In this document: piece by piece, positions 1 through 64,000 of the stretch
Position numbering within the stretch: position 1 is the first letter of the stretch
How the letters are laid out: every line of letters begins with the position of its first letter
NCBI GenBank assembly: GCA_022821085.1
Contig: JAJEEG010000006.1
Coordinates: forward strand, 877,330-941,329
Direction: 5' to 3'
Source of the DNA: Candidatus Latescibacterota bacterium
GTDB taxonomy: Bacteria > JAAXHH01
Length of the DNA: 64,000 nucleotides
Translations under genes and position numbers: made by a program
Notes under the pieces: generated by a model
Database searches by the model: none
What the model saw: the letters and a program-made list of their open reading frames with translations, nothing else
What the model was told of the DNA's origin: nothing

Positions 1-1
1 C

Positions 2-316
2 ATCATCCAGCGCTTCTTCTCCCGCTTCCGCATCACGACCAACGGCGGCCAGTGCATGTCCTGCGGGAACTGCACCACCTATTGCGAAATGGGGATCGAC
101 GTGCGGGCCTATGCCGAGCGCGGCGAGAACATCGTCCGGTCTTCCTGCGTGGGATGCGGGGTCTGTTCGGCCGTGTGTCCCCGCGGCGTGCTCAAGCTCG
201 AGAACGGCAGGTCCCACGGCGATAGGTACCCGGGGTCCGACAAACCGCTGGGTGCTCTTTCGACAGCCGTCAGCAAGGGCGCCCGGGTGTACGGCGACCG
301 CGACGGATACGTCTGA
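2..316 (+). CDS. 4Fe-4S ferredoxin-type protein, 5' end cut by the window
   Basis: Only the C-terminal part is present: the frame is open from base 2 with no start codon, giving about 104 visible residues before TGA at 314-316. Two clusters of four cysteines are seen: C-x2-C-x2-C-x3-C at bases 53-85 and C-x2-C-x2-C-x3-C-P at 146-181. This pattern binds two [4Fe-4S] clusters in bacterial-ferredoxin domains. The missing N-terminal portion could be a membrane region (as in polyferredoxins of the CcoG/NapH type) or another redox domain, so no specific role is assigned. The internal ATG at 56 falls inside the first cysteine motif and is not a credible start. Confidence 0.8.
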   Translation: MIQRFFSRFRITTNGGQCMSCGNCTTYCEMGIDVRAYAERGENIVRSSCVGCGVCSAVCPRGVLKLENGRSHGDRYPGSDKPLGALSTAVSKGARVYGDRDGYV

Positions 317-345
317 GGCGGAGACACCTGGCGACCGGCCGGCAC

Positions 346-1251
346 TCACCTGACCAGGAAGATCACCACCGCGACCGTGACGATGCTGCAGACGGTGGAC
401 AGGAACACGGCGTTGGCCGCGAAATCCTCCCTGCTGCCGAATTCCATGGCGATCAGCACCGTGTTGATCGCGGTGGGATAACTGGTGGACACCACCAGGA
501 TCGGGGCGATCCTGGGATCGATGTCCAGCAGGATGACGAGTCCGTAGCCGATCAGGGGAGAAATCACCAGGCGGCATACCAGGGACGCCACGCTGGCCTG
601 CCACGCGTGCGTGATGCGGGTCCTGGCCAGCTGCATGCCCAGGGTGACCAGGGCCATGGGAACGAGCGCCTCGGCCAGGTACTCGATGGGAAGCCAGACG
701 AAGCCGGGAAGTTGCAGGCCGAAGTTCCGGATGGCGAAGGCCAGGATCAGCGCGTATACGAAGGGCATCTTGAAGGACTGCAGGAACGCCCTCCGGGCCG
801 AAATGCGGCCGACCGAGACGAAGAACAGGCCCAGGGTGAACACGAGAAAGTTCTGGACGGCCAGGACGATGGACTGCACGGCCAGGCCCAGGGCGGGAAA
901 GGCCAGTTCGCTGGCCGGAAAGCCATAGTTCCCGCTGTTGTAGTACATGACCGACAGGCTGAAGGCCTGCTTCATGTCCTTCTTGTACCGCATGATCAGG
1001 GAACCGGCCAGGCTCAGGACATAGAGCGCGACCAGCATGAGCAGGCAGAACACGCTGGTGTCCCAGACGAAATCGGCGGAGAGTTCGGACTGGGTCAGGG
1101 ATACGACGAGGGTCGCGGGCATGACCAGGTAGAGCAGGACCCGCGTCAGGGCCTGCATATCGAAATGCCATTTCTTCTGAAACAGGTAGCCAAGGGAGAT
1201 CAGGACGAAAATCGGGGCGATGATGTCGAGCAGGATGTTCAGGAATGGCAT
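346..1251 (-). CDS. AEC family transporter (auxin efflux carrier type permease)
   Basis: A 301-residue, strongly hydrophobic protein with about ten predicted membrane helices in two halves separated by a short basic loop, as usual for the AEC/BASS-like fold. The N-terminus (MPFLNILLDIIAPIFVLISL) and the glycine/asparagine-rich stretch around residues 105-115 (YYNSGNYGFP) match the discontinuous helix region of AEC permeases. Family members export or import small organic acids such as malate or auxin-like compounds across the inner membrane; the substrate here cannot be read from sequence. The ATG lies at 1249-1251 without a strong Shine-Dalgarno. It shares direction with the SDR gene upstream (55-base gap) and may be co-transcribed with it. 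Confidence 0.85.
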   Translation of the reverse strand: MPFLNILLDIIAPIFVLISLGYLFQKKWHFDMQALTRVLLYLVMPATLVVSLTQSELSADFVWDTSVFCLLMLVALYVLSLAGSLIMRYKKDMKQAFSLSVMYYNSGNYGFPASELAFPALGLAVQSIVLAVQNFLVFTLGLFFVSVGRISARRAFLQSFKMPFVYALILAFAIRNFGLQLPGFVWLPIEYLAEALVPMALVTLGMQLARTRITHAWQASVASLVCRLVISPLIGYGLVILLDIDPRIAPILVVSTSYPTAINTVLIAMEFGSREDFAANAVFLSTVCSIVTVAVVIFLVR

Positions 1252-1305
1252 CGGATCGCCGGGGTAGGGATTCGGGTGGGCTCGCGTGGGTGCGTGGTTC
1301 GGCGG

Positions 1306-2091
1306 TCAGCCGCCGAAGGGATCGAAGCGGCCGTCCGCCGCCGTCCACCCGCCGTCGACGAACATGACGGAGCCGGTGGTGTAGGAACTGGCGTCCGAGG
1401 CCAGGTAGAGGACGGCCCCCGCGATTTCTTCCGGCCTGGCCCATCGCCGGAGCATCGTCTTGTCGGCGTACGCGCCGTACCATTCCGGTTGTTGCTTGAT
1501 CTGGGCGGTCAGCGGCGTGTCCACCACGCCCGGTGCTATGGCGTTGGCCCGCACGCCCCGGTCGGCCAGTTCGGCCGCCAGCGCGCGGATCATGAGCACT
1601 ACGCCGGACTTCGTCGCGGCGTAAACGCCCTGGCCGGGCTCTACGACCTGTGACCTGATACTCGAGAGAACGATGACGCTGCCTCCGCCGTTTTCGGACA
1701 TGGACCGGGCGACTTCGCGCACCAGGCGGAAGGTGCCTTTCAGGTTGAGATCGACGACCCGGTCGTACTCTTCATCGGTGTACTCGAGGAGCGGTTTGCG
1801 TATGTTGACGCCGGGTGTGCTGACGAGGACGTCCGGGGGAGGAATCTGGTCGAGCACGCGCTGTATATGACCCGTATCACGCATGTCCAGCGCTACCGCA
1901 TCGGCTGAGCCGCCGTCCTTGCGAATCTCCTCCAGGACGGATTCCGCCGCCTCCTGCCGTACATCCGCGCACACCACGTGGGCGCCGAACTGGGCCAGGC
2001 ACCGGGCCGAACACCGGCCGATGCCGCTTCCTCCGCCGACGACCAGCGCGTTTCGGCCGGTCAAATCGAAGAGGCTTCTGTAGTCAGTCAT
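1306..2091 (-). CDS. SDR family NAD(P)-dependent oxidoreductase
   Basis: A 261-residue classical short-chain dehydrogenase/reductase. Near residue 20 it has the cofactor motif G-G-G-S-G-I-G. In the middle are the NNAG-like segment (STPGVN, partly degenerate), the serine of VLSSIRS and the catalytic Y-x3-K of VYAATKSG. Near the C-terminus are the APG and DGG motifs. Such enzymes oxidise or reduce alcohols, sugars or 3-oxoacyl compounds in the cytoplasm; the substrate is not evident. The frame stays open for about 330 codons upstream, but that part is antisense to the lipid-kinase gene. The ATG at 2089-2091 gives the normal family length and N-terminus, so it is chosen. Confidence 0.9.
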   Translation of the reverse strand: MTDYRSLFDLTGRNALVVGGGSGIGRCSARCLAQFGAHVVCADVRQEAAESVLEEIRKDGGSADAVALDMRDTGHIQRVLDQIPPPDVLVSTPGVNIRKPLLEYTDEEYDRVVDLNLKGTFRLVREVARSMSENGGGSVIVLSSIRSQVVEPGQGVYAATKSGVVLMIRALAAELADRGVRANAIAPGVVDTPLTAQIKQQPEWYGAYADKTMLRRWARPEEIAGAVLYLASDASSYTTGSVMFVDGGWTAADGRFDPFGG

Positions 2092-2167
2092 ACCGTGGTC
2101 CGGAAGATCGACGCTTACGTCCTTGTGCGGTAAACGTCCTTGCGTGCGTGAGATCCAGGTGGCTGTA

Positions 2168-2196
2168 TTGGCTTTATCCGGCCAGCCCACTATCTT
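2168..2196 (+). promoter_or_regulatory. candidate promoter for the lipid kinase gene
   Basis: TTGGCT (2168-2173), 17 bases, TATCTT (2191-2196) on the plus strand, about 150 bases before the lipid-kinase start at 2344. TATCTT recurs as a likely -10 box elsewhere in the window (44038, 37086). The box is shared, on the opposite strand, with the SDR promoter. Confidence 0.4.
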
Positions 2197-2220
2197 AGGA
2201 CGAGGGCTGGCCCCTGTCAA
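2192..2220 (-). promoter_or_regulatory. sigma70-like promoter for the SDR gene
   Basis: Reading the minus strand, TTGACA (2220-2215), a 17-base spacer and TAAGAT (2197-2192) form a near-consensus promoter. It lies about 100 bases upstream of the SDR start at 2091. Its -10 box overlaps the -10 of an opposing plus-strand promoter. Confidence 0.5.
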
Positions 2221-2235
2221 GATGTTCGGCCCGGG

Positions 2236-2277
2236 GACCGGACGGGCGAACCCGGAGACCGGACCGGCGAATCCGGG
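2236..2277. repeat. 2 x 21-bp imperfect tandem repeat
   Basis: Units at 2236-2256 and 2257-2277 both begin GACCGGAC and continue with a near-identical GGCGAA core. The repeat lies in the SDR/lipid-kinase intergenic region, downstream of the predicted plus-strand promoter, so it would be in the kinase leader RNA. Confidence 0.7.
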
Positions 2278-2343
2278 ACCGGGGATGTGTTGCGTCGTGC
2301 GCGGGGTCGGTGTTGTGGACTTCGCCAGGAGAAAGTAATGTAA

Positions 2344-3234
2344 ATGACCGGTAAAACGCTCATCGTCGCGAATCCGACATCGGGCAGCGGACGCGGCATG
2401 AGATACGCGGAGCGGGTGCGGGACCTGTTGACCGCGGACCATACGGATGTCGAGATCCGCCCTACCTCGGCCCGGGGCGAGGCGGAGGCATTCGCGGCGG
2501 AAGCGGTGCGCGCGGGTTATGCCTGCGTGGCCGCCTGCGGGGGCGACGGAACCGTCCACGAGGTGGTGAACGCGCTGGCCGGATCGGACGTCGCCCTCGG
2601 CATCCTGCCCTGCGGACGCGGCAACGATTTCGCCCGGGCGATGGGGATACCTTCCGCGCCCGATAAGGCTGCATCCGTCCTGCTGCAAGGCCATGTCCGT
2701 CCCTTCGACCTGGGCAAGGTGAACGACCGGTACTTCGCGACGGTGGTGACGCTGGGTTTCGATTCGGAGGTGGCCAGGCTGGTGTACGAAGGGAAGGTCC
2801 CGTTCAAGGGCACGGCGGCCTATCTGTGGGGCCTGGCGCGCATGCTGCGCGTCTACCGCGGCGTAGCGCTGCGCATGACCGGAGACTTCGGCACCATCGA
2901 CCAGACCGTCCTGCTCGCGGCCACCGGGAATACCAGCACGTACGGCGGCGGGATCAGGATCGCGCCGAACGCCAGCCCGGTGGACGGGGCTCTTGACATC
3001 TGCCTCGTGCGCATGATGAGCGCGAGCCGTATCCTGCGCGTGTTTCCCCGGGTCTACTGGGGCGGTCACCTGACCCACCCGGACATCTTCTCCTACAGGA
3101 CGGGCAGCCTCAGCATGGAAACGGAGCGGCCGGTCGTGCTGTTCGCCGACGGCGAGCCAGTGGGCGAGACCCCGGCGGAGATCACTGCAGTGCCCGGCGC
3201 GTTGAGGGTCGCCTGCCCGGTCTCCCCGGTCTGA
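2344..3234 (+). CDS. diacylglycerol/lipid kinase family protein (YegS/DagK type)
   Basis: A 296-residue protein of the DAGK catalytic family. It has an N-terminal ANPTSGSG phosphate-binding segment, the signature G-G-D-G-T-V at about residue 62, and L-P-x-G-x-x-N-D-F-A at about residue 90. Its C-terminal beta domain ends in the conserved F-A-D-G-E-P. It transfers ATP phosphate to a lipid alcohol such as diacylglycerol or a sphingoid-like base at the cytoplasmic membrane face. An AGGAG at 2327-2331 is better spaced to an ATG-TAA start-stop pair at 2338-2343, which directly precedes this ATG; that arrangement may limit translation. The length is normal for the family. Confidence 0.9.
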   Translation: MTGKTLIVANPTSGSGRGMRYAERVRDLLTADHTDVEIRPTSARGEAEAFAAEAVRAGYACVAACGGDGTVHEVVNALAGSDVALGILPCGRGNDFARAMGIPSAPDKAASVLLQGHVRPFDLGKVNDRYFATVVTLGFDSEVARLVYEGKVPFKGTAAYLWGLARMLRVYRGVALRMTGDFGTIDQTVLLAATGNTSTYGGGIRIAPNASPVDGALDICLVRMMSASRILRVFPRVYWGGHLTHPDIFSYRTGSLSMETERPVVLFADGEPVGETPAEITAVPGALRVACPVSPV

Positions 3235-3256
3235 ACAGCATACGGCATCCGCTCTG

Positions 3257-4900
3257 CTACTCCCTGCTTTTGTATAGCCTGGAATACATCAGGGCGCCTA
3301 CGATACCGTCGTAATCCCTGGAGTAACCCTTGAGGCTGGACTTGCGGAGTTGCAGGGTCAGGGGATGGAAGACGAAGGCGGCGGCGTAGTCCCCGACGAG
3401 AATCTCCTCCGCCTGCCTGTAAAGATCCGTTCGCATGGCCGGGTTCAGTTCGGCCCCGGCTCTTTCCACCAGCGCGTCGAATTCAGGCTGTGCCCAGTCG
3501 TGCCGTCCCGCGCCTTTGGGCTGGGAGTGCCACGTCATGTCGAGCATGTTGCGCGGATCCATGTAATCGGCGACGAACCGCAGAAAGCCGAAGTCCATTT
3601 CCCAGTTGTACAGCTTGCTCATGTAGGCGGTTCGGTCGAGCGTACGAACGGTGACGTTGACCCCCAGGTGTTCCATCAGCATGCTTTGAATGGCCTCGCC
3701 GGCCATCTTCATGGAAGGCGTCGGCGCACGCAACCACATTTCCTGTCTCGGAAACCCCCGGCCGTTCGGATAGCCGGCCTCCCGCATCAGCGCTTTAGCG
3801 CGGACCGGATCGAAATCCTGGTAGGGTTTCATCGCGTCACCATTGTATTCCTTGAAGTCGGGCGGCATCATGGAATAGGCCGGTGCCGCGGCGCCCCTGA
3901 GGACGACCCTGCAGATCGCGTCCCGGTCCAGCGCCCGGGCGAAGGCCTCTCTCACGCGGATGTCGTTGAAGGGCGGTTCCGCCACCTTGAAGAACAGGTA
4001 CCAGGTCGTTCTTCCCGGCGTTTTCACGAGTTCCCGGCTGAGTACGGGATGCCGTTCTATCCGGTCCATGTCGTTGATGTCGACCGTCTCCACGTCCACC
4101 TCGTCGTTCTCATAGGCCAGGACGGTCTGCGCCGCCGCGTAGCGGAATGGATGGATGACCCTTTCCAGCAGGGGCTTGTGGGGTCCGTTGTACATGGGAT
4201 CGGGGACGAAGGTCATGTGGCTGCCGGTTGCCCATTCGGACATCCTGAAACCGGAGTTCGACACGATGTTGCCGACCTCGGTCCATTTCCGTCCGTGTTT
4301 TTCCACGGCCCAGCGCGGCGTGGGGTAGGCCAGCCCGAAGGATACCACGTGGGGAAAGTGGGGCGCGCCGCGTTCCATATCCACCTGGAGCGTGAGATCG
4401 TCCACGGCGCGGACCCCGAGCCGGGTCAGGTCGGTGATCTCCCCGAGGCTGATGGCCTTCGCGTTCCGGATATCGTAGTAGAAGAAGGCGTAGGGATTGG
4501 CGTTGGCCGGATCGAGCATCCGTCTGAATGCAAAGACGAAGTCGTGGGCCGTTACGGGCCGTCCGTCGCTCCACCGGGCGCCGGGCCGGAGGTGGAACGT
4601 CCATTCCATGGCGTCGTCGGAGACGTCATAGTGGGTGGCGGCGCCGGGTATGGGCTGCCAGAGCTCGTCCCGGATGAGCAGGGTTTCGAAGGGCAGGAGC
4701 GTGGATTCCCCGTCGTACAGGTTGATCTGGATGTCGAGGCTGCGCGGTTCCGGGCTCATCACCCGGAAAACCTGCCGGTCGGGGGGCGCCGCGTCGGCCG
4801 GAAGCGCGACGCCGACGGAGTTCCTGTACTGGGCATGGGATAAGCCGGCCGGCGGCAGGACGGCAGCGGCCAGCAGCAGGACGGAAAGTACCTTGTGCAT
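3257..4900 (-). CDS. peptide/oligopeptide ABC transporter substrate-binding protein (SBP family 5, OppA-like)
   Basis: A 547-residue periplasmic binding protein with an N-terminal signal peptide (residues 1-23, MHKVLSVLLLAAAVLPPAGL). Family signatures follow: EPRSLDIQ, the RPGARWSDGRPVTAHDFVFAF block at about residue 105, and REAFARALDR-type motifs near residue 330. No lipobox cysteine is obvious after the hydrophobic segment, so it is probably soluble. OppA-type proteins deliver peptides or other solutes to an inner-membrane ABC importer, but no permease or ATPase gene lies nearby, so it is an orphan binding protein here. The ATG at 4898-4900 was chosen because it places the signal peptide at the very N-terminus. 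Confidence 0.88.
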   Translation of the reverse strand: MHKVLSVLLLAAAVLPPAGLSHAQYRNSVGVALPADAAPPDRQVFRVMSPEPRSLDIQINLYDGESTLLPFETLLIRDELWQPIPGAATHYDVSDDAMEWTFHLRPGARWSDGRPVTAHDFVFAFRRMLDPANANPYAFFYYDIRNAKAISLGEITDLTRLGVRAVDDLTLQVDMERGAPHFPHVVSFGLAYPTPRWAVEKHGRKWTEVGNIVSNSGFRMSEWATGSHMTFVPDPMYNGPHKPLLERVIHPFRYAAAQTVLAYENDEVDVETVDINDMDRIERHPVLSRELVKTPGRTTWYLFFKVAEPPFNDIRVREAFARALDRDAICRVVLRGAAAPAYSMMPPDFKEYNGDAMKPYQDFDPVRAKALMREAGYPNGRGFPRQEMWLRAPTPSMKMAGEAIQSMLMEHLGVNVTVRTLDRTAYMSKLYNWEMDFGFLRFVADYMDPRNMLDMTWHSQPKGAGRHDWAQPEFDALVERAGAELNPAMRTDLYRQAEEILVGDYAAAFVFHPLTLQLRKSSLKGYSRDYDGIVGALMYSRLYKSRE

Positions 4901-5009
4901 GGAGGTTCCGGGGTAAGGTGGATCTGAATCGTCTGTACCGCAGGCGAGTGGTCAATATAGACCCGCCGTCGAAGGCAGGTCAAGTGAATGTCCATTGTCC
5001 TGTATTTGC

Positions 5010-5038
5010 TTGACATCCGCCATCCCTTCGCCTACTTG
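5010..5038 (+). promoter_or_regulatory. weak candidate promoter for the AI-2E transporter gene
   Basis: A perfect TTGACA at 5010-5015 is followed after 17 bases by TACTTG (5033-5038), a poor -10 match. It is 44 bases upstream of the transporter start. The -35 is good and the -10 is doubtful. Confidence 0.3.
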
Positions 5039-5081
5039 ATTACACGGCATTTCCGTCAAGATCAGCGTTCTGTCCCGGGCC

Positions 5082-6191
5082 ATGCTCATGCTGTCCGAAA
5101 GTCCTTTTACCTTCGACCGCGTAGTCCGCATCGCCATCGCCGTGGGCGTGATCTGGCTGTTGATCACCCTGATCGCCTATCTGAGCGACGTGCTCATACC
5201 CTTTGCCGTCGCACTGCTGCTCGCCTACCTGATCAATCCCCTGACTTCCTGGCTGCAACGGAAACTCCCCTTCAAGCAACGAATCATCTCCGTACTGCTG
5301 AGCCTGACGATCATCCTCGCCGCCATGATCCTATTCCTTACGATCCTGGTCCCCATGGTCGCGTCCGAAGTCACGCAGATGCAGCGGCTGCTCTCCAGGC
5401 TGGTGGACGCGGACCAGTGGCAGGCCAGACTGCAGGACTATGTTCCCGAGGAAATCAGGATGTACATCGCGGACCTGGTCCGGTTCGAAGAACTGGTCCA
5501 GCTGCTGAACTTCGAAAACATCCGGCTGTTCTTCCAACAGGTCCTGCCCGGAATCTGGGGCGTGTTCTCAGGTACGATCAGCTTCGTCATCGGTCTCGCG
5601 GTCGTCATCGTCATCCTGCTCTACCTGGTATTCATCCTGCTGGACTTCGACGAGATCTCCGAAGGCTGGAAGGACCTGATCCCCGACCAGTACCGGAAGG
5701 TCGTGCTCGACGTCGTATCCGATTTTACGAGGGCCATGCGGGTGTATTTCCGCGCCCAGGCTCTCATCGCCTTCATCGTCGGACTCCTCTTCGCGCTGGG
5801 CTTCTGGCTGATCGGCCTGCCCATGGGGATCCTGCTGGGCCTTTTTATCGGGCTGCTCAACATGGTGCCCTACCTGCAGGTCGTGGGCCTCATTCCGGCG
5901 GTGCTATTCGCGATTGCCGGGGCCCTGGGCGGTGGAGAGAGCATATGGGTCATGCTCGTCCTCGTCCTGGCCGTGTTCGCCGTCGTACAGGTCATCCAGG
6001 ACGCCATCCTGGTCCCCAGGATCATGGGCAGCGTGACCGGGTTCAACCCGGCGGTGATCCTCCTTTCCCTGTCCATATGGGGAAAACTGCTGGGTATCCT
6101 GGGACTGCTGATCGCGCTGCCGGTGACGTTCCTGGCCCACTCGTACTACAAGCGGTTCCTGAAGGGTTCTCAACCGGTGGAGGAGCAGTAA
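5082..6191 (+). CDS. AI-2E family transporter (YdiK/PerM-like membrane protein)
   Basis: A 369-residue integral membrane protein. It has paired helices at the N-terminus (IAVGVIWLLITLIAYL; DVLIPFAVALLLAYLINPL), a soluble central segment (about 115-165), and four to five C-terminal helices including the hallmark GLFIGLLNMVPYLQVVG region. The family includes the putative autoinducer-2 exporter and sodium/proton antiporters, so the substrate is uncertain. Two close in-frame ATGs (5082 and 5088) make the first residues ambiguous. The stop codon is immediately followed by the dCMP deaminase ATG, which suggests translational coupling. Confidence 0.88.
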   Translation: MLMLSESPFTFDRVVRIAIAVGVIWLLITLIAYLSDVLIPFAVALLLAYLINPLTSWLQRKLPFKQRIISVLLSLTIILAAMILFLTILVPMVASEVTQMQRLLSRLVDADQWQARLQDYVPEEIRMYIADLVRFEELVQLLNFENIRLFFQQVLPGIWGVFSGTISFVIGLAVVIVILLYLVFILLDFDEISEGWKDLIPDQYRKVVLDVVSDFTRAMRVYFRAQALIAFIVGLLFALGFWLIGLPMGILLGLFIGLLNMVPYLQVVGLIPAVLFAIAGALGGGESIWVMLVLVLAVFAVVQVIQDAILVPRIMGSVTGFNPAVILLSLSIWGKLLGILGLLIALPVTFLAHSYYKRFLKGSQPVEEQ

Positions 6192-6689
6192 ATGGAAAGG
6201 ATTTCCTGGGACGAGTATTTCCTACGCATCGCCTTTGCCGTTTCGGCGCGATCGAACTGCATTCGCCGGCACATCGGCGCCGTGATCGTGAATGACAAGA
6301 TCATCACCAGCACGGGCTACAACGGCACCCCGATGGGCATTCCCAACTGCTCCGAAGGAGGATGCAAACGGTGCAACTCGGACGGACCGTCCGGGGCGAA
6401 TCTCGACGAATGCGTCTGCATACACGCCGAGGAGAACGCCATCGTCTTCGCCGCGCGCCACGGGTCGTCGACGAGCGGCGCCACGCTCTACACGACCAAC
6501 AAGCCCTGCCTGGGCTGTTTGAAAAAGTCCATCCAGGCGGGGATTCGCCGGGTGGTTTATGCAGAGGAGTACGCCTACACGAAGTCCGTCGAAGAGGTGT
6601 ATAACTGGCTGGTGGAAGAATCCGGCATCGAGATGGTCGAATTGAAACTGGACGCGAGTCCGGAATCCGTCGCGCATCCGGTCAGATAA
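6192..6689 (+). CDS. deoxycytidylate (dCMP) deaminase family protein
   Basis: A 165-residue zinc enzyme of the cytidine/deoxycytidylate deaminase family. The zinc and catalytic motif H-A-E-E-N is at residues 78-82, and the P-C-L-G-C zinc ligands are at about 105-109. It also has extra N-terminal cysteines (C53, C58, C61), seen in ComEB/dCMP deaminases. It deaminates dCMP to dUMP, feeding thymidylate synthesis in the cytoplasm. The start ATG abuts the stop of the AI-2E gene, so the two are very likely one operon. Cytosine/guanine deaminase alternatives are less likely given the SxxNGTPxGxxNC substrate-site segment. Confidence 0.87.
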   Translation: MERISWDEYFLRIAFAVSARSNCIRRHIGAVIVNDKIITSTGYNGTPMGIPNCSEGGCKRCNSDGPSGANLDECVCIHAEENAIVFAARHGSSTSGATLYTTNKPCLGCLKKSIQAGIRRVVYAEEYAYTKSVEEVYNWLVEESGIEMVELKLDASPESVAHPVR

Positions 6690-6791
6690 CCGCATGAGCC
6701 GAGGGAGATTCTGCTTGACGCGCAGCCGGCCAGTCCGGAAATTACGCGGCGAATCAATAAGGACCATAGTACGTGCGAACCGGGTGACGTT

Positions 6792-7529
6792 TTGCATACC
6801 AGTGAACGCATAACGCAGTCGGACTTCGTCTATCGCCGGCGGCAGGATTCGAAGTCAGAAGTCCTTTCGTTTTCCGAAGCGTATCCCGATTACCATCCGC
6901 AGGACCGCGTGGGACTGGTCTCACCCCGGTTGGAAGACGGCGTTTTTGGATTGGCCGGCGCCGTCCTCGGCCTGGCGACCGGGTTCTACGACTGCCTCCG
7001 CTCAAATGGGGGCGAGTTCTTCAATTATCCCCAGCACCACGTGCTCATCGGGGGACGGGATGTGCGCGTGCTCACGCGGAACGGTGACCGGGACCTTTCC
7101 GTCGCGGAGATGGGAAGTGCCTGGGGATGGCTCGACGTCTGGCCGGAGACCAACTGGCATCTCTGCCCGGCGACTCCGGCAGGCATGCTCGAGGCGGCGT
7201 TCCGCCTCCAGGTCAACCGGCTGTTCTGGCCGGCTTCATTCATGCCAGGTACCGTGGATAAACCGCTTTCGCATTACGCGTATAAACTGTTGAGCGGAAG
7301 GCTGAAATCCGTCTGGTATTACGACTGCGAGGATGGGCATCTGGATGTCCGGGCATCGGGACCCGCCGCGGACGTCATACGGGAGAGCCTGGAACGTCTG
7401 CCCCATGGAAGCCGGGAGACGAATCGCGATTCGAACGCGGCCGGCCAGCCGTGGTTCGAGAACCGGTTTAAACCCGTGGAACCTGAAGCGTTTCTTGAAG
7501 ATATGTCGGTTTGCTTCAGGGATGAATGA
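6792..7529 (+). CDS. hypothetical protein, 245 aa
   Basis: This is a continuous frame starting with TTG at 6792 (a weak GGGTGA lies just upstream). I do not recognise the family. The protein is soluble-looking and rich in aromatic residues, with no signal peptide or membrane helix. A conspicuous stretch at about residues 110-165 contains GWLDVWPETNWHLCPATPAG and then a tryptophan/proline-rich segment, and an acidic C-terminus ends CFRDE. Coding is supported by its length, the gene-sized gap it fills between dCMP deaminase and the dioxygenase, and the absence of a better frame on either strand. The exact start is uncertain. Confidence 0.55.
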   Translation: MHTSERITQSDFVYRRRQDSKSEVLSFSEAYPDYHPQDRVGLVSPRLEDGVFGLAGAVLGLATGFYDCLRSNGGEFFNYPQHHVLIGGRDVRVLTRNGDRDLSVAEMGSAWGWLDVWPETNWHLCPATPAGMLEAAFRLQVNRLFWPASFMPGTVDKPLSHYAYKLLSGRLKSVWYYDCEDGHLDVRASGPAADVIRESLERLPHGSRETNRDSNAAGQPWFENRFKPVEPEAFLEDMSVCFRDE

Positions 7530-7628
7530 AAGGTGAAATCAGGACGCTATCGCGTTCCAATCGAACCGCATAGGCTGGGCATGACGACCGTCGTGGCCGG
7601 CCGCCATACCAAGAGAATCCATGATATA

Positions 7629-7692
7629 AGCCATGCTTGACAGTAGCCATGCTTGACAGTAGCCTTGCTTAATAGAAGTCTTGCCAAAAAGG
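7629..7692. repeat. 16-bp degenerate tandem repeat, about four units
   Basis: Units begin at 7629, 7645, 7661 and 7677. The first two are identical (AGCCATGCTTGACAGT) and the next two drift (AGCCTTGCTTAATAGA, then AGTCTTGCC and on). The array lies directly upstream of the dioxygenase-HEAT gene. Each intact unit carries a TTGACA hexamer, but no -10 box sits at 17 bases from either. Confidence 0.8.
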
Positions 7693-7703
7693 AGCGGTGA
7701 CTC

Positions 7704-9104
7704 ATGGTGGACAGATCCTACCTTTTCGACGATGACGCCATGCGCGACTTCATCGTGAACGGCTATCACGTGATCAGCGTGGACAAGCCGGTCGCGCTGC
7801 ACGACGACATTTACGAGAAAACGAAGGCAATCATCGACGAAGACGGGAATCCGGGAAACAACCTGTTGCCTCGCGTGCCCGAGATCCAGCAGGTCTACGA
7901 CGACCCCGGGGTGCAGGGCGCGCTGACGAGCCTGCTCGGACCGGATTACGTGATGCACGCCCACCGGCATCCGCACGTGAACCCACCGAACAGCCGGGGA
8001 GGCGCCTGGCACAAGGACAGCTACTGGGGTTACACCAAGGTGCGGGATCACCATCCGCGCTGGATCATGGCCATGTACTATCCCCAGGACACCCCGGTGG
8101 AAATCGGTCCGACGGGGGTAATCCCCGGGAGCCACTACATCGAGTCCCGCGAGGAGACCATCGGCGGGAACGGATCCGTCCCCGACGGGTTTCCCGCAAG
8201 CGGCAAAGCGGGTACCGTTACCATCATTCACTTCGACCTCTGGCACCGGGCGTTTCCGAACCAGACGGACAAGGTCCGCTACATGATGAAGTTCCAGTTT
8301 ACGCGGATGTCGGAGCCCGACCGCCCATGGTGGAACAGGCAACGCGACGATATCGACCTCGGCGACCTGTCGGACGATCCCCGGAGCGCCATGTGGCGGA
8401 ACATGTGGTACTGGCTTGCGGGCAACGGGTCGGCCGGGAGCAGGCAGGAAGACGGGGCACACGTCGAGGCGCTCGCCGGCGACCTGACCCACGAACTGGA
8501 ACAGAAACGCCTGCACGCGGCCTATTCGCTGGCGGAGTACGGGGAGGCCGCCCTTCCCCACCTGCTTGAAGCGCTACAGCACGAACAGGACGAGGTCCGG
8601 CGCGAAGCGTGCTACGGGCTCGGCGCGCTCGGCGAGGCGGCCGTCGAACCACTGGTTCCCCTGCTCGGTCACGGGAACGAACGTGTCCGGGGTTACGCCA
8701 TATACGCCCTGGGAGACATCCGTCATCACAATCCTTCTGTAGCGGAGCGCCTGGCAGGACTGTCAGACGACCCGTCGCCCTTTGTCCGCCAGAACGTGGC
8801 CGATGCCCTGGGCCAGAACAAGCTGGCCGCGGATTCGGCCGTTCCTGCGCTGGTCGGCATGATGAAGGACGAGGATGAGCAGGTGCGTTCCAGGAGTGCC
8901 TACGCGCTGGCCCGCTTCGGGGACGACGCCCAGTCGGCCATTCCGCATCTCGCGGACGCGTGCTACGATGAGAACCGGTACGTGCAGGGCCAGGCCGCCA
9001 TCGCCCTCGAGCAGATCGGCACGCCGGAAGCCCTGCGCACACTGCTGCACTGGCTGCAGGCCTCGCGGTGGTGCCCCCTGACGACGGCGAAGAGCACGTA
9101 CTAG
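7704..9104 (+). CDS. phytanoyl-CoA dioxygenase family protein fused to HEAT repeats
   Basis: A 466-residue, two-part protein. Residues 1 to about 205 are a phytanoyl-CoA dioxygenase (PhyH) type Fe(II)/2-oxoglutarate oxygenase, with H103-x-D105 (WHKDSYW), distal H181 (DLWHRAFPN) and the 2-oxoglutarate arginine candidate R192. Residues about 255-455 form at least five HEAT/PBS-lyase-type helical repeats, each with an A-x-x-A-L-x-x-(L/I)-G pattern (LHAAYSLAEYGEAALPHLLE, RREACYGLGALGEAAVEPL and others). The oxygenase half should hydroxylate an unknown substrate; the repeats probably bind a protein partner or substrate. AAGGAG at 7689-7694 lies nine bases from the ATG, so the start is secure. Confidence 0.88.
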   Translation: MVDRSYLFDDDAMRDFIVNGYHVISVDKPVALHDDIYEKTKAIIDEDGNPGNNLLPRVPEIQQVYDDPGVQGALTSLLGPDYVMHAHRHPHVNPPNSRGGAWHKDSYWGYTKVRDHHPRWIMAMYYPQDTPVEIGPTGVIPGSHYIESREETIGGNGSVPDGFPASGKAGTVTIIHFDLWHRAFPNQTDKVRYMMKFQFTRMSEPDRPWWNRQRDDIDLGDLSDDPRSAMWRNMWYWLAGNGSAGSRQEDGAHVEALAGDLTHELEQKRLHAAYSLAEYGEAALPHLLEALQHEQDEVRREACYGLGALGEAAVEPLVPLLGHGNERVRGYAIYALGDIRHHNPSVAERLAGLSDDPSPFVRQNVADALGQNKLAADSAVPALVGMMKDEDEQVRSRSAYALARFGDDAQSAIPHLADACYDENRYVQGQAAIALEQIGTPEALRTLLHWLQASRWCPLTTAKSTY

Positions 9105-9173
9105 GGTTCGGTCAAACCGGATTACCTGGTTGAATAGCGCGCCGTCGCTCGAAGTCGGGCTTGTTTCCGCCTG

Positions 9174-11114
9174 CTACCAGTCGTGTATCATGTGGCCCTG
9201 ACCGGGATAGAAAAGGGCATCCGCGATGAAGGACAGGACGATACCCAGGGTATAACCGAGCAGCACGCCCAGGAAGAACCGCTGGCCCGTGCGGTAGGCG
9301 CCGGTCCCGACCTTCAGCAGGATGAATTTGACGAGCCAGGCGAGGAAGACGGACAGGATCGAGTCCCGGATATTGCTGGCGAAGCAGATGGCGAATCCCA
9401 CCGGGGCGAGGGGCCACCAGACCAGCCAGTGCCGCAGCTTCAGCAGGACCAGGAAGATGACCGCGCCCGCCGCCATGAACCAGGGCTCGTTCTGCCCCAG
9501 GGACAGCGGGTTCTTCATCCAGGTCACGATCTCGTCGTAGTAGGAAGTGTTGAGTCCGGTGAACGCGCCACCACCGAAGTTATACGCCCCGACCGCATAT
9601 CCCGACTGAATCGAGTAAGCAACTGCGGTGACCATGCTCATCAGGAAGGTGGCGGTGAGCACGAGCAGCAGTCCCTTCTTCCGCGGCCAGAATCCATCGG
9701 TCAGGCGGTCGGCCAGCACGACCGATCCCATCCCCAGTCCGCGCCAGTTCCGCGCGTAGGCGCTCGCCAGGCCCAGTGACGTCAGGCTGGGTCCCGACAC
9801 ATTCCCCGATCCCAGGGACAGCACCGTGATCTGGTGCGCGTTCACGGGCAGATCGAGAAACACCACGCCCGTTTCCGCGATGACCTTCGTGGTGCCGAAG
9901 TAGAGGATGAACAGGAAGGCCAGGAAAACCGCCATCACCGGCAGGGACAGGCCGGACTGGTACAGCCAGGCGCAGATGAAGGCGGACCCCAGCAACAACC
10001 CGATCACGGCGGTCCGGTAGGATACGAGTTCCTTCGAATCGTCCGGTCCGGCGGCTCGTCCGAACGCTTTTCCGAATACCCCGATCAGGTGCCGCCGCGC
10101 GGCCCAGAGGCTGTACCCCACGTACACGAGAAACCCGCCGAAAAACTGCGCGTTGACGCCGCCGCTGCCGCCGGGACCGCTGCTGGCCGTGTTGAGCCCG
10201 ATGTAGTTCAGCGCGCCGATCTCGAAGAGACCCAGCATGAAGAAGACCCAGATGCTCAGGAGGATGTCGATGTTGATGAAGTATCCGAAGCAGAGCATGT
10301 AGGGGCTGATGCGAAGGGGGATGGAAGGGAACATCGGGCTCAGCTGGAGCGGCGTCTCGAAGAAGGTGCCCACGGGCAGCTGCGGTACGACGAGAGCGAA
10401 CGAGAAGATGTTCCAGACCGCGATGGCCAGCGCGAGGCCGAACCCTATCTGGAAGAGCCGGTCGTAGACCAGATTCGGCCAGCGGCCGGGCGATTGGTCC
10501 CCGGCGATGAGCTCAAGGGGGACCTGCGCGAGGGGAAAGGTGAGCCGCTCGTAATCCACCCACTGCTTCCGGAATATGGTCGCCACACAGGCGCCGACCA
10601 CGAATATCGCGACGAAAAAGCTCATCCACCACGCTACGGGTATGATCCAGGGCGTCCAGGGAATGGCCCCGCCCGGTGGCAGCCCTTCGTAGAACCACCC
10701 CATGGCGTTGTTCTGGTTGCTCGCCACGAGCCATCCCGGCAGATAGGGGTGGAACAACTCCGCCCACTGGTTCTCGGGCTGGGCGAAATAGAAGGGCGTC
10801 GAAATGATGGTCAGGAAATACGAAACGAAGGCCTTGCCGGGAATGAGGCTCGAAATGAGCAGGATGCAGAAGATCAGCGCGAGCTCGCGGCCGGTGAAGG
10901 CGGCCTGTTGGGCGATGCCCCGGACAAAGGGATTGTATACGAATACGACGAGCAGAAACAGGGCCAGGGCGGAGATGGGCAGATGGGCCACCGACATGCG
11001 GGACGAGTGCAGGATATAGGTCCCGTAGGTCACCCAGACGTTGAGGACGATGGCGAGGACCAGTCCCGTGGCCAGGGACCGGGTCGTGATTACGGAGTTT
11101 GGCGTTCCTGCCAC
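9174..11114 (-). CDS. large multi-pass membrane protein, OPT-like (DUF6784/DUF6785 type)
   Basis: About 646 residues with some fourteen hydrophobic segments. A membrane-inserted N-terminus starts after the chosen GTG at 11112-11114, which follows GGAGGT (11123-11118). The open frame extends 19 codons further, but that lies in the upstream sulfatase and has no ribosome site. The overall look resembles oligopeptide-transporter-like proteins often annotated as DUF6784/DUF6785, and a distant relative lies at 44177-46201. Presumably it moves a solute across the cytoplasmic membrane. It overlaps the sulfatase 3' end by 25 bases, so the two are translationally linked; the solute might be a product of the sulfatase (inference). 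Confidence 0.7.
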   Translation of the reverse strand: MAGTPNSVITTRSLATGLVLAIVLNVWVTYGTYILHSSRMSVAHLPISALALFLLVVFVYNPFVRGIAQQAAFTGRELALIFCILLISSLIPGKAFVSYFLTIISTPFYFAQPENQWAELFHPYLPGWLVASNQNNAMGWFYEGLPPGGAIPWTPWIIPVAWWMSFFVAIFVVGACVATIFRKQWVDYERLTFPLAQVPLELIAGDQSPGRWPNLVYDRLFQIGFGLALAIAVWNIFSFALVVPQLPVGTFFETPLQLSPMFPSIPLRISPYMLCFGYFINIDILLSIWVFFMLGLFEIGALNYIGLNTASSGPGGSGGVNAQFFGGFLVYVGYSLWAARRHLIGVFGKAFGRAAGPDDSKELVSYRTAVIGLLLGSAFICAWLYQSGLSLPVMAVFLAFLFILYFGTTKVIAETGVVFLDLPVNAHQITVLSLGSGNVSGPSLTSLGLASAYARNWRGLGMGSVVLADRLTDGFWPRKKGLLLVLTATFLMSMVTAVAYSIQSGYAVGAYNFGGGAFTGLNTSYYDEIVTWMKNPLSLGQNEPWFMAAGAVIFLVLLKLRHWLVWWPLAPVGFAICFASNIRDSILSVFLAWLVKFILLKVGTGAYRTGQRFFLGVLLGYTLGIVLSFIADALFYPGQGHMIHDW

Positions 11115-12448
11115 ACGACCTCCAGGGGATCGGGGATGGCGTAGGGCTTGACCCGCTGTTCGTGGAGCCAATCCGACAGGTAGTGATCCATCCGGTGCAG
11201 GATCTCCGGCTCATCATCGGCCAGGTTCCGCGTCTGGTACGGGTCGTTTCCCATGTCGTAGAGGGCCACCGGGTCGAACCGGTATCCGAAGTCGTCGTAG
11301 GTCCTGATCATGAGGTGATCGGGCGTCCGCACCGCCCGCTGCAGCGTGTACAGGCCGTGACCCCATACCAGGTAGTCGTGCAGGCGGCACTGTCCGGTGG
11401 CGAGTCCTTCCGCGAAGGACCGCCCGTCATAGTATTCCGGCACTTCGCCGCCGGCCAGTTCGATCAGCGTGGCGCTCAGATCCACGTTGTACAGCAGATC
11501 GCCGCAGGAGGACCCGGGCGGCGTAACCCCCGGCCACTTGACGATCAGCGGGATGCGGTGTATGCATTCGTCGGCGCAGACGTGGTCGCCGTAGATGCCG
11601 TGCTCCCCCATGGCCTCGCCGTGATCCGCCGAGATGATGACCGCCGTGTCGTCCAGGTCGCCCAGGTCGCCCAGGGCGTCCAGCACCTGCTGCACGTGAT
11701 GGTCGGTGTACCGGATCTCAGTGTCGTATCCGGTCACCATGTGATTCAGGTCGTCCGTGTTCCGGATGGCGTCCGGCATGTTCGGCGTGGGGCTCGGCCG
11801 GTCCCCGGGAAAGAGGTGGGACGCGGTGAACCACCCGTCTATCTCCTGGTGACCGCCTATCGCTTCTTCGTCGGGCCAGTCCACCGCCGGCGGATGGGCC
11901 GCCATGCGGTCGAACCCGTCTCGGGGCGCTTCGTAGACCCGGTGCGGGTCCCAGTAGTTGATGTACAAAAAGAAATCGTCCCGGTCTCCGTTCGCGGCGA
12001 TCCAGCGTAGCACGGCCTCGTTGACTTCGTCCGCCGTCTCCGATCCCGTCTTCAGGTTGGGCGAATGGAACTCCGTCCAGCCCAGTCCAAACCAGGTCGC
12101 GCAGTGCCGGGTGGGGAAGTTGGAGAAGCAGACGGTGTCGTATCCGTGCTGGCGCAGTTTTCTCTGCACCAGCTGGTTCCGCTCGTCGGGCCCGCCGTAA
12201 CGCTGCTCCAGGATATGCAGCCTGGAGGCCGGACCGCCGTGGGTCACCACGCCGTTGTTGATCCCGAAACGGCCCGTGATCCATCCGTGCCTCGACGGCA
12301 TGCAGGGAGAGTCCGCACAGTAGTACCGGTCGAAACGCATCCCCTGCGCGGCGATCTCGTCGATGGCGGGCGAGGTCGGCCGGCCATAGCCGTAGCAACC
12401 CAGGTGGTCGGGTCTCAGGCTGTCGATGTCGAAGAAGACGATGCGCAA
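11090..12448 (-). CDS. sulfatase (alkaline phosphatase superfamily, formylglycine type)
   Basis: A 452-residue sulfatase. Metal ligands D7/D9 lie in FFDIDSLRPDHLGCYG. The full formylglycine signature is present as C49-M-P-S-R53, followed by WITGRFG. Metal and active-site residues SADHGEAMGEHG lie near residue 275, and KWPG near residue 315 supports the family. C49 would be converted to formylglycine by a maturase encoded elsewhere; the enzyme hydrolyses a sulfate ester or sulfamate. No signal peptide is seen, so it is probably cytoplasmic. It starts at the ATG 12446-12448 and overlaps the downstream membrane-protein gene. Confidence 0.9.
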   Translation of the reverse strand: MRIVFFDIDSLRPDHLGCYGYGRPTSPAIDEIAAQGMRFDRYYCADSPCMPSRHGWITGRFGINNGVVTHGGPASRLHILEQRYGGPDERNQLVQRKLRQHGYDTVCFSNFPTRHCATWFGLGWTEFHSPNLKTGSETADEVNEAVLRWIAANGDRDDFFLYINYWDPHRVYEAPRDGFDRMAAHPPAVDWPDEEAIGGHQEIDGWFTASHLFPGDRPSPTPNMPDAIRNTDDLNHMVTGYDTEIRYTDHHVQQVLDALGDLGDLDDTAVIISADHGEAMGEHGIYGDHVCADECIHRIPLIVKWPGVTPPGSSCGDLLYNVDLSATLIELAGGEVPEYYDGRSFAEGLATGQCRLHDYLVWGHGLYTLQRAVRTPDHLMIRTYDDFGYRFDPVALYDMGNDPYQTRNLADDEPEILHRMDHYLSDWLHEQRVKPYAIPDPLEVVWQERQTP

Positions 12449-12483
12449 GGAGGATTACCGGTATCCTGTGCAGGTGAGAACCG

Positions 12484-13800
12484 CTAGGCCGCGATGGCCT
12501 TGTCGATGATGACCTTCATCTTGTCGCCGTGCTTGTGGCGGCCGGCGGCTTCGATGAGGGCTTCGATGGGCAGAAACCCGTTGTCCTGGAGCCAGTGGGC
12601 GATGGCGGCCAGGGCGGCGCCTTTAGATCCCCCCGTCTTCCGGAAGTCCCGGGTCACCAGGTTGGGTAGACCGTTCGGACCGGTCGGGCCAGGCAGACCG
12701 TTCGGACCGATCGGACCAGGCAGACCAGGCTGACCGGCCAACCCCGCAAGCTCGGGACCGAGTTTCGTATCCGCGATCACCAGGGTATGCTCGCCGATGC
12801 GGGACCGCACCTTGTCCAGTCCATCCTGCGATATGACGATCATGATGTCCGGACAGTCGATCCCGGTGTAGTGGATAGGCTGCCGGGAAAGGATCACTTC
12901 CGCGACGGAGAACCCGGTGCCGATGGTGATGGGATAGTCACCCTTCTTGGTGGCGGACAGGCCCGCGGTGATGCCTGCCGTGGAGAGCAGGTCCCCCGCG
13001 GACTGGATGGCCTCGCCGGCCGAGCCCGCGACGATGATCTCCAGGCGCCCGTCCAGGGGCGCTTCGCAGGTATGCTCGATCGGTTTCAACCCATCCAGGA
13101 GGGAGCGGCCGGTCATGCGATGCGGCAGGCCGACCGTGCGCGTGTTCCTGGTTACCACGCTCTCGTAGTCCGCCGTATCGTGCAGTTCCTGGACCTTCCT
13201 CATACCGTACGCCGGGCACATCTCGACGATCTCAATAAGCGAGAACCCCGGCGTGGACAGGGCTTCTTTCCAGAGTTCGGCCGTATCCTTGCCGATGAAC
13301 GTGCGCGCGGTGTAGGCCGCGCCGGCATTGTGGGCCAGCGCGCAGATGTCGTATCCCGGCACGGCCGCCTCGGGCCGGTCGGGCTCCTTGAACTCGGTGG
13401 AGGACAGCCCGCTGGTCTGGCCGCCCGTCATGCCGTAGACCATGTTGTTCTGCACGACGAGGGTGAGGTCCAGGTTGTGCCGGGCCGCCTCGAGCAGGTG
13501 CTGCAGTCCGATCGTGGCGCCGCCGTCGCCCTGCAGGGCGATGATCTTCTTGTCCGGATGCTCGAGTCCCATGCGGATGCCCATGGCAAGAGCGACCGCC
13601 CGGCCGTGGAGCCCGTGTATGGTGTGGCAGGTCAACAGCGGGTCCACGAGCCCCGTGCAGCCGATGTCGCTCACCACGATGACGTCGAGGGGGTGCACGC
13701 CCATGTCCGCGAGCGCCTTGCTCATGGACTTGTTGGCGACCGTATGACCACAGCCCGGGCAGTAGGGCATTTTCAGGTCGTTCAGGATGGCTTCCTGCAT
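12484..13800 (-). CDS. 2-oxoacid:ferredoxin oxidoreductase, beta subunit fused to a gamma domain, with a collagen-like insert
   Basis: A 438-residue fusion. Residues 1 to about 255 are the TPP-binding beta subunit, with C-P-G-C-G-H (C14, C17) plus further cysteines for a [4Fe-4S] cluster and G-D-G-G...N-N for TPP/Mg at about 96-125. Residues about 268-430 are a POR/KOR gamma domain (IIVAGSAGEAIQSAGDLL). About residues 352-380 hold nine Gly-X-Y triplets encoded by a 27-bp repeat. The enzyme oxidatively decarboxylates a 2-oxoacid to acyl-CoA and reduces ferredoxin in the cytoplasm. Upstream AAGGAG lies eight bases from the ATG, and the start overlaps the alpha-subunit stop by 19 bases. Confidence 0.85.
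   Translation of the reverse strand: MQEAILNDLKMPYCPGCGHTVANKSMSKALADMGVHPLDVIVVSDIGCTGLVDPLLTCHTIHGLHGRAVALAMGIRMGLEHPDKKIIALQGDGGATIGLQHLLEAARHNLDLTLVVQNNMVYGMTGGQTSGLSSTEFKEPDRPEAAVPGYDICALAHNAGAAYTARTFIGKDTAELWKEALSTPGFSLIEIVEMCPAYGMRKVQELHDTADYESVVTRNTRTVGLPHRMTGRSLLDGLKPIEHTCEAPLDGRLEIIVAGSAGEAIQSAGDLLSTAGITAGLSATKKGDYPITIGTGFSVAEVILSRQPIHYTGIDCPDIMIVISQDGLDKVRSRIGEHTLVIADTKLGPELAGLAGQPGLPGPIGPNGLPGPTGPNGLPNLVTRDFRKTGGSKGAALAAIAHWLQDNGFLPIEALIEAAGRHKHGDKMKVIIDKAIAA
12668..12737. repeat. 27-bp tandem repeat inside the oxidoreductase gene (encodes Gly-X-Y triplets)
   Basis: Units at 12668-12694 and 12695-12721 differ at a few bases; a partial third runs 12722-12737. They are in frame with the minus-strand gene and encode GLPGPxGPN nonapeptides, extended by GLA-GQP on the N-terminal side. 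Confidence 0.9.
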
Positions 13801-14915
13801 TGCCTTACTCCTTCCGCGATTTCCTGCGGCGTGATCATGTGGCCGATTTTGTTGACGCCGTGTATCCGGTCGTGCTGATGGTTTCCGTAGAGCAGTTCCC
13901 GCAGCAGGCCGACGATGTTTTCCTCGACGACGACGACGTGCGCGTACGACGCGAGCAGTTCGTAAATGCGAGGCGGTACCGGCAGCAGCGTCTTCATGAC
14001 CAGGAGCGATACGGGCTCACCACCCGCTCTCAGCAGGCCGACGGCCTCCCTGGCGGCTTCCGCCGAGATGCCATAGGTCAGGATGACCGTATCGGCGCCT
14101 TCGTCCCGATCGTGGTCGTAATAGGTGAAATCGTCGATGCTCTGTTCGATCTTGTTCTTGAGCCGCTCGGTATTGCCGAGGGCCTCGGGACTGTTCTTCT
14201 GGGTGATGCCTTCCATGTCGTGCGTCGATGAGTTCAGCCGTACCTGGTGCAGATCATTGCCCAGGGGCAGAAAGGGCGGCGCCAGGTTTCCGTTCACCCC
14301 GTAGGTCTTGTATTCCCCGTTCCCTTCGTGCATGTGGCGTTCCGCGCGCTCGACTTCCTTCAGGCCGGAAATGTCCATGTTCTGGTTGGTCATGACCATT
14401 TCCTTCGAGGTCAGCAACACGACCGGGGTGCGGAGATTGACCGCCGTGTGCACACTGGCCGCGGCCATGTCCCAGCAGTCGTTCAGGTTCGATGGGCAGA
14501 ACACCGGAAGCGAGTATCCTCCCGAGATGCATCCCCGGAGCAGGAGCAGATCTCCCTGGCCGCCCGTCGTGGCCGACCCGGTGCTCGGGCCCAGGCGCTG
14601 GGCGAGGATGATGACCATGGGCAGTTCCATCATGAAGGACATGTTGATCGATTCGATCATCAGGGCGAATCCGGGAAAAGCGGAGGCGGTGACGGGAAAC
14701 ACGCCCGATGAGGAGAATCCCGCGGCCCACTGCAGCGCCGTGATCTCGTCCGGGGCCTCGAGCGCGATGGGGATGCGCTGCTTCGCACCCGCGAAGAGCC
14801 AGTTGACGGGCGTGATGGGATACCCGATGTAGGCCCCTGCGCCGGCCCGGGCCATCGCCTCGATGATCAGCCTGGATCCGTCCAGGAAGACCATGCGTTC
14901 GTCAACCGTCGTCAT
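13782..14915 (-). CDS. 2-oxoacid:ferredoxin oxidoreductase alpha subunit
   Basis: About 377 residues with the pyruvate/2-oxoglutarate:ferredoxin oxidoreductase domain I (YIGYPITPVNWLF, EITALQWAAGFSSSG) and domain II. Conserved features are the SAFPGFALMIE loop and the QRLGPSTGSATTGGQGDLLL motif, which in this family contacts CoA and substrate. Unlike KorA proteins that carry an N-terminal gamma domain, this subunit lacks it; gamma is fused to the beta subunit instead. The ATG at 14913-14915 has GGGAG about ten bases upstream and overlaps the preceding gene by 14 bases. The substrate (pyruvate, 2-oxoglutarate or a branched-chain 2-oxoacid) cannot be assigned; the acyl-CoA dehydrogenase context makes branched-chain acids plausible. 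Confidence 0.87.
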   Translation of the reverse strand: MTTVDERMVFLDGSRLIIEAMARAGAGAYIGYPITPVNWLFAGAKQRIPIALEAPDEITALQWAAGFSSSGVFPVTASAFPGFALMIESINMSFMMELPMVIILAQRLGPSTGSATTGGQGDLLLLRGCISGGYSLPVFCPSNLNDCWDMAAASVHTAVNLRTPVVLLTSKEMVMTNQNMDISGLKEVERAERHMHEGNGEYKTYGVNGNLAPPFLPLGNDLHQVRLNSSTHDMEGITQKNSPEALGNTERLKNKIEQSIDDFTYYDHDRDEGADTVILTYGISAEAAREAVGLLRAGGEPVSLLVMKTLLPVPPRIYELLASYAHVVVVEENIVGLLRELLYGNHQHDRIHGVNKIGHMITPQEIAEGVRQCRKPS

Positions 14916-16947
14916 GGTGCGTACGCTCCCGCTCGTCTTGAATGGATTCCGCCACGATTTCGGCGATGTCCCGGACCCGCATGGGTTCGCCGGCACGCTT
15001 GTTGGCGTCGTTCATCATCCTGGCGCAGAAGGGACAGCCCACGGCCAGCGTGTCCGCCCCGGTTTCCCTGGCTTCCCGGAAGCGTTGGTCGCTGACCGCT
15101 TCCCTGCCTTCCTCTTCTTCTTTCCAGACCTGCGCACCGCCCGCGCCGCAACAGAAAGACCGGTTCCTGCTGCGGGCCATTTCCACCAGGGAAGGCCGGG
15201 CTGCCGCCAGCGCCTGGCGGGGCGCTTCGTATTCACCGCCGTGGCGGCCCAGGTAACACGGATCGTGATACGTGGTGGGCGTATCCTCACGCCCCGGCAT
15301 CGCGAGCCTGCCGGCCTTCGCCAGCTCGCCGATGAGTTGCGTGTGGTGCATGACCTCGAAGCGGCCCCCCAGCGCGCCGTACTCGTTCCCCAGGGTATGC
15401 AGGCAGTGGGGGCAGCCCGTGACGGTTTTCTTCCGGCCGGCACCCGCGGCATTCAGCGTCTCGATGTTCCCTTCGGCGGCTATACTGAAAAGATACTCGT
15501 TTCCGGCCCTTCGCGCCAGATCTCCCGTACAGGATTCGTCGTTTCCCAGCACGGCGAAGTCCACCCCCGCCCGATGCAGGACCGTGGCAATGGCCCTTGC
15601 CGTGTCCCGGGCACCGGGATCGAAGGCGCCGGCGCAGCCGACCCAGAACAGCACCTCGTAGTCCGGGTGTTCCGCGACGGTCGGCACCTTGAAGTCCAGT
15701 GTTTCGGTCCATTCCATCCGGTCGCCGGCCATCTGCCAGGGATTGCCGTTCCGCTCGATCCCGGTGAAGGCGCCTTTGAGTTCATTCGGAAACGCGCTCT
15801 CCATCAGCACCTGGTTCCGGCGCATGGCGAGGATGTCGAACATCGGTTCATTGCCGACCGGACAGGCCTCCGTGCAGGCTCCGCAGGCCGTGCAGGCCCA
15901 GAGGGCGCTTTCACTCATGGCGTAGCCCAGCATCGGTTCCGTGTCTTCCCCGCCCTTCGCCAGGTTTTTCATGTGATCGCGAAGGTGGTACCGCTTGTTT
16001 ACCTCCAGAGCCGCGGGAGACAGCTCCTTGCCCGTGGCATAGGCCGGACAGGCGTCCTGGCACCGGTTGCACATGATACAGGCGAAGGCGTCCGTGATAT
16101 GGGTCCGGTCCAGGTCGGTGATCCGGCCCGCGCCGAACTGTTCGATGGTCTCGTCTTCGAAATCCAGGGCATCCAGCGCGCCCGGACTGGTCCGTTCCGG
16201 GGAGGTCATCAGGTTGAAGGGGCCCATGAACAGGTGGGCGTGTTTCGAATAGGGGAACCAGGGCAGGAAGGCCAGCACCAGCCCGATGGCGATCCACCAG
16301 CTGGCATGCAGGCCGAAAGTCAGCAAGGAAGGCTCCACGCCCGTCCAGAGACCCGCTGCCAGCGACGCGAACGGCTGCCAGGGGTCCGCACCGTGTATGG
16401 CGATATCGAACGACGCGCCCAGGAACCGGAAGCCGACGTGGCCGAGGATGAACAATCCCACGATCAGGGAATCCCGCCTGATGCCGACGGTTGCCCGGGG
16501 ATGCAGCTTGACGTTGGGCGCGACGGCCAGGTCCGGGGATTTCACGATGAACCTGCGGATGAGCAGGGCAACCATGCCCGCCAGCGCGGCCAGGGTCAGG
16601 AGATCGACCAGCAGTCGATAGACCTGGCCGGCGGTCCCGTCCTCCAGAAAGACGAATCCGGTTACCAGGCCTTCCAACACGTCCACCAGGTTGACCGCCA
16701 TGTAGAGGATGAATGCCCACGCGATCCCGGTATGGGCGAGGGAAACCAGCGGCCGGTTGCGGATCATGTTGTTCTGGCCGGCCAGGGTCTTGACGCCGGT
16801 CAGCAGCCGGCCTGGAAGACCATTCCAGGCCAGGCGGCCCTGCCCCCGCTTAATCGTCCCGATCATGCGCCTGAAGGTGACGGATGCCAGGTACAGCGAG
16901 AAGACCGCGAGGAGGGCGAAGAGGATCTTTTCGTAGGGAGAAAGCAT
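14902..16947 (-). CDS. membrane heterodisulfide-reductase-like Fe-S oxidoreductase (ETF:quinone oxidoreductase type)
   Basis: About 681 residues. The N-terminal half carries roughly six membrane helices with histidines suited to a b-type heme domain (LAHTGIAW; FGLHASWWIAIG). Two [4Fe-4S] motifs follow (CIMCNRCQDACP and CTACGACTEACP), then two CCG/HdrD-like domains (VGCAGAFDPG; the last ending FCCGAGG). In fatty-acid and aromatic degraders, proteins of this layout sit beside etfBA and pass electrons from ETF to menaquinone (EMO type). The adjacent etfA, etfB and acyl-CoA dehydrogenase genes make that role likely. The ATG at 16945-16947 was preferred to a TTG ten codons upstream that lacks a ribosome site. 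Confidence 0.83.
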   Translation of the reverse strand: MLSPYEKILFALLAVFSLYLASVTFRRMIGTIKRGQGRLAWNGLPGRLLTGVKTLAGQNNMIRNRPLVSLAHTGIAWAFILYMAVNLVDVLEGLVTGFVFLEDGTAGQVYRLLVDLLTLAALAGMVALLIRRFIVKSPDLAVAPNVKLHPRATVGIRRDSLIVGLFILGHVGFRFLGASFDIAIHGADPWQPFASLAAGLWTGVEPSLLTFGLHASWWIAIGLVLAFLPWFPYSKHAHLFMGPFNLMTSPERTSPGALDALDFEDETIEQFGAGRITDLDRTHITDAFACIMCNRCQDACPAYATGKELSPAALEVNKRYHLRDHMKNLAKGGEDTEPMLGYAMSESALWACTACGACTEACPVGNEPMFDILAMRRNQVLMESAFPNELKGAFTGIERNGNPWQMAGDRMEWTETLDFKVPTVAEHPDYEVLFWVGCAGAFDPGARDTARAIATVLHRAGVDFAVLGNDESCTGDLARRAGNEYLFSIAAEGNIETLNAAGAGRKKTVTGCPHCLHTLGNEYGALGGRFEVMHHTQLIGELAKAGRLAMPGREDTPTTYHDPCYLGRHGGEYEAPRQALAAARPSLVEMARSRNRSFCCGAGGAQVWKEEEEGREAVSDQRFREARETGADTLAVGCPFCARMMNDANKRAGEPMRVRDIAEIVAESIQDERERTHHDDG

Positions 16948-17005
16948 CGACGTCCCGCGATCCCGATGTGCCGCCAAAGGAAGACGCGATGCACGGCGTG
17001 CCGAG

Positions 17006-17992
17006 TTATCGGCCCAGCCGTTTCCTCACTTCTTCCGCGATGGCGGGCAGGTAACTGAAGAGGTCGCCGGCGATGCCGTAGTGGGCGTACTTGTACAGCG
17101 GCACGTCGGCGTCCTTGTTGATCGCCACGATCACGCGGGCGTTTTTCATGCCCGCCAGGTGCTGTATCGCACCGGAGATCCCGCAGGCGATGTACAGGTC
17201 GGGCTGTACCGTCTTACCAGTCTGCCCGACCTGGTGGGCGTAGGGTATCCACCCGGCGTCCACCGCGGCCCGGCTGGCGCCGAGGGCGCCGCCCAGGGTG
17301 TCCGCCAGTTCGCGAACGGGCTGGAAACCCTCCGGACCGCCCACGCCGCGGCCGCCCGATACGATGATGCTCGCTTCGGTCAGGCTGACGGTGCCGTCCG
17401 CGGTCTCCACGGATACGACGCTGGTCGGGATCTCGTCCCCGGACAGCGCGGCAGGCACCTCGATCACTTCCCCGGTCCGGGACGCGTCGGGGTCCGCCGC
17501 CTGGAAGATATTGCGACGCACCGTGACGAAACGGTGCCCGGTACCCTTGAATGTCACGGTGGATAACAGGTTGCCGACCAGTGCCGGCCGGACCGCCACC
17601 AGCCGGTCTCCTTCCCTGCGCAGGTCCGTGCAGTCAGGCGCCAGGCCCGCGCCGGTGAGGGCGGCTGCGTAGGCCGACAGTTCCAGGCCGGCCGTGCTCG
17701 CTCCCATCAGGACCACCGAGGGCGGTTCGTTCTCCAGGATCCGCACCAGGAGTTTCGCGTAGGGCTCCACGCGGTAACGGCCCAGAGAAGGGGCATCCGC
17801 GGTGAATACGCGATCGGCGCCGGCCTCGACGGCCTGCCTGGCGATCTCGACGACCCCGTCGCCGAACACGGCGGCGGTAAGGGAACCTCCGGTATCGCCG
17901 GCGACTTTCCCCGCGGCGGCCATCGCCTGCCACGCGATCGGATCCGCCTGCCCGTCCACCTGCTCGATCCACACGAATATGTTGCCGGCCAT
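17006..17992 (-). CDS. etfA: electron transfer flavoprotein alpha subunit
   Basis: About 328 residues. The N-terminal half is an ETF alpha/beta fold. The C-terminal FAD domain shows [12 protein letters not shown], the R-A-A-V-D-A-G-W segment, [19 protein letters not shown] and [20 protein letters not shown], all diagnostic of ETF-alpha. Together with EtfB it binds FAD and AMP, takes electrons from acyl-CoA dehydrogenase and hands them to a membrane oxidoreductase. AAGGA lies about five bases before the ATG at 17990-17992. The frame remains open far upstream, but that part is antisense-frame noise within etfB. The gap to etfB is 14 bases. Confidence 0.93.
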
Positions 17993-18006
17993 CGGGTCCT
18001 TTCTGC

Positions 18007-18798
18007 CTAAATCACCTTTTCTTCGATCAGACGGTCCACGAGGGTCCTGGCCGCGTCTTCGGGGCCGCCATCGATCATTTCGATATTCGCTTCCCGCAAC
18101 GGCGGCAGTTCCGACTGCCATTCGACTCCCGAGGCGTTGGATCCAACTTCTGTCGCATCGAGACCGAGATCCGCACAAGTCCACACCGGTATGCTGGCCC
18201 GGGCCGCCTTGCGTATGCCGATGAGGCTCGGATACCGGGGTTCGTTGATCTCCTTGACGACCGTGATCAGGGCCGGCAGCCGGCTGGTGACCGTCTCCCT
18301 TGCTTTTTCCAGCAACCGGACCGCCGAAATGGTCCGGTCCGCAGGGTCCAGGTTCCGGAGTTCCGCCACGTAGGAAACGAGCGGTACGCCGAGCAGGGCC
18401 GCGACCTGCACGGTGGTCGCAGCCGTATTGCCGTCGATGGCCGCCCGGCCGCCGACGATCAGGTCGAACGTACCGATTTTCCCGATGGCCGCGACCAGGA
18501 TCCGCGCCGAAGTCAGGCTGTCGCTGTACGCCATGGCCGGATCCGATACCAGGACGGCTTCGTCCACGCCCATGGCCAGGGCGGTCTTGAGCGCGTCGGC
18601 GGCCTCGGGAGGCCCCAGGCACAGTGCGGTCACCTTGCCGCCATGCTCTTCCCGCGCCTGTATGGCGGTTTCCAGCGTGTACTCATCCCAGGGATTGACG
18701 ATCCGGGGCCCGCCCTCGGCGGACAGCTTGACGCCGTCCATGGAGGCGGACAACTGCGCCGTATCGGGCGTCTGCTTCACCAGGGCGATAATGTTCAA
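18007..18798 (-). CDS. etfB: electron transfer flavoprotein beta subunit
   Basis: About 263 residues. It has the ETF-beta N-terminus (NIIALVKQTPDT), the NPWDEYTLETA segment, the AMP-binding/signature region GGRAAIDGNTAATTVQVAALLG and VVKEINEPRYPSLIGI. It forms the electron-carrying heterodimer with EtfA in the cytoplasm. The start is taken as TTG at 18796-18798, because GAGGT (18812-18808) lies nine bases upstream and the protein then begins like its family; an earlier TTG six codons upstream has no such site. It ends 14 bases before etfA and lies downstream of the acyl-CoA dehydrogenase gene across a repeat-filled gap. Confidence 0.92.
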   Translation of the reverse strand: MNIIALVKQTPDTAQLSASMDGVKLSAEGGPRIVNPWDEYTLETAIQAREEHGGKVTALCLGPPEAADALKTALAMGVDEAVLVSDPAMAYSDSLTSARILVAAIGKIGTFDLIVGGRAAIDGNTAATTVQVAALLGVPLVSYVAELRNLDPADRTISAVRLLEKARETVTSRLPALITVVKEINEPRYPSLIGIRKAARASIPVWTCADLGLDATEVGSNASGVEWQSELPPLREANIEMIDGGPEDAARTLVDRLIEEKVI

Positions 18799-18824
18799 GA
18801 GTCCGTTACCTCGCAATGTAACTC

Positions 18825-18884
18825 TTCAAGACGGCCTGGGGCCGTTCAAGACGGCCTGGGGCCGTTCAAGACGACCTGGGGCCG
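18825..18884. repeat. 3 x 20-bp tandem repeat upstream of etfB
   Basis: Units at 18825-18844 and 18845-18864 are identical (start TTCAAGACGGCCTGG); 18865-18884 differs by one base. It is followed by a looser GCGGTCAG/GTGGTCGG duplication to about 18928. It sits between the acyl-CoA dehydrogenase stop and the etfB start. Confidence 0.9.
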
Positions 18885-18924
18885 TCAGCGGTCAGTGGTC
18901 GGCGTGGCCGCGTGCGGTCAGCGG

Positions 18925-20127
18925 TCAGTTCTGCCAGAATTCCGGATCGTAGCCGGGCATTTCACATCGTAGCGGGCGGTCCGTCCTGTTGCCGAACTCG
19001 TAGTCCGCCTGCATGAGCTGGTGGATCTGCGACGTGCCTTCGTAGATGACCGCGCTCTTGCTGTTGCGCAGGTGGCGCTCCACGTCGTACTCGTCGGAGT
19101 ATCCATAGGCGCCGTGGACCTGCACCGCGTCGCTGGCCGTGGCGAAGGCCGACTCCGTGCAGTACCACTTGGCCATGCTGGTCTCCCGGGTGTTCCGCAT
19201 GCCCTGGTTCTTGAGCCATCCGACCTTGCGTACCGCCAGCTCACCCAGGTCGATGCGCTGCTTCATCTGGGCGATGAGCTGCTTCACGAGTTGATGGTCG
19301 CCGATCGGCTGGCCGAAGGTCCGGCGCTGCCGGGCGTACGACACGGATGCTTCCAGGCAGTACTTCATCAGGCCGACGGCGCCGGCCGCGACGGTATAGC
19401 GGGCGTTGTCGAGACAGGACATGGCGATCTTGAATCCTTCGCCCTCTTCCCCCAGCCGGTGGGACTCGGGCACGGGGACCTCGTCCATGTTGATCCAGCC
19501 CGTGTTGCTGGCCCGCACCCCCATCTTGCCCTTGATCGTGCCGGTGGTCAGGCCCGCCCACCCGCGTTCGAGCAGGAAGGCGGTGATTCCCCGCGTGCCT
19601 TCTTCCTGGTTCGTCTTGGCGAATACGAGAAAGCGGTCCGCCACGTCGGACAGCGTGATCCACATCTTCTCGCCGCTGACCAGGTAGGTGTCGCCTTCCT
19701 TGCGGGCCCTGCTGGTCATGGCGGCCACGTCGGAACCCGCGCCGGGTTCGGTCAGGCCGAAACAGGCGATGTTTTCGCCGGTGGCCAGGGGCGGCAGGAA
19801 CCGTTCTTTCTGTTCTTCCGTGCCCCACTGGAAGATGGGCAGGGCGTGCAGGCCCAGGTGGACCGCGATCGTCTCCCGGACGGAAGAGTCCGCCCACTCC
19901 AGGCCTTCGGAAAGCAGGCCGAGGGAGATGAAATCCATGCCGGCCCCGTCGTAGCGGACCGGCAGGCAGATACCCATGAATCCCTGCGCCGCCATTTTGG
20001 GCAGCAGTTCGTGGGGGAACGTACCGTTGCGGTCGTGTTCCCTGATGGAAGGCAGGATCTCGTTGCGGGCGAAGTCGTACACCATCCGCTCGACCATCCT
20101 GTGTTCTTCGCTTAGTTCAAAATCCAT
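18925..20127 (-). CDS. acyl-CoA dehydrogenase
   Basis: A 400-residue flavoenzyme with complete ACAD architecture. It has an N-terminal helical domain, then [13 protein letters not shown] and [17 protein letters not shown] for the FAD-binding beta domain, then the C-terminal helical domain with [16 protein letters not shown]. It ends with the catalytic-glutamate segment [16 protein letters not shown]. It makes a trans-2,3 double bond in an acyl-CoA and passes electrons to ETF, encoded next in the same direction. Chain-length or branched preference cannot be called. The ATG at 20125-20127 gives a typical N-terminus ([12 protein letters not shown]), though without a visible Shine-Dalgarno. Confidence 0.93.
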
Positions 20128-20200
20128 GGAGGTGCATTACCGTTTCGTGGGTAGTAGGCTCATAACTCAACGAGGTAGTGCTCAACGCGGTTTCCCAGGG

Positions 20201-21385
20201 TCAATTCCCGGCTACACCGGCCGCTTTGCTGAAGTCTCTGCCTGGTCTGGACGCCGGATGGGTTACCGGGATCTCCCGCATGACTTCGAGGAACCGGTCC
20301 ACGTCACGGTCCGTGTTGTAGAAATGGGTGGACACGCGAGCCCTGCCCACGCCGCCGTACGCCCCGAAGATCAGTACGTTCTGCGCTTCGAGGGCGTGGG
20401 TGACGGAATTGACGTCCGCCGCGGTGAAGCAGACGTTTCCCGCCCGTTCTTCCGGCGCCCGGGGCGTGATGACCTCCCAGCCCAGTTCCGACAGGCCATC
20501 CCACACACGCCTGCTCAGGCCTAGCACGTGCTCCTCGATGCGGTCGATGCCGATGCCCAGCAGGCAGTCGAGGGCGTTGTCCAGGATGTATACCCCGATC
20601 CAGGTTTCGTTGCCCGGCGTGAACCGGCTGGCGTCCTCCCGGGGAACGTAAGCCGAGGGGTCTTTCCAGTCGGGCAGGTAGGCCGGCGTATGCCAACCGA
20701 CGAAGGGCGGATTCAGCTCGGGCACGCGTTCCCGGTTCCAGTAGAATATCCCCACGCCGTGCACGGCCATGAGCCATTTGTAGCAGCTGGACACGACGAA
20801 GTCCGCGTGATGCGCGTCGACCGGAACAACGCCGGCGGAATGCGTGACGTCGAGACAGAGCAGGGCGTTCTTGCGGTGTACGATTTCAGCGAGTTCGGGA
20901 AGCGGCAGGCGTTGGCCGGTGAAGTAGCTGACATGGCTGACATTAACCACCCTGGTGTTTTCATCTATCGCTTTATCAAGATCGTCCAAGTCTGTGCGCC
21001 AGTTGGTGTTTTCCACGATTCGGAGTTCCACGCCACGGTCCTTCAGCAAGGTCCAGGGAAGGACGTCGGAAGGGAACTCCACATCGGCGACCACCACGTT
21101 GTCGCCGGGTTTCCAGTCGAGGGCGTAGACCAGCAAATTGATGCCCTCGGACGTGGAGGTCAGGAAACCGATATCGTCGGGCCGGACACCGAACAGGCGG
21201 CCGACTTTCTCCTTGCACCCCGCGGAAACCACTTCGAGGCGCCTGCGCCCTTCCTCGCCCAGGAGCTTGTCCTCAAAGAAACGGTGGACGGCGTCACCGT
21301 GCGTTTTCAGCATGGGCGACTCGCCGCCGGTACAAAGGTGGGTTATGCCCTGGGTTCCAATGAACTCGGAAGGGTCGATCAGCAT
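20201..21385 (-). CDS. aminotransferase class V-fold PLP-dependent enzyme
   Basis: A 394-residue fold-type I PLP enzyme of the class V (cysteine desulfurase/isopenicillin N epimerase-like) group. It has TSTSEGINLLVYAL for the phosphate-binding turn, CLDVTHSAGVVPVD for the PLP aspartate/histidine, and SSCYKWLMAVHGVGIFY with the Schiff-base lysine. The C-terminal domain ends with RVSTHFYNTDRDVDRFLE. Family members act as transaminases, desulfurases, kynureninases or epimerases; no cysteine-loop desulfurase signature is seen, so the reaction is open. GGAG lies seven bases before the ATG (21383-21385). The gene is divergent from the amidohydrolase across 215 bases. Confidence 0.88.
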   Translation of the reverse strand: MLIDPSEFIGTQGITHLCTGGESPMLKTHGDAVHRFFEDKLLGEEGRRRLEVVSAGCKEKVGRLFGVRPDDIGFLTSTSEGINLLVYALDWKPGDNVVVADVEFPSDVLPWTLLKDRGVELRIVENTNWRTDLDDLDKAIDENTRVVNVSHVSYFTGQRLPLPELAEIVHRKNALLCLDVTHSAGVVPVDAHHADFVVSSCYKWLMAVHGVGIFYWNRERVPELNPPFVGWHTPAYLPDWKDPSAYVPREDASRFTPGNETWIGVYILDNALDCLLGIGIDRIEEHVLGLSRRVWDGLSELGWEVITPRAPEERAGNVCFTAADVNSVTHALEAQNVLIFGAYGGVGRARVSTHFYNTDRDVDRFLEVMREIPVTHPASRPGRDFSKAAGVAGN

Positions 21386-21439
21386 GGGCGTCTCCAGTCG
21401 AAATTGTTGCGGTTTCGGTCGATCGCGAACTCGACTGCC

Positions 21440-21468
21440 AAGATATTCGCCGGCGCCGTTTTTGTACA
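21440..21468 (-). promoter_or_regulatory. candidate promoter for the class V aminotransferase gene
   Basis: On the minus strand, TGTACA (21468-21463), 17 bases, TATCTT (21445-21440). The -10 matches the TATCTT boxes seen at other promoters in this window; the -35 matches 4 of 6. Confidence 0.35.
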
Positions 21469-21507
21469 GGGAATTCGGGGTCTCGTTACCGTGCGCCGTC
21501 TCCTACG

Positions 21508-21537
21508 TTGTAATCGACGCAAAAGAGTCTATATTAT
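21508..21537 (+). promoter_or_regulatory. candidate promoter for the amidohydrolase gene
   Basis: TTGTAA at 21508-21513 with TATATT at 21530-21535 (16-base spacer) or TATTAT at 21532-21537 (18-base spacer), in an A+T-rich patch about 65 bases before the gene start. Confidence 0.4.
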
Positions 21538-21600
21538 ATGGAACGCCGGGCATCGAGCGCACGCTGAGAGAACGACCGGTACAACCGCCGGAGTAGCCGT

Positions 21601-22581
21601 TTGATATACGATTTCCACACCCATTTCTATACCTCCGCTTACCTGGACGAGATCGAAAAGGGAGGCTACCAGGCGGAACTGGTCAGGGATGCCCGCGGCA
21701 ACCGCCTCCTGAAGTTGGATGGCGACTACAGCATGATCGCACCGGGCCATTTCGATGCGGACCGTGTGATCGAGCATATGGACCGGCACGGCGTGGGCCG
21801 GCAGCTGCTCAGCTTCTCGATCCCCGGACTGCACGTCGAGGATCCGGACGCCGGCCGTCGCCTCGCCCGGACCGTAAACGATGCGCTTGCCGAGACCGTC
21901 GCCCGCTATCCCGACCGGCTTTCGGCGTTGGCAGTGCTTCCATTACAGGATCCGGCCGCTTCGGCGGCGGAACTGTGCCGCGCCGTCGAGACGCTGGACC
22001 TGCGCGGCGGCATGTTGTTTTCAAACATCAACGGCCAGTCGCTGGGCGCATCGGAGTTTCATGAACTTTACGCGGCGGCTTCCTCCCTGGACCTGCCGCT
22101 CTTCATACATCCCACCACACCACATGCCCATGAAGCGTACGCGGCGTACAGGCTTACGCCCATGGCCGGGTTTCCTTTCGACACGTCGGTGGCCGCCCTT
22201 CACCTGGTCTTCAGCGGCACGATGGCGGCTTTCCCGGACCTGAAGGTCGTACTGGGCAACCTGGGCGGCACCATCCCGTTTCTCTCGGGCCGGATCGACC
22301 AGGCCTACCGCGCCTACCCCGAGGCTCGTGAGCAACTGGACCGGCCGCCGACGGAGTACCTGAAGAACATGTACTACGAATCCGCCGGGATGCCCAACAG
22401 CGGAGCGCTTCGCCTGGCGATCGATTTCGCCGGCATCGACCGGGTGATGTTCGGTTCCGATTTTCCCCAGCAGATCGCCGACGTCGACCTGGGGCTGCGG
22501 ACCATCGATGAACTGGGGTTGGATGAAGCGGCCAGCCAGCGCATCGTCGGCCGGAACGCGGCAGGACTTTTGAAGGAATAG
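21601..22581 (+). CDS. amidohydrolase family protein (ACMSD-like, amidohydrolase_2)
   Basis: A 326-residue TIM-barrel metal-dependent hydrolase or decarboxylase. The first metal-binding motif D-F-H-T-H is at residues 4-8, a second-strand histidine lies in LFIHPTTPHAHE (about residue 168), and the final aspartate is in MFGSDFPQQ (about residue 282). The layout matches the 2-amino-3-carboxymuconate semialdehyde decarboxylase/gamma-resorcylate decarboxylase branch, where a 6-carbon unsaturated acid or related compound is decarboxylated or hydrolysed; the substrate is unknown. It starts with TTG at 21601, preceded by GGAG at about eight bases. It is divergent from the aminotransferase gene. Confidence 0.85.
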   Translation: MIYDFHTHFYTSAYLDEIEKGGYQAELVRDARGNRLLKLDGDYSMIAPGHFDADRVIEHMDRHGVGRQLLSFSIPGLHVEDPDAGRRLARTVNDALAETVARYPDRLSALAVLPLQDPAASAAELCRAVETLDLRGGMLFSNINGQSLGASEFHELYAAASSLDLPLFIHPTTPHAHEAYAAYRLTPMAGFPFDTSVAALHLVFSGTMAAFPDLKVVLGNLGGTIPFLSGRIDQAYRAYPEAREQLDRPPTEYLKNMYYESAGMPNSGALRLAIDFAGIDRVMFGSDFPQQIADVDLGLRTIDELGLDEAASQRIVGRNAAGLLKE

Positions 22582-22613
22582 GGCTATTCACTGGTAAAAT
22601 TAGTTTATCGCAT

Positions 22614-22619
22614 TATAAT
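22614..22619 (+). promoter_or_regulatory. candidate -10 box upstream of polA
   Basis: A perfect TATAAT at 22614-22619 in an unusually A+T-rich patch. The hexamer 17 bases upstream (22591-22596, CTGGTA) is a weak -35. It would give a leader of about 100 bases before polA. Confidence 0.35.
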
Positions 22620-22724
22620 CAAAAGGATACACTGAAATCAGGCATGAATCGCGTGTTGCCGGTAATACACGGCTATACATGGGATATACCCGGCCGATTC
22701 CCTTGAAGCAGGAGCGAACCACAT

Positions 22725-25487
22725 ATGACTGAGGCCCAGAAGACCCTGTTCCTGCTGGACGGGATGGCGCTGGCCTATCGCGGTCATTTCGGGTTGATCC
22801 GAAATCCGCGGATGACCTCGACAGGCATGAACGTCTCCATGGTGTTCGCCATCGCAAACACAATCCTCGGCATCCTGAACAAGAACAGGCCCACCCACAT
22901 CGCCGCGGTGTTCGATACGCCCGAGCCGACCCACCGCCACGAGCAGTATCCCGAGTACAAGGCGCAGCGGGACGCCATGCCCGAAGACCTGAGCATCGCG
23001 CTGCCCTATCTGTTCCGGCTGATCGAAGGGTTCAACATCCCGGTGATCCGCGTTCCCGGCTGGGAGGCCGACGACGTGATCGGGACCCTTGCGAAGCAGG
23101 CCGACGAAGCGGGTTTCACCACCTTCATGGTCACGCCGGACAAGGACTATGCGCAACTCGTCTCCGAGCAGTCCTTCATCTGCAAACCCGGCAACACCGG
23201 GGACAACTTCGAAACGATGGGCGTGGCCGAGGTACTGGAGAAGTGGGGTATCGAGCGCATCGACCAGGTGATCGACATGCTCGGCCTGATGGGCGACGCC
23301 AGCGACAACGTGCCCGGCGTCCCGGGCGTCGGAGAAAAGACCGCGCAGAAGCTCATCGCCCAGTTCGGATCCGTGGAGACCCTCCTGGAGAACACCCATC
23401 AGCTTAAGGGCAAGCAGAAGGAGCGCATTGAAGAAAACAGGGACATGGCCGTGCTGTCGAAGAACCTGGTCACCATCGAGCGGGACGTGCCGCTGGACAT
23501 TACGCCGGACGCGTTGGCCGTCAAGGAACGCAAGGATGACGACCTTAAGAAGCTGTTCGTCGAACTGGAGTTCAATACCCTGGGCAAGCGGCTTTTCGGC
23601 GACGGTTTCTCGGCGGCCCCGCAGCTGACAGTCGCCGGCCGCCAGGAAGACCTGTTCTCCGACGACCAGTTGAAGACGATCGCGGACGTGGAGCACGACT
23701 ACCGCTGCGTCGACACGGCCGAATCGCGCGCCGACCTTATCGAAAAGCTGACCGCGTCGCCCGCATTCTGCTTCGACATGGAAACGACCAGCCTGGACCC
23801 GAAAACCTGCGAAATCCTGGGATTCGCCTTCGCGATCGAGCCCCATACGGGATACTACGTGCCCATGCCGGACGGGCGGGAAGACGTTCTGCGGGTCGCG
23901 GCCGAATTCCAGTCCCTCTTCGACGATACCGGCAGGGAACTGATCGGACACAATATCAAGTTCGACCTGTCCGTGCTCCGCTGGCACGGAATCACCGTGT
24001 CCTGCCGGATCTTCGACACCATGCTCGCGGCCTACTGCACCGTGCCGGACCTGCGGAGGACCATGGACTACCTGTCGCAGGCCCTCCTGGGCTACACGCC
24101 GATCTCCATCACAACGCTCATCGGTGAAAAAGGAGAGGAGCAGGGCACGCTCAGGGATGCGCCGCTTGAGAAAGTCGTCGAATACGCGGCGGAAGACGCG
24201 GACATCACGCTGCAGCTCGCGGAATTGCTCCGGCCCCGGATCGGCGAGATGAACCAGGATACCGTTTTCACGGACATCGAGTGCCCCCTGGTGACCGCCC
24301 TCGTGGAAATGGAACACGAAGGCGTGCGGATGGATGTGGGGCAGCTGGAGCACCTGTCCGGGTTGCTGGAAGAGGAGATCCGGAGGTCCGCCGACAGGAT
24401 TACCGAACTGGCCGGGGAGCCCGTCGATTTCAATTCGGCCAAACAGCTCGGGCACATCCTCTTCGACAAGCTCAAAATCGATCCCAACGCCAAGCGCACG
24501 GCCAAGACGGGCCAGTATTCGACGGCGGAAGCCATCCTCCGCCGGCTCGCGCCCAAACACGAGATCGTGGAGCAGATCCTCCACTACCGGATGTGCACCA
24601 AGCTCAATTCCGTATACGTGAGCCAGTTGCCTCATGCCGTGTTCCAGCCGACCGGACGCGTACATACTTCCTACGAGCAGGCCGTGATCGCCACCGGCCG
24701 GATCCAGTCTCACGGACCCAACCTGCAGACCATACCGGTGCGCACGGAGATGGGCCGGCAGATCCGCAAGGCCTTCGTGCCCCGGGACGGCGATTACCTC
24801 CTGATGGCCGCGGACTATTCCCAGATCGAACTTCGCATCGCGGCCGAACTCAGCCGCGACGAGGGCATGATGGAGACCTTCATCCAGCACGAGGACATAC
24901 ACTCGGCGACGGCGATGAAGATCTATGACGTTGATCCCGACGGCGTAACCGACGAAATGCGCCGGTTCGCCAAGACCGTCAATTTCGGCATCATCTACGG
25001 CATTTCCGCCTTCGGGCTGGCCGAACGGCTCAACATCCCGCGGGGGCAGGGCCAGGAACTGATCGACCAGTACTTCGAGAAGTACCCGGGAACGCTCAGG
25101 TACATGCACGATACGGTCAAGTTCGCCGAGGAAAACGGTTTCGTCGAGACCATGACGGGCCGTCGGCGTTACCTGCGGGACATCAATTCCCGGAACAACA
25201 CCACCAAGCGCGCCGAGGAGCGCGTCGCCATCAATTCCCGCATCCAGGGCACGGCGGCCGACCTGATCAAGCTGGCCATGACCCGGATTCACAATGAACT
25301 GGAAAAGCGGGCGTGCCGCACGCGCATGCTGCTGCAGGTGCATGACGAACTCGTGTTCGACCTGCATAAGTCCGAAGAAGACACCCTGCCGGGCCTGATC
25401 GAGGAATGCATGCGGGGCGCGCTGCCCATGACCGTGCCCATCGAAGTGGAAATCGGCATCGGAGCGAACTGGCTGGAAGCCCACTAG
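22725..25487 (+). CDS. polA: DNA polymerase I
   Basis: A 920-residue, full-length three-domain enzyme. The 5'-3' exonuclease (about 1-290) has GWEADDVIG, TPDKDYAQLV and GLMGDASDNVPGVPGVG. The 3'-5' exonuclease (about 335-500) has intact Exo I D-x-E (CFDMETTSLD), Exo II (GHNIKFDLSVL) and Exo III (YAAEDADITLQL), so proofreading is probably active, unlike in some PolA lineages. The polymerase domain (about 510-920) has motif A DYSQIELR, motif B RRFAKTVNFGIIYG and motif C LQVHDELVF. It fills gaps and removes primers in replication and repair. AGGAG is ten bases before the ATG. The antisense frame is also open over almost the whole gene but is a shadow. Confidence 0.97.
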   Translation: MTEAQKTLFLLDGMALAYRGHFGLIRNPRMTSTGMNVSMVFAIANTILGILNKNRPTHIAAVFDTPEPTHRHEQYPEYKAQRDAMPEDLSIALPYLFRLIEGFNIPVIRVPGWEADDVIGTLAKQADEAGFTTFMVTPDKDYAQLVSEQSFICKPGNTGDNFETMGVAEVLEKWGIERIDQVIDMLGLMGDASDNVPGVPGVGEKTAQKLIAQFGSVETLLENTHQLKGKQKERIEENRDMAVLSKNLVTIERDVPLDITPDALAVKERKDDDLKKLFVELEFNTLGKRLFGDGFSAAPQLTVAGRQEDLFSDDQLKTIADVEHDYRCVDTAESRADLIEKLTASPAFCFDMETTSLDPKTCEILGFAFAIEPHTGYYVPMPDGREDVLRVAAEFQSLFDDTGRELIGHNIKFDLSVLRWHGITVSCRIFDTMLAAYCTVPDLRRTMDYLSQALLGYTPISITTLIGEKGEEQGTLRDAPLEKVVEYAAEDADITLQLAELLRPRIGEMNQDTVFTDIECPLVTALVEMEHEGVRMDVGQLEHLSGLLEEEIRRSADRITELAGEPVDFNSAKQLGHILFDKLKIDPNAKRTAKTGQYSTAEAILRRLAPKHEIVEQILHYRMCTKLNSVYVSQLPHAVFQPTGRVHTSYEQAVIATGRIQSHGPNLQTIPVRTEMGRQIRKAFVPRDGDYLLMAADYSQIELRIAAELSRDEGMMETFIQHEDIHSATAMKIYDVDPDGVTDEMRRFAKTVNFGIIYGISAFGLAERLNIPRGQGQELIDQYFEKYPGTLRYMHDTVKFAEENGFVETMTGRRRYLRDINSRNNTTKRAEERVAINSRIQGTAADLIKLAMTRIHNELEKRACRTRMLLQVHDELVFDLHKSEEDTLPGLIEECMRGALPMTVPIEVEIGIGANWLEAH

Positions 25488-25550
25488 CGGCCCGGATGCG
25501 CGCGAGCGCGTCGGAGGCAGGACCGCACACAGAAGAAAGGGAAGGGAATC

Positions 25551-27329
25551 ATGAGCTCAGGCAACGGCTGGATCCAGGTGGGTTCCCTCGCGGACGTGCC
25601 GCCCGGGGAATCCCGCGCCGTCAAGATCAGCGAGGGGCGCAGCATCGCCCTGTTCAACGTGGACGGCCGCATCCACGCCACCGACAACCAGTGCCCCCAC
25701 ATGGGGTTTCCGCTGACGCGCGGGGTGGTGAAGGACGGCGTCCTGACCTGCGACTGGCACGGACGCAGCTTCGATCTCGAAGGCGGCGGTTGCTTCAACT
25801 ACGAATGCGACGACCTGGAGACATTCCCGGTCGACATCCGCGGGGACGAACTGTGGGTTCAGGCGGGGGACGCGACCTACAGGCGCCGCGACCAGCACCT
25901 GCAACTGCTCTGGGAGGGCCTCCTGAGTGGGGATTCGTGGACGATCTCCAAGGCCACCGCCCTGCTGCTGTCCGGCGGCGTTTCTGAACACGACATCGTG
26001 CAGTTGATCCTGCGGCACCTGGGTCGTCACGTGGCGTCGGAGCAGGACGCGGGCGGAGGCGGCAACATCGTTTCCCTGCTGGTATCCGGCCTTGAAGTCG
26101 GCAGACGGTACGACGGGGAGGACCGCCTGATGGCCCTTTCGCTCGCCGGCCGCGCGGCGTCGGGCCGGGCGTCCGAGCGGCTCGAAGTCATCACGCTGCC
26201 GCCGCCCGTGAGCTGGGAACAGATCGACGGCTGGGTGCGCATGTTCTCCCGCAACATGCAGGATTTCAGGATTGAACGGTGCCTGCACACGGCTCGCGAA
26301 AACGGCCAGGAAGCACCTATCTTCAAGTTGCTGTTCGAATGTGCCGTGGCCCCGTATTTCCTCGGATTCGCCCGGAACGTGGCCAACCTGGGGGACCTCG
26401 CCCGGGTGGTGGATACCTTCGGATGGGGCGAGGCGTCCGAACTGGTCTGCAACCTCGGCGCCAAGATGGTCGGACGGGGCCGCGACGAGCCGGAGCGTTT
26501 TCACCGGGACGCGGTGCGTTTGCTCAGCGACCTGGCGCCCGCACTCGAATCGCACGACTATGCGGGAAACACCCGGACCGACTACGACGAGAACGCGCTC
26601 GTGGACGCCCTGCTGAGCGTGGACGTAGAGCGGTCATTCGAAGCCGTGGCCAAAGCCCTGCGGGACGGCGTGGCCATCGAGCGCCTCATCACGACCTTCG
26701 TCCTGCTCGCGGCGGACCGCATGGCGCGCACGCCCGTAAACGTCGACGCCGGATGGGGTTCCCTGTCCACCGAGTACAACCTGGCGGCGTCCCTGCGCCA
26801 CGTACACGCCTACGGCGGTCCTGCGGCCGCGGCGAAGGGCCTCTTCCACGCGGCGTGGCAGATCTTCGACAACCGCTGGATCAACATTCCCGCCCGCGCC
26901 CTCGACGAACCCCTTCCGGATCACCCGTCGGATGCGCCGGACGCGGCTTCCGCTTCGGAGCGCATCGTCCATGCCATCAAGTCACTGGATATCCACGGCG
27001 TGGGCGACCAGGTGGTGGGTTACCTGAACAGCGGCTTCGACGGTTCGGAGCTGCTCCGGGAAATCGGCCGGGCGATCCTGTGGGACGATACCAACATGGA
27101 GCTTCTTCCCACGCTGCGCGTCACGTTCAATGAATGGGAAGACGCTGGCGGCGCGGACGCAAGTGGCGCGGCCGCCGCCGGATCGGGACACCCGTCCCGG
27201 AACCAGCTCCTGGTGGGACTGGCCCGGTACGCGACGGACGTGCGCCTGAACAAGAACAGCATGGCATCCATCAACACGGCCATGCGATTTTCGGAGGGCA
27301 GAACAACGGTCGAGGTATTTGACGAGTAG
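25551..27329 (+). CDS. Rieske [2Fe-2S] protein with a large unknown C-terminal domain (paralogue 1)
   Basis: A 592-residue protein. Residues 5 to about 105 are a ferredoxin-type Rieske domain with C48-x-H50-x16-C67-x2-H70 (QCPHMG...CDWHG), a complete [2Fe-2S] ligand set. The remaining roughly 480 residues are mostly helical and unrecognised. Motifs shared with the next gene include ISKA, FGW-(G/D)-EA-x-ELVCNL, AADRMARTPVN (about 387), H-x-AWQ (about 433) and HPSRNQLLVGLAR (about 546). No signal peptide or membrane helix is seen, so it is cytoplasmic. GGAAGGGA precedes the ATG. It stands first in a three-gene operon with its paralogue and a sulfite-oxidase-family enzyme, suggesting an electron-transfer role; the enzymatic function is unknown. 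Confidence 0.85.
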   Translation: MSSGNGWIQVGSLADVPPGESRAVKISEGRSIALFNVDGRIHATDNQCPHMGFPLTRGVVKDGVLTCDWHGRSFDLEGGGCFNYECDDLETFPVDIRGDELWVQAGDATYRRRDQHLQLLWEGLLSGDSWTISKATALLLSGGVSEHDIVQLILRHLGRHVASEQDAGGGGNIVSLLVSGLEVGRRYDGEDRLMALSLAGRAASGRASERLEVITLPPPVSWEQIDGWVRMFSRNMQDFRIERCLHTARENGQEAPIFKLLFECAVAPYFLGFARNVANLGDLARVVDTFGWGEASELVCNLGAKMVGRGRDEPERFHRDAVRLLSDLAPALESHDYAGNTRTDYDENALVDALLSVDVERSFEAVAKALRDGVAIERLITTFVLLAADRMARTPVNVDAGWGSLSTEYNLAASLRHVHAYGGPAAAAKGLFHAAWQIFDNRWINIPARALDEPLPDHPSDAPDAASASERIVHAIKSLDIHGVGDQVVGYLNSGFDGSELLREIGRAILWDDTNMELLPTLRVTFNEWEDAGGADASGAAAAGSGHPSRNQLLVGLARYATDVRLNKNSMASINTAMRFSEGRTTVEVFDE

Positions 27330-27397
27330 GAAGCAGGACCGCAGACTGGGATTATCTGAAAAGTATCAGACACGGATCATCGGAGAGGTAATCGGTT

Positions 27398-29149
27398 ATG
27401 ACGACGGAACAGAATGGATTCGTAAGGGTGGCGGGCGCGGAAGAAGTCGTGGACGGCAAGCCCAGGGCCGTAAAGGTGGAGGGAAGGAGCATCGCCCTCT
27501 TCAGGCACAACGGTTCGATCTACGCCACGGACAATCAGTGTCCCCACATGGGTTACCCGCTCACGAGGGGGCGCGTCCGCAACGGCGTGCTGACCTGCGA
27601 CTGGCACGGATGGAGCTACGACCTCGGCGGGGGAGGCTGCTTCACCGGCGGGTGCGACGACCTGGAGACCTTCCCGGTCGAAGAGCGAAACGGCGATGTA
27701 TACGTAAGTGTCGGCGACGGCGGATCGAAACGGTCCGACGCCCATCTCCTGCTTTTGAAGGAAGGACTCTTTTCCACCGACCAGTGGACCATATCCAAGG
27801 CCGTGGCCATCATGCTGGCGCGGGGCGTATCCGAAGAAGATACGTTGAACCTCATCATCCGTCACGGCGGCCGGCACATCGCCACGGAACGAGGCGCCAA
27901 CGACGGTGGCGGAGAGGTGTCGGATTTCGTCAACGGGATCAAGGTGGCCCGTCAGTACGAGAGCGACGACCGCATCATCCCGCTGACCTTCGCCGCCCAC
28001 GGACTGTCGGGCCGCGCGGGGGACCGGCCGAGCATCCAGCGGCTGCCCGAACCGGTCACCTGGGAGAAACTCGAAGGCTGGATCCGGGTGTTTTCGAAGG
28101 ACAAGAAATGGGAAGGCATCGAGAAATGCCTGATCACCGCCCGGCGGATGGGCGGCCACGACCACGAGATCCTGCCCCTGCTCTTCGTATGCGCCATGGC
28201 GCCCCATTTCCTCGGCAATTCGAACAACCTGCTCAACATCGGCTACATCGCGGAGGTGCTTGAGGAATTCGGATGGGACGAGGCGGAGGAACTGGTCTGC
28301 AACCTGTCGGCCAAGATCCTGGGCCAGGAGCGGGGGCTGCCCGACGAGATCCGGCAGTCGGCCATCGACCGGTTCGTCGCCGACACGGCGACGCTGGATG
28401 CCCTCGCAGACGGGCAGGCCGACGGTTCCGACGTAGCCTTCGACGAAGATGCCTTCGCGGAAGGCCTGGTCAGCGGCGAAGTCGGCCCGACCTTCGGTGC
28501 GGTCACGCAGGCGTTGAAAGACGGCGTATCCATCGATCGGATCGTGACGACCATGGTGGTCCTCGCCGCGGATCGCATGGCGCGCACGCCAGTCAACATG
28601 AACCCCGGCTGGGGGGGACTGGTGCGGGAGATGATGATGGCCTCCGCGGTTCGCAAGGCCCAGCGGTTTGCGGGATACAAAGTCGCCGCCCAGGCCCTGT
28701 ATCACGTCGCGTGGCAGTTCTACGGCGACCGGTGGCTGAACATCACGCACCGGCCCCTGTCCGAGTCCCGGGGAAGTCTGCAGCCGGGAAGCGCGGACGA
28801 GTCCGAAGCGATCGAGAGCGTCCTTTCGTCCATCGAAAAGATCCAGATCAGGGAAATCGGAAGACAAACGCGGGATTACCTGCGCTCCGGCTACTCGGGA
28901 GACGCGCTGCTCAGCGGTCTCGGCCTGGTGATCCTCAAGGACGACAACGGCCGGAACATCCTCTCCACGCTGCGGACGATCTTCGACGAGTGGACCCTGT
29001 GTGCGGATCACCCCTCGCGCAACCAGTTGCTGGTCGGCCTGGCACGCTGGGCCACCGACAGCCGGCGCGCCACGGGCAGCCAGTCCGCCGCGGCGACGGC
29101 CCTGCGGTTCGCCAAGGGACAGACGGCGGTGGATCTGTACGAGGCGTAG
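27398..29149 (+). CDS. Rieske [2Fe-2S] protein with a large unknown C-terminal domain (paralogue 2)
   Basis: A 583-residue paralogue of the preceding protein with the same layout. The Rieske ligands C48-x-H50-x16-C67-x2-H70 sit at identical positions, and the long C-terminal domain aligns throughout (VTWEKLEGWIRVFS, FGWDEAEELVCNLSAK, AADRMARTPVNM, YHVAWQFYGDRWLNI, DHPSRNQLLVGLARWATD). The shared histidines and the AADRMARTPVN core are candidates for catalytic or cofactor-binding positions. The two proteins may form a heterodimer or act in series. The gene is 68 bases after paralogue 1 and 44 bases before the molybdoenzyme gene, with GGAGAGGT before its ATG. Tandem duplication followed by divergence is the simplest origin. 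Confidence 0.85.
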   Translation: MTTEQNGFVRVAGAEEVVDGKPRAVKVEGRSIALFRHNGSIYATDNQCPHMGYPLTRGRVRNGVLTCDWHGWSYDLGGGGCFTGGCDDLETFPVEERNGDVYVSVGDGGSKRSDAHLLLLKEGLFSTDQWTISKAVAIMLARGVSEEDTLNLIIRHGGRHIATERGANDGGGEVSDFVNGIKVARQYESDDRIIPLTFAAHGLSGRAGDRPSIQRLPEPVTWEKLEGWIRVFSKDKKWEGIEKCLITARRMGGHDHEILPLLFVCAMAPHFLGNSNNLLNIGYIAEVLEEFGWDEAEELVCNLSAKILGQERGLPDEIRQSAIDRFVADTATLDALADGQADGSDVAFDEDAFAEGLVSGEVGPTFGAVTQALKDGVSIDRIVTTMVVLAADRMARTPVNMNPGWGGLVREMMMASAVRKAQRFAGYKVAAQALYHVAWQFYGDRWLNITHRPLSESRGSLQPGSADESEAIESVLSSIEKIQIREIGRQTRDYLRSGYSGDALLSGLGLVILKDDNGRNILSTLRTIFDEWTLCADHPSRNQLLVGLARWATDSRRATGSQSAAATALRFAKGQTAVDLYEA

Positions 29150-29193
29150 TTTACGCTGATGCCCGCGTCGAATCGGATGCGAGGTGAACGGAC

Positions 29194-30489
29194 ATGGGCG
29201 CCGATCCTGAGATAAAGCGACTAAGCGCACTCTACCGGGAAGATCCGGATGAGGCCGACCGGCTGCTGTTCGGCCGCAAAGCCCACCCGGATCGTCGGGG
29301 ATTCCTGAAGAATGCGGGCCTTGCGGCCATGGGCGCGCTGGTCGGCGCCGCGATCCCCTTCCACCGAAATATGCCGGCCCACTTCATACCCGTGGTGCTC
29401 GCCTCCGAACCGACGATTCCCGGCAAGGACGGCCTCACGGTCCTCAATGACCGGCCCATGTGCGCGGAGACCCCGCCGTACCTCCTCGATGACGCAATTA
29501 CGCCCACCGAAAGGCACTTCGTCCGCAACAACGGGCTGATGCCCCAGGACCTGGACGCATCCCGCTGGCGTCTGGCGATTGACGGCCTGGTCGACCGCCC
29601 GGTGGCGCTGGAACTCGAGGATCTTGAGAACCGCTTCGAAGTCGTAACCCGTGCGCTCGCCCTGGAATGCGCGGGCAATGGCCGCGCGTTTTTCGACCCG
29701 AAAGCGGACGGCGAACAGTGGACCTACGGTGCGGTGGCCTGCTCGGAATGGACGGGGGTGCGGCTGTCAGACGTACTGGCGGCCGCTGGAATCCAGCGCG
29801 GAGCCATCTACACCGCCCACTACGGCGCCGATACCCACCTGTCCGGCGCGTCGGCCGGACTTCCCATCTCTCGCGGGGTGCCGATCGACAAGGCCATGGA
29901 CGCGCACAATCTCATCGCCTTCGCCCAGAACGGGCAGCCGATTCACCCGTTGAATGGCGGACCGTTGCGGCTGATCGTACCCGGATGGCCCGGTTCCTGT
30001 TCCCAGAAATGGCTGACCCGCGTGGAGATACGGGATAAGGTGCACGATGGACCCAAGATGACCGGCACTTCCTATCGGTTGCCGAATCGGAGTGTCGAGC
30101 CCGGCGAGGCCGTGGACGAGAAAGATTTCCACATCATCGAAAGCATGCCGGTGAAGTCCTTGATCACCCATCCCGCGACGGGCCACAGGACAGCGGACGA
30201 TGAGATCGAGGTGCGCGGTCACGCGTGGACCGGTGAGGGTCGTGTAGATAAGGTTGATCTTTCATTCGATTTCGGCGCGACCTGGAAGCAGGCGTCGCTG
30301 GATGAACCGGTCAACGCCTACGCCTGGCAGAACTGGCGCGCTTCGATCACGTTTCCCGGGAGCGGGTACTACGAGGTTTGGGCCAGGGCAACGGATTCGC
30401 GCGGCATCAGCCAGCCCCACGCCATCGCGTGGAATCCCGGCGGTTACCTGAACAACGCCATGCACCGAATCGCTGTTTACGTGGAGTAG
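29194..30489 (+). CDS. sulfite-oxidase family molybdopterin oxidoreductase, Tat-exported
   Basis: A 431-residue enzyme with an SUOX molybdopterin domain (about 100-300) and a C-terminal dimerisation domain (about 310-430). The molybdenum-ligand cysteine is C159 in ALECAGNGR, and HYGADTHLSGASAGLP and LRLIVPGWPGSCSQKWL are characteristic of SorA/SorT-like sulfite dehydrogenases. A twin-arginine motif R34-R35-G-F-L-K followed by a hydrophobic stretch implies Tat export, with an unusually long 33-residue n-region. It has no cytochrome b5 or heme domain, so it needs an external electron acceptor. GAGGTGA lies upstream of the ATG. It is the last gene of the double-Rieske operon; sulfite may not be the true substrate. 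Confidence 0.88.
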   Translation: MGADPEIKRLSALYREDPDEADRLLFGRKAHPDRRGFLKNAGLAAMGALVGAAIPFHRNMPAHFIPVVLASEPTIPGKDGLTVLNDRPMCAETPPYLLDDAITPTERHFVRNNGLMPQDLDASRWRLAIDGLVDRPVALELEDLENRFEVVTRALALECAGNGRAFFDPKADGEQWTYGAVACSEWTGVRLSDVLAAAGIQRGAIYTAHYGADTHLSGASAGLPISRGVPIDKAMDAHNLIAFAQNGQPIHPLNGGPLRLIVPGWPGSCSQKWLTRVEIRDKVHDGPKMTGTSYRLPNRSVEPGEAVDEKDFHIIESMPVKSLITHPATGHRTADDEIEVRGHAWTGEGRVDKVDLSFDFGATWKQASLDEPVNAYAWQNWRASITFPGSGYYEVWARATDSRGISQPHAIAWNPGGYLNNAMHRIAVYVE

Positions 30490-30553
30490 TTCCGGACCTG
30501 CCGGCGTTCATTCCCACCATTTCAATTATCTCCACATCAAGAAGGGATATAGC

Positions 30554-30916
30554 GTGCAAAAAGTTAAGGGATTTGGCGGGTTCTTCTTTCGGGCAAAGGA
30601 TCCAGTGGGACTTGCGAAATGGTATCAGGATCACCTTGGGATCAATCCCGCTCCGACGAACATGGAGATGGCACCCTGGGTGACCGAGTCCGGGGTCACC
30701 GTATTCTCACCCTTCGACGCGGACACGGACTACTTCGCACCGGACAAGACTTTCATGCTGAATTTCCGCGTGGCTGATTTGGAAGCGATGATCACACAAC
30801 TGAAGTCAGCAGGTATCGAGATCAGCCACGAAAGCGAGATGGAGGGCATCGGTCGCTTCGCCCGTATCCACGACCCCGAAGGGAACGCGATTGAGCTCTG
30901 GGAACCCGCTTCGTGA
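30554..30916 (+). CDS. VOC superfamily (glyoxalase/bleomycin-resistance fold) protein
   Basis: A 120-residue protein with the vicinal-oxygen-chelate double beta-alpha-beta-beta-beta layout. It has GFGGFFFRAKDPVGLAKWYQDHLG at the N-terminus, the FMLNFRVADLEAMITQLKSAGIE repeat-2 start and the closing IHDPEGNAIELWEP, which supplies the usual metal glutamate. Members include glyoxalase I, dioxygenases and antibiotic-binding proteins; a short single-unit protein such as this normally dimerises. GTG start at 30554 with AAGGGAT upstream. It lies 64 bases after the molybdoenzyme gene and 25 bases before the HTH gene, probably co-transcribed. Its specific substrate is unknown. Confidence 0.85.
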   Translation: MQKVKGFGGFFFRAKDPVGLAKWYQDHLGINPAPTNMEMAPWVTESGVTVFSPFDADTDYFAPDKTFMLNFRVADLEAMITQLKSAGIEISHESEMEGIGRFARIHDPEGNAIELWEPAS

Positions 30917-30941
30917 GCATTAAACCGGGAGAGACGAATAG

Positions 30942-31229
30942 ATGACTACAGATACCCAACATGTCGGTGGTGACTTCGATGAATATCTGAAGAAAGAAGG
31001 ACTGCTTGAAGAATCAGAACGGGTCGCGATAAAGCGAGTTATTGCATATCAGGTAGACCAATTCATGCTGAATCAAGGTCTGAGCAAGACAGAAATGGCC
31101 CGGCGGATGCACACAAGTCGCGCCTCACTTGATCGTCTTCTGGATCCCGATAATGGTTCGGTAACGTTGCAAACCTTGGAACGGGCGGCCCGTGCACTAG
31201 GAAGACGCTTACGTATCGCGCTGGTCTGA
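30942..31229 (+). CDS. XRE-type helix-turn-helix protein, antitoxin-like
   Basis: A 95-residue protein whose C-terminal half is a lambda-repressor-like HTH (GLSKTEMARRMHTSRASLDRLLDPDNGSVTLQTLERAARALG). The N-terminal helix (residues 10-45) resembles antitoxins that pair with HigB/Gp49- or RelE-like toxins. Such antitoxins normally follow a toxin gene of about 100 codons; here the gene upstream is a VOC protein and no toxin frame is seen on either side, so it is solitary. It may be a stand-alone regulator of its own operon. GGGAGAG precedes the ATG at 30942. Confidence 0.8.
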   Translation: MTTDTQHVGGDFDEYLKKEGLLEESERVAIKRVIAYQVDQFMLNQGLSKTEMARRMHTSRASLDRLLDPDNGSVTLQTLERAARALGRRLRIALV

Positions 31230-31246
31230 ACCCGGATCCAAATCTG

Positions 31247-32101
31247 CTACACGTTATCCACCGTGGGTCTCGGCAGGTCCGCCCAGTGACCCGAGGGATC
31301 GGATCCCTTGACGATCACGCCTTCCTTGTTCCAGTTAAGCTCCGCGCGTACGGAGGCGGCACAAAACCTGAGCGTAAGGCCGCACCTCCTGCGGTCCGAC
31401 GTGTTGAGCCCCGACCCGTGCAGCAGCAGGTCGCTGTGCAGCGAAATTTCGCCTGCCTTGAGTTCGATGTCCACCTCGGTGCCGAACGTCTCGACTTCCC
31501 TCACCGTCTGGTTGAGCACGTTGTTCTCGGTTTCTTCGCTCATGTGATAGGTCAGGTGCCCGTAGTGGTGCGATCCGGCCACGAATCGCATGCAGGCGTT
31601 GCCCGTGTCCGCGTCGTCGATGGCCAGCCAGGCGGTGACCGTCTTTGACGGCGAGAGGGGCCAGAAGCTGGCGTCCTGGTGCCAGTTGACGATCTTGCCG
31701 TCCCCCGGAAGTTTGCAGAAGAAATGGGCGCCCCATCCGACCACGTCATCGCCTAGCAGGTCGCTGATGTAGGCGACGATCCGCGGATCGTTCATGATGT
31801 CGTGCACCATGCCCGACTTCAGGTGGGCGGAAATGATGGAGTAGTTATGGTCGCCCCGCGCCAGGACCTGCTCGATCATGCCGTCGAATTCGTCCCGAAT
31901 GGCGCCGATCTCCGCATCCGAGTATATCCTGAATGGCTTCAGGTAGCCCCGTTCATTGAAGGTTTCGATCTGCGCCTTCGTGAGTACGGACGGATGGTCG
32001 TTGCGGATCGGATGATACCGCAAGTCGCGGGACATGCGGATCAGGTCTTCCGGGGTCGGCATCTGCTTGAAACGGGTGTCCTGCAGGGTCGTCTGCGCCA
32101 T
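31247..32101 (-). CDS. phytanoyl-CoA dioxygenase family protein
   Basis: About 284 residues. It has the Fe(II) facial triad H141-x-D143 (NWHQDASFW) and distal H228 (LHSDLLLHGSGLN), with an arginine cluster shortly after (DRRRCGLTLRF) for 2-oxoglutarate. It should be a cytoplasmic Fe(II)/2-oxoglutarate oxygenase that hydroxylates an unknown small molecule. The start is set at the ATG 32099-32101 because AGGAG lies seven bases upstream; the frame is open 19 codons further but without a ribosome site. It is a distant relative of the HEAT-fused dioxygenase at 7704-9104 and shares its operon direction with the unknown gene upstream, 53 bases away. Confidence 0.9.
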   Translation of the reverse strand: MAQTTLQDTRFKQMPTPEDLIRMSRDLRYHPIRNDHPSVLTKAQIETFNERGYLKPFRIYSDAEIGAIRDEFDGMIEQVLARGDHNYSIISAHLKSGMVHDIMNDPRIVAYISDLLGDDVVGWGAHFFCKLPGDGKIVNWHQDASFWPLSPSKTVTAWLAIDDADTGNACMRFVAGSHHYGHLTYHMSEETENNVLNQTVREVETFGTEVDIELKAGEISLHSDLLLHGSGLNTSDRRRCGLTLRFCAASVRAELNWNKEGVIVKGSDPSGHWADLPRPTVDNV

Positions 32102-32154
32102 GGGACCGCTCCTTGTGGTGGCCGTCGGCTTGATCGCCGGCCTTGCCGCCGGCC

Positions 32155-33021
32155 TCAATGCTCGTTCTTTGTACTCAGTATGGTGTTCTCGGTTTCCTTC
32201 TGCCAGGTTTCGTTGTAGATCAGGGGCCTTGGCCGCGGCGGCGGATAGTCTGGCGGCGGATTATCCGGATCGTTCAACTCGAGACGGTCACGACCACGGG
32301 GCGCTTCGTACCAGTGTTTCTCCCGCTCAGCCGCCTCGATCTCCCTGCGGAGGATGAATTCCGCGTGATCGAAACCGGAGATCGCCGCGTCCGCCAGGAA
32401 CACGCGATGCACCTCGCTGCCGTCCCAGGTGCCCAGGTCCGGCAGGACCACGGGCCCCGTACAGACCTGAAACTCGGCGTCTTCCTCGTTAATATTGATC
32501 AGATCCACGGGAAACTCAAGAGTTACCTGTAAATTCCGACCCGCCTGGTCCGGTTCGCGGTAAGCGATCCTGCCGTTTATGAGGTCCCGGTCCAGCGTGG
32601 CCTGGACTACTTCCCGCGCACTGGTAAGGGTTTCTTCCTTCGGATATTGTCTGATGTCGATTTCGTGACCCTGGAACTGCCGCTCCAGCGGGGTTCCCCT
32701 GGTTTCGGCGGGTTCGGTACTCGGCCGCCTCGAGATAGGGATGCTCAGGCGCCGGCTGAAGGCCATGCGCCATTCGTCGCTGGGGATCTGAAAGAGGTTC
32801 CGCCGGGCGATCGTGTATTCCGTGCGGCAGGGCGCACCCAGGTACATCTCGGTTTGGCGTCCCGTTTCCAGGTCTTCCACGGTACAGGCCGCCTCGAGGT
32901 GGAACCGCACCTGGTAGGCCTGTCCCGGCACACCGACGAACCCGCCCGTATACTTGTACGTGGGGTCGGGCTTCCAGGGCCGGGACCTCCAGTGAAAGGA
33001 GGAGCGATGAAAAGCGATCAT
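32155..33021 (-). CDS. hypothetical protein, 288 aa
   Basis: Not recognised. It is a soluble-looking protein with many beta-type segments (TYKYTGGFVGVPGQAYQVRF; NLQVTLEFPVDLININ), a basic/aromatic N-terminus and a highly charged, proline-rich tail (about 258-280, PPPDYPPPRPRP). No signal peptide, membrane helix or known motif is seen. The coding call rests on length, amino-acid composition and the short gap to the dioxygenase gene downstream in the same direction. The ATG at 33019-33021 has no clear Shine-Dalgarno, so a later start is possible. Confidence 0.6.
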   Translation of the reverse strand: MIAFHRSSFHWRSRPWKPDPTYKYTGGFVGVPGQAYQVRFHLEAACTVEDLETGRQTEMYLGAPCRTEYTIARRNLFQIPSDEWRMAFSRRLSIPISRRPSTEPAETRGTPLERQFQGHEIDIRQYPKEETLTSAREVVQATLDRDLINGRIAYREPDQAGRNLQVTLEFPVDLININEEDAEFQVCTGPVVLPDLGTWDGSEVHRVFLADAAISGFDHAEFILRREIEAAEREKHWYEAPRGRDRLELNDPDNPPPDYPPPRPRPLIYNETWQKETENTILSTKNEH

Positions 33022-33486
33022 GGGCGTGAGCCGTCTTTGCGCGCGGGTCGAGTGCGCGGGTCGAGTGCGCGTTCTCGCTTCTGGCCGGTTCAGGCTGGCC
33101 GATACAGGGTTCCTCTGGACGGTTCAGCGTTCTTCCGCCGGTGCGTTCGCGGCCGGTGTTTTCTGTCATCCATCACATGCCGGCCGGTTGCGACGATGTT
33201 CCAAAATGGCTTGTTTGGCAGGGCGAAGCAATACAAAACTGCCCGCTCGCCTGGTGTGGCGCGACCGTGATTTTTGTTGCGAGCGAAGGGTGGGAACGCT
33301 ACATTGAATGTACGTTTCAAACGGCAATTGCCGGCGCGCGACTCCGGCAAAGAAAGGTGCGCAGTCGCTGCTGATGACGGTGCAAAACCCCCGCAAATGA
33401 CGACGCGCAAACACGTCGAATAACGACGCCCGGTTCCGGCACGCCACGGGCGCGGCCCATCGTACACAACGGTCCACGGACTGGAT
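33022..33486. other. 465-base intergenic region between divergent genes
   Basis: It separates the minus-strand unknown gene from aceE. It holds a 13-bp direct duplication (GCGCGGGTCGAGT type, about 33039-33071) and one plausible plus-strand promoter (33277-33305). No convincing protein, tRNA or known riboswitch was seen. The segment 33340-33440 is rich in CGACG/CAAA runs without a clear fold. Confidence 0.6.
33277..33305 (+). promoter_or_regulatory. candidate promoter for aceE
   Basis: TTGCGA (33277-33282), 17 bases, TACATT (33300-33305). The same TACATT hexamer is the -10 of the ndk promoter at 41204. It implies a leader of about 170 bases before aceE. Confidence 0.35.
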
Positions 33487-36168
33487 ATGACGCAGGATTC
33501 CTCACGCTCGGAGTATGAAATTGACCTGGATCGCGTAGAGTCCCTGGAATGGCTCGAATCGCTGGATTACGTGCTCCAGCATTCCGGTCCGGGCAGAGTG
33601 CGCCAGCTGATCGCCCAGCTCCAGGCCCACGCCCGCGGCAAGGGCGTCCGGCTCCCCTTTGCCGAAAACACGCCTTACATCAATACCATCCCGCCCGACC
33701 AGCAGCCGCCCTATCCCGGCAGCGACGAGCTCGAACACCGGATACGCAACATCATCCGGTGGAACGCCATGGCCATGGTGGTCCGGGCCAACACGGCGGA
33801 CAAGTCCCTCGGCGGCCACATCGCGACTTACGCCTCGGTCTGCAACCTCTACGAGGTGGGCTTCAACCACTTCTTCCGCGGACCGGGCGACGGTTACGAC
33901 GGCGACCAGATCTTCTTCCAGCCCCACTCCTCGCCGGGTGTCTACGCCCGGGCCTACATCGAGGGCCGGTTCAACGAACAGCATCTCGACAACTTCCGCC
34001 GCGAGCTGCGTCCGGGCGGCGGGCTCTCGTCCTACCCCCATCCCTGGCTTATGCCCGACTTCTGGATCTTTCCCACGGCCTCCATGGGCTTGAGCGCCAT
34101 CATGTCCATCTACCAGGCCCGGTTCAACCGGTACCTGGAAGACCGGGGGCTCAAGCAGGGCAACGGATGCAAGGTCTGGGCATTTCTCGGCGACGGGGAA
34201 ACCGACGAACCCGAGGCCCTTGGCGCCATCACCCTGGCGGCGCGCGAGAAGCTGGACAACCTGATTTTCGTGGTCAACTGCAACCTGCAGCGGCTGGACG
34301 GCCCGGTGCGGGGCAACGGGAAGATCATACAGGAACTCGAAGCCGCCTTCCACGGGGCCGGATGGAACGTCATCAAGGTCATCTGGGGCAGCGGTTGGGA
34401 TCCTCTGCTTGCCCAAGACGACGAAGGACTGCTCGTGAAGCGAATGGGCGAGATCGTCGACGGACAGTACCAGAAGTACACTGTTTCGGACGGCAAGTAC
34501 CAGCGGGACCATTTTTTCGGCGTGCATCCCAAACTCATGGAGATGTCCAGGCTGCTCACCGACGAGCACGTGAGGACCATCATCCGGGGCGGCCACGACC
34601 AGGAGAAGATCTATGCGGCGTACAAAGCGGCGGTGGAACATCCGGGCGCGCCGACCGTCATCCTGGCGAAGACGATCAAGGGGTACGGCCTGGGCGAGTG
34701 GGGCGAGGGCAAGAACACGGCCCACCAGCAAAAGATGATCGACGAGGACGGACTGCGTCACCTGCGCACCGAACTGGGCATCCCCCTGTCCGACGACGAG
34801 GTCCGGGAAGCGCCGTATTTCCGGCCGTCGGCGGACAGCGCCGAGATGGAGTACATCCGGGAACGCCGGGAAGCACTCGGCGGCTACATACCCCGGCGCA
34901 ACGTCGTGAATCCCGGCCTGCCCACCGCACCGAAGGACGAGGTGTTCGACGAATTCAAAGCGGGGACGGACGGGCGGGAGGTCTCGACGACTATGGTGTT
35001 CACCCGGATGCTCTCGCGCCTGCTGCGCGAACCCGAAATCGGCAAGCTGATCGTCCCCATCGTGCCCGACGAAGCCCGTACTTTCGGCATGGAAGCCCTG
35101 TTCCGCCAGTGCGGCATCTACTCCCACGCCGGCCAGCTCTACGAACCGGTGGACATCGATACGCTCCTCTATTACAAGGAGGCGCAGGACGGCCAGATCC
35201 TCGAGGAAGGCATCACGGAGGCGGGCTCCCTGTCCTCCTTCGTGGCCGCCGGGACGGCTTATTCGACCCACGGCGTGAATACGATCCCCTTCTTCATCTT
35301 CTATTCCATGTTCGGCCTGCAGCGCGTCGGCGACCTGATCTGGGCCGCAGCGGAAATGCGCACGCGGGGTTTCCTGCTGGGCGGAACGGCTGGGCGGACG
35401 ACGCTTAACGGCGAGGGACTCCAGCACCAGGACGGCCAGAGTCACCTGCTGGCGGACCCGGTACCCAACCTGCGGACCTACGATCCGGCTTACGCCTATG
35501 AACTGGCGACCATCATCAAGGACGGCATCCGGCGCATGTACGTCGACCAGGAAGACCTGTTCTACTACATCACCGTGCAGAACGAGAACTACGCCATGCC
35601 GTCCATGCCGGAGGGGGTGGAAGAAGGCATCCTGAAGGGCATGTACCGGCTCAGTTCGCTGAACGGTGGCGCGGCGAAGGCCCACCTGTTCGGAAGCGGC
35701 TCCATCATCAACGAATCGCTGAAGGCCCAGGAGATGCTGGCCGAAGACTTCGGGGTGGAGGCGGACGTCTGGAGCGTCACGAGTTACAAGCAGCTGCGCC
35801 GCGACGCCATGGATGCCGAGCGGTGGAACCTGCTGCACCCGTCGGAATCGCCCCGCGTGCCTTACCTTGCACAGTGTCTCGAGGATACCAAAGGGGTGTA
35901 CGTCATGGCCTCCGACTACGTAAGGACCCTGCCGGACTCCATCGCGCGCTGGGTGCCGGGCCCCGTGGTCTCGCTGGGGACGGACGGGTTCGGGCGGAGC
36001 GACAGCCGGCCGGCGTTGCGGAATTTCTTCGAGATGGACGCCCGTTTCATCACGCTGGGCACCCTGAATGCCCTCGCCCGGAAAGGCGATCTCTCCCCGG
36101 AGGTCCCGGAGCGGGCCATGCACAAGCTGGAAATCGACCCCGAAAAGGCCAATCCCCTGGACGTGTAA
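33487..36168 (+). CDS. aceE: pyruvate dehydrogenase E1 component, homodimeric type
   Basis: An 893-residue alpha2-type E1. It has an N-terminal ESLEWLESLDYVL segment typical of AceE, TPP-binding GDGETDEPEALG through NCN at about residues 235-270, LGGHIATYAS with the active-site histidine, and the transketolase-type pyrimidine domain (EAGSLSSFVAAGTAYSTHG). It decarboxylates pyruvate and acetylates the lipoyl group of E2. No aceF (E2) or lpd (E3) gene is in the window, whereas many bacteria keep aceE-aceF together. The ATG at 33487 has only a weak GGA upstream. It ends convergent with the thioredoxin-like gene. Confidence 0.95.
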   Translation: MTQDSSRSEYEIDLDRVESLEWLESLDYVLQHSGPGRVRQLIAQLQAHARGKGVRLPFAENTPYINTIPPDQQPPYPGSDELEHRIRNIIRWNAMAMVVRANTADKSLGGHIATYASVCNLYEVGFNHFFRGPGDGYDGDQIFFQPHSSPGVYARAYIEGRFNEQHLDNFRRELRPGGGLSSYPHPWLMPDFWIFPTASMGLSAIMSIYQARFNRYLEDRGLKQGNGCKVWAFLGDGETDEPEALGAITLAAREKLDNLIFVVNCNLQRLDGPVRGNGKIIQELEAAFHGAGWNVIKVIWGSGWDPLLAQDDEGLLVKRMGEIVDGQYQKYTVSDGKYQRDHFFGVHPKLMEMSRLLTDEHVRTIIRGGHDQEKIYAAYKAAVEHPGAPTVILAKTIKGYGLGEWGEGKNTAHQQKMIDEDGLRHLRTELGIPLSDDEVREAPYFRPSADSAEMEYIRERREALGGYIPRRNVVNPGLPTAPKDEVFDEFKAGTDGREVSTTMVFTRMLSRLLREPEIGKLIVPIVPDEARTFGMEALFRQCGIYSHAGQLYEPVDIDTLLYYKEAQDGQILEEGITEAGSLSSFVAAGTAYSTHGVNTIPFFIFYSMFGLQRVGDLIWAAAEMRTRGFLLGGTAGRTTLNGEGLQHQDGQSHLLADPVPNLRTYDPAYAYELATIIKDGIRRMYVDQEDLFYYITVQNENYAMPSMPEGVEEGILKGMYRLSSLNGGAAKAHLFGSGSIINESLKAQEMLAEDFGVEADVWSVTSYKQLRRDAMDAERWNLLHPSESPRVPYLAQCLEDTKGVYVMASDYVRTLPDSIARWVPGPVVSLGTDGFGRSDSRPALRNFFEMDARFITLGTLNALARKGDLSPEVPERAMHKLEIDPEKANPLDV

Positions 36169-36200
36169 TCAGGTGTGTGTAAGGGTGCGGCAGCGCTGAA

Positions 36201-37016
36201 TCAGGCGTACAACGCGTTGCTGAACGCACGGCGGTATTGCCGCGTGGTGGGGTGTTCCTCGCCTAGCATGCCGAAAATGGCGACGCAACTCCTTCTGGCC
36301 CCGTCATCGTCATAGGCCCGGTTCTTCTCCAGCACCTCGATGAATCGCTGCAGGGCCAGGTCGTATTCCTCCCGCCTGAGATGCTCGATGGCCTGGACAT
36401 AGACGGGCCTGACCGGTGCGTCCTCGAGGTGCTCCGGCGCGTCCAGGTGAAGGAAGAGTGCCGCGATGGTCCGCAGTACGACCGCCGAGTCGTGGTATTC
36501 CGTGCCCGGTTCGATGGGTCGCAAAAGCTCCAGGCTTCGGCCGGGATCTTCATCCAGCCAGGTGCGCGCCAGGCAGACCGCCGCCTGCTCGTTGTCCGGC
36601 TCGGCCGCCAGGATGCCCTCCAGCATCTCGCGGGACGCTTCCCGGTCACCGGCTTCGAGCAGCCGGAGCGCATCTTCCAGCTGCTTCGCGTTCGGACTGG
36701 GCAGGGCTTTCCTGAGCCACTGCTCGATCATGGGCTCCGGCAGCGCGCCGGTGAACTCGTCCCGCACCTCGCCGTCGACGAACATCTTCACGTTCGGAAT
36801 CCCCTGTATCCCGTATTGCCGGGCGATGTCCGTGTGCTCTTCCGTGTTGACCTTCACGAGTTTCCACCGGTCCCGGTGGCGTTCGGCGAGGGACTCGATA
36901 ACGGGACCCAGCATCTTGCAGGGTCCGCACCATTCCGCCCAGAAATCGACGAGCACGGGGACCGTGTGACTCTGTTCGACCACTTCCCTGTTGAAGTCCG
37001 AAACCTCGTAATTCAT
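36201..37016 (-). CDS. thioredoxin domain plus TPR-like co-chaperone (CnoX/YbbN type)
   Basis: About 271 residues. Residues 1-105 are a thioredoxin fold with intact active site W-C-G-P-C (VDFWAEWCGPCKMLGPVIE) and the cis-proline segment GIQGIPNVKMF. Residues about 115-271 are helical, TPR-like repeats with an ALRLLEAGDREASREMLEGILAAEPDN pattern. This matches CnoX/YbbN, a chaperedoxin that protects substrates under oxidative stress and hands them to GroEL. E. coli YbbN lacks the second cysteine, but this one keeps both, so it may be redox-active. The ATG at 37014-37016 is used, with AAGGA upstream; a GTG one codon earlier is possible. Confidence 0.9.
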   Translation of the reverse strand: MNYEVSDFNREVVEQSHTVPVLVDFWAEWCGPCKMLGPVIESLAERHRDRWKLVKVNTEEHTDIARQYGIQGIPNVKMFVDGEVRDEFTGALPEPMIEQWLRKALPSPNAKQLEDALRLLEAGDREASREMLEGILAAEPDNEQAAVCLARTWLDEDPGRSLELLRPIEPGTEYHDSAVVLRTIAALFLHLDAPEHLEDAPVRPVYVQAIEHLRREEYDLALQRFIEVLEKNRAYDDDGARRSCVAIFGMLGEEHPTTRQYRRAFSNALYA

Positions 37017-37062
37017 CACCGTTCCTTACCGGTTTGCGGCGCGCGCGGCGGCGAGCCGCTGG

Positions 37063-37091
37063 TTGACACGAATGCTGCCCGGGGTTATCTT
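37063..37091 (+). promoter_or_regulatory. strong promoter-like element pointing antisense into the CMP-kinase-like gene
   Basis: TTGACA (37063-37068), 17 bases, TATCTT (37086-37091) on the plus strand. The genes on both sides are on the minus strand; the nearest plus-strand gene is the phosphorylase at 37882. A perfect palindrome follows at the expected start point. Confidence 0.45.
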
Positions 37092-37099
37092 TCTTTGCG

Positions 37100-37115
37100 G
37101 TTCACCCGGGTGAAC
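37100..37115. promoter_or_regulatory. perfect 16-bp palindrome GTTCACCCGGGTGAAC
   Basis: A perfect inverted repeat with no spacer, nine bases downstream of the plus-strand TATCTT box and seven bases beyond the stop of the minus-strand kinase-like gene. It could be a dimeric-repressor operator over the start site. A terminator is less likely, since there is no loop and no T-run on either side. Confidence 0.45.
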
Positions 37116-37121
37116 GGGCTT

Positions 37122-37817
37122 TCATTCGTCGTCGCCGAAGAGTCTGCGACGGGTATCGATCACGATGTCGGCCATGTTCTCCCACGACGTGCGGGACGTG
37201 TTGAACACCATGTGGTACAGGGTCGGGTCCGTCCAGTCGCGGTGATAGTTGTGCTGCAGGTAAAGCGCCCGCTGCCGGTCCTTCTCCTTGATGAGTTCGG
37301 CGGCCCGGTCCCGCGAGAGGTTCATCTCGTCCATGATCACGTCGACCCGGTACTCGAACGGCGCGATGAACAGGGTGTGGAAGGCGGCATTTCGGTCAGA
37401 CAGGATGCACTGGCAGCCGCGCCCGACGATGATGACGTTTTTTCTGTCGGCCAGCGACCGGATGGTATTCTGGAGGATCTGGAGGTATTCGCTCCGGTCC
37501 AGAAAGGTGTTCTTCAGGGAGGTGGGGTCCTTCGTTCCCTCGTCGTCTCCCGGCACGTAGGGCCAGATGAGCGGCGGGTATTCCGGAGACAGGGAGTAGA
37601 CGGTCGAAGGGGTGAACAGTTCGCCGAGAAAGCGCCGTATGGGCGTTTCGCCCACTTCGTCCAGCTGCTCGACGACATCTTCCGAAACGCCCGCGGCATG
37701 GGCCGTTTCGGCGATGAGTTCCTTGTCCACGCAATCATAGCCGAGGCGGTCCGCGACGATCCTTGCGATATCTTTCCCGCCGCTGCCGTATTCCCTGGCA
37801 ACCGTGATGATGCTCAT
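37122..37817 (-). CDS. cytidylate kinase-like family protein
   Basis: A 231-residue P-loop protein of the cytidylate-kinase-like group. The N-terminal phosphate-binding loop is R-E-Y-G-S-G-G-K-D-I-A, followed by RLGYDCVDKELI. It has VIIVGRGCQCIL and an arginine-rich lid (DRAAELIKEKDRQRALYLQHNY). These proteins are related to CMP kinase but differ from the essential Cmk; some bind nucleotides with unknown substrates. AGGAG lies eight bases before the ATG at 37815-37817. It is cytoplasmic, and transcribed towards the thioredoxin-like gene, 105 bases away. Confidence 0.85.
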   Translation of the reverse strand: MSIITVAREYGSGGKDIARIVADRLGYDCVDKELIAETAHAAGVSEDVVEQLDEVGETPIRRFLGELFTPSTVYSLSPEYPPLIWPYVPGDDEGTKDPTSLKNTFLDRSEYLQILQNTIRSLADRKNVIIVGRGCQCILSDRNAAFHTLFIAPFEYRVDVIMDEMNLSRDRAAELIKEKDRQRALYLQHNYHRDWTDPTLYHMVFNTSRTSWENMADIVIDTRRRLFGDDE

Positions 37818-37881
37818 GATGGACTCCTTGTTTCATCCAGTCGTCACAGGAGACGAAAGAACCGATTGAAGGCGTCTCGCC

Positions 37882-38694
37882 ATGCCCCGCAGTGATCCGT
37901 TGGACGAAACCACGGACTTCCTGGGCTCGCAGGGTTTTTCAACAGCCCGGTTCGGCCTGATCCTGGGGACCGGTTTCGGCCGCTGCGTCCGGGCCGTGGA
38001 ACAAAAAACCGTTGTACCCTATTGCGCCATCCCCCATTTTCCAGTGTCGACCGTACAGGGCCACGAGGGCAACCTGGTCTATGGAGACTGGGGCGGCGCT
38101 TCCGTGATCGTGATGCAGGGCCGGATCCACCTGTACGAGGGATACGACATTCGTCAGGTCGCATACCCGCTCGAGGTCATGGGCAGGTTCGGCGTTGAAA
38201 TCCTGGTCCTGACCAATGCCGCCGGCGGACTGAATCCCAGCTACGAGGCGGGAGACCTCATGGTCGTACGGCAACACGTCCATCCCATCGGCCAAAAACA
38301 GATGGGAGAGCTGACCGAGGAAACGGCCGGCGGTCCCTGTTACGATGACGCCGTGAGGGCGTCGCTGCTGCAGATCAGTATACAAAGAAAACGACCTGTT
38401 CGACAGGGAATTTTGGCGTGGATGCCCGGACCTTCCTTCGAAACCCGTGCCGAAATCTCCGTGCTGAAATCACTGGGCGCGGACGCGGTGACCATGTCGA
38501 CCGTACCGGAAGCATTGGCGGCCCGGCGTATCGGTATGAGGACCGCGGCCATATCGTGCATTTCCAACGTGTGGACCGGTAGGGCCGGTGAAACGGTAGA
38601 CACCGATGACGTGGTATCGACGGTCGAGGATTCGGCGGAGCGATGCGCCGACCTGCTCATTGGCCTTGTGCACCGGATGTCGACCCGCGCATAG
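37882..38694 (+). CDS. punA: purine-nucleoside phosphorylase, trimeric class
   Basis: A 270-residue phosphorylase of the PNP/MTAP family. It has the phosphate-binding FGLILGTGFG, the histidine of HFPVSTVQGHEGNL, the base-site region VLTNAAGGLNPSYEAGDLMVV, GPSFETRAEI and the MSTVPEALAARRIGMRTAAISCISN block. It cleaves purine nucleosides with phosphate to free base and ribose-1-phosphate for salvage. The glutamate of FETRAE and the asparagine of SCISN are the usual inosine/guanosine determinants. There is no strong Shine-Dalgarno before the ATG at 37882. The next gene, accD, follows closely in the same direction. Confidence 0.92.
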   Translation: MPRSDPLDETTDFLGSQGFSTARFGLILGTGFGRCVRAVEQKTVVPYCAIPHFPVSTVQGHEGNLVYGDWGGASVIVMQGRIHLYEGYDIRQVAYPLEVMGRFGVEILVLTNAAGGLNPSYEAGDLMVVRQHVHPIGQKQMGELTEETAGGPCYDDAVRASLLQISIQRKRPVRQGILAWMPGPSFETRAEISVLKSLGADAVTMSTVPEALAARRIGMRTAAISCISNVWTGRAGETVDTDDVVSTVEDSAERCADLLIGLVHRMSTRA

Positions 38695-38730
38695 GTTGGA
38701 TTGAACACCACAGCGTTAAGCGAGCGAACT

Positions 38731-39606
38731 ATGGCCTGGTTTGAGAGAAGACAGCGGGGATTGAGCCCGCAGAAGCGCAAGGAAATCCCGAAGGGGTTAT
38801 GGGTCAAGTGCGACAAGTGCGACGCCATGCTGTACAAGGCGGAGCTCGAACGGGACTTCAACGTATGCGCCCATTGCGGGTACCATTTCAAGATCGGCCA
38901 CCAGGGGTACATCTCCCTGATCATGGATCCGGACACCTTCGCGGAGACCGACTCGGATCTGCGCACCGTCGATCCGCTCGAGTTCAAGGAGAAGGAAAAC
39001 TACCCGGACTACATGAAGCGGTACCAGAAGCGGACCGGCATGATGGAGGCCGTGGTATCGGGCACGGGCCGCATCGAGGGAAGGCTCGTATCCCTGTCCA
39101 TCCACGACGGCTCCTTTCTGGCCGGGAGCATGGGGTCGGTGGTCGGCGAGAAGGTAACGCGGTCCATCCGGCGGGCGCTCGACCTGGAGATCCCGCTGCT
39201 CGTGGTCGCCACCTCGGGGGGAGCGCGCATGCAGGAAGGCATCCTCTCCCTGATGCAGATGGCGAAGACATCCCTCTGGCTGAACCGGTTGTCGGAGGAG
39301 AAGATCCCCTTTGTCGTCGTGATCACGAATCCGACCATGGCCGGCGTGATGGCGAGTTATGCCTCGCTGGGCGACTTCACCCTGGCCGAGCCGGGCGCCA
39401 TGATGGGTTTCGCCGGCGGAAGGGTGATCGAGCAGACGATAGGATCGAGCCTGCCGGAGGGGTTCCAGACCGCGGAGTTCTTCCTGACCAGGGGTTTCGT
39501 CGACCAGGTCGTGCCCAGGACCGGGCTGCGTGAGACCCTGTCCAGGATCCTGAGCTATTTCCCCGACCGGGAAAAGAAGGAGGAGCTGGAACCGGAAGCG
39601 CCGTGA
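38731..39606 (+). CDS. accD: acetyl-CoA carboxylase carboxyltransferase beta subunit
   Basis: About 291 residues. The N-terminal zinc ribbon has C-x2-C-x15-C-x2-C (CDKCDAMLYKAELERDFNVCAHC). The carboxyltransferase core follows, with SGTGRIEGRLV, VATSGGARMQEGILSLMQMAKT, and ITNPTMAGVMASYASLGD before GFAGGRVIEQTIG. It transfers carboxyl from biotin-BCCP to acetyl-CoA, forming malonyl-CoA for fatty-acid synthesis; the alpha subunit (accA) is not in the window. The frame extends to a TTG at 38701, but the ATG at 38731 gives MAWFERRQRG, like the usual AccD start, so it is chosen. Confidence 0.95.
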   Translation: MAWFERRQRGLSPQKRKEIPKGLWVKCDKCDAMLYKAELERDFNVCAHCGYHFKIGHQGYISLIMDPDTFAETDSDLRTVDPLEFKEKENYPDYMKRYQKRTGMMEAVVSGTGRIEGRLVSLSIHDGSFLAGSMGSVVGEKVTRSIRRALDLEIPLLVVATSGGARMQEGILSLMQMAKTSLWLNRLSEEKIPFVVVITNPTMAGVMASYASLGDFTLAEPGAMMGFAGGRVIEQTIGSSLPEGFQTAEFFLTRGFVDQVVPRTGLRETLSRILSYFPDREKKEELEPEAP

Positions 39607-39611
39607 TGCGA

Positions 39612-39646
39612 CCGGCGCGCGCAGGATGGGCACCGTAAAGCGCCGG
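39612..39646. terminator. possible bidirectional hairpin between accD and purF
   Basis: CCGGCGC at 39612-39618 pairs with GCGCCGG at 39640-39646 (7 bp, 21-base loop) in the 51-base gap between convergent genes. There is no T-run on either side, so terminator function is uncertain. Confidence 0.25.
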
Positions 39647-39657
39647 CGCCGCGGCCC

Positions 39658-41067
39658 TCACGATTCCAGCATGAGCTTGTTGAGCGAATCTTCCGGTATG
39701 ACCGGGTAGTCCCCGCTGAAGCAGGCCGTGCAGTAGCCCACCCCGGGTTTTCCATACTCCTTGCCCGTCTTCACCATGCCTTCGATGGACAGGTAACCCA
39801 GGCTGTCCGCCCCGAGATATTGGCGGATCTCCTCTACCCGGGTCTGCGACGCGATGAGCTCGCCCCGGCTCTGCATGTCGATCCCGTAATAGCAGGGATG
39901 GCGGATGGGAGGACTGCTGATCCGCACATGCACTTCGGACGCCCCCGCGCCGCGGATGAGCCTGACCAGCTGGTTGAGGGTCGTGCCCCTTACGATGGAA
40001 TCGTCCACGAGGACCACACGCCGGTTTCTCAGCACGCCCTGGACCGGGTTGTACTTCAGTCTCACCGTGAATTCGCGCATCGACTGGTCCGGATCGATGA
40101 AGGACCGCCCCACGTAGTGGTTCCGGATCAGGCCGATTTCGAACCGGATGCCCGACTGCTCCGAGTAGCCCAGCGCGGCAGTCGTGGCCGAATCCGGCAC
40201 GGCGATTACGATGTCGGCTTCCACGGGGTGTTCCTCCGCCAGCTGGCGGCCGAAGCGCCGGCGGAACTTGTCGCTGTTTTCTCCGAATACCTTGCTGTCG
40301 GGCCGGGCGAAATAGATGTACTCGAAGATGCAGGCGGCCGGCTCCGCCTCTTCGAAGGGGAAGAAGGACCGGATGCCCTCTTCGTCGATGACGACCATCT
40401 CGCCGGGTTTCACTTCGCGGACGTACTCCGCTTTCATGATGTCGAATGCGCAGGTTTCCGATGCGAGCACGTGGGCATCCCCGATGCGTCCCAGGCACAG
40501 GGGCCGGAATCCGCGGGGATCCCGGACGCCGATCAACTGCGTTTCGGACAGGAACACGATGGAATAGGCGCCTTCGACGTGGCGCAGGGCGTCGGCGATC
40601 ATGCCGGGCAGGTCGGGTTCGTTCGACCGTGCGATGAGGTGGAGCACGATCTCGCTGTCGGACGAGGTGCGGAAAATGGAACCGGACTCTTCCATCGACA
40701 GATGCAGCGCGCCGGTGTTGGTGAAATTGCCGTTGTGGGCGGTGGCCAACTGTCCGCGCTTGAAGTTCACCATGAAGGGCTGCGCGTTGTCGACGTTGGA
40801 TGTGCCGGTGGTGGAATACCGGTTGTGGCCGATGGCCATATGGCCGTCGAGGTCGTTCACCCGTTCGCCATGGTCGTAGGCTTCGCTGACCAGGCCCATG
40901 GCCCTATGGGATTCGATGTGATGGCCGTCTGAGACCGCCATGCCGGAGCTTTCCTGGCCGCGGTGCTGGAGGGCATACAACCCCAGAAAGGTCAGCCGGG
41001 CGGCTGCGGGGTCGCCATATACGCCGAAGACACCGCACTCCTCGCGAATTTCATCGTCTTCCCACAT
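39658..41067 (-). CDS. purF: amidophosphoribosyltransferase
   Basis: A 469-residue enzyme. A short propeptide (residues 1-10) precedes C11-G-V-F-G, which should become the N-terminal nucleophile of the glutaminase domain after cleavage. The PRTase domain has the PRPP loop VVLVDDSIVRGTT. Cysteines in PAACIFEYIYFARPDS, HPCYYGID and YCTACFSG correspond to those binding the structural [4Fe-4S] cluster in Bacillus-type enzymes, so this is the oxygen-labile, Fe-S form. It commits PRPP and glutamine to purine synthesis. It starts with the ATG at 41065-41067, and a good promoter lies at 41106-41134 on the minus strand. Confidence 0.95.
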   Translation of the reverse strand: MWEDDEIREECGVFGVYGDPAAARLTFLGLYALQHRGQESSGMAVSDGHHIESHRAMGLVSEAYDHGERVNDLDGHMAIGHNRYSTTGTSNVDNAQPFMVNFKRGQLATAHNGNFTNTGALHLSMEESGSIFRTSSDSEIVLHLIARSNEPDLPGMIADALRHVEGAYSIVFLSETQLIGVRDPRGFRPLCLGRIGDAHVLASETCAFDIMKAEYVREVKPGEMVVIDEEGIRSFFPFEEAEPAACIFEYIYFARPDSKVFGENSDKFRRRFGRQLAEEHPVEADIVIAVPDSATTAALGYSEQSGIRFEIGLIRNHYVGRSFIDPDQSMREFTVRLKYNPVQGVLRNRRVVLVDDSIVRGTTLNQLVRLIRGAGASEVHVRISSPPIRHPCYYGIDMQSRGELIASQTRVEEIRQYLGADSLGYLSIEGMVKTGKEYGKPGVGYCTACFSGDYPVIPEDSLNKLMLES

Positions 41068-41105
41068 GGCCTTGCCCCGATTGTATGTTGATGAAGCCCA
41101 CCGAC

Positions 41106-41134
41106 ATTATATGCGCCGAAGCGTGAAATGTCCA
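41106..41134 (-). promoter_or_regulatory. sigma70-like promoter for purF
   Basis: Minus strand: TGGACA (41134-41129), 17 bases, TATAAT (41111-41106). Five of six and six of six matches. The transcript would start about 40 bases before the purF ATG. It is back to back with the ndk promoter. Confidence 0.6.
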
Positions 41135-41180
41135 CCGCATTTTTGCGCAATCCAGGCGATTTGCAAAGGGGGCATTTCCG

Positions 41181-41209
41181 TTGACACTCCGGGGGCCGCC
41201 GCCTACATT
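41181..41209 (+). promoter_or_regulatory. sigma70-like promoter for ndk
   Basis: TTGACA (41181-41186), 17 bases, TACATT (41204-41209). It is followed by a leader with CACGAGGC/CAGGAGGC direct repeats and then the ndk ribosome site at 41271. Confidence 0.6.
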
Positions 41210-41285
41210 GCACGAGGCTTTGCACGAGGCTCAGCAGGAGGCTTTAAACCACTGTTTCGACTCAAATTTAAAGGAGAATCATTCC

Positions 41286-41747
41286 GTGGAACGAACGCTT
41301 GTTCTCATCAAGCCGGATGCCGTGCAGCGCGGTATGATCGGCCGCATCGCCGGCCGTTTCGAAAGCAAGGGACTCAAGGTCGCCGGTCTCAAGATGATGC
41401 AGTTGACCGACGGGATCCTGAACGAGCACTACGCGCACCTGTCCGACAAGCCCTTCTTCCCCCGAATCAAGTCCTTCATGCAGGAAACGCCGGTCGTGGC
41501 GCTGTGCCTGGAAGGCGTCGACGCCGTGGACGTCGTGCGGAACCTGTGCGGGGTGACGAACGCCAGGCAGGCCGCACCGGGCACGATACGCGGCGATCTC
41601 GGCATGAGCGTGCAGTGCAACCTGGTGCACGCTTCCGATTCCCTCGAAACGGCGCGGGACGAAGTGCCCCGCTTCTTTTCCGGGGATGAACTGTTTACCT
41701 ACGCCAAGGCGGAAGACGCCGTCGTCTACGCCAGCGACGAACGCTAG
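41286..41747 (+). CDS. ndk: nucleoside-diphosphate kinase
   Basis: About 153 residues with the full NDK fold. It opens RTLVLIKPDAVQRG, then IRGDLG, and ends with the active-site segment CNLVHASDS, where H115 is phosphorylated in the ping-pong transfer from ATP to nucleoside diphosphates. The start is GTG at 41286, nine bases after AAGGAG (41271-41276). An in-frame TTG at 41181 would add 35 codons, but it lies in the -35 box of the gene's own promoter and is rejected. It is divergent from purF, consistent with a nucleotide-metabolism neighbourhood. Confidence 0.95.
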   Translation: MERTLVLIKPDAVQRGMIGRIAGRFESKGLKVAGLKMMQLTDGILNEHYAHLSDKPFFPRIKSFMQETPVVALCLEGVDAVDVVRNLCGVTNARQAAPGTIRGDLGMSVQCNLVHASDSLETARDEVPRFFSGDELFTYAKAEDAVVYASDER

Positions 41748-41768
41748 GCGCCTTTACTCCGGTCAGGC

Positions 41769-43994
41769 ATGGACATACTCACCGGTACGATCGAGCGCAT
41801 CACCTACCAGAGCGAGGAGACCGGCTACACGGTCGCGCGGTTGCGCGCCGAACCGGACGCCTGCAGGACCACCGAGAACCTGGCGCGCGCGGCCACGCGG
41901 GACGGCCTGCTGACCGTCACGGGCGAACTGGCGAAGATCGCGCCGGGCGAGCGCGTCGAAGTCTCCGGGTTCTGGGTAACCCACAAGCAATACGGCAAGC
42001 AGTTCAAGATCGTCGAATCAAAATCGATCCAGCCCACGACGACGGACGGGATTCGAAAGTATCTTGGATCGGGACTCATCAAGGGACTGGGCCCGGCCAA
42101 GGCCGCCATGATCGTCGATCACTTCGGCGAGGACACCCTCGAGGTCATCGAGAAGACGCCCGGACGGCTGTCCGAGGTAAAGGGCATCGCGAAGAAGACC
42201 ATCGGCGTCATCCGAGCCGGCTGGGAGGAACAGAAGCACATCCAGGAGGTCATGCAGTTCCTGCTCGGGCATAACGTCAGCATGGCCTACGCGGTCAAAA
42301 TCTACAAGGCCTACGGCAACGAGGCCATCAGGCAGGTCACGGAGAATCCGTACCGCCTGTCCACGGACATCTGGGGCATCGGTTTCAAGACCGCCGACAA
42401 GATCGCCATGAACCTGGGGGTGGATCCCGGCGCGCCCGCCCGGGTCGAGGCCGGCATCCGGTACGTCCTGGAGTCGCAGGCCGACGACGGACACGTATTC
42501 GTGCCCCTGGATACCCTCACCGAGGAAAGTGCCGCCGTACTCGATGTCGATGCCGAAACCATTCCCGCCGGTATCGAAGCCCTGGTACGGGCAGAAGTCG
42601 TCCTTCGCGAAGAAGATCGGGTCTATCTCCAGCCTCTTTACTACGCCGAGCAGGGCATCGCGCGGAACATCGCGCGCCTGGTCGACCATCCCCGCACCCC
42701 GCCGGCCCCCGAACGAATCGACGAACACATCCGGCACATCGAAAAGGAACGCAGCATCGTCTTCAACGCGGAACAGCGCGAGGCGATCCACACCTCGGCA
42801 TCCCGGAGCGTCCTGGCGATCACCGGCGGTCCGGGGACCGGCAAGACCACCTGCGTGCAGGGCATCGTCTACCTGTTCCAGCGTGTGGGCGCCACGGTGC
42901 TGCTGGCCGCGCCGACGGGCCGGGCCGCGAAGCGGCTGTCGGAGGTGACCGGCGCCGAGGCGAAGACGATCCACCGGCTGCTCGAGTTCAATCCGGGGCT
43001 CATGGAGTTCGGCCGCGACCAGGACAACCGGCTGGAAGCCGACCTGGTCATCCTCGACGAGTCGTCCATGGTGGATACGGTCCTGATGAACGCCGTGCTG
43101 CGAGCCGTGAAGACCTCCGCCCGCTTCGTCATGGTGGGCGACGTCGACCAGTTGCCTTCCGTAGGGGCGGGCAACGTCCTCAGGGACATGATCGACGCCG
43201 GCCGCCTCCCGGTGGTCCGCCTGACCGAAATCTTCCGCCAGGCCCGGGAGAGCAGCATCGTGATGAACGCCCACCGGGTGAACCGGGGCGAAATGCCGGA
43301 CACGAAGAACCGGAACCAGGGCGATTTCTTTTTCATTAACGAGCCCGACCCCACGGCCGGCGCGGAGCAGATCACCGAGCTGTGCACGGACCGCCTCCCG
43401 CGCAAGTACGGCCTCGATCCCTTCAACGACATCCAGGTGCTTACCCCCATGTACCGCGGCGACATCGGCGTGGATCAGCTCAACCAGAAGCTCCAGCAGG
43501 TGCTGAACCCGTCGGGCGCCTCGTTGAAGCGGGGCGATCGGGAACTGCGCGTGGGCGACAAGGTGCTGCAGACGCGGAACAACTACGGTAAAATGACCTT
43601 CAACGGCGACATCGGACGCATAGCTCACATCGATCCGGACGACCAGGCCGTGGACATCAACTTCCAGGAGTCCGTCCGGTACGATTACGGCGAACTGGAC
43701 GAGTTGGTCCTGGCCTACGCCATCAGCGTGCACAAGAGCCAGGGATCCGAGTACCCCGCCATCATCCTGCCGCTCTACAGCACCCACTACATCATGCTGC
43801 AACGGAACCTGCTGTACACCGCGCTGACCCGGGCCAAAGCCCTGGCCGTCCTCATCGGCACGCCCAAGGCCCTCGCCATCGCGGTAAAGAACAACCGGGT
43901 CGTCGAGCGTTACACGGGGCTGCGGGAAACGCTGGGCGATTTGATCGGCGACAGGACGGGGAGCCTTCCGGGCCTTGCGGGTCATTCGCCGTGA
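41769..43994 (+). CDS. recD2: ATP-dependent RecD2-type DNA helicase
   Basis: A 741-residue SF1B helicase. The N-terminal region (about 1-330) carries an OB-like domain and helix-hairpin-helix repeats (GSGLIKGLGPAKAAMIVDHF; IWGIGFKTADKIAMNLG), typical of RecD2 and absent from RecBCD-RecD. Then come Walker A GGPGTGKTT (about residue 354), APTGRAAKRLSE, the DESSMVDT Walker B, VGDVDQLPSVGAG, and C-terminal UvrD-like motifs (AYAISVHKSQGSEYPAIILPL; LLYTALTRAK). It unwinds DNA 5'-3', probably in repair and replication-fork maintenance. The start is the ATG at 41769, 21 bases after the ndk stop, so it probably forms an operon with ndk. Confidence 0.93.
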   Translation: MDILTGTIERITYQSEETGYTVARLRAEPDACRTTENLARAATRDGLLTVTGELAKIAPGERVEVSGFWVTHKQYGKQFKIVESKSIQPTTTDGIRKYLGSGLIKGLGPAKAAMIVDHFGEDTLEVIEKTPGRLSEVKGIAKKTIGVIRAGWEEQKHIQEVMQFLLGHNVSMAYAVKIYKAYGNEAIRQVTENPYRLSTDIWGIGFKTADKIAMNLGVDPGAPARVEAGIRYVLESQADDGHVFVPLDTLTEESAAVLDVDAETIPAGIEALVRAEVVLREEDRVYLQPLYYAEQGIARNIARLVDHPRTPPAPERIDEHIRHIEKERSIVFNAEQREAIHTSASRSVLAITGGPGTGKTTCVQGIVYLFQRVGATVLLAAPTGRAAKRLSEVTGAEAKTIHRLLEFNPGLMEFGRDQDNRLEADLVILDESSMVDTVLMNAVLRAVKTSARFVMVGDVDQLPSVGAGNVLRDMIDAGRLPVVRLTEIFRQARESSIVMNAHRVNRGEMPDTKNRNQGDFFFINEPDPTAGAEQITELCTDRLPRKYGLDPFNDIQVLTPMYRGDIGVDQLNQKLQQVLNPSGASLKRGDRELRVGDKVLQTRNNYGKMTFNGDIGRIAHIDPDDQAVDINFQESVRYDYGELDELVLAYAISVHKSQGSEYPAIILPLYSTHYIMLQRNLLYTALTRAKALAVLIGTPKALAIAVKNNRVVERYTGLRETLGDLIGDRTGSLPGLAGHSP

Positions 43995-44015
43995 GGTTCG
44001 GGCACGAAATACACC

Positions 44016-44043
44016 TTGACAGCGGTATACGGCGTCCTATCTT
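44016..44043 (+). promoter_or_regulatory. sigma70-like promoter for the OPT-like membrane protein gene
   Basis: TTGACA (44016-44021), 16 bases, TATCTT (44038-44043), about 135 bases before the gene start. Confidence 0.55.
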
Positions 44044-44176
44044 GTCAGACTTGTTATCCGAACACTTGGAAACGGGTGAATCCCCCACAAATCGGCGCCG
44101 ATGTATATACACTGTATCTACTTGGCGTACAGGATGTTGCGAGATTTAACGGCTGTACCGCTTCAGGAGGCGCGCG

Positions 44177-46201
44177 TTGTCCGTCCGTGAAGAGGAACTG
44201 AGGGAAGACAGTCCGGAACAGTACAAGAATCCGGATACCGCTTTGTTCGGAGAAGCGGACGAACCCTACCTGCCCGGATTCAACCTGAAGACGATATGGG
44301 CCTGCCTGTTCGTCGGCTTCGTCATGCTGCCGGGATCGATCTACCTCAGCCTGGTGACGGGCGGGCAGACCGGCGCGGCGGACTGGGTCACCGTCATCCT
44401 GTTCCTCGAGATCGCCAAGCGCTCCCTCGTCAAGATGACCCGGCAGGAAATCATGATCCTGTACTGGGCCGCGGCCGGGCTGGCCGCCGCGGGGAACGCC
44501 ATGAACACGGGCATCACCGGCGGCCCCTTCGCCCACCTGATCTGGGAGCAGTACTACAAGCAGTCGCCGGAAGCCACGGGCATCGCCACGCTGATCCCCA
44601 CCTGGGTCGTGCCGACGCTGGATTCCACCGCGATGGCGAGCCGGACCTTCTTCCACATGGACTGGTTCGTGCCCGTTCTCGTCCTCACCGCGGTGACGCT
44701 CCTCTTTGCCGTAAACTCTTACTCGATGGGGTACATCCTCTTCCGGGTCACCAACGACGTGGAGCGGCTGACCTTCCCCCTGGCGCGCGTGCACGCGGGC
44801 GGCGCCACGGCGCTGGCCGAGACGTCGCAGAACCGGGAGGGCTGGCGATGGCGGGCGTTCAGCATCGGGTCCGTGATCGGCGTATCGTGGGGACTCCTGT
44901 ACGTGATGATCCCCATCCTGTCCAGCACGTTCCTGGTCACGCCCATTACCATTCTGCCCATACCCTTCATCGATTTCACGACCAGTCTCAGGGAAGTGCT
45001 GCCGGCGACCATGGTGGGCATCGGCACCGATCTAGGTACCCTGCTGGCCGGGTTCGTCCTGCCCTACTGGGTCGTGATCGGCACTTTCGTCTCGTCGGCG
45101 GTGATCGCGCTCGTCGCCAATCCGCTCCTCTACCACAACGGCATCCTGACCACCTGGGAACCCGGGATGTCGCTCATTCCGACGCAGATTTCCAACAACA
45201 TCGATTTCTGGCTCAGCTTCACCATCGGCGCCTCCCTCGTCATCGGCATCGTGGGGTTCACCGCGACCATCCGGGCCATACTGAAATCCAACCGTGAGCG
45301 CCGGGAAGATCCCAACACGGAAACGGAAGTGCGTCCGACGCCGAAGGGCCGGGGCGACCTGCCGATCTGGCTCGTCTTTATCTTCTGGTTCGTCAGTACG
45401 GCGGGCTTCGTGGTCTTGCTCTATATCCTGATCCCCGATTTTCCCTGGTGGATCAGCGCCATCTTCGGATTCCTCTGGTCACCGGTGTTTTCCTACATCG
45501 GCGCCCGGATGATCGGCATCACCGGTTCGCCCTACGGCACCTCCTTCCCCTTCGTAAAGGAGGCCTCCTTCCTGCTGTCAGGCTACAAGGGGGTGGCCGT
45601 GTGGTTCGCGCCGATTCCCATCTTCGAGCACGGGAAGGTGGCCGAGACCTTCAAGCAACTCGACCTCACCAAGACGACCTTCGGCAGCGTGGTCAAGCTG
45701 ACCGCGGTGACCACCATCCTGATGTTCGTCTGCAGTTTCATCTTCTACTCGCTCGTGTGGAAACTCAACCCCATCCCGTCTTCGGCCTATCCTTACGTGC
45801 AGAAGATGTGGCCTCTCAACGCGGCCATGCGGACCATCTGGGTGAAGTCCACCCTGCCCGGCGGCATCACCTTCATCTTCGACATCATCAAGATCGAGTA
45901 CATCATCGCCGGCTTGGGCATCACGGGAGGGCTCTTCGGCCTGATTACGCTGGTGGGCGGCTCACCGCTCTTCTTCTACGGCCTGGTCGGCGGCATGGCC
46001 ATGCCGCTCTGGCAGACCCTGCCCACCTTCTTCGGTGCGATCCTGGGGCGCTACTACTTCACCAAGCGCTTTGGCGAAGAGAAATGGATGTCGTACGTGC
46101 CCATTGTGTTGGCCGGCTACGGGGCCGGCATCGGACTCATAGGCATGATCGCCATCGCCATCGCGCTGATCTCCAAGGCGATTTCGCAGATCGTGTATTG
46201 A
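44177..46201 (+). CDS. large multi-pass membrane protein, OPT-like (second copy)
   Basis: About 674 residues with roughly fifteen membrane segments. A hydrophilic acidic N-terminus (1-35) and a charged cytoplasmic loop at about 375-395 (NRERREDPNTETEVRPTPKG) are visible. It broadly resembles the protein at 9174-11114 and oligopeptide-transporter-like permeases, with a charged VTNDVERLTFPLARVHAGG loop corresponding to VDYERLTFPLAQVPLEL in the other copy. TTG start at 44177, six bases after AGGAGG (44165-44170). It presumably imports or exports an organic solute; the substrate is unknown. It converges with the dihydrodipicolinate-synthase-like gene, which may act on a transported substrate (inference). 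Confidence 0.75.
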   Translation: MSVREEELREDSPEQYKNPDTALFGEADEPYLPGFNLKTIWACLFVGFVMLPGSIYLSLVTGGQTGAADWVTVILFLEIAKRSLVKMTRQEIMILYWAAAGLAAAGNAMNTGITGGPFAHLIWEQYYKQSPEATGIATLIPTWVVPTLDSTAMASRTFFHMDWFVPVLVLTAVTLLFAVNSYSMGYILFRVTNDVERLTFPLARVHAGGATALAETSQNREGWRWRAFSIGSVIGVSWGLLYVMIPILSSTFLVTPITILPIPFIDFTTSLREVLPATMVGIGTDLGTLLAGFVLPYWVVIGTFVSSAVIALVANPLLYHNGILTTWEPGMSLIPTQISNNIDFWLSFTIGASLVIGIVGFTATIRAILKSNRERREDPNTETEVRPTPKGRGDLPIWLVFIFWFVSTAGFVVLLYILIPDFPWWISAIFGFLWSPVFSYIGARMIGITGSPYGTSFPFVKEASFLLSGYKGVAVWFAPIPIFEHGKVAETFKQLDLTKTTFGSVVKLTAVTTILMFVCSFIFYSLVWKLNPIPSSAYPYVQKMWPLNAAMRTIWVKSTLPGGITFIFDIIKIEYIIAGLGITGGLFGLITLVGGSPLFFYGLVGGMAMPLWQTLPTFFGAILGRYYFTKRFGEEKWMSYVPIVLAGYGAGIGLIGMIAIAIALISKAISQIVY

Positions 46202-46223
46202 TGGAGTCCGGTTTCGGCATCGC

Positions 46224-47156
46224 CTAGTGATAGGCCCGGAGCGGCTCCACCGCGTCGGCCACGCGATCGGCGATTTCCTGCGGCACCCGAGGATTGAAGG
46301 GCCCGCCCTCGCCCGCCGCAACGTCCGCCCAGCCCCCGATGATCATCGCTTCAACCACCGCCGAGTAGTTGTACTGCCGGCCGTTCATGAACCGCAGGTG
46401 TTCGAGGTCTGCCAGGACGGCTTCCACGCGGGCCGACTCCGCGTAGTCGCCCCGGCGCTGGGCATTGTTGATCTCGTCTGCCGAGCGGGTGGCGACGATG
46501 GCGGTGCCCGAGGTGTGCCCCCTGGCGCCCATTTCGGCAGCCCGGGTACTCCGGTCTCCGATCCCCCACATGACGATGCCGTCATCGCCGATGCCTTCGA
46601 TGAGCGGGGCGACTTCTTCTTCGCTCGTGCCCACCTTCACGCCGATCATGTGCGGGGAGTCCTTGACCAGCCGGATGATCGGGTTCACGTAATCCGCAGA
46701 CCGCATGTACAGCAGGAAACGGGCGCCGCACTCCGTACTGAGCCGATCGGCGAGGGCCATGTAATCGTCATAGGTCGCCTCGTGGTCGGCCACGCCGGTG
46801 AGCGGCATGATGAGGTAGATGTCCGGTGGACGCGGCAAAGCCGCCTGCCTGCGAACGAGCTCCTCGGCCTGGGAAAGGGGATTCGGCACAATGCCGGACA
46901 TCAGGAACCCGCCTTCCCCCATCTCTTCGCCGGTCGCCTCGATGACCCGCATCTGGTCCTCGAAGGAGAAGTGGTGGATCAGGCTCGTGCCCGCGATCCC
47001 GATCACGCGCTTCCGGTGGCCGTCGAGGTGGTTGTTCTCCATCAGGTACCGTATGTTCCTGCGGTGGCCGCCCAGGTCGATGACGCCGTTGTGGAAGGGC
47101 ACGATGGGAATGGCGGTCACGGAATCGAGCGTGTCGTACAGGGCTTCAGATTGCAT
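46224..47156 (-). CDS. dihydrodipicolinate synthase/N-acetylneuraminate lyase family aldolase
   Basis: A 310-residue class I aldolase-type TIM barrel. It has TAIPIVPFHNGVIDL at the N-terminus, GIAGTSL in place of the canonical G-x-x-G-E/T motif, YLIMPLTG, and the Schiff-base lysine in MIGVKVGTS (about residue 172). The usual central tyrosine is represented in RFLLYMRSADY. The degenerate substrate loop argues against true DapA; such relatives cleave or condense 2-keto-3-deoxy sugars or other 2-oxoacids. It lies in a catabolic cluster with an enolase-superfamily gene transcribed in the same direction upstream. AAAGGA lies about ten bases before the ATG. Confidence 0.85.
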   Translation of the reverse strand: MQSEALYDTLDSVTAIPIVPFHNGVIDLGGHRRNIRYLMENNHLDGHRKRVIGIAGTSLIHHFSFEDQMRVIEATGEEMGEGGFLMSGIVPNPLSQAEELVRRQAALPRPPDIYLIMPLTGVADHEATYDDYMALADRLSTECGARFLLYMRSADYVNPIIRLVKDSPHMIGVKVGTSEEEVAPLIEGIGDDGIVMWGIGDRSTRAAEMGARGHTSGTAIVATRSADEINNAQRRGDYAESARVEAVLADLEHLRFMNGRQYNYSAVVEAMIIGGWADVAAGEGGPFNPRVPQEIADRVADAVEPLRAYH

Positions 47157-47249
47157 GGATAGGGGTCCTTTCGATTAGTGGCTGTTGTAACAGCGGCCGT
47201 GCGATCCGTGGTTCTGAGAGCCGGTGACCGCGTGCCCCGTGGTCCTGGA

Positions 47250-48347
47250 TCAGGCTACCGCCGGGTCGACGCGGAATTCCTCCACGACCCCGGGTTCGAG
47301 ACTCAGGCCGAGGCCCGGGCGCTCCGGGATATCGATCCGGCCGTCAACCACCCGTTCCGCGGGCGATACGAGTCCTTCGCGCCAGGGCACCTGTCCCCAG
47401 GCGTATTCGAGGATGAGAAATCCGGGATGTGAGGCCATGATCTGTACGTGGGCCGCAACCGTGACAGGTCCGAAGGGACCGTGCGGCGCGGTCAGCTGTC
47501 CCCTGCTCTCGGCGATCGAGGCGATCTTCTTGAGCTCGCCGATGCCGCCCGCGATCGTGACGTCGGGCATGAGGACGTCCATGGCTTCGGGATCGAAGAG
47601 GGGCCAGAATCCCTCGATAAGCATGGCCCGTTCCCCGCCGGCGAGCCGCCACTCGGTTTCCCTTCTGATCTGCCGGTATCCCTCCAGGTCCCGTTCTCCA
47701 ACCGGCTCTTCCAGCCAGTATAGGTCCATGCCACGCAGGCCGTCCACGATCCTCCGGGCTTCATCCAGGGAGAAACGGCCGTAGCAGTCGAGGAGCAGGT
47801 CGATATCCGGCCCGATGGCCTCCCGCACGGCGTGCACGCACTGCAGTCCGTGGTCGATCAGTGTGTTGCCGTCGCCGAAGCGGCCGTCGAACGGCGCGAT
47901 CTTCACCGCGGTATGTCCGTCGGCGACGGCGCCCGTGGCCTGGCGGACGAAGTCGTCCGGCGTGCCCTCCAGCGCGGCGCGGGTGACGTTGGCGTAAACG
48001 GGGATGCTGTCGCGGCATTTGCCCCCGAGCAAGGCGTGGACCGGGACGTCCAGTGACTTCCCGAGGATGTCCCACAGGCCCTGTTCGAAGGCGCACAGGG
48101 CGTGCACGGCGGGCCGTTCCTCCGGACGGGGCTTCAACTGCGCCGTCAATTGTTCGACCCGGCGCGGGTCCTTGCCGATGACCTCCTGCTCGATTTCCCG
48201 CAGCGCGGCCAGGACCGCTTGCCGCGGCGCCGAGGGATTGAGCTCACCCAATCCGTCCACGCCATCGTCGGTCCGGACGTGCACGAACACCCAGTGATGC
48301 TGTCCGTTCACGTCCACTGCGTCGAGGTCGATGCCGGTTATGCGCAT
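47250..48347 (-). CDS. mandelate racemase/muconate lactonizing enzyme family protein
   Basis: A 365-residue enolase-superfamily enzyme. The N-terminal capping domain (1 to about 120) includes HHWVFVHVRTDDGVDGLGE. The barrel has the K-x-x region HTAVKIAPFDG, metal ligands in LLLDCYGRF, YWLEEPV and AGGERAML, and a C-terminal TAPHGPFGPV histidine segment. The metal abstracts a proton alpha to a carboxylate, giving dehydration or epimerisation of a sugar acid. With the aldolase gene 93 bases downstream it suggests an acid-sugar dehydratase plus 2-keto-3-deoxy-acid aldolase pair (inference). The start is the ATG 48345-48347. Confidence 0.88.
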   Translation of the reverse strand: MRITGIDLDAVDVNGQHHWVFVHVRTDDGVDGLGELNPSAPRQAVLAALREIEQEVIGKDPRRVEQLTAQLKPRPEERPAVHALCAFEQGLWDILGKSLDVPVHALLGGKCRDSIPVYANVTRAALEGTPDDFVRQATGAVADGHTAVKIAPFDGRFGDGNTLIDHGLQCVHAVREAIGPDIDLLLDCYGRFSLDEARRIVDGLRGMDLYWLEEPVGERDLEGYRQIRRETEWRLAGGERAMLIEGFWPLFDPEAMDVLMPDVTIAGGIGELKKIASIAESRGQLTAPHGPFGPVTVAAHVQIMASHPGFLILEYAWGQVPWREGLVSPAERVVDGRIDIPERPGLGLSLEPGVVEEFRVDPAVA

Positions 48348-48360
48348 GGTTCATCCACTG

Positions 48361-48455
48361 CGATGCCCTGGAATTCGTGGCGGCCCTCCGCGATGCCCTG
48401 GATTTCGTGGCGGCCCTCCGCGACGCCCTGGAATTCGCGTCGGTCCGCCGCGACC
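48361..48455. repeat. 30-bp tandem repeat, three units
   Basis: Units at 48361-48390, 48391-48420 (one substitution) and 48421-48450 (several substitutions), with a fourth start at 48451. All begin CGA(T/C)GCCCTGGA-TTCG. The array fills most of the 134-base gap between the MBL-fold and enolase-superfamily genes and has a 30-bp (10-codon) period, although no gene frame is assigned there. Confidence 0.9.
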
Positions 48456-48481
48456 CCATGGGCACCGGACGAATGCCGTTC

Positions 48482-49273
48482 TCAGGGGCTGTACACGGTG
48501 GACTGGTTGTACGGAATGATGAGGGGTTCCGGCCCGCCTTCCGGCAGATGGGAAGCCCATGCTGCAGGATCGTAGTCCCGCGCCACGAAACAGGCGTAAT
48601 GGGCGGGCACGGCAGTCTTCAGGCCGAGGGACGCAGCGATGCGGGCCGATCCATCGAAGAAGGGGAATTCGCCCTCTTCCGGATGATTGGTCAGAAACCC
48701 GATCTGCGGCCGCAGGTCCCGAACCGGTGCGAGCAGGGACTCGTGATCGGCGAAGGTGTTGACCGGGTCGCCAGAGATGTATACACGGACCGCTCCGATT
48801 TCGACGACGTAACCCAGATGCTGCACGTCGGGCGGCGCGATGCCGTCCTCGGGCAGACCCGCCGGGGGTTTGGCCCACACCGTGTGCGCCTTCGCGGACC
48901 CCATTTCGGCGGTGTCGCCGGCCGTGACGACCGTCATGTTCCCGGCGTTCAGCCCTGCTTCCTTCAGCGCGTTTACGCTCTCGACCGGTCCCACGTAGCG
49001 GACTTCCGGGAAGGAGGCCGCCAGCCGCTCCAGCGATTCCAGGCAGGTGTGATCGCCGTGGTTGTGGGTCAGGAGCACGAAGTCGGTCTTCAGGGTTCCT
49101 TCGTCCAGGGGCGGCAGGGTATGGACGAAGCGGTCCGCGGGCCGTTCGAGAGGGAAGTAGGGATCGACCTGGATCACCGTACCGTCCGGATGCTTCAGTC
49201 CGAATGAGCTCTGGCCGAACCAGTGAATGCCCACGCTTCCGGCGGGCACGTGCAGGTCTTCGAAGGGATGCAT
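48482..49273 (-). CDS. MBL-fold metallo-hydrolase (UlaG-like)
   Basis: A 263-residue metallo-beta-lactamase-fold protein with the zinc motif T-H-N-H-G-D-H at about residues 69-75, the ISGDP segment (about 169) supplying the bridging aspartate, and a distal histidine in VPAHYACF. The N-terminus GSVGIHWFGQSSFGLK resembles the UlaG/L-ascorbate-6-phosphate lactonase branch, so a lactonase or phosphodiesterase role is plausible but not certain. It is cytoplasmic. AAGGA lies nine bases before the ATG at 49271-49273. It is first in a minus-strand catabolic run with the enolase-superfamily and aldolase genes. Confidence 0.87.
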   Translation of the reverse strand: MHPFEDLHVPAGSVGIHWFGQSSFGLKHPDGTVIQVDPYFPLERPADRFVHTLPPLDEGTLKTDFVLLTHNHGDHTCLESLERLAASFPEVRYVGPVESVNALKEAGLNAGNMTVVTAGDTAEMGSAKAHTVWAKPPAGLPEDGIAPPDVQHLGYVVEIGAVRVYISGDPVNTFADHESLLAPVRDLRPQIGFLTNHPEEGEFPFFDGSARIAASLGLKTAVPAHYACFVARDYDPAAWASHLPEGGPEPLIIPYNQSTVYSP

Positions 49274-49461
49274 GCGGGAATTCCTTTCTGGGCGTGGCTG
49301 TTCGTGTTCTCACGTTTTCAAGGGCTAGAGGGCACCGGAGAACTTAGTGTTCCCGGATGGCCGTGTCAAGCCGGTCAGGCGGCTGTGCAGGGGTTGTCCA
49401 AGGAGAAAGGATCAGCATGAGATCGCCAGGATTCCGGGTTAATGGAGCACCCTGATTTGCC

Positions 49462-49490
49462 TTGCTCCGGTCCAGTAGCGCCGTTAGACT
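49462..49490 (+). promoter_or_regulatory. candidate promoter for pcm
   Basis: TTGCTC (49462-49467), 17 bases, TAGACT (49485-49490). Transcription would begin within a few bases of the ATG at 49500, so that start would be leaderless; the internal ATG at 49566 would then have a normal leader. Confidence 0.35.
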
Positions 49491-49499
49491 GAACGGACC

Positions 49500-50159
49500 A
49501 TGCTGCTGTCGCGTTTTTTCAGTAAAAGAGGCCCGGACACCACTTCCGTTTCTCCCCAGGAACGTATGATCGAGGAACAGATTCGTGGTCGCGGCCTCGA
49601 CGAACCCCGGGTGATCGAGGCCATGCGCGCCGTGCCGAGGCACCGGTTCATTCCCGAGGCGTACCGGTCGCACGCCTACGAAGACTGTGCCGTATCGCTC
49701 GATCTCGGACAGACCGTATCCCAGCCGTACATCGTGGGGCTCATGACCCGGTTGCTCGATGTGCGTGAATCGGACCGGATCCTGGAAATCGGCACGGGAT
49801 CGGGCTACCAGACGGCGATCCTGGCGCGGCTCGCCCAGTCCGTATTCACGGTGGAACGGCTGTCCGTCCTCGGCCAGCGCGCCCGGGAGACCCTTGAGTC
49901 CCTGGGTTACGACGATATCCATTACCGGATCGGTGACGGCTACGAAGGTTGGACCGAGCATGCCCCCTTTGACGGAATCATGGTGACGGCGGCGCCCGAC
50001 AAGCTGCCTGACGCGCTGTTTCGCCAGTTGAAGGACGGTGGGAAAATGGTCATCCCCATAGGCGAGGAGCTATATTCCGTAACGCGGTCGGGGGAAGAGG
50101 CGGTCAAGGTTCACCACGGCGGCGTGCGGTTCGTGCCCATGGTGGAGGATGGGGCGTAA
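49500..50159 (+). CDS. pcm: protein-L-isoaspartate O-methyltransferase
   Basis: 219 residues from the first ATG. The SAM-binding motif I is ILEIGTGSGYQTA, preceded by the family-specific SLDLGQTVSQPYIVGLM and VPRHRFIPE. It methylates isoaspartyl residues in damaged proteins, allowing their repair in the cytoplasm. The first 22 residues precede the usual PCMT start; the ATG at 49566 (MIEEQIRGRGL), with AGGA four bases upstream, matches canonical PCMT N-termini. Either start is possible. Confidence 0.93.
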   Translation: MLLSRFFSKRGPDTTSVSPQERMIEEQIRGRGLDEPRVIEAMRAVPRHRFIPEAYRSHAYEDCAVSLDLGQTVSQPYIVGLMTRLLDVRESDRILEIGTGSGYQTAILARLAQSVFTVERLSVLGQRARETLESLGYDDIHYRIGDGYEGWTEHAPFDGIMVTAAPDKLPDALFRQLKDGGKMVIPIGEELYSVTRSGEEAVKVHHGGVRFVPMVEDGA

Positions 50160-50194
50160 GGGAAGAACAGCTGCCATGGTCTTACCTGGACGGC

Positions 50195-51202
50195 TCAGGC
50201 GGCGCCCAGCACCTCGCGGGCGGCCTGCGTGGTCTCGCGGACCTGGTCCAGCGTCCCCATCCCGAACATCGAGGCCGATACGCCAATCTCGTTGAAGACA
50301 TAATCAAACGCCTTGTGGCCGAGGTAGCGGCCACCGGCCATCGGCTTGATGGCGATGACGGGCTTAGTGGTCTGCCTGATGGCGTCGATGGCCACGTCGC
50401 GCGTGGGAAACATGAAGGTGCCCGGGGCGTTGACGGTGGTCAGGTAGCCATCTACCGGGATGTTCTCGGCCTCGAGCAGCGGCAGGGTCACCCCGGCGTG
50501 ATGGACGCTCGTGATCACGGTGTCGAAGCGTTCTCGCAGGAAGCCCAGGTATTCGCGGATCAGGTCGAAGCGACCCGTCATGGCGAGCAGGTCGATCTCG
50601 GCGCCCGGGTCGGCGACGAGGATATCGCACCCGGCGAAGAAACCCAGGTACTGTTCCAGGACGCCGTAGTCGATCTCGAACCGGGCGGCGTCTTCTTCCG
50701 TGTACGGCGGTACGTTCTCCGGGGTGACGATGCCGTCGAAAGTGTCGCCGAGGTTGTAACGGATGATGTCGTCACGGTGGAAGTGATCGCGGAAGGCCTG
50801 GCCGGCAAGGGCTTCGTTTCGGCCGTAAAAGGTCGAATGGGCACGGTCGGAGTAGGAAACGATCTCTCCGTCCAGCGTCACTGGGATCAGGATGTACGCC
50901 ACCATGCCCATCCTGGTGCCGGTCTGCTGCTCGGTTTCCCAGATGGCCTGCAGGTGCAGCCGGTCGAGCGCGGGCAGCATATGGTCCACCTGGACGGCCG
51001 TGATGCCGCCTTCCTCGACGGCATACCGAAGCACGTCGGCCACCGGCTGGACCCGGCTGAAGGTGCGGTAATTCTCAGCGTCCCGCGCCTCGTTCTGGTA
51101 GGAACAGCCGTCGTAGGGGTGGATCCCCATGATCAGCCGGGGCACCTCGGCCTGTCCGATCCGTGTCGTGGGTACGCCGCAGCCTTCCAGGTAGGTTTTC
51201 AT
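50195..51202 (-). CDS. hypothetical TIM-barrel-like protein, possibly aldo/keto-reductase related
   Basis: A 335-residue protein without a certain family. The N-terminus (TRIGQAEVPRLIMGIHPYDG) and the C-terminal SMFGMGTLDQVRETTQAAREV resemble the ends of aldo/keto reductases. Internal strands such as VITSVHHAG and PVIAIKPMAGG fit a (beta/alpha)8 barrel. I do not see the complete D-Y-K-H catalytic tetrad, so oxidoreductase activity is unproven. It is soluble with no signal peptide. The ATG at 51200-51202 lacks a clear ribosome site. It is divergent from the SMP-30 gene across 341 bases. Confidence 0.7.
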   Translation of the reverse strand: MKTYLEGCGVPTTRIGQAEVPRLIMGIHPYDGCSYQNEARDAENYRTFSRVQPVADVLRYAVEEGGITAVQVDHMLPALDRLHLQAIWETEQQTGTRMGMVAYILIPVTLDGEIVSYSDRAHSTFYGRNEALAGQAFRDHFHRDDIIRYNLGDTFDGIVTPENVPPYTEEDAARFEIDYGVLEQYLGFFAGCDILVADPGAEIDLLAMTGRFDLIREYLGFLRERFDTVITSVHHAGVTLPLLEAENIPVDGYLTTVNAPGTFMFPTRDVAIDAIRQTTKPVIAIKPMAGGRYLGHKAFDYVFNEIGVSASMFGMGTLDQVRETTQAAREVLGAA

Positions 51203-51543
51203 AGTTTATGGGTTCCGGACTTCGGGTTTGATGATCCCGCAACTGCCTGTTGATGCTTTATCCGGAAAACATTCAGCGTCAGGCCAATATACACCTTCGT
51301 TTACCAGAAATGCAAGCCCCGGCCGCCACACCGCACACGTTCCCGGAATCCCTCCTCAACCTGTCACGATTTTCATCCATGTCCCGCCTTGACCCGTGCC
51401 ATCTTTTGGTATATATACTTGCAATCCCGTCGAAACGACCTTCCTCGGCGGCAACGCGCGCGTACATTTCACTGAAGTAGCACGGCACAGAAAGCGGTAC
51501 TACTTGTGCTTCCTTCGAATCTGTTCATCCGGAGCAAACCTTG
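51203..51543. other. 341-base intergenic region between divergent genes
   Basis: It holds the plus-strand promoter at 51389-51419 and the GGAG of the downstream gene at 51531. A 76-codon frame (51250-51480) is present but has no ribosome site or recognisable features. No RNA gene was seen. Confidence 0.6.
51389..51419 (+). promoter_or_regulatory. sigma70-like promoter for the SMP-30/D-aminoacylase operon
   Basis: TTGACC (51389-51394), 17 bases, TATATA (51412-51417), overlapping TATACT (51414-51419). The transcript would have a leader of about 120 bases. Confidence 0.5.
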
Positions 51544-52455
51544 ATGGCGACCATTGAGAAGATCGCGGAAGTCGAGGCGATGGTGGGCGAGGGGCCGGTC
51601 TGGGACCCGGACAGCAGGACGCTGATCTGGACCGATATCCGGACCGGCCGGTTCTTCACCTATGACCCGGCCACGAATCAGAATCGCCAGGTGCACGACG
51701 GTTTCAACGTCGGCGGGTTCGCCTTCAACGAATTCGGCGGTCTCGTCGCGTGCATCTGGGACGGGGTCGTGCTGTGGAAGTCGGACGACGAGTGGGTGCG
51801 CATTTTCGACGAGACTCATGAGGGAGAACCGCTTCGGTTCAACGACGTGACGGCCGATCCCGGCGGGCGGATGTTCGCCGGCTCCCTGATCGATGACGGC
51901 CTGGGCAAGCTGTACCGTTTCGACCCGGACGGCAGCGTGGAAGTCATCGAAGAAGGGATCGGCTGCAGCAACGGCATGGGATACTCGCCGGACGAATCCA
52001 CCATGTACTACACCGATTCCGCCGTTCGAACGATCTACGCCTATGATTACGACCGTACGACCGGTTCCGTGTCCAACCGGCGCGATTTCGTCAAGCTGCC
52101 TGACACCGCGGGGGTGCCGGACGGGATGACGGTGGACGCCGAGGGATTCGTCTGGACGGCCGTCTGGTTCGACGGATGCATCGTCCGGTTCGACCCGGAC
52201 GGCGTGGAGGAGCGGCGCATCGCGCTGCCGGCGATCCAGACTTCCAGCGTCATGTTCGGCGGCACGGACCTGACGGACATCTACGTGACGACCGCCGGGA
52301 CCTCGCTGGAACCCGGCTCTCCCCTCGATCCGAAGGACTACGACTGGCAGGCATACGGCAAGCATTACCGCGGCGGCGGACTGTTCCGCGTGCGCCAGGA
52401 CATCCAGGGTAAACCCGAATACAAGGCCCGATTCCCGTGGCCGGACAAGACCTGA
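51544..52455 (+). CDS. SMP-30/gluconolactonase/LRE family protein
   Basis: About 303 residues forming a six-bladed propeller. It has the metal-ligand glutamate in GEGPVWDPD near residue 18, LRFNDVTADPGGRMFAG, NGMGYSPDESTMYYTDS (asparagine and aspartate ligands near residues 145-160) and GVPDGMTVDAEGFVWTA. These are the four signature regions of SMP-30/gluconolactonases, Ca2+/Zn2+ enzymes that open sugar lactones. The start is the ATG at 51544 with GGAG nine bases upstream; a TTG one codon earlier is equally spaced. It is 40 bases before the D-aminoacylase-like gene in the same direction, so co-transcription is likely. Confidence 0.9.
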   Translation: MATIEKIAEVEAMVGEGPVWDPDSRTLIWTDIRTGRFFTYDPATNQNRQVHDGFNVGGFAFNEFGGLVACIWDGVVLWKSDDEWVRIFDETHEGEPLRFNDVTADPGGRMFAGSLIDDGLGKLYRFDPDGSVEVIEEGIGCSNGMGYSPDESTMYYTDSAVRTIYAYDYDRTTGSVSNRRDFVKLPDTAGVPDGMTVDAEGFVWTAVWFDGCIVRFDPDGVEERRIALPAIQTSSVMFGGTDLTDIYVTTAGTSLEPGSPLDPKDYDWQAYGKHYRGGGLFRVRQDIQGKPEYKARFPWPDKT

Positions 52456-52495
52456 CAGATAAAACCTGACAGACAGCACCTGACTGGAGGAATGC

Positions 52496-54040
52496 GTGGC
52501 CTTCGATGTCGTCATTCGCGGCGGTGAGGTGATTGATGGTACCGGGAAGACGGACCGGTACCAGGCGGACGTGGGGATACAGGACGGACGCGTGACGGGG
52601 ATCGGCGACCTGTCGGATGCCGAAGCCGCCCGGACAATTGACGTCGGTGGCCATGTCGTCTGTCCCGGCTTCATCGACGTCCACGTTCACTCCGAGAATT
52701 CCCTGCTGGGTGGCCGGGACCAGATGGGCGGGCTCCGGCAGGGGGTGACGACCCATTTGCTCGCGCCGGACGGGTTCGGCTGGGCCGGCCTGTCGCCCGA
52801 AGAGGCCCTGCCCCTCTGGCATTACACGCAGTTCGCCTACGGCGAGCCCCTGGAACCGGTCGACTGGCCCACCATCGAGTCCTACCTGGACCTTTTTCCC
52901 GGCCGTTCTCCCGCCAACGTGTATCCCCAGGTGCCGCACTGCGCCGTGCGCGTCAAGGCCATGGGATGGGATCCTGGATCGCCCACGCCGGACCAGTTGA
53001 AGATCATGGAAGCGGAGACCCGCGCGTGGATGGAAGCCGGCGCCGGCTGCCTTTGCCTGGGTCTGGACTACCAGCCCAGCGCCAACGCGCCCTTCGAGGA
53101 ACTGGTGGCGCTCTGCAAGGTGGCCCGGGAGTACGACGGGATCTACGCCGCCCACCTGAGGTACCAGATCCTGGGGCGGGACCGGGCCTGGCAGGAAATT
53201 ATCGACCTGCACCGGGCCAGCGGCATACCCGTTCACGTGTCTCACGAGCGCGTCGACGGCGTGACCGGACCGATCCTCGATCAGGCCGTGAAGGACGGCG
53301 TGGACATCACCTTCGAATCCTATCTCTACCCGGCCGGCATGACCCACATCACCATGCAATTGCCCATGTGGGTCCAGACGGGCAGTCCGGAGGAAGTCCT
53401 CAAGCGGATGCGCCGGCCGGATACCCGCCATAAGGCCCTCGAGCATCTGAAATCGACAAACCTGGCGGACCATCAGTACATCGGCTATACGCGTTCCGGC
53501 AGATTCGCGGGGATGACCCTGGGCGAGGCCGCGCGGAGTGTGAACAAGTCCAACGAGGACTTCGCTTACGACCTCGTGCTCGATGAAGACGGTATCCAGG
53601 CGTTCATCATGTTCTGGCCGGTGCCGGAGGCGGAAGTCGACGCCGTGCTGAACCGGACGGCGCCCCACCCCCTCATGATGGTCGCCAGCGACGGCGTCTA
53701 TGACTGCACCCATCCCCATCCCCGGGGACACGGATGTTTCGCGCAGATGCTCAGGAAATTCGTGCGGGAGCGCGGACTGATTACCCTGGAAGAGGCCGTG
53801 TACAAGATGAGCGGCTTTCCGGCGGAAAGATACCGGCTGAATGACCGGGGCGTGCTGCGCGAAGGCGCGCCCGCGGACGTGGTCGTCTTCGATCCGCATA
53901 CCGTGGCCGACCGGGCCACCTTCGAAGCGCCGATACAGCCTCCCGACGGCATTCCCCACGTCTTCGTCAACGGCATTCCGGTCATTGAAGACCACGAGCC
54001 CACGGCGCACCGCCCGGGCCAGGTCCTGAACAGAGGATAA
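52496..54040 (+). CDS. N-acyl-D-amino-acid deacylase family amidohydrolase
   Basis: A 514-residue amidohydrolase. An N-terminal beta-sandwich (DVVIRGGEVIDGTGK) precedes the metal-binding G-F-I-D-V-H-V-H-S (about residue 60). Further ligand regions are YAAHLRYQ, VHVSHERVDG and the closing MMVASDGVYD. The C-terminal ADVVVFDP returns to the beta-sandwich. It should hydrolyse N-acyl-D-amino acids or related cyclic amides. GTG start at 52496 with GGAGG five bases upstream. It is second in the operon begun by the SMP-30-like gene. Its last codons and stop lie in the first copy of a 19-bp tandem duplication. Confidence 0.9.
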   Translation: MAFDVVIRGGEVIDGTGKTDRYQADVGIQDGRVTGIGDLSDAEAARTIDVGGHVVCPGFIDVHVHSENSLLGGRDQMGGLRQGVTTHLLAPDGFGWAGLSPEEALPLWHYTQFAYGEPLEPVDWPTIESYLDLFPGRSPANVYPQVPHCAVRVKAMGWDPGSPTPDQLKIMEAETRAWMEAGAGCLCLGLDYQPSANAPFEELVALCKVAREYDGIYAAHLRYQILGRDRAWQEIIDLHRASGIPVHVSHERVDGVTGPILDQAVKDGVDITFESYLYPAGMTHITMQLPMWVQTGSPEEVLKRMRRPDTRHKALEHLKSTNLADHQYIGYTRSGRFAGMTLGEAARSVNKSNEDFAYDLVLDEDGIQAFIMFWPVPEAEVDAVLNRTAPHPLMMVASDGVYDCTHPHPRGHGCFAQMLRKFVRERGLITLEEAVYKMSGFPAERYRLNDRGVLREGAPADVVVFDPHTVADRATFEAPIQPPDGIPHVFVNGIPVIEDHEPTAHRPGQVLNRG

Positions 54041-54059
54041 GGTCCTGAGCAGAGGATAG
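54022..54059. repeat. 2 x 19-bp tandem duplication across the D-aminoacylase stop codon
   Basis: 54022-54040 and 54041-54059 differ at two positions and both begin GGTCCTGA. The first copy encodes the final residues and TAA stop of the deacylase gene; the second lies just outside. Confidence 0.85.
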
Positions 54060-54080
54060 GAAGGGACGCGTTGTAGATAC

Positions 54081-55883
54081 ATGGACTGGGATCTGGCTTC
54101 TTACTTTCCTGCTTTCGACGGACCGGAGATGCGCCGTTTCAAGGCCGGCCTCCGGGACGACCTGGACACTTTGCTGACCGAAGCCGCGGCCACGGCGGCT
54201 TTGAACCCCGATAACCAGGATGCGTGGGAGGGTGTCGTCCTCTCCTTCGAAGACGCGGTCACCCGGTTGCGGCACCTGGGCTCCTACGTTTCCTGCATTA
54301 CCTCTGCCGACGCGAACAACGAGGATTTCGCCGCGGAGGAAGGGGCATTGAGCCTGCTGGACGCCCAGATGTCCAAGATCCTCGTGGAACTGCAGCGGGG
54401 ACTCAAGTCACCTGCCGACGAGGTTTTCGAGACGTTCACCTCCCGCCCCGCCCTCCGGGACGCTTGCTACCGTATTACCCGGATCAGGGAACAGTCCAGG
54501 TATACCATGTCCACGGAGGGGGAACACCTGGCCTCCGACCTGGGCGTGGACGGCATCGAGGCCTGGGGACGGCTATACGACAGGATCTCGGGCAAGCTGA
54601 CCTTCGAAATGACTTACCCGGACGGCCGGAGGGAGCAGGTGCCCATGTCCCAGCGGCGCGCCTTGATGGAACACCCCGACCGGCGTGTGCGCCGCGCCGC
54701 CTTCGAGGGGGGTAACGCGGCCTGGGCATCGATCGAGACCGTGCCGGCCGCCGCATTGAATGCCATCGGAGGCACGCGGTTGACCCTGTACCGTCATCGC
54801 GGCATGGATCATTACTTGGATAAGGCCCTCTTCCAGGCGGCGATCTCACGGGAAACGCTGGACGCCATGTTCGAAGCCGTATTTGCGGAAATCGACGTCG
54901 CCCGAAGCATCCTGGCATGCAAGGCGCGCCTCATGGGCGGCGATACCGTGGGCTGGTACGATCTCTCGGCGCCCCTGACCGTGGAGAACCAGGATGAACC
55001 TTCCTGGGACGATGCCAGGGCACTGGTGCATCGGGCATTCGCGGCCGGATACCCCGCCCTGGCGGATTACACGGTGGAGGCCTATGAGAAAAACTGGATC
55101 GACTGGTCGCCGCGGCCGGGCAAGCGCCCCGGCGCCTTCTGCACGGGATCTCCCCTGACGAAAGAATCCCGTGTCTACATGACCTACAACGACAGCATGG
55201 GGGACGTGTTGACGCTGGCCCACGAACTGGGGCACGCCTTTCACGGCCATCTGATGCGCGAGGCACGCACGCTGAACCGCGCCTATCCCATGACCCTGGC
55301 CGAATCCGCTTCCACCTTCGGCGAGATGCTGCTCATGCGGGGACTGCTGGAGGAACCGGGCGTCAGCGCCGGAACCAGGGCCTACCTGCTGAACCTGGAG
55401 GCCAGCGACGGCGCCACCTATCTGCTGGACATCCCGGTGCGCTTCGAGTTCGAAAAGGCCTTCCACGAAGAACGGGCGGATGGCGAGGTCGGCGTGAGCA
55501 GGCTGAAGGAGTTGATGGTCGAGACCCAGCGCCGCGTGCTCGGCGACGTGCTGGATCCCGAGGGCGGCGATCCCTATTTCTGGGCGTCCAAGCTCCATTT
55601 CTACATCACGGACACCACGTTCTACAATTTCCCCTATACTTTCGGCTATCTGCTCAGCCGGGGTTTCTTCGCCCAGTACGAAAAGGAAGGTCCGGATTTC
55701 CTGCCGAAATACGAGCAGTACCTGAAACGGACCGGCAGCGATACGGCGGAAAACGTGGTGCGGCAAAGCACAGGTCTCGAACTTTCAGACCCCGGTTTCT
55801 GGTCCAACGCCATCCGCGGCCTGGAAGGCGTGCTGGACCAGCTCAAAGCCAGCGTGGCCGAAAGCCGGGCGGCGTTGAACTAG
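54081..55883 (+). CDS. M3 family oligoendopeptidase (PepF-like)
   Basis: A 600-residue metallopeptidase. The catalytic zinc motif H-E-L-G-H is in TLAHELGHAFHGHLM (about residue 380), with the downstream glutamate in MTLAESASTFGEM. The preceding RPGKRPGAFCTGSPL and VYMTYNDSM segments match oligoendopeptidase F. The N-terminal helical region is complete, and the length is typical. It cleaves short peptides in the cytoplasm, probably supporting amino-acid use alongside the D-aminoacylase. The start ATG at 54081 has a purine-rich GGAAGGGA somewhat far upstream. No signal peptide is present. Confidence 0.93.
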   Translation: MDWDLASYFPAFDGPEMRRFKAGLRDDLDTLLTEAAATAALNPDNQDAWEGVVLSFEDAVTRLRHLGSYVSCITSADANNEDFAAEEGALSLLDAQMSKILVELQRGLKSPADEVFETFTSRPALRDACYRITRIREQSRYTMSTEGEHLASDLGVDGIEAWGRLYDRISGKLTFEMTYPDGRREQVPMSQRRALMEHPDRRVRRAAFEGGNAAWASIETVPAAALNAIGGTRLTLYRHRGMDHYLDKALFQAAISRETLDAMFEAVFAEIDVARSILACKARLMGGDTVGWYDLSAPLTVENQDEPSWDDARALVHRAFAAGYPALADYTVEAYEKNWIDWSPRPGKRPGAFCTGSPLTKESRVYMTYNDSMGDVLTLAHELGHAFHGHLMREARTLNRAYPMTLAESASTFGEMLLMRGLLEEPGVSAGTRAYLLNLEASDGATYLLDIPVRFEFEKAFHEERADGEVGVSRLKELMVETQRRVLGDVLDPEGGDPYFWASKLHFYITDTTFYNFPYTFGYLLSRGFFAQYEKEGPDFLPKYEQYLKRTGSDTAENVVRQSTGLELSDPGFWSNAIRGLEGVLDQLKASVAESRAALN

Positions 55884-55943
55884 CAGGCAGGATGCGAGCG
55901 GGGCGGGTCCATCTGTATGGGTCGGCCGGGCAAGGAGCGTCTT

Positions 55944-56693
55944 ATGACCGTCATTGAGGGGGAGCGCAACCGTTTCCACGGCGTGGAAGTCGGTTCGGAC
56001 GCCTTGCCCGACACGGCGGACGGATTCAAGGAGCGTCTGGCCCATTCGATCCGTATCTGGAAGGAAGAGGAATTGCAGGTCGCCTGGTTCGAAGTCCCCC
56101 TGTCCCGCGCCTTTCTCATCCCCGCGCTGGTGGACGCGGGCAGCGTTTTTCATCACAGTACCACAGACTACCTGATGCTGACGCTCCGCCTTGCCGAAGA
56201 CGCCTTCGTGCCGCTCTACGCGACCCATTACATCGGCGCCGGCGGCGTGGTGATCAACGAGAAGGACGAACTGCTCGTGGTCTGTGAGCGGTTTCGCGGG
56301 GGACGCGCGCCCTACTACAAGCTGCCCGGAGGCGCACTGCAGCCGGAGGAGCACCTCGCCGAGGGTGTCGTCCGGGAGGTTTTCGAGGAAACGGGCGTGC
56401 CGACCCGCTTCGACGGCCTGGTCTGTTTCCGGCACTGGCACGGTTACCGCTACGATAAGTCCGATATCTACTTCGTCTGCCGGTTGCGGCCGCTTCACCA
56501 GATCATCAAGATGCAGACCACGGAGATCGAGGAATGTTTCTGGATGTCCGTGGAGACCTACATGGGGTCGGAGAACGTCAGCCAGTTCAACAAGCTCATC
56601 GTCAAGGCCGCCGTGGAGAACCAGGGACTGAAGGAAACGTGGGTCGACGGCTACGGCGACCCGGAACGATACGAGTTCTTCATGCCGGAGTAG
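55944..56693 (+). CDS. Nudix hydrolase
   Basis: About 249 residues. An N-terminal domain of roughly 90 residues (RIWKEEELQVAWFEVPLSRA) resembles the pre-Nudix domain of NUDT6-like proteins. A complete Nudix box follows near residue 135, with G-G-A-L-Q-P-E-E at its start and R-E-V-F-E-E-T-G-V at its end. It hydrolyses a nucleoside diphosphate linked to another moiety; substrate unknown. The start is ATG 55944 with AAGGAG at 55932-55937; an in-frame ATG nine codons earlier lacks a ribosome site. It is the last gene before the low-GC cassette. Confidence 0.92.
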   Translation: MTVIEGERNRFHGVEVGSDALPDTADGFKERLAHSIRIWKEEELQVAWFEVPLSRAFLIPALVDAGSVFHHSTTDYLMLTLRLAEDAFVPLYATHYIGAGGVVINEKDELLVVCERFRGGRAPYYKLPGGALQPEEHLAEGVVREVFEETGVPTRFDGLVCFRHWHGYRYDKSDIYFVCRLRPLHQIIKMQTTEIEECFWMSVETYMGSENVSQFNKLIVKAAVENQGLKETWVDGYGDPERYEFFMPE

Positions 56694-56718
56694 GCAGGAG
56701 GGTGTACTTAGTTATACA
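56691..56718 (+). promoter_or_regulatory. weak candidate promoter for the MTase-NurA-HerA cassette
   Basis: TAGGCA (56691-56696), 16 bases, TATACA (56713-56718). The -10 region is A+T-rich and plausible; the -35 matches 4 of 6. No better element is seen in the short gap before the methyltransferase gene. Confidence 0.2.
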
Positions 56719-56726
56719 TAAAACAA

Positions 56727-58034
56727 TTGAGCACAGTAAGCGTATCGATCGTTGATGCCTATCCAGAATACAACATTACATTAACTCAATTCCACAGCCA
56801 GATGAAACGTGATCATCTTAAACAAGCACGCCAGCGTCAAGGCTCACTCCGAATAGCGGAAAGTATACCTGGGCGATTGGTGGTAAAACAAAGTCGGTGT
56901 ACTGCAAGCGTTATACATCCAAGCCCGTTTGATAGCCGGTCGCCGATTCGAAAACTCAATACCGTTTGCCCATATTATACAATGTTTCCATTAAGTTTCC
57001 CATTAGACGAACTTGGAAATGCACAGAAGGGAGAGTGGGTGTTAGATCCGTTCTGTGGTAGAGGGACAACTTTGTTTGCATCACGACTACATGGTCTTAG
57101 GTGTGTAGGAATCGACAGCAACCCAATCGCCGCAGCTATTTCCGCCGCAAAAGTTAGCGACGTCTCGGCGGAAGGGGTCATCGACCTCGCCAATGTACTA
57201 CTTAACAACTCACCGGCACCAGCAGACATACCAACGGGTGAGTTTTGGCGTATGTGTTACCATCCGGCTACACTTCGTAATATATGCGTCCTTCGCGAAA
57301 GACTATTGCAACGATGTTTCACTCAGGAAGAGATAGTGTTACGTGCACTGATTCTTGGGATTCTTCACGGACCACGCTATAAAAGTCAGCCTACCTACCT
57401 TTCAAACCAAATGCCTCGAACGTATGCGACGAAACCCACCGCAGCAGTACGTTATTGGTCTAGGTTATCAACAACGAAACCGCCGAATGTTGACGTTCAC
57501 GATGCGATAGCTCGTCGAGCTAGGTACTCGCTCTCAGCGATGGCACCTCCGGTAGAGGGTGAAGTATACTATGGTGATGCGCGGAATACTCATAATTTGG
57601 TACCGCTCAACAGAAGGTTCAATTGGGTCATTACGTCACCGCCCTACTTTGGAATGCAATCCTATAGACCGGATCAGTGGCTGCGTAATTGGTTCTTAGG
57701 AGGGAGCGACACTGTGGAGTATGGTAGCGAAGGTCAACTATCTCACCACTCCAAATTGTTTACGAGTTCACTGTCATCCGTTTGGAACAGCGTTGCAAAA
57801 CGATGTGAATCTGGCGCTAGACTGATAGTCAGGTTTGGGAATCTGCCTAGCCGGCCCTTAGATGCTGTTAGTGTTATTTGTGAGTCTTTGGAGTCATCAG
57901 AAGTCAATTGGCGAATACTTCGGAAGAAAGATGCAGGATCAGCCAGCAGCGGTAGACGGCAATCGGATCAGTTTGGCAAGGTAAATGGTTCAGCAGCGAC
58001 TGAAATTGATGTGTATGCTAAATTAGAGGGTTAA
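56727..58034 (+). CDS. site-specific DNA methyltransferase (N4-cytosine/N6-adenine class), low-GC cassette
   Basis: 435 residues from a TTG at 56727, or 410 from the ATG at 56802; neither has a clear Shine-Dalgarno, so the start is open. The AdoMet-binding motif I is V-L-D-P-F-C-G-R-G-T-T (about 105-115), followed by GIDSNPIA. The catalytic motif IV T-S-P-P-Y is at about 303-307 (VITSPPYFGMQSY). This order (AdoMet motif before catalytic motif) is the reverse of classic beta-class N4 methylases. About 190 residues between the two may hold target recognition. The gene is A+T-rich (57001-57060 is 28/60 G+C). It ends three bases before the NurA-like gene, so it is a unit with the nuclease and ATPase. 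Confidence 0.82.
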   Translation: MSTVSVSIVDAYPEYNITLTQFHSQMKRDHLKQARQRQGSLRIAESIPGRLVVKQSRCTASVIHPSPFDSRSPIRKLNTVCPYYTMFPLSFPLDELGNAQKGEWVLDPFCGRGTTLFASRLHGLRCVGIDSNPIAAAISAAKVSDVSAEGVIDLANVLLNNSPAPADIPTGEFWRMCYHPATLRNICVLRERLLQRCFTQEEIVLRALILGILHGPRYKSQPTYLSNQMPRTYATKPTAAVRYWSRLSTTKPPNVDVHDAIARRARYSLSAMAPPVEGEVYYGDARNTHNLVPLNRRFNWVITSPPYFGMQSYRPDQWLRNWFLGGSDTVEYGSEGQLSHHSKLFTSSLSSVWNSVAKRCESGARLIVRFGNLPSRPLDAVSVICESLESSEVNWRILRKKDAGSASSGRRQSDQFGKVNGSAATEIDVYAKLEG

Positions 58035-58037
58035 CCC

Positions 58038-59201
58038 ATGTTCGATCCTGAGGAACTACCGGCACTGCGGCAAACTGTACGGGACGCTACCGCGAGAGAT
58101 CGCTGTTTGTTGGATAACCTTCGAGAGGAGGTACAGTTTCTAACAAATGACGTACGGAGCATTAAGCCGCGAACGACTACATCGGTTTCGTTGGTTGCAA
58201 GCGATGGCGGGAACAACAACCTCGTATTTGATCCTTTTCATGTTCAGCTCGTTAGGGTCGTCGATTCGTACGGGGAACAGCTGTGTCTTGATGCTGTAAC
58301 ACCAACGACTGACACGGACATTTTAAGTCGAACACAGTTTGATGAAGATGGCTCACCGCGCACCGCGCTGGGTCGAATGATGTGTGACCTTAACGTTACT
58401 CCGCGTACTTTGAATCAACTAAGCCACATGATACCTGACGGTCGGAAAGTTAGAGAAACACCAGATGAGATATCTCCATCTTGGGTTCTGGTGTACCGAG
58501 ACCTTTGCGAATGGGCAGCATTGTACGACAGGATCTGCTATAGGGATTTTGCGACAAATACCCTATTTGTTCGAGATGGACTGCTGAGAAGCAAGTTATT
58601 TAGAGGTGAGTATTTCATAAACTACCGCAGAAGGATTGACCAAGCCATCATAAGAGCGTATCAGAACACAAAACGAAAGGTCTTATTGGTAGGGCTCGCC
58701 AAGCACAGCAAAGTACTTACTCGGTATAATCTAGCTATGGCAATTGAAGGTACGTTCGACGCGGAGGGTCCTAGGTATGTCAGAGTGCCTAGGTCTTTGG
58801 AATCGAAAGCATATGTATGGCCCGAATACGCTAGAGGAGCAGAAACTGAGGATGACGAAGGAGAAGCGCCAAAGTTTGTAGCCGGCGACATGTATTTCCT
58901 ACGTTTTGGTGATCGTAAAAGCGATCCATTATGGTCAGTCGACGTACTGAGCAGTCAAGCCTCTGATGCTGATGAGATCTTTGGTTACCTACTCGCTGAC
59001 GCCGTCCACGGCTTCCCCGTTCCATTTTACCCGCGATGTCTACAGAAGGCACACGAATACGCAGAAATCGTTGAATTCGATCTTGAAATCCTTCAGGACG
59101 AGATGTTCTTAGCCGTGCGTGGCTTACTTAGCGAAAATGAGATACCTGCACTGGAGGCGTTGCGTCTCCACAGCGACGTTTCGGCTCGGAGGTACGAATG
59201 A
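58038..59201 (+). CDS. NurA-like nuclease
   Basis: A 387-residue protein with NurA-domain hallmarks. An N-terminal aspartate motif lies in VSLVASDGGNN (D56), the second in LFVRDGLLRSK (D180), a lysine region in VLLVGLAKHSKVL, and a C-terminal GFPVPFYPRCLQKAHEYAEIV resembles the usual NurA ending. NurA is a manganese-dependent 5'-3' exonuclease and single-strand endonuclease that works with the HerA translocase. Here the last codons overlap the start of the HerA-like gene (ATGA), so the two are translationally coupled. A central acidic segment (about 270-285, ETEDDEGEAP) is distinctive. The identification is by motif pattern only; it is divergent from archaeal NurA. Confidence 0.75.
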   Translation: MFDPEELPALRQTVRDATARDRCLLDNLREEVQFLTNDVRSIKPRTTTSVSLVASDGGNNNLVFDPFHVQLVRVVDSYGEQLCLDAVTPTTDTDILSRTQFDEDGSPRTALGRMMCDLNVTPRTLNQLSHMIPDGRKVRETPDEISPSWVLVYRDLCEWAALYDRICYRDFATNTLFVRDGLLRSKLFRGEYFINYRRRIDQAIIRAYQNTKRKVLLVGLAKHSKVLTRYNLAMAIEGTFDAEGPRYVRVPRSLESKAYVWPEYARGAETEDDEGEAPKFVAGDMYFLRFGDRKSDPLWSVDVLSSQASDADEIFGYLLADAVHGFPVPFYPRCLQKAHEYAEIVEFDLEILQDEMFLAVRGLLSENEIPALEALRLHSDVSARRYE

Positions 59202-61357
59202 AACTGTTCGATAGGGACACGGTGGCCGGCATTTTTAAAGGTTTCAGTGAAGGTGGTATGGAGTTTCATGCCGATCTCGTATTGCCTTACAGAAATGAGT
59301 TTCAGCGTGCGCCTATGCACGGACAGTTCCTTGTCGTACAGCTCGAAGACGAGTATGAAGCAGTACTAGGACGAGTAACTTCAATATCATCACAAGGGCG
59401 TCTCGCTTCGTCTGCCGGTGAAGATTACGGTATAAGGGCTGTTGCTGAAGAACGCCCGATTCCTGAAGATCTTCGCGAACAGTATCTCAAATACCAGGTA
59501 GACATGAGAGTACTTGGTGTGTTACGAATCGTAAACGGTGACCTTGTATTTGCACCTTCCCATCGTCGCCTTCCACATGTCGGAAGTAAGGTAGCGTTTC
59601 TTACGGATGAGATATTACGTGAAGTCGCAGGTCACAATATCGCTGACGCTGCTGAAATTGGATATCTCGCACTAGGTGAGTTTATCTATGCTTGGGGTGA
59701 CCAAAGCCTTGAACCCGCCCCTTGGATGCAGGTCAGGAGTCCATTGGTGGTTCCGAGGTTTCACGTTCTGGATCTGGCATCGAGACGAACATTTGTATTT
59801 GCACGTGCTGGATTTGGTAAATCAAATCTGGTTAAACTGCTCTTCACCAACCTTTACAAGAACACACCAATGGTGGAGAAACGAGGCGGTAGAAAGGCAC
59901 CGGTCGGAACTGTGATATTTGACCCCGATGGTGAGTATTTTTGGCCAGATGACAAAGGCAGGCCGGGGTTATGCGATGTGCCAGGGTTACAAGACAGAGT
60001 GATAGTATTCACTCCCAAGCAAGGGCCGAGTGACTTTTACAATTCCTTCGTTGCTGGAGATATAAAACTAGATGTCCGTCGGTTACGTCCAAGTGACGTG
60101 ATTTCTATTGCGCTGTCTCCAGAAAAACAAGATCAGCAGAATGTCAGGAAATTGAAGGGAATGAACGATGAGGATTGGTTTGAACTGGTCGACCTGATCC
60201 ATAAGGATGGCAATGGTGCCGATGGAGAATCAGTCATGAGGCTATTGAGGTTAGAGAAAAGCCAAGAGGCTGAAATGGTAGCTGCTCGAGCCAATATGAC
60301 AACGATAGTACGTATGTTACATGATCCAAGTAGCCAGATGTTGGACATGCTCCTTGCATCGCTTCAGGATGGCCATATTTGCATTATCGACGTATCCCAA
60401 ATGCGCGGTGCGCCTGCACTTGTCCTGTCCGGTCTGATTCTTCAGAAAATATTTGACCACAATCAAGAAGAATTCACAAAAGCTCAACCCGAAACTATTC
60501 CAGTGATTGCGGTTGTCGAAGAAGCACAATCAGTTCTTGGCTCTACCGGAAGTTCTGGAGACGGACCTTATGTGACTTGGGTTAAGGAGGGTCGCAAGTA
60601 CGATTTGGGGGCCGTTCTAATTACTCAGCAACCTGGCTCTATTTCAGGCGAGATTCTAAGCCAAGGTGATAACTGGTTCGCATTCCACCTTCTTTCCTCT
60701 GGCGATCTAAGGGCGGTAAAAAACGCCAATGCACACTTCAGTGACGATATCCTTTCGTCTTTGTTGAACGAGCCGATTCCAGGACATTGTGTATTCTGGA
60801 GTAGTGTAGGTGGCAAAAGCTACCCGATTCCCACAAGGGTTTTGTCGTTTGAGGGTCTCTACAAGGCATTGGATCCCAATTACGATAAACCAAGCGTAAA
60901 CACAGCTGCGCAGAACCTGCACCAAAGATTCGCTCAGGAAGTTGAAAACGCTCGACAATCGGTTCAGTACGAGAAACATGAAGAAGAGACAAGCCAAGTG
61001 AAGATGGAGCCAACGCCATACGATGAATCCGCTCCCGACGAAGAGACTGATCCATTGACACTTTACAAAAACGCTGCAATTGACAAATTCAAACGGGATA
61101 CTGAAATACAGAACCGTTTGAAACAAAATGGAGTGCCCTGGAAGGGGGTTCAGGAGTGTCTAAAAGGATACCTGCCAGATGTACTGGATGATAAGGACAA
61201 CATTGCCCATCATCTCGTCCGTAAAGCCATGGATGTGGTATTTGGCGAACAAGAGAAAGCGTGGAAAACTGAAAAACGACCTGCAAAGACTGGGTCAGGA
61301 AACACAACTTGGGTGGTTGTAGTTACACAGGCTAAGGACTCACCTAATAACGCTTAA
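59198..61357 (+). CDS. HerA-like DNA translocase ATPase
   Basis: A 719-residue protein. Residues 1 to about 180 form a HAS-barrel-like beta domain, followed by a HerA/FtsK-type ATPase. Walker A is R-A-G-F-G-K-S-N with K208; IFDPDGEYFWPD is the HerA DxDxEY-like segment; Walker B is VIAVVEEAQSVL near residue 440; ITQQPGSISGEILSQ is the sensor region. An acidic, probably flexible linker (about 585-625) precedes a C-terminal helical tail. HerA forms hexamers that pump DNA and activate NurA. No Mre11 or Rad50 gene is nearby, unlike in archaeal herA-nurA operons. The start overlaps the NurA-like stop by four bases. A line at 60481-60540 is 28/60 G+C. Confidence 0.87.
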   Translation: MKLFDRDTVAGIFKGFSEGGMEFHADLVLPYRNEFQRAPMHGQFLVVQLEDEYEAVLGRVTSISSQGRLASSAGEDYGIRAVAEERPIPEDLREQYLKYQVDMRVLGVLRIVNGDLVFAPSHRRLPHVGSKVAFLTDEILREVAGHNIADAAEIGYLALGEFIYAWGDQSLEPAPWMQVRSPLVVPRFHVLDLASRRTFVFARAGFGKSNLVKLLFTNLYKNTPMVEKRGGRKAPVGTVIFDPDGEYFWPDDKGRPGLCDVPGLQDRVIVFTPKQGPSDFYNSFVAGDIKLDVRRLRPSDVISIALSPEKQDQQNVRKLKGMNDEDWFELVDLIHKDGNGADGESVMRLLRLEKSQEAEMVAARANMTTIVRMLHDPSSQMLDMLLASLQDGHICIIDVSQMRGAPALVLSGLILQKIFDHNQEEFTKAQPETIPVIAVVEEAQSVLGSTGSSGDGPYVTWVKEGRKYDLGAVLITQQPGSISGEILSQGDNWFAFHLLSSGDLRAVKNANAHFSDDILSSLLNEPIPGHCVFWSSVGGKSYPIPTRVLSFEGLYKALDPNYDKPSVNTAAQNLHQRFAQEVENARQSVQYEKHEEETSQVKMEPTPYDESAPDEETDPLTLYKNAAIDKFKRDTEIQNRLKQNGVPWKGVQECLKGYLPDVLDDKDNIAHHLVRKAMDVVFGEQEKAWKTEKRPAKTGSGNTTWVVVVTQAKDSPNNA

Positions 61358-61441
61358 CCAGAGGACTGTCCTTTCAAAAAACCAACAGTCAGTGTGGATT
61401 GGGATTCGAGGACACATTTTTAGTGGAGGTTATACCAACCC

Positions 61442-62848
61442 ATGGCTAAAACCAGTCGGCGGCGCAAGAAGCGTCCAAACATCGTACTGTTGGGCGTGGA
61501 TTCACTTCTGGCCGATCACATGAGCTGTTACGGCTACCAGCGCCAGACCACGCCCCACATCGACCGGTTCGCCGAGGGCGGCGCGCTGTTCGAGAAGACC
61601 TACAGCGCCCATATACCTACGACCAGCGCCTATGCGTCCATGCTCACCGGCCTGGATGCTTTCGGCACCCAGGTCGTGGCCTTGCGGCACAAGGGAGGGC
61701 TCCGGGAGGACGTGCAGACGCTGCCCGAGATCCTGCGGGAGCATGGATACGCGACCACCTGCGTGGGCTTCACGGGGAACCCGTCATCCCGGGGTTTCGA
61801 CAAGTACATCGAGTATCCGAGTTGGGGCAGCTGGAACGAGGGGCGCAGTCCCAAGGCGCAGAACCTGAACGACGTGGCGATCCCGGAGCTGGACCGGCTC
61901 GCGAAACGGCGCGGCCCTTTCTTCCTGTTTCTCCGCCACATGGACCCTCATGCGCCGTACCTGCCGCCGGAACCCTACGAGCGCATGTTCTATCACGGCG
62001 ACGAGTGCGACCCGAAGAACCGGTCCATGGACCCGGTCATGGCGTTCAAGCCCTTCTGTGACTTCTTCAAGTCCTGGATGCCGCCCGGCATCACCGACAA
62101 GGACTACGTCATCGCCCAGTACGACGGCGCCGTGGCGTACATGGACGCCTGCATCCAGACGATCTTCAACGCCCTGGAAGCCCACGGCATCATGGACGAG
62201 ACGATCGTGATCCTCAACGGGGACCACGGCGAGACGCTCTACGACCATGAATGCTGGTTCGACCACCACGGCCTCTACGACGTGACGCTCCACGTGCCGC
62301 TCATCATCCGGTATCCGGGCAGGGTCCCCGCGGGAAGCCGCGTCAGCGGGTACAACCAGCACAAGGACCTCGTCCCCACCATCATGGACCTGGCCGGGAT
62401 CGAAACGGGAATCTACTTCGACGGCGACAGCCTGATGTCGCTGGTCGACGGCACGGTTTCGTCCTTCGACAGCGAGTTCTACATTACCGAGTGCACCTGG
62501 ATGCGCAAGCACGGCTGGCGCACGCCGCAGTGGAAGCTCATGGTCGCCCTGGAACCGGATTTCCATTTCAAGCCGCCGGTCGAACTGTACAACCTGGTGG
62601 AGGATCCCGACGAGAACAACAACCTGGCCGAGGAACTGCCGGAGGTGGTAAACCTGCTCAAGCGGCGGATGAATGGTTGGATCCGCAAGCGGGTGAAGGA
62701 GACCGGAAAGCGTAATCCCATGCTCACGCAGGGAGACTGGCACGGTCACGAGGGCGTAGGCGCCTTCAAGTCCTCGCAGCAGGCCTACGACACGATGCAC
62801 ATCGGAGACCCCAACCAGGCCGCCAGTCTGCAGGCGCGCAGCAGGTGA
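61442..62848 (+). CDS. sulfatase-like hydrolase lacking the formylglycine signature
   Basis: A 468-residue member of the alkaline phosphatase/sulfatase superfamily. Metal ligands include D20 in VLLGVDSLLADHMSCYGY and the NGDHGETLYDHECWF segment (about 258). The position aligned with the modified cysteine of sulfatases is Thr60 (HIPTTSAYASMLTG), with Ser and Tyr in place of the signature proline and arginine, so formylglycine cannot form. Thr could serve as nucleophile as in phosphodiesterases/phosphonate hydrolases, or the enzyme is not a sulfatase. GGAGGT precedes the ATG. GC content returns to the high background here, marking the right edge of the cassette. Confidence 0.87.
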   Translation: MAKTSRRRKKRPNIVLLGVDSLLADHMSCYGYQRQTTPHIDRFAEGGALFEKTYSAHIPTTSAYASMLTGLDAFGTQVVALRHKGGLREDVQTLPEILREHGYATTCVGFTGNPSSRGFDKYIEYPSWGSWNEGRSPKAQNLNDVAIPELDRLAKRRGPFFLFLRHMDPHAPYLPPEPYERMFYHGDECDPKNRSMDPVMAFKPFCDFFKSWMPPGITDKDYVIAQYDGAVAYMDACIQTIFNALEAHGIMDETIVILNGDHGETLYDHECWFDHHGLYDVTLHVPLIIRYPGRVPAGSRVSGYNQHKDLVPTIMDLAGIETGIYFDGDSLMSLVDGTVSSFDSEFYITECTWMRKHGWRTPQWKLMVALEPDFHFKPPVELYNLVEDPDENNNLAEELPEVVNLLKRRMNGWIRKRVKETGKRNPMLTQGDWHGHEGVGAFKSSQQAYDTMHIGDPNQAASLQARSR

Positions 62849-62995
62849 TGGGACCTGTACATGTGGGTTCGCAGCCGCGCTCACTATGCGGGCTATGCGG
62901 GCGCCCTGGTGGAGTGGAATGAGCAAGTAACTGAAATACATCAACTTAATGCGTGTTATTATAGCAGCGATGTTTGCGCAAAGGAGCGTTTGACG

Positions 62996-63991
62996 ATGGG
63001 TTTGAATATCGCGGTGGTCGGCATGGGCGGCATCGGCAACAACCATGCCCGGAACTACCAGGCACATGAAGCGTGCACGATCGTCGCCGTTTGCGACGCC
63101 ATTAAGGAAAAGGCCGACGAGGCGGCGCAGACCTACGGATGCCAGGCATTCTACAGCGTCGGCGACTTGCTGAACAGTGGGCTGAAGGTCGACGCGGCCA
63201 GCGTATGTACCGCCGGCGTGGAGAACGGCGGAGACCACTACGCGCCCACGATGGAACTGCTGGGCGGCGGCATTGCCGTACTGGGCGAAAAGCCCATTTC
63301 GAACGAGATCCCGAAAGCCCGGGAGATGGTTGCGCTGGCCCGGGAACGGGGCATTCGCTACGGGATAAACCTCAATCACCGCTTCACACCCGCCGCGTTA
63401 CGGGCGAAGGAATGGGTCGAGGCCGGCCGTCTGGGCGAGTTGAACATCATCAACATGACGATGTGGATCAACAACCCCAACGAAAGTTCGCCCCATTTCC
63501 ACATGCGGGCGCTCCATCCCCACTCCATCGACGTGATGCGGTATTTCTGCGGGGACGTGGCGAAAGTGCAGGCCTTCTTCAAGAAGGGCAGGGGAAGGAA
63601 GATCTGGTCCAACGTCCAGGTCAACATGCTGTTCGAAAACGGTGTCGTCGGCCACCTGACCGGCAGCTACGACGCCGGAGGAAGCTACGGCCTGGAGACC
63701 TGCGAGGTCGTGGGGTCGGACGCCCGGTTTGTCATACGCGAAGCCTGCGAGCAGCTGGAGTTCTTCCCCAGGCATTCGAGGGAAGTGGAGTCCTACCAAT
63801 ACCTGGGCGGCATGTTGGGGTTCTCCGAAACGTTCGAATCTCGGATCACCCGCTGGGTCGAACAGAACCTGGAAAGCGCGGCGCCAGAAGAAATCGACGC
63901 AAAGGCCGAAGATGCCTTGCGCGCCCAGTTGATCATCGAGGCCGCCATCGAATCCTGGGATACGGATTCCGTGGTGACGGTGCAGTATTGA
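62996..63991 (+). CDS. Gfo/Idh/MocA family oxidoreductase
   Basis: About 331 residues. The N-terminal Rossmann fold shows AVVGMGGIGNNHARNY and the family motif G-E-K-P-I-S. The following RYGINLNHRFTPAALRAKEW belongs to the catalytic domain, and ALHPHSIDVMRYFCGD carries the usual histidine/aspartate of the active site. Such enzymes oxidise or reduce sugars and inositols with NAD(P). The start is the ATG 62996, nine bases after AAGGAG (62981-62986); the frame is open 45 codons further, but that is leader with a TATTAT box at 62957-62962. It ends near the window edge with an intact stop. The substrate is unknown. Confidence 0.9.
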   Translation: MGLNIAVVGMGGIGNNHARNYQAHEACTIVAVCDAIKEKADEAAQTYGCQAFYSVGDLLNSGLKVDAASVCTAGVENGGDHYAPTMELLGGGIAVLGEKPISNEIPKAREMVALARERGIRYGINLNHRFTPAALRAKEWVEAGRLGELNIINMTMWINNPNESSPHFHMRALHPHSIDVMRYFCGDVAKVQAFFKKGRGRKIWSNVQVNMLFENGVVGHLTGSYDAGGSYGLETCEVVGSDARFVIREACEQLEFFPRHSREVESYQYLGGMLGFSETFESRITRWVEQNLESAAPEEIDAKAEDALRAQLIIEAAIESWDTDSVVTVQY

Positions 63992-64000
63992 CGACTAAGG

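Follow-up and report, generated by a model that had tools for sequence, protein, structure and literature searches.

Within the window, by which we mean the whole stretch of 64,000 nucleotides of Candidatus Latescibacterota DNA that was analysed, two genes for Rieske proteins, here called RieA and RieB, lie directly downstream of polA and are followed by the gene of a molybdenum enzyme of the sulfite oxidase family. The genes and features of the locus are:

25551..27329, + strand: RieA, 592 aa, a Rieske [2Fe-2S] domain (about residues 5-105) followed by a helical, questin-oxidase-like C-terminal domain
27398..29149, + strand: RieB, 583 aa, with the same architecture as RieA
27731..29149, + strand: C-terminal domain of RieB (residues 112-583), all helical, with 8yxs as its nearest solved fold
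29194..30489, + strand: sulfite-oxidase-family molybdoenzyme, 431 aa, with a Tat signal and without a heme or FeS domain
30554..30916, + strand: VOC/glyoxalase-like protein, 120 aa, located 3' of the molybdenum enzyme

The VOC/glyoxalase-like gene is also found downstream of the molybdenum enzyme in several members of the window's genus. Elsewhere in the window, a phytanoyl-CoA dioxygenase-like domain is fused to HEAT repeats (7704-9101), a 288-aa protein with no Pfam match adjoins a PhyH dioxygenase gene (32158-33021), and a low-GC block (48-52%; 56727-61354) that encodes a DNA methyltransferase-like protein, a 387-aa protein and a HerA-type helicase has the appearance of a mobile defence island.

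RieA and RieB are paralogous along their entire length, with 47% identity across 590 aligned columns. Both Rieske domains are recognised by PF00355 (E 1e-17 and 3e-20; 63.8 and 72.3 bits against a cut-off of 20.3), and the ligands C48, H50, C67 and H70 of RieB are matched by the same residues at the aligned positions of RieA, the CxH...CxxH pattern being invariant in an alignment of 45 sequences. The preliminary description, which had seen two Rieske proteins with all four ligands at identical positions and a shared C-terminal domain, agrees with the data in coordinates, strands and the 44-bp gap to the third gene, and the C-terminal blocks that it listed (AADRMARTPVN, HxAWQ and HPSRNQLLVGLAR) are indeed present and conserved. 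Neither Pfam nor NCBIfam matches anything past about residue 105 of RieA or RieB, which leaves about 475 helical residues, and the C-terminal part of RieB has no sequence match in the PDB. The Rieske domain itself is similar to those of the soluble Rieske ferredoxins NirD, HcaC, BphA3 and CarAc (Foldseek TM 0.8-0.9, CxH...CxxH), which lack the additional 475-residue domain. The Rieske non-heme iron oxygenases, by contrast, share with RieA and RieB the arrangement of an N-terminal Rieske domain and a putative oxygenase domain in one chain (in their alpha subunits), but the ring-hydroxylating catalytic domain is absent from RieA and RieB in Pfam searches, and their C-terminal domain is all helical rather than of the helix-grip type.

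The pair has relatives well beyond its own phylum. Full-length relatives of RieB with 24-28% identity are encoded on plasmids of haloarchaea, Bacillaceae, cyanobacteria, rhizobia and Burkholderiaceae, where they are annotated merely as Rieske proteins, and a third member is encoded in the genome from which the window derives. The core members of this family share about 40% identity with each other, and more distant branches were recovered by whole-genome searches, while the viral collections contained no relatives. These comparisons of sequence place RieA-RieB as a divergent branch within a widespread family that has no name and includes archaea, cyanobacteria, Bacillaceae and rhizobia. In the members of the wider family that were run against Pfam and NCBIfam, the Rieske domain alone was recognised, and PF14027, the questin oxidase profile, had no match in six distant members (E up to 10). 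The genes next to distant members are scattered, with genes for heme and for ribonucleotide reductase in the haloarchaea and alpha/beta hydrolases in proteobacteria, and no common pathway emerged from them. Three unrelated bacteria have a gene for an alpha/beta hydrolase immediately upstream of their Rieske-family gene (L016:5302-5976; L084:5041-5850; L086:525-1514), a neighbour that might be expected where an oxygenase produces esters or lactones. Literature searches combining Rieske with questin oxidase or with Poribacteria returned nothing on this Rieske family, nor did we find biochemistry on any of its members; the component families are known, but neither a fusion of a Rieske and a questin-oxidase-like domain nor its paired descendants without iron ligands was found described.

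A relationship of the C-terminal domain to questin oxidase and BTG13 was proposed from the histidine pattern of the core family, prior to any structure comparison. In BTG13 the iron is held by four histidines and a carboxylated lysine. BTG13 is termed an atypical non-heme iron dioxygenase in a reference given in PMC12186474. For AflY (8yxs), the description is likewise that of a non-heme iron dioxygenase. Members of the distant branch of the Rieske family have their motifs in the order WG/SS-H, GHxLIY, THxLT and HxxK, and the equivalent order in questin oxidases is N-H, H-x-L-I, LLHxxT and EHxxK; the contexts are also alike (THGLIY and FHGLIR, ATHRLTFASAVR and FIHTVTGPAAVR, AHALKTT and EHAIKLT), such that four histidines and the HxxK motif correspond in both order and surroundings. 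Profile comparisons point in the same direction: the family without RieA and RieB aligns to the questin oxidases over 217 columns with P 0.0025 (reversed control 0.32), the core alone with P 0.0019 (reversed control 0.27), and an hmmsearch with a questin profile matches the Priestia and Metabacillus members at E about 1.5e-5 within a set of 26 sequences. Directly compared with the questin oxidases, the RieA/RieB domain alone gave a null result (P 0.13; A3 vs A4, 0.47), PF14027 had no match in RieA or RieB (E up to 1), and global hhalign gave no signal, with an uninformative circular-shift null.

The AlphaFold2 model of full-length RieB is confident (pLDDT 87.9, pTM 0.84); because the Rieske domains swamped the Foldseek search with the full-length model, the C-terminal domain was modelled separately, which yielded an all-helical fold with pLDDT 89.7 and pTM 0.89. 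In the PDB the sole sensible match of this model is AflY (8yxs), with a probability of 0.75, TM-scores of 0.40/0.42, 447 aligned columns and an rmsd of 8.6, the other matches listed having probabilities of at most 0.28 and TM-scores of at most about 0.21. Since a TM-score of 0.40 is below the usual threshold of 0.5 and the Foldseek E-value of 0.75 is not significant, this modelled resemblance to AflY is suggestive rather than conclusive. Could the C-terminal domain instead be an unrelated helical binding scaffold, with the likeness to AflY and the histidine motifs arising by coincidence? Every single homology test is statistically weak, and background matches do arise among helical proteins, as illustrated by the viral Foldseek library, in which nothing useful matched and a decoy reached a probability of 0.75 at a TM-score of 0.28. 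On the other hand, AflY stands apart from the remaining PDB matches by its TM-score, its family had been named ahead of the Foldseek search, and four histidine motifs together with HxxK occur in equal order and in similar contexts. We therefore regard a coincidental likeness as rather unlikely and consider, from the individually weak tests taken together, that the domain is quite probably homologous to that of questin oxidase, AflY and BTG13. The earlier statement that the domain cannot be assigned to a family holds for Pfam and NCBIfam, but gives way to a probable questin-oxidase/AflY-like fold, for which the structure prediction provides a confident model and a closest, though not significant, match. 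Compared with the questin oxidase/AflY/BTG13/PaD family (PF14027; 8yxs, 7y3w, 8z4q), RieA and RieB would share this fold but bear an N-terminal Rieske domain and lack the aligned iron-ligand histidines.

The fate of the iron site was followed in an alignment of 166 sequences, from which a neighbouring ORF of locus L087 was left out and in which the row label of L060 was corrected. The distant branch has histidine at sites 2, 3 and 4 and the HxxK motif in all five members, with the fourth histidine upstream, and the core branch has histidine at sites 2, 3 and 4 in 18/18 sequences. In the 140 RieA and RieB sequences, no histidine is fixed at these three sites and the residues vary: site 2 is mostly D/Q/H/R in RieA and R/N/D/E in RieB, site 3 is T/M/R and E/D/R, and site 4 is E/Q and D/N/E, respectively, the RieA/RieB pair of the window having R/N, T/R and E/N at sites 2, 3 and 4. 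Instead, RieA and RieB both fix H156, C265, E411 and H538 (100%), H436 (98%) and H160 (95%), positions at which the core mostly differs, although H436 is common to two thirds of it. If the alignment, which has an identity of about 26% and is ungapped around site 2, is correct in this region, the ancestral iron site is gone from RieA and RieB. With the iron-site histidines lost, neither protein is expected to act as a canonical iron oxygenase.

A single scan across genome contigs found 74 RieA-RieB loci, distributed over Poribacteria, Latescibacterota/Gemmatimonadota, Gammaproteobacteria and two Acidobacteria. In all 72 assessable loci RieA precedes RieB on one strand, L060 and L080 having been left out of the count because the stretch ends too close on the left; for these two genes the co-occurrence proposed earlier as a check thus extends outside the genus of the window. 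In many Poribacteria an ankyrin-repeat gene is located between RieA and RieB, and genes for ankyrin-repeat, WD40 and MORN-repeat proteins crowd around and between the pair at several poribacterial loci (L026, L058, L063 and others). In a few genomes (L070, L072 and G011:C33:25290-27046) a frameshift or an assembly error has broken RieA into two open frames. In the tree, RieA and RieB together form a clade with a support of 0.98 and RieB a clade with 0.965, while the RieA clade is weak (0.11); from these clades the duplication appears older than the spread over the host phyla. That the neighbourhood is incidental, with housekeeping-type redox proteins placed by chance downstream of polA, would fit with neighbours that vary by phylum (ankyrin, WD40 and MORN repeat genes at poribacterial loci, a transketolase gene in an acidobacterium), but the conservation of the pair is absolute and the molybdenum enzyme recurs as a neighbour of another paralog (see below), so that we consider this improbable.

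The third gene, 44 bp downstream of RieB, had been described as a molybdenum enzyme of the sulfite oxidase family with no built-in electron acceptor; it matches PF00174 (E 3.5e-50, 170.3 bits) and PF03404 (E 2.4e-21, 76.6 bits), both above their cut-offs, and has no heme or FeS domain. It resembles the sulfite dehydrogenases SorA, SorT and SoxC in its molybdenum-binding and dimerisation domains and its Tat signal (TIGR01409, 19.2 against a cut-off of 16.7 bits), and its conserved cysteine lies in CAGNGR, aligned to CSGNSR of SorA. However, FVRYH and PGYYGTYW of SorA are replaced by FVRNN and PGWPGSCS, the scores are far under the equivalog cut-offs (SorA 248/600, SorT 198/570, SoxC 223/420 bits), and there is no cytochrome partner gene beside it in the window. 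The enzyme is present in 10/10 genomes of the window's genus that were searched, no more than 70 bp downstream of RieB in six; in three more, the two genes share a strand and lie within 5 kb of each other, and in the last genome the enzyme is encoded on a separate contig. The gap between RieB and the enzyme, which measures 4.7 kb in G002, resembles an insertion hot spot in that the inserts, among them a Sel1-repeat gene and a Fic gene, differ among close relatives (L008:9899-11194, L009:9854-10876). Beyond the genus of the window, no molybdenum enzyme was seen beside RieA-RieB in the loci read, and the three-gene operon of the preliminary description is therefore confined to that genus, with the pair standing without an adjoining molybdenum enzyme in other phyla. 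In Poribacteria, an enzyme 43% identical to that of the window is associated with another subfamily of the Rieske family: among 58 genomes with both genes, it lies at most 250 bp downstream of the Rieske-family member on the same strand in 27, at most 5.4 kb from it in 9 and on other contigs in 22, these Poribacteria representing two genera of one family and hence few independent events. Since both the paralog and the phylum differ from those of the window while the neighbourhood recurs, a functional link between the molybdenum enzyme and the Rieske family is plausible.

This recurrence, the close spacing in the window's genus and the missing cytochrome partner are also what would be expected if RieA and RieB served the molybdenum enzyme as dedicated electron acceptors or donors, in the way of the Rieske subunit of arsenite oxidase, and reached the periplasm together with the enzyme by means of its Tat signal. 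AioAB provides a precedent for a molybdoenzyme with a Rieske protein, but its molybdenum enzyme belongs to a different family, and the Tat signal is carried by AioB, while here it is found on the molybdenum enzyme. Furthermore, the external electron acceptors of many sulfite-oxidising enzymes are a stated gap (PMC4760952). However, a twin-arginine motif is present in 16/16 molybdenum enzymes checked and an N-terminal hydrophobic stretch in 0/140 RieA and RieB proteins. This distribution predicts that the Rieske proteins and the molybdenum enzyme reside in different compartments, which argues against direct contact; co-export with the molybdenum enzyme, as a putative route, would reconcile the two. 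In addition, most family members and most RieA-RieB pairs have no adjoining molybdenum enzyme, and a plain acceptor would make the helical domain superfluous, so that we view a role as dedicated redox partners as doubtful. As for the shared redox pathway suggested for the three genes, the recurring neighbourhood makes a functional link plausible, while the predicted compartments and the restriction of the trio to one genus speak against a simple pathway of three components.

The best explanation of the whole, to which we assign a probability of roughly 55%, is that RieA and RieB form an obligate Rieske/questin-oxidase-like pair that has lost the ancestral iron and acts as a non-canonical redox protein, with the molybdenum enzyme as a separate entity. 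The two proteins would be the subunits of a heteromer, each combining a Rieske domain of the ferredoxin type with a helical relative of questin oxidase, AflY and BTG13. The Rieske centre probably has a low potential, as judged from its sequence, and by analogy with Rieske oxygenases would supply the helical domain with electrons one at a time. The ancestral form probably bound one iron, through four histidines and a lysine in one branch and three of those histidines in the large core branch, and in the distant and core relatives the helical domain probably activates oxygen at this putative single iron. In RieA and RieB, where the iron-site histidines appear to have given way to a new invariant set of residues common to both, the pocket was most likely repurposed within a heteromeric redox protein, for a different cofactor or substrate; alternatively, the pocket may be inert and the pair kept as an electron relay. 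The downstream molybdenum enzyme would be a separate, Tat-exported enzyme that is functionally linked to the pair. A more far-reaching proposal is a new class of Rieske-dependent oxygenase, in which the Rieske domain of distant members would supply an iron site of the questin oxidase type; RieA and RieB would have arisen from such proteins as an obligate heterodimer, with a putative non-ancestral cofactor pocket of residues such as H156, H160, C265, E411, H436 and H538 and with a dedicated molybdenum enzyme. This proposal is tentative, and we consider it less probable than the obligate iron-less pair.

To our knowledge, all known Rieske oxygenases use one catalytic fold. If the proposed relationship is true, the combination of a Rieske domain with a questin-oxidase-like iron domain would represent a second catalytic solution beside this fold, and the questin oxidase type would gain an inbuilt electron source. 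For RieA and RieB, the question becomes why two paralogs, both without the iron site, stay paired across phyla, and the recurrent neighbourhood of the molybdenum enzyme makes the Rieske family a candidate partner for an enzyme of the sulfite oxidase family.

What the first reader, a model, noticed from the sequence alone, without database searches (positions are those of the whole stretch)
56694..61441. Low-GC DNA methyltransferase-NurA-HerA cassette, a candidate uncharacterised DNA-processing or defence system
Seen: three plus-strand genes with a 3-base gap and a 4-base ATGA overlap, sampled G+C 28/60 at two places versus 41/60 nearby. They encode a DNA methyltransferase with permuted motif order, a NurA-like nuclease and a HerA-like ATPase. 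Known: HerA hexamers couple to NurA for DNA end processing in archaea, and HerA ATPases pair with other effectors in bacterial anti-phage systems. Inference: the methyltransferase marks self DNA while HerA-NurA degrades unmarked or free-ended DNA. I do not recall a named system with exactly this three-gene composition.
Basis: partly seen in the sequence, partly recalled or inferred. Interest (0 to 1): 0.85.

Follow-up and report, generated by a model that had tools for sequence, protein, structure and literature searches.

The report
Candidate DNA-marking, DNA-shredding defence cassette
A compact, horizontally moving three-gene cassette pairs a DNA-marking enzyme with a DNA-pumping motor and a nuclease, probably so that a microbe can shred unmarked invading DNA; in a sister group the marking enzyme is replaced by DruA, a defence protein of unknown function, which gives a direct, testable hint at what DruA does.

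Summary
Window 56727-61357 holds an MTase, a NurA-like nuclease and a HerA-like ATPase in one tight operon (47% G+C against 63%), inserted between a NUDIX and a sulfatase gene. Of 11 congeneric genomes, 8 have only 49-63 bp there, 2 carry Zorya II at that site, 1 is unresolved. The site is therefore a defence hotspot.

The nuclease fails Pfam NurA. By profile and structure it is closest to TdpB (Z 23; NurA Z 14), and the motor is closest to TdpA. These belong to Tdp, a phosphorothioation system.

One genome scan plus the window gave 60 loci in many bacterial and archaeal phyla. 30 have the MTase, 16 have DruA in its place, none has both, 8 have neither, 6 are unresolved. Partners co-diverge with the pair.

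Best reading: a modification-guided restriction module. The partner marks self DNA, and HerA-NurA pumps in and destroys unmarked DNA (inferred, not shown).

Most novel reading: DruA is a GNAT-fold DNA-modifying enzyme. Its model's top structural match is phage Mu Mom (tied with other GNATs; not supported by sequence profiles), and most cyanophage homologues read lie among clamp-loader genes.

The parts
56727..58034 (+). N6/N4-type DNA methyltransferase, motif order X-I-(target recognition?)-IV (TSPPY); TTG start uncertain, conserved part begins near residue 75
58038..59201 (+). TdpB/NurA-like RNase H-fold nuclease; D56, E158 and D/E180 conserved
59198..61357 (+). TdpA/HerA-like ATPase (Walker A GFGKSN, EEAQ, EGRK, TQQP); N-terminal HAS-barrel match is weak and below its cut-off
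56695..61433 (.). inserted segment, absent in 8 of 11 other genomes of the genus and replaced by Zorya II in 2 (1 unresolved)
55917..56693 (+). left flank of the hotspot: NUDIX hydrolase gene (not part of the system)
61442..62848 (+). right flank of the hotspot: sulfatase gene (not part of the system)

Best explanation
A compact modification-guided restriction system, a methylation-based counterpart of Tdp. The MTase methylates a sequence motif in the host genome. The HerA-like hexamer threads duplex DNA by ATP hydrolysis into a dimer of the TdpB/NurA-like nuclease, which degrades it. Methylated host DNA blocks loading, pumping or cutting, so only unmarked incoming DNA is destroyed. Shown here: operon, homology, conserved active sites, co-divergence, hotspot insertion and partner exchange. 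Inferred: methylation target, hexamer/dimer complex, methylation sensitivity, anti-phage activity.
For: HerA's best solved match is TdpA, 8wet, 1.5e-21, next 5.5e-10. The 53-row nuclease profile finds TdpB at 7.1e-7 and nothing else below 0.1 in the PDB. The nuclease model (pLDDT 89.4) matches TdpB at Z 23.3 over 326 residues, NurA at Z about 14, Argonaute PIWI domains at Z about 10. Catalytic D56 and E158 are kept in 55 of 55 full-length copies, and position 180 is D in 50 and E in 5. In 50 full-length motors EEAQ, EGRK and TQQP are kept in 50 of 50 and Walker A GKSN in 49 of 50, L024 lacking it. In the genus, 8 of 11 other genomes have an empty site, 2 have ZorA-ZorB-ZorE there, 1 is unresolved. 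The cassette-type MTase is adjacent in 30 of 60 loci and DruA in 16 of 60, never both. MTase distances track NurA and HerA distances, Mantel r 0.68 for both, 0 of 2000 permutations as high, 26 loci. No family recurs in more than 2 of 120 scanned neighbours.
Against: No phage-challenge or methylome data. 8 of 60 loci show the nuclease-motor pair without MTase or DruA beside it. In the six of these genomes that were searched there is no close MTase elsewhere, and a good DruA elsewhere in only one. So a marking enzyme may not always be needed, although 2 of the 8 have a convergent D12-class MTase beside the pair. The partner exchange needs one change on the tree, so it is one event, not many. The nuclease was not found in plasmids, phages or viral contigs, so its vehicle is unknown. 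Co-divergence would also follow from the cassette simply moving as one piece.
Confidence: 0.7

Rival explanations
1. A DNA-repair module: HerA-NurA resects double-strand ends and the MTase or DruA is regulatory or accidental.
For: Archaeal and Deinococcus HerA-NurA are described as end-resection enzymes (starts of abstracts of PMC12977600 and PMC9960219 in the listings).
Against: Patchy, low-GC insertion at a site that carries Zorya II in relatives. Co-diverging partner. Nuclease closer to TdpB than to NurA. No PF09376 match in the window's genome. PMC12977600 itself argues against a direct resection role for its own complex (passages).
Confidence: 0.1
2. Type IV-like logic: HerA-NurA attacks modified DNA, and the MTase or DruA either has another role or tags the invader for destruction.
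For: The pair can occur without a marking enzyme beside it (8 of 60 loci).
Against: An operon-encoded MTase with a nuclease against its own mark would be suicidal (inference); in Tdp the mark is thought to protect (recalled; An et al. 2025 seen only as a reference).
Confidence: 0.1
3. End- or replication-intermediate sensing nuclease (Hachiman- or RecBCD-like), with specificity set by free ends rather than by modification; the MTase is an add-on that counters phage or plasmid restriction.
For: HerA-NurA of T. kodakarensis degrades both strands of duplex DNA exonucleolytically, whatever the end structure (abstract and passages). Partner-less pairs exist.
Against: Strong partner association and co-divergence.
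Confidence: 0.1

Closest known systems
Tdp phosphorothioation system (An et al. 2025, Nat Chem Biol; seen only as a reference, not held; PDB 8wet, 8wfd; function of TdpC recalled)
   Same: Closest solved relatives of both the motor and the nuclease; a modification enzyme plus a HerA/NurA-type effector pair (recalled)
   Different: The third gene is an MTase (or DruA in the sister clade) instead of the phosphorothioating enzyme TdpC
Canonical archaeal/Deinococcus HerA-NurA
   Same: Same folds
   Different: PF09376 does not match the nuclease; MTase/DruA partner; defence-hotspot location
SIR2-HerA and HerA-DUF4297 anti-phage systems
   Same: HerA-family motor paired with an effector (mentioned in PMC12977600, passages)
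   Different: Effector is an RNase H-fold nuclease; NCBIfam antiphage-HerA model far below cut-off (55.9 of 800 bits)
Druantia type I
   Same: The sister clade carries full-length DruA (PADLOC DruA1 2e-122)
   Different: DruA is paired with nuclease-HerA; a DruE-like helicase was recognised beside 1 of 16 DruA loci (L067; not searched systematically). In 4 of 4 plasmid DruA regions read, a DEAD/DEAH helicase gene lies nearby, as in Druantia
Dnd core with methylase in place of phosphorothioation (Rakesh, Aravind, Krishnan 2024, PMC10853773; abstract and passages read)
   Same: Precedent for one defence core using alternative DNA marks
   Different: Different core (DndD/E); that paper reads the DUF4338 (DruA) domain as a GNAT co-effector acting on proteins

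Membership tests
Tdp system | TdpA-like HerA translocase | tested here: met
   Best PDB sequence match 8wet_A, 1.5e-21, next best 5.5e-10
Tdp system | TdpB-like nuclease | tested here: met
   Profile E 7.1e-7; Foldseek 8.3e-11; Z 23.3, 326 aligned, rmsd 4.0
Tdp system | TdpC-like phosphorothioation enzyme in the operon | tested here: not met
   The third gene is an N6/N4 MTase; TdpC was not searched for elsewhere in the genome
Tdp system | Modified self DNA resists the HerA-nuclease pair | not testable with these tools
   Needs biochemistry
NurA (PF09376) | Match to the NurA family profile | tested here: not met
   No match at E up to 1; none in the genome, while 7 of 14 control genomes gave one
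NurA (PF09376) | NurA fold with acidic active site | tested here: met
   3taz_B Z 14.2, 2ygk_A Z 13.9; D56 and E158 invariant in 55 of 55; their equivalence to NurA's catalytic residues is inferred from position
HerA ATPase (PF01935) | DUF87/HerA central domain | tested here: met
   65.4 bits, cut-off 23.2
NCBIfam antiphage HerA (NF042943) | Score over curated cut-off | tested here: not met
   55.9 bits of 800
Druantia type I (sister clade only) | Full-length DruA | tested here: met
   PF14236 1e-80; PADLOC DruA1 2e-122
Druantia type I (sister clade only) | DruB present | tested here: inconclusive
   0 of 12 genomes, but no positive control rang
Druantia type I (sister clade only) | DruE helicase beside DruA | tested here: inconclusive
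   DruE-like gene beside L067 (6.2e-86); the other DruA loci were only read for large ORFs, and several contigs end early
Mom-type DNA modification enzyme (for DruA) | Mom-like GNAT fold | tested here: inconclusive
   Top match 8bv8 Z 8.6, 183 aligned, tied with other GNATs at 8.3; best Foldseek PDB E 0.03; local profile comparison P 0.04-0.14, no Mom HMM match

The most novel reading that the evidence does not exclude
The nuclease-HerA pair is a generic restriction engine that accepts interchangeable self-marking enzymes: phosphorothioating TdpC, an MTase, or DruA. DruA (DUF4338), of unknown function in Druantia type I, would then be a GNAT-fold enzyme that hypermodifies DNA bases, as phage Mu Mom does, and Druantia I would be a modification-guided system. 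Phages would carry DruA homologues among their replication genes to mark their own genomes.
Probability: 0.4. Interest if true: 0.9.

Novelty: new variant of a known kind. Interest (0 to 1): 0.76.

Why it matters
If true, a small three-gene module found in many bacterial and archaeal phyla is a new branch of modification-restriction immunity, and HerA-nuclease pairs turn out to be general restriction engines. It also gives a concrete hypothesis for DruA, a gene of Druantia I listed as of unknown function (PMC7251935, passages): that it makes a DNA base modification. Mass spectrometry of DNA from a DruA-expressing laboratory strain could test this directly.

Tried and rejected
Canonical NurA by profile: rejected. 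Links to MADS (mad8, 2.8e-10) and Dnd (DndH, 0.0032, 3.7e-8 for the G007 HerA) I read as general HerA similarity. A mobile-element vehicle was sought and not found: no nuclease match in plasmids, phages or viral contigs.

A sequence-level link between DruA and Mom was sought with Mom relatives from phages and two GNAT control sets. Local hhalign P: 0.075, 0.044 (core) and 0.075 (full), 0.042 and 0.14, against 0.17-0.85 for the controls. In global mode there was no trend: Mom 0.35 and 0.78, controls 0.46-0.89. The Mom HMM matched no DruA or phage homologue (best E 0.15). So the claim rests on fold and context only. The GNAT control sets were rough: ORFs of 120-260 aa, several loci dropped by length. 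Only chains that Foldseek ranked could appear in the VIA lists.

A wider phylum-by-phylum survey failed, so partner counts rest on one pattern-based scan. Its peptide patterns came from two sequences, so other partner types may have been missed. Of 173 flanking ORFs, 148 were printed after a cut at 700 aa and a size cap, and I handed on 120 of these; large helicases such as the DruE-like gene of L067 were therefore outside that scan, and some ORFs may be antisense. Rows dropped in the Mantel test: L075, L058, L026 (MTase set) and L077, L062 (DruA set), mostly broken or fused copies; loci without a usable copy of all three genes also fell out.

Divergent triplet in G002: HerA at the end of contig C43, NurA-like plus MTase at the start of C41; the contig ends do not overlap, so adjacency is unproven. 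G009's HerA-like gene lies beside a SIR2-like gene by reading of its ORFs, not by a profile. Paper searches for TdpA with phosphorothioation found nothing and one for TdpABC found only unrelated papers in its listing.
Full report
WHAT IS THERE. Three plus-strand genes at 56727-58034, 58038-59201 and 59198-61357, with a 3-base gap and an ATGA overlap, have 47.4% G+C against 63.0% for the rest of the window; none of 260 overlapping windows of the same size upstream falls below 60.4%. Gene 1 is an N6/N4 DNA methyltransferase (PF01555 5.9e-9; PADLOC MTase_II 8.7e-19) with motif order X, I, then TSPPY (motif names recalled). Gene 3 is HerA-like (PF01935). Gene 2 matches no family in Pfam, PADLOC, NCBIfam or PHROGs at the thresholds used.

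WHAT THE NUCLEASE AND MOTOR ARE. A profile of 53 relatives finds TdpB at 7.1e-7 and nothing else below 0.1 in the PDB. An AlphaFold2 model (pLDDT 89.4) matches TdpB best (Foldseek 8.3e-11; Z 23.3 over 326 residues), then NurA (Z about 14), then Argonaute PIWI domains (Z about 10). The motor's best solved relative is TdpA (1.5e-21; next 5.5e-10). Both subunits thus point to Tdp, a phosphorothioation system; its paper (An et al. 2025) is not held, its title was seen only in reference lists, and what I say of TdpC is recalled. Residues D56 and E158 are kept in 55 of 55 full-length nucleases, and position 180 is D in 50 and E in 5. In 50 full-length motors EEAQ, EGRK and TQQP are kept in 50 of 50 and the Walker A GKSN in 49 of 50, the exception being L024.

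WHERE IT SITS. DNA of window 54081-64000 was searched in 12 genomes of the genus, the own one included. In 8 of the 11 others (G002, G003, G004, G007, G008, G009, G010, G012) the two matching arms lie 49-63 bp apart with no cassette (coordinates; the sequence of two such sites, G003 and G007, was read). In G006 the arms are on different contigs. In G005 and G011 about 2.95 kb lies at this site and encodes ZorA, ZorB and ZorE of Zorya II (PADLOC: ZorA2 9.7e-100 and 1.2e-100, ZorB2 1.6e-89 and 5.3e-90, ZorE2 1.3e-74 and 1.8e-74). The insertion point is thus a hotspot used by known and candidate defence systems. This is the strongest evidence here for a defence role.

HOW IT TRAVELS AND WHAT IT TRAVELS WITH. 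In 16 genomes of the phylum the nuclease was found in 2: the own genome and G007, at 35% identity. G007's copy is a three-gene cassette at another place, with DruA (PF14236 1e-80) in place of the MTase. A scan of genome contigs (one genome for each of 84,980 species) with both nucleases as query gave 59 loci (L021-L079; L072 is the G007 copy) from many bacterial and archaeal phyla. Counting these 59 plus the window: the cassette-type MTase is adjacent in 30 of 60 (25 before the nuclease, 5 after the motor), DruA in 16 of 60 (10 before, 6 after), both in 0 of 60. Two DruA loci, L065 and L072, have a distant MTase-like ORF further off (45 and 66 bits); that of L072 lies beside a NotI-like nuclease gene and looks like a separate R-M system. 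Neither partner is present in 8 of 60 where at least 300 bp are visible on each side (L025, L029, L041, L045, L046, L047, L055, L057). Six of 60 are unresolved (L027, which keeps only the last 29 residues of an MTase; L056, L058, L059, L060, L078). Of the 8, L041 and L046 have a convergent D12-class adenine MTase beside the motor (PF02086), and L045 has another N6/N4 MTase of the PF01555 order about 1.2 kb upstream. In six of these 8 genomes (L041, L045, L046, L047, L055, L057) no close relative of the cassette MTase lies elsewhere; the best hits are distant, 2.0e-25 and 5.0e-23, in those of L045 and L047. For DruA, that of L046 has one elsewhere, 1.1e-97, and that of L045 a marginal hit, 9.0e-6.

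CO-DIVERGING PARTNERS. On a tree of 53 nucleases, 43 of them with a known partner, partner type needs one change and gene order three (quick method; the tree warns of one long branch, L057): an MTase clade and a DruA clade. Protein distances of partner and pair correlate: 26 MTase loci, NurA-HerA r 0.85, NurA-MTase 0.68, HerA-MTase 0.68; 14 DruA loci, 0.95, 0.84, 0.85; 0 of 2000 permutations as high in each. Shared descent of the whole cassette would also give this. Among 120 scanned neighbouring ORFs no PADLOC family (E up to 1e-8) or Pfam family (E up to 1e-5) recurs in more than two. The conserved unit is therefore the pair plus its partner; some neighbours are defence genes (Cas6, CARF, type IIG, CapP).

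WHAT DruA TELLS. DruA takes the slot held by an MTase here and, by recall, by TdpC in Tdp. A DruA model (pLDDT 73.1) has a GNAT-type fold: the best Foldseek PDB matches are mostly acetyltransferases but weak (E 0.03 and above). In the second-look alignment the top chain is phage Mu Mom, a DNA adenine-modification enzyme (8bv8, Z 8.6, 183 residues aligned, the longest alignment of the 50 rows shown), tied within 1 Z unit with ordinary GNATs (8.3 and below, 133-175 aligned). Profile-profile comparison gives no significant DruA-Mom relation, and the Mom HMM does not find DruA. In the phage collection DruA homologues occur in 20 records, 17 of Synechococcus phages or cyanophages and 3 of Pelagibacter phages, some of them duplicate records; DruA-like proteins in six Synechococcus phages were already reported (PMC12774648, passages). 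Of 8 whose neighbourhood I read, 7 lie in a gene cluster with DNA polymerase clamp-loader genes, adjacent or with one or two genes between, and one (PQ898602) is annotated by its depositors as 'methylcarbamoylase mom'. Seven of the eight, aligned together, match DruA at 98.8% probability (E 4e-17). A gene among the phage's replication genes suits DNA modification better than a suicide effector (inference). Against this, Rakesh et al. 2024 (PMC10853773; abstract and passages) recognised DUF4338 as GNAT and proposed a protein-targeting co-effector. That paper also reports methylases in place of phosphorothioation around the Dnd core, a precedent for swapping marks. Druantia's helicase DruE is kin to helicases of DISARM and of Dpd, 7-deazapurine in DNA (PMC12458937, passages), so DruA may again sit where a related system keeps a DNA-modifying enzyme.

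MECHANISM. Most likely (0.7): the MTase marks host DNA at a motif; the HerA-like hexamer pumps duplex DNA into the dimeric TdpB/NurA-like nuclease; unmarked DNA is degraded. The homology, operon, conservation, hotspot and partner data are shown; target motif, complex, mark sensitivity and phage protection are inferred. The partner-less pairs are the main difficulty: they may use a host-wide mark, another MTase, or recognise ends.

NOVELTY. The library was searched for HerA, NurA, methyltransferase and anti-phage together (2 papers, neither on such a triplet by title and start of abstract); for HerA, NurA and DruA (49 papers with at least two, 25 listed; papers with more terms come first and none listed holds DruA); for Druantia, GNAT, Mom protein and DUF4338 (5 papers); and for DruA with DNA modification (2 papers, neither holding that phrase). 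In what I saw of these (listings, and passages of PMC10853773, PMC7251935 and PMC12774648), none describes an MTase-NurA-HerA or DruA-NurA-HerA cassette or DruA as a DNA modifier. Most subscription papers are not held, so this is not proof of absence. I class it as a new variant of the modification-restriction kind; the interest lies in the exchangeable marking slot and the testable role for DruA.

Noticed in passing
L110 214-3127 and L111 248-3161 (G005, G011): Zorya II (ZorA-ZorB-ZorE) occupies the intergenic site used by the window's cassette.
   Followed up: yes
L067 11214-16298 (-): A DruA-NurA-HerA cassette in a Phycisphaerae MAG is followed by a convergent 1694-aa DruE-like helicase, a possible link between this cassette and Druantia.
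   Followed up: partly
L114 4501-6705 and L115 1-2063 (G002): HerA-like gene at one contig end, NurA-like (DGPL motif, by eye) plus MTase at another contig start: possibly a more divergent HerA-NurA-MTase triplet; the join is unproven.
   Followed up: partly
L195-L202: DruA homologues of marine phages lie in a cluster with clamp-loader genes in 7 of 8 phages read; one is annotated as Mom.
   Followed up: partly
DruA model, viral library: The DruA model's best matches among viral predicted structures are uncharacterised proteins of Faunusvirus (6.1e-16), Yasminevirus and Dasosvirus, so DruA-fold proteins may also occur in giant viruses.
   Followed up: no
L041 11352-12233 and L046 11353-12240 (-): In two cyanobacteria the partner-less pair has a convergent D12-class adenine MTase just downstream.
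   Followed up: partly
L025, L029: Two Methanoperedens contigs carry the pair without MTase or DruA; L025 also encodes what looks like a phage-portal-type protein (by eye), so these may be extrachromosomal elements.
   Followed up: no
L116 7053-10657 (G009): A SIR2-like gene (by eye) beside a HerA-like gene, in a region with an MTase and a helicase: perhaps another defence island in the genus.
   Followed up: no
L194 (Haloplanus plasmid): A haloarchaeal DruA of about 700 aa is followed by two unknown genes and a gene annotated as DNA translocase FtsK, with a DEAD/DEAH helicase on the other side; this may be another DruA-translocase system.
   Followed up: no
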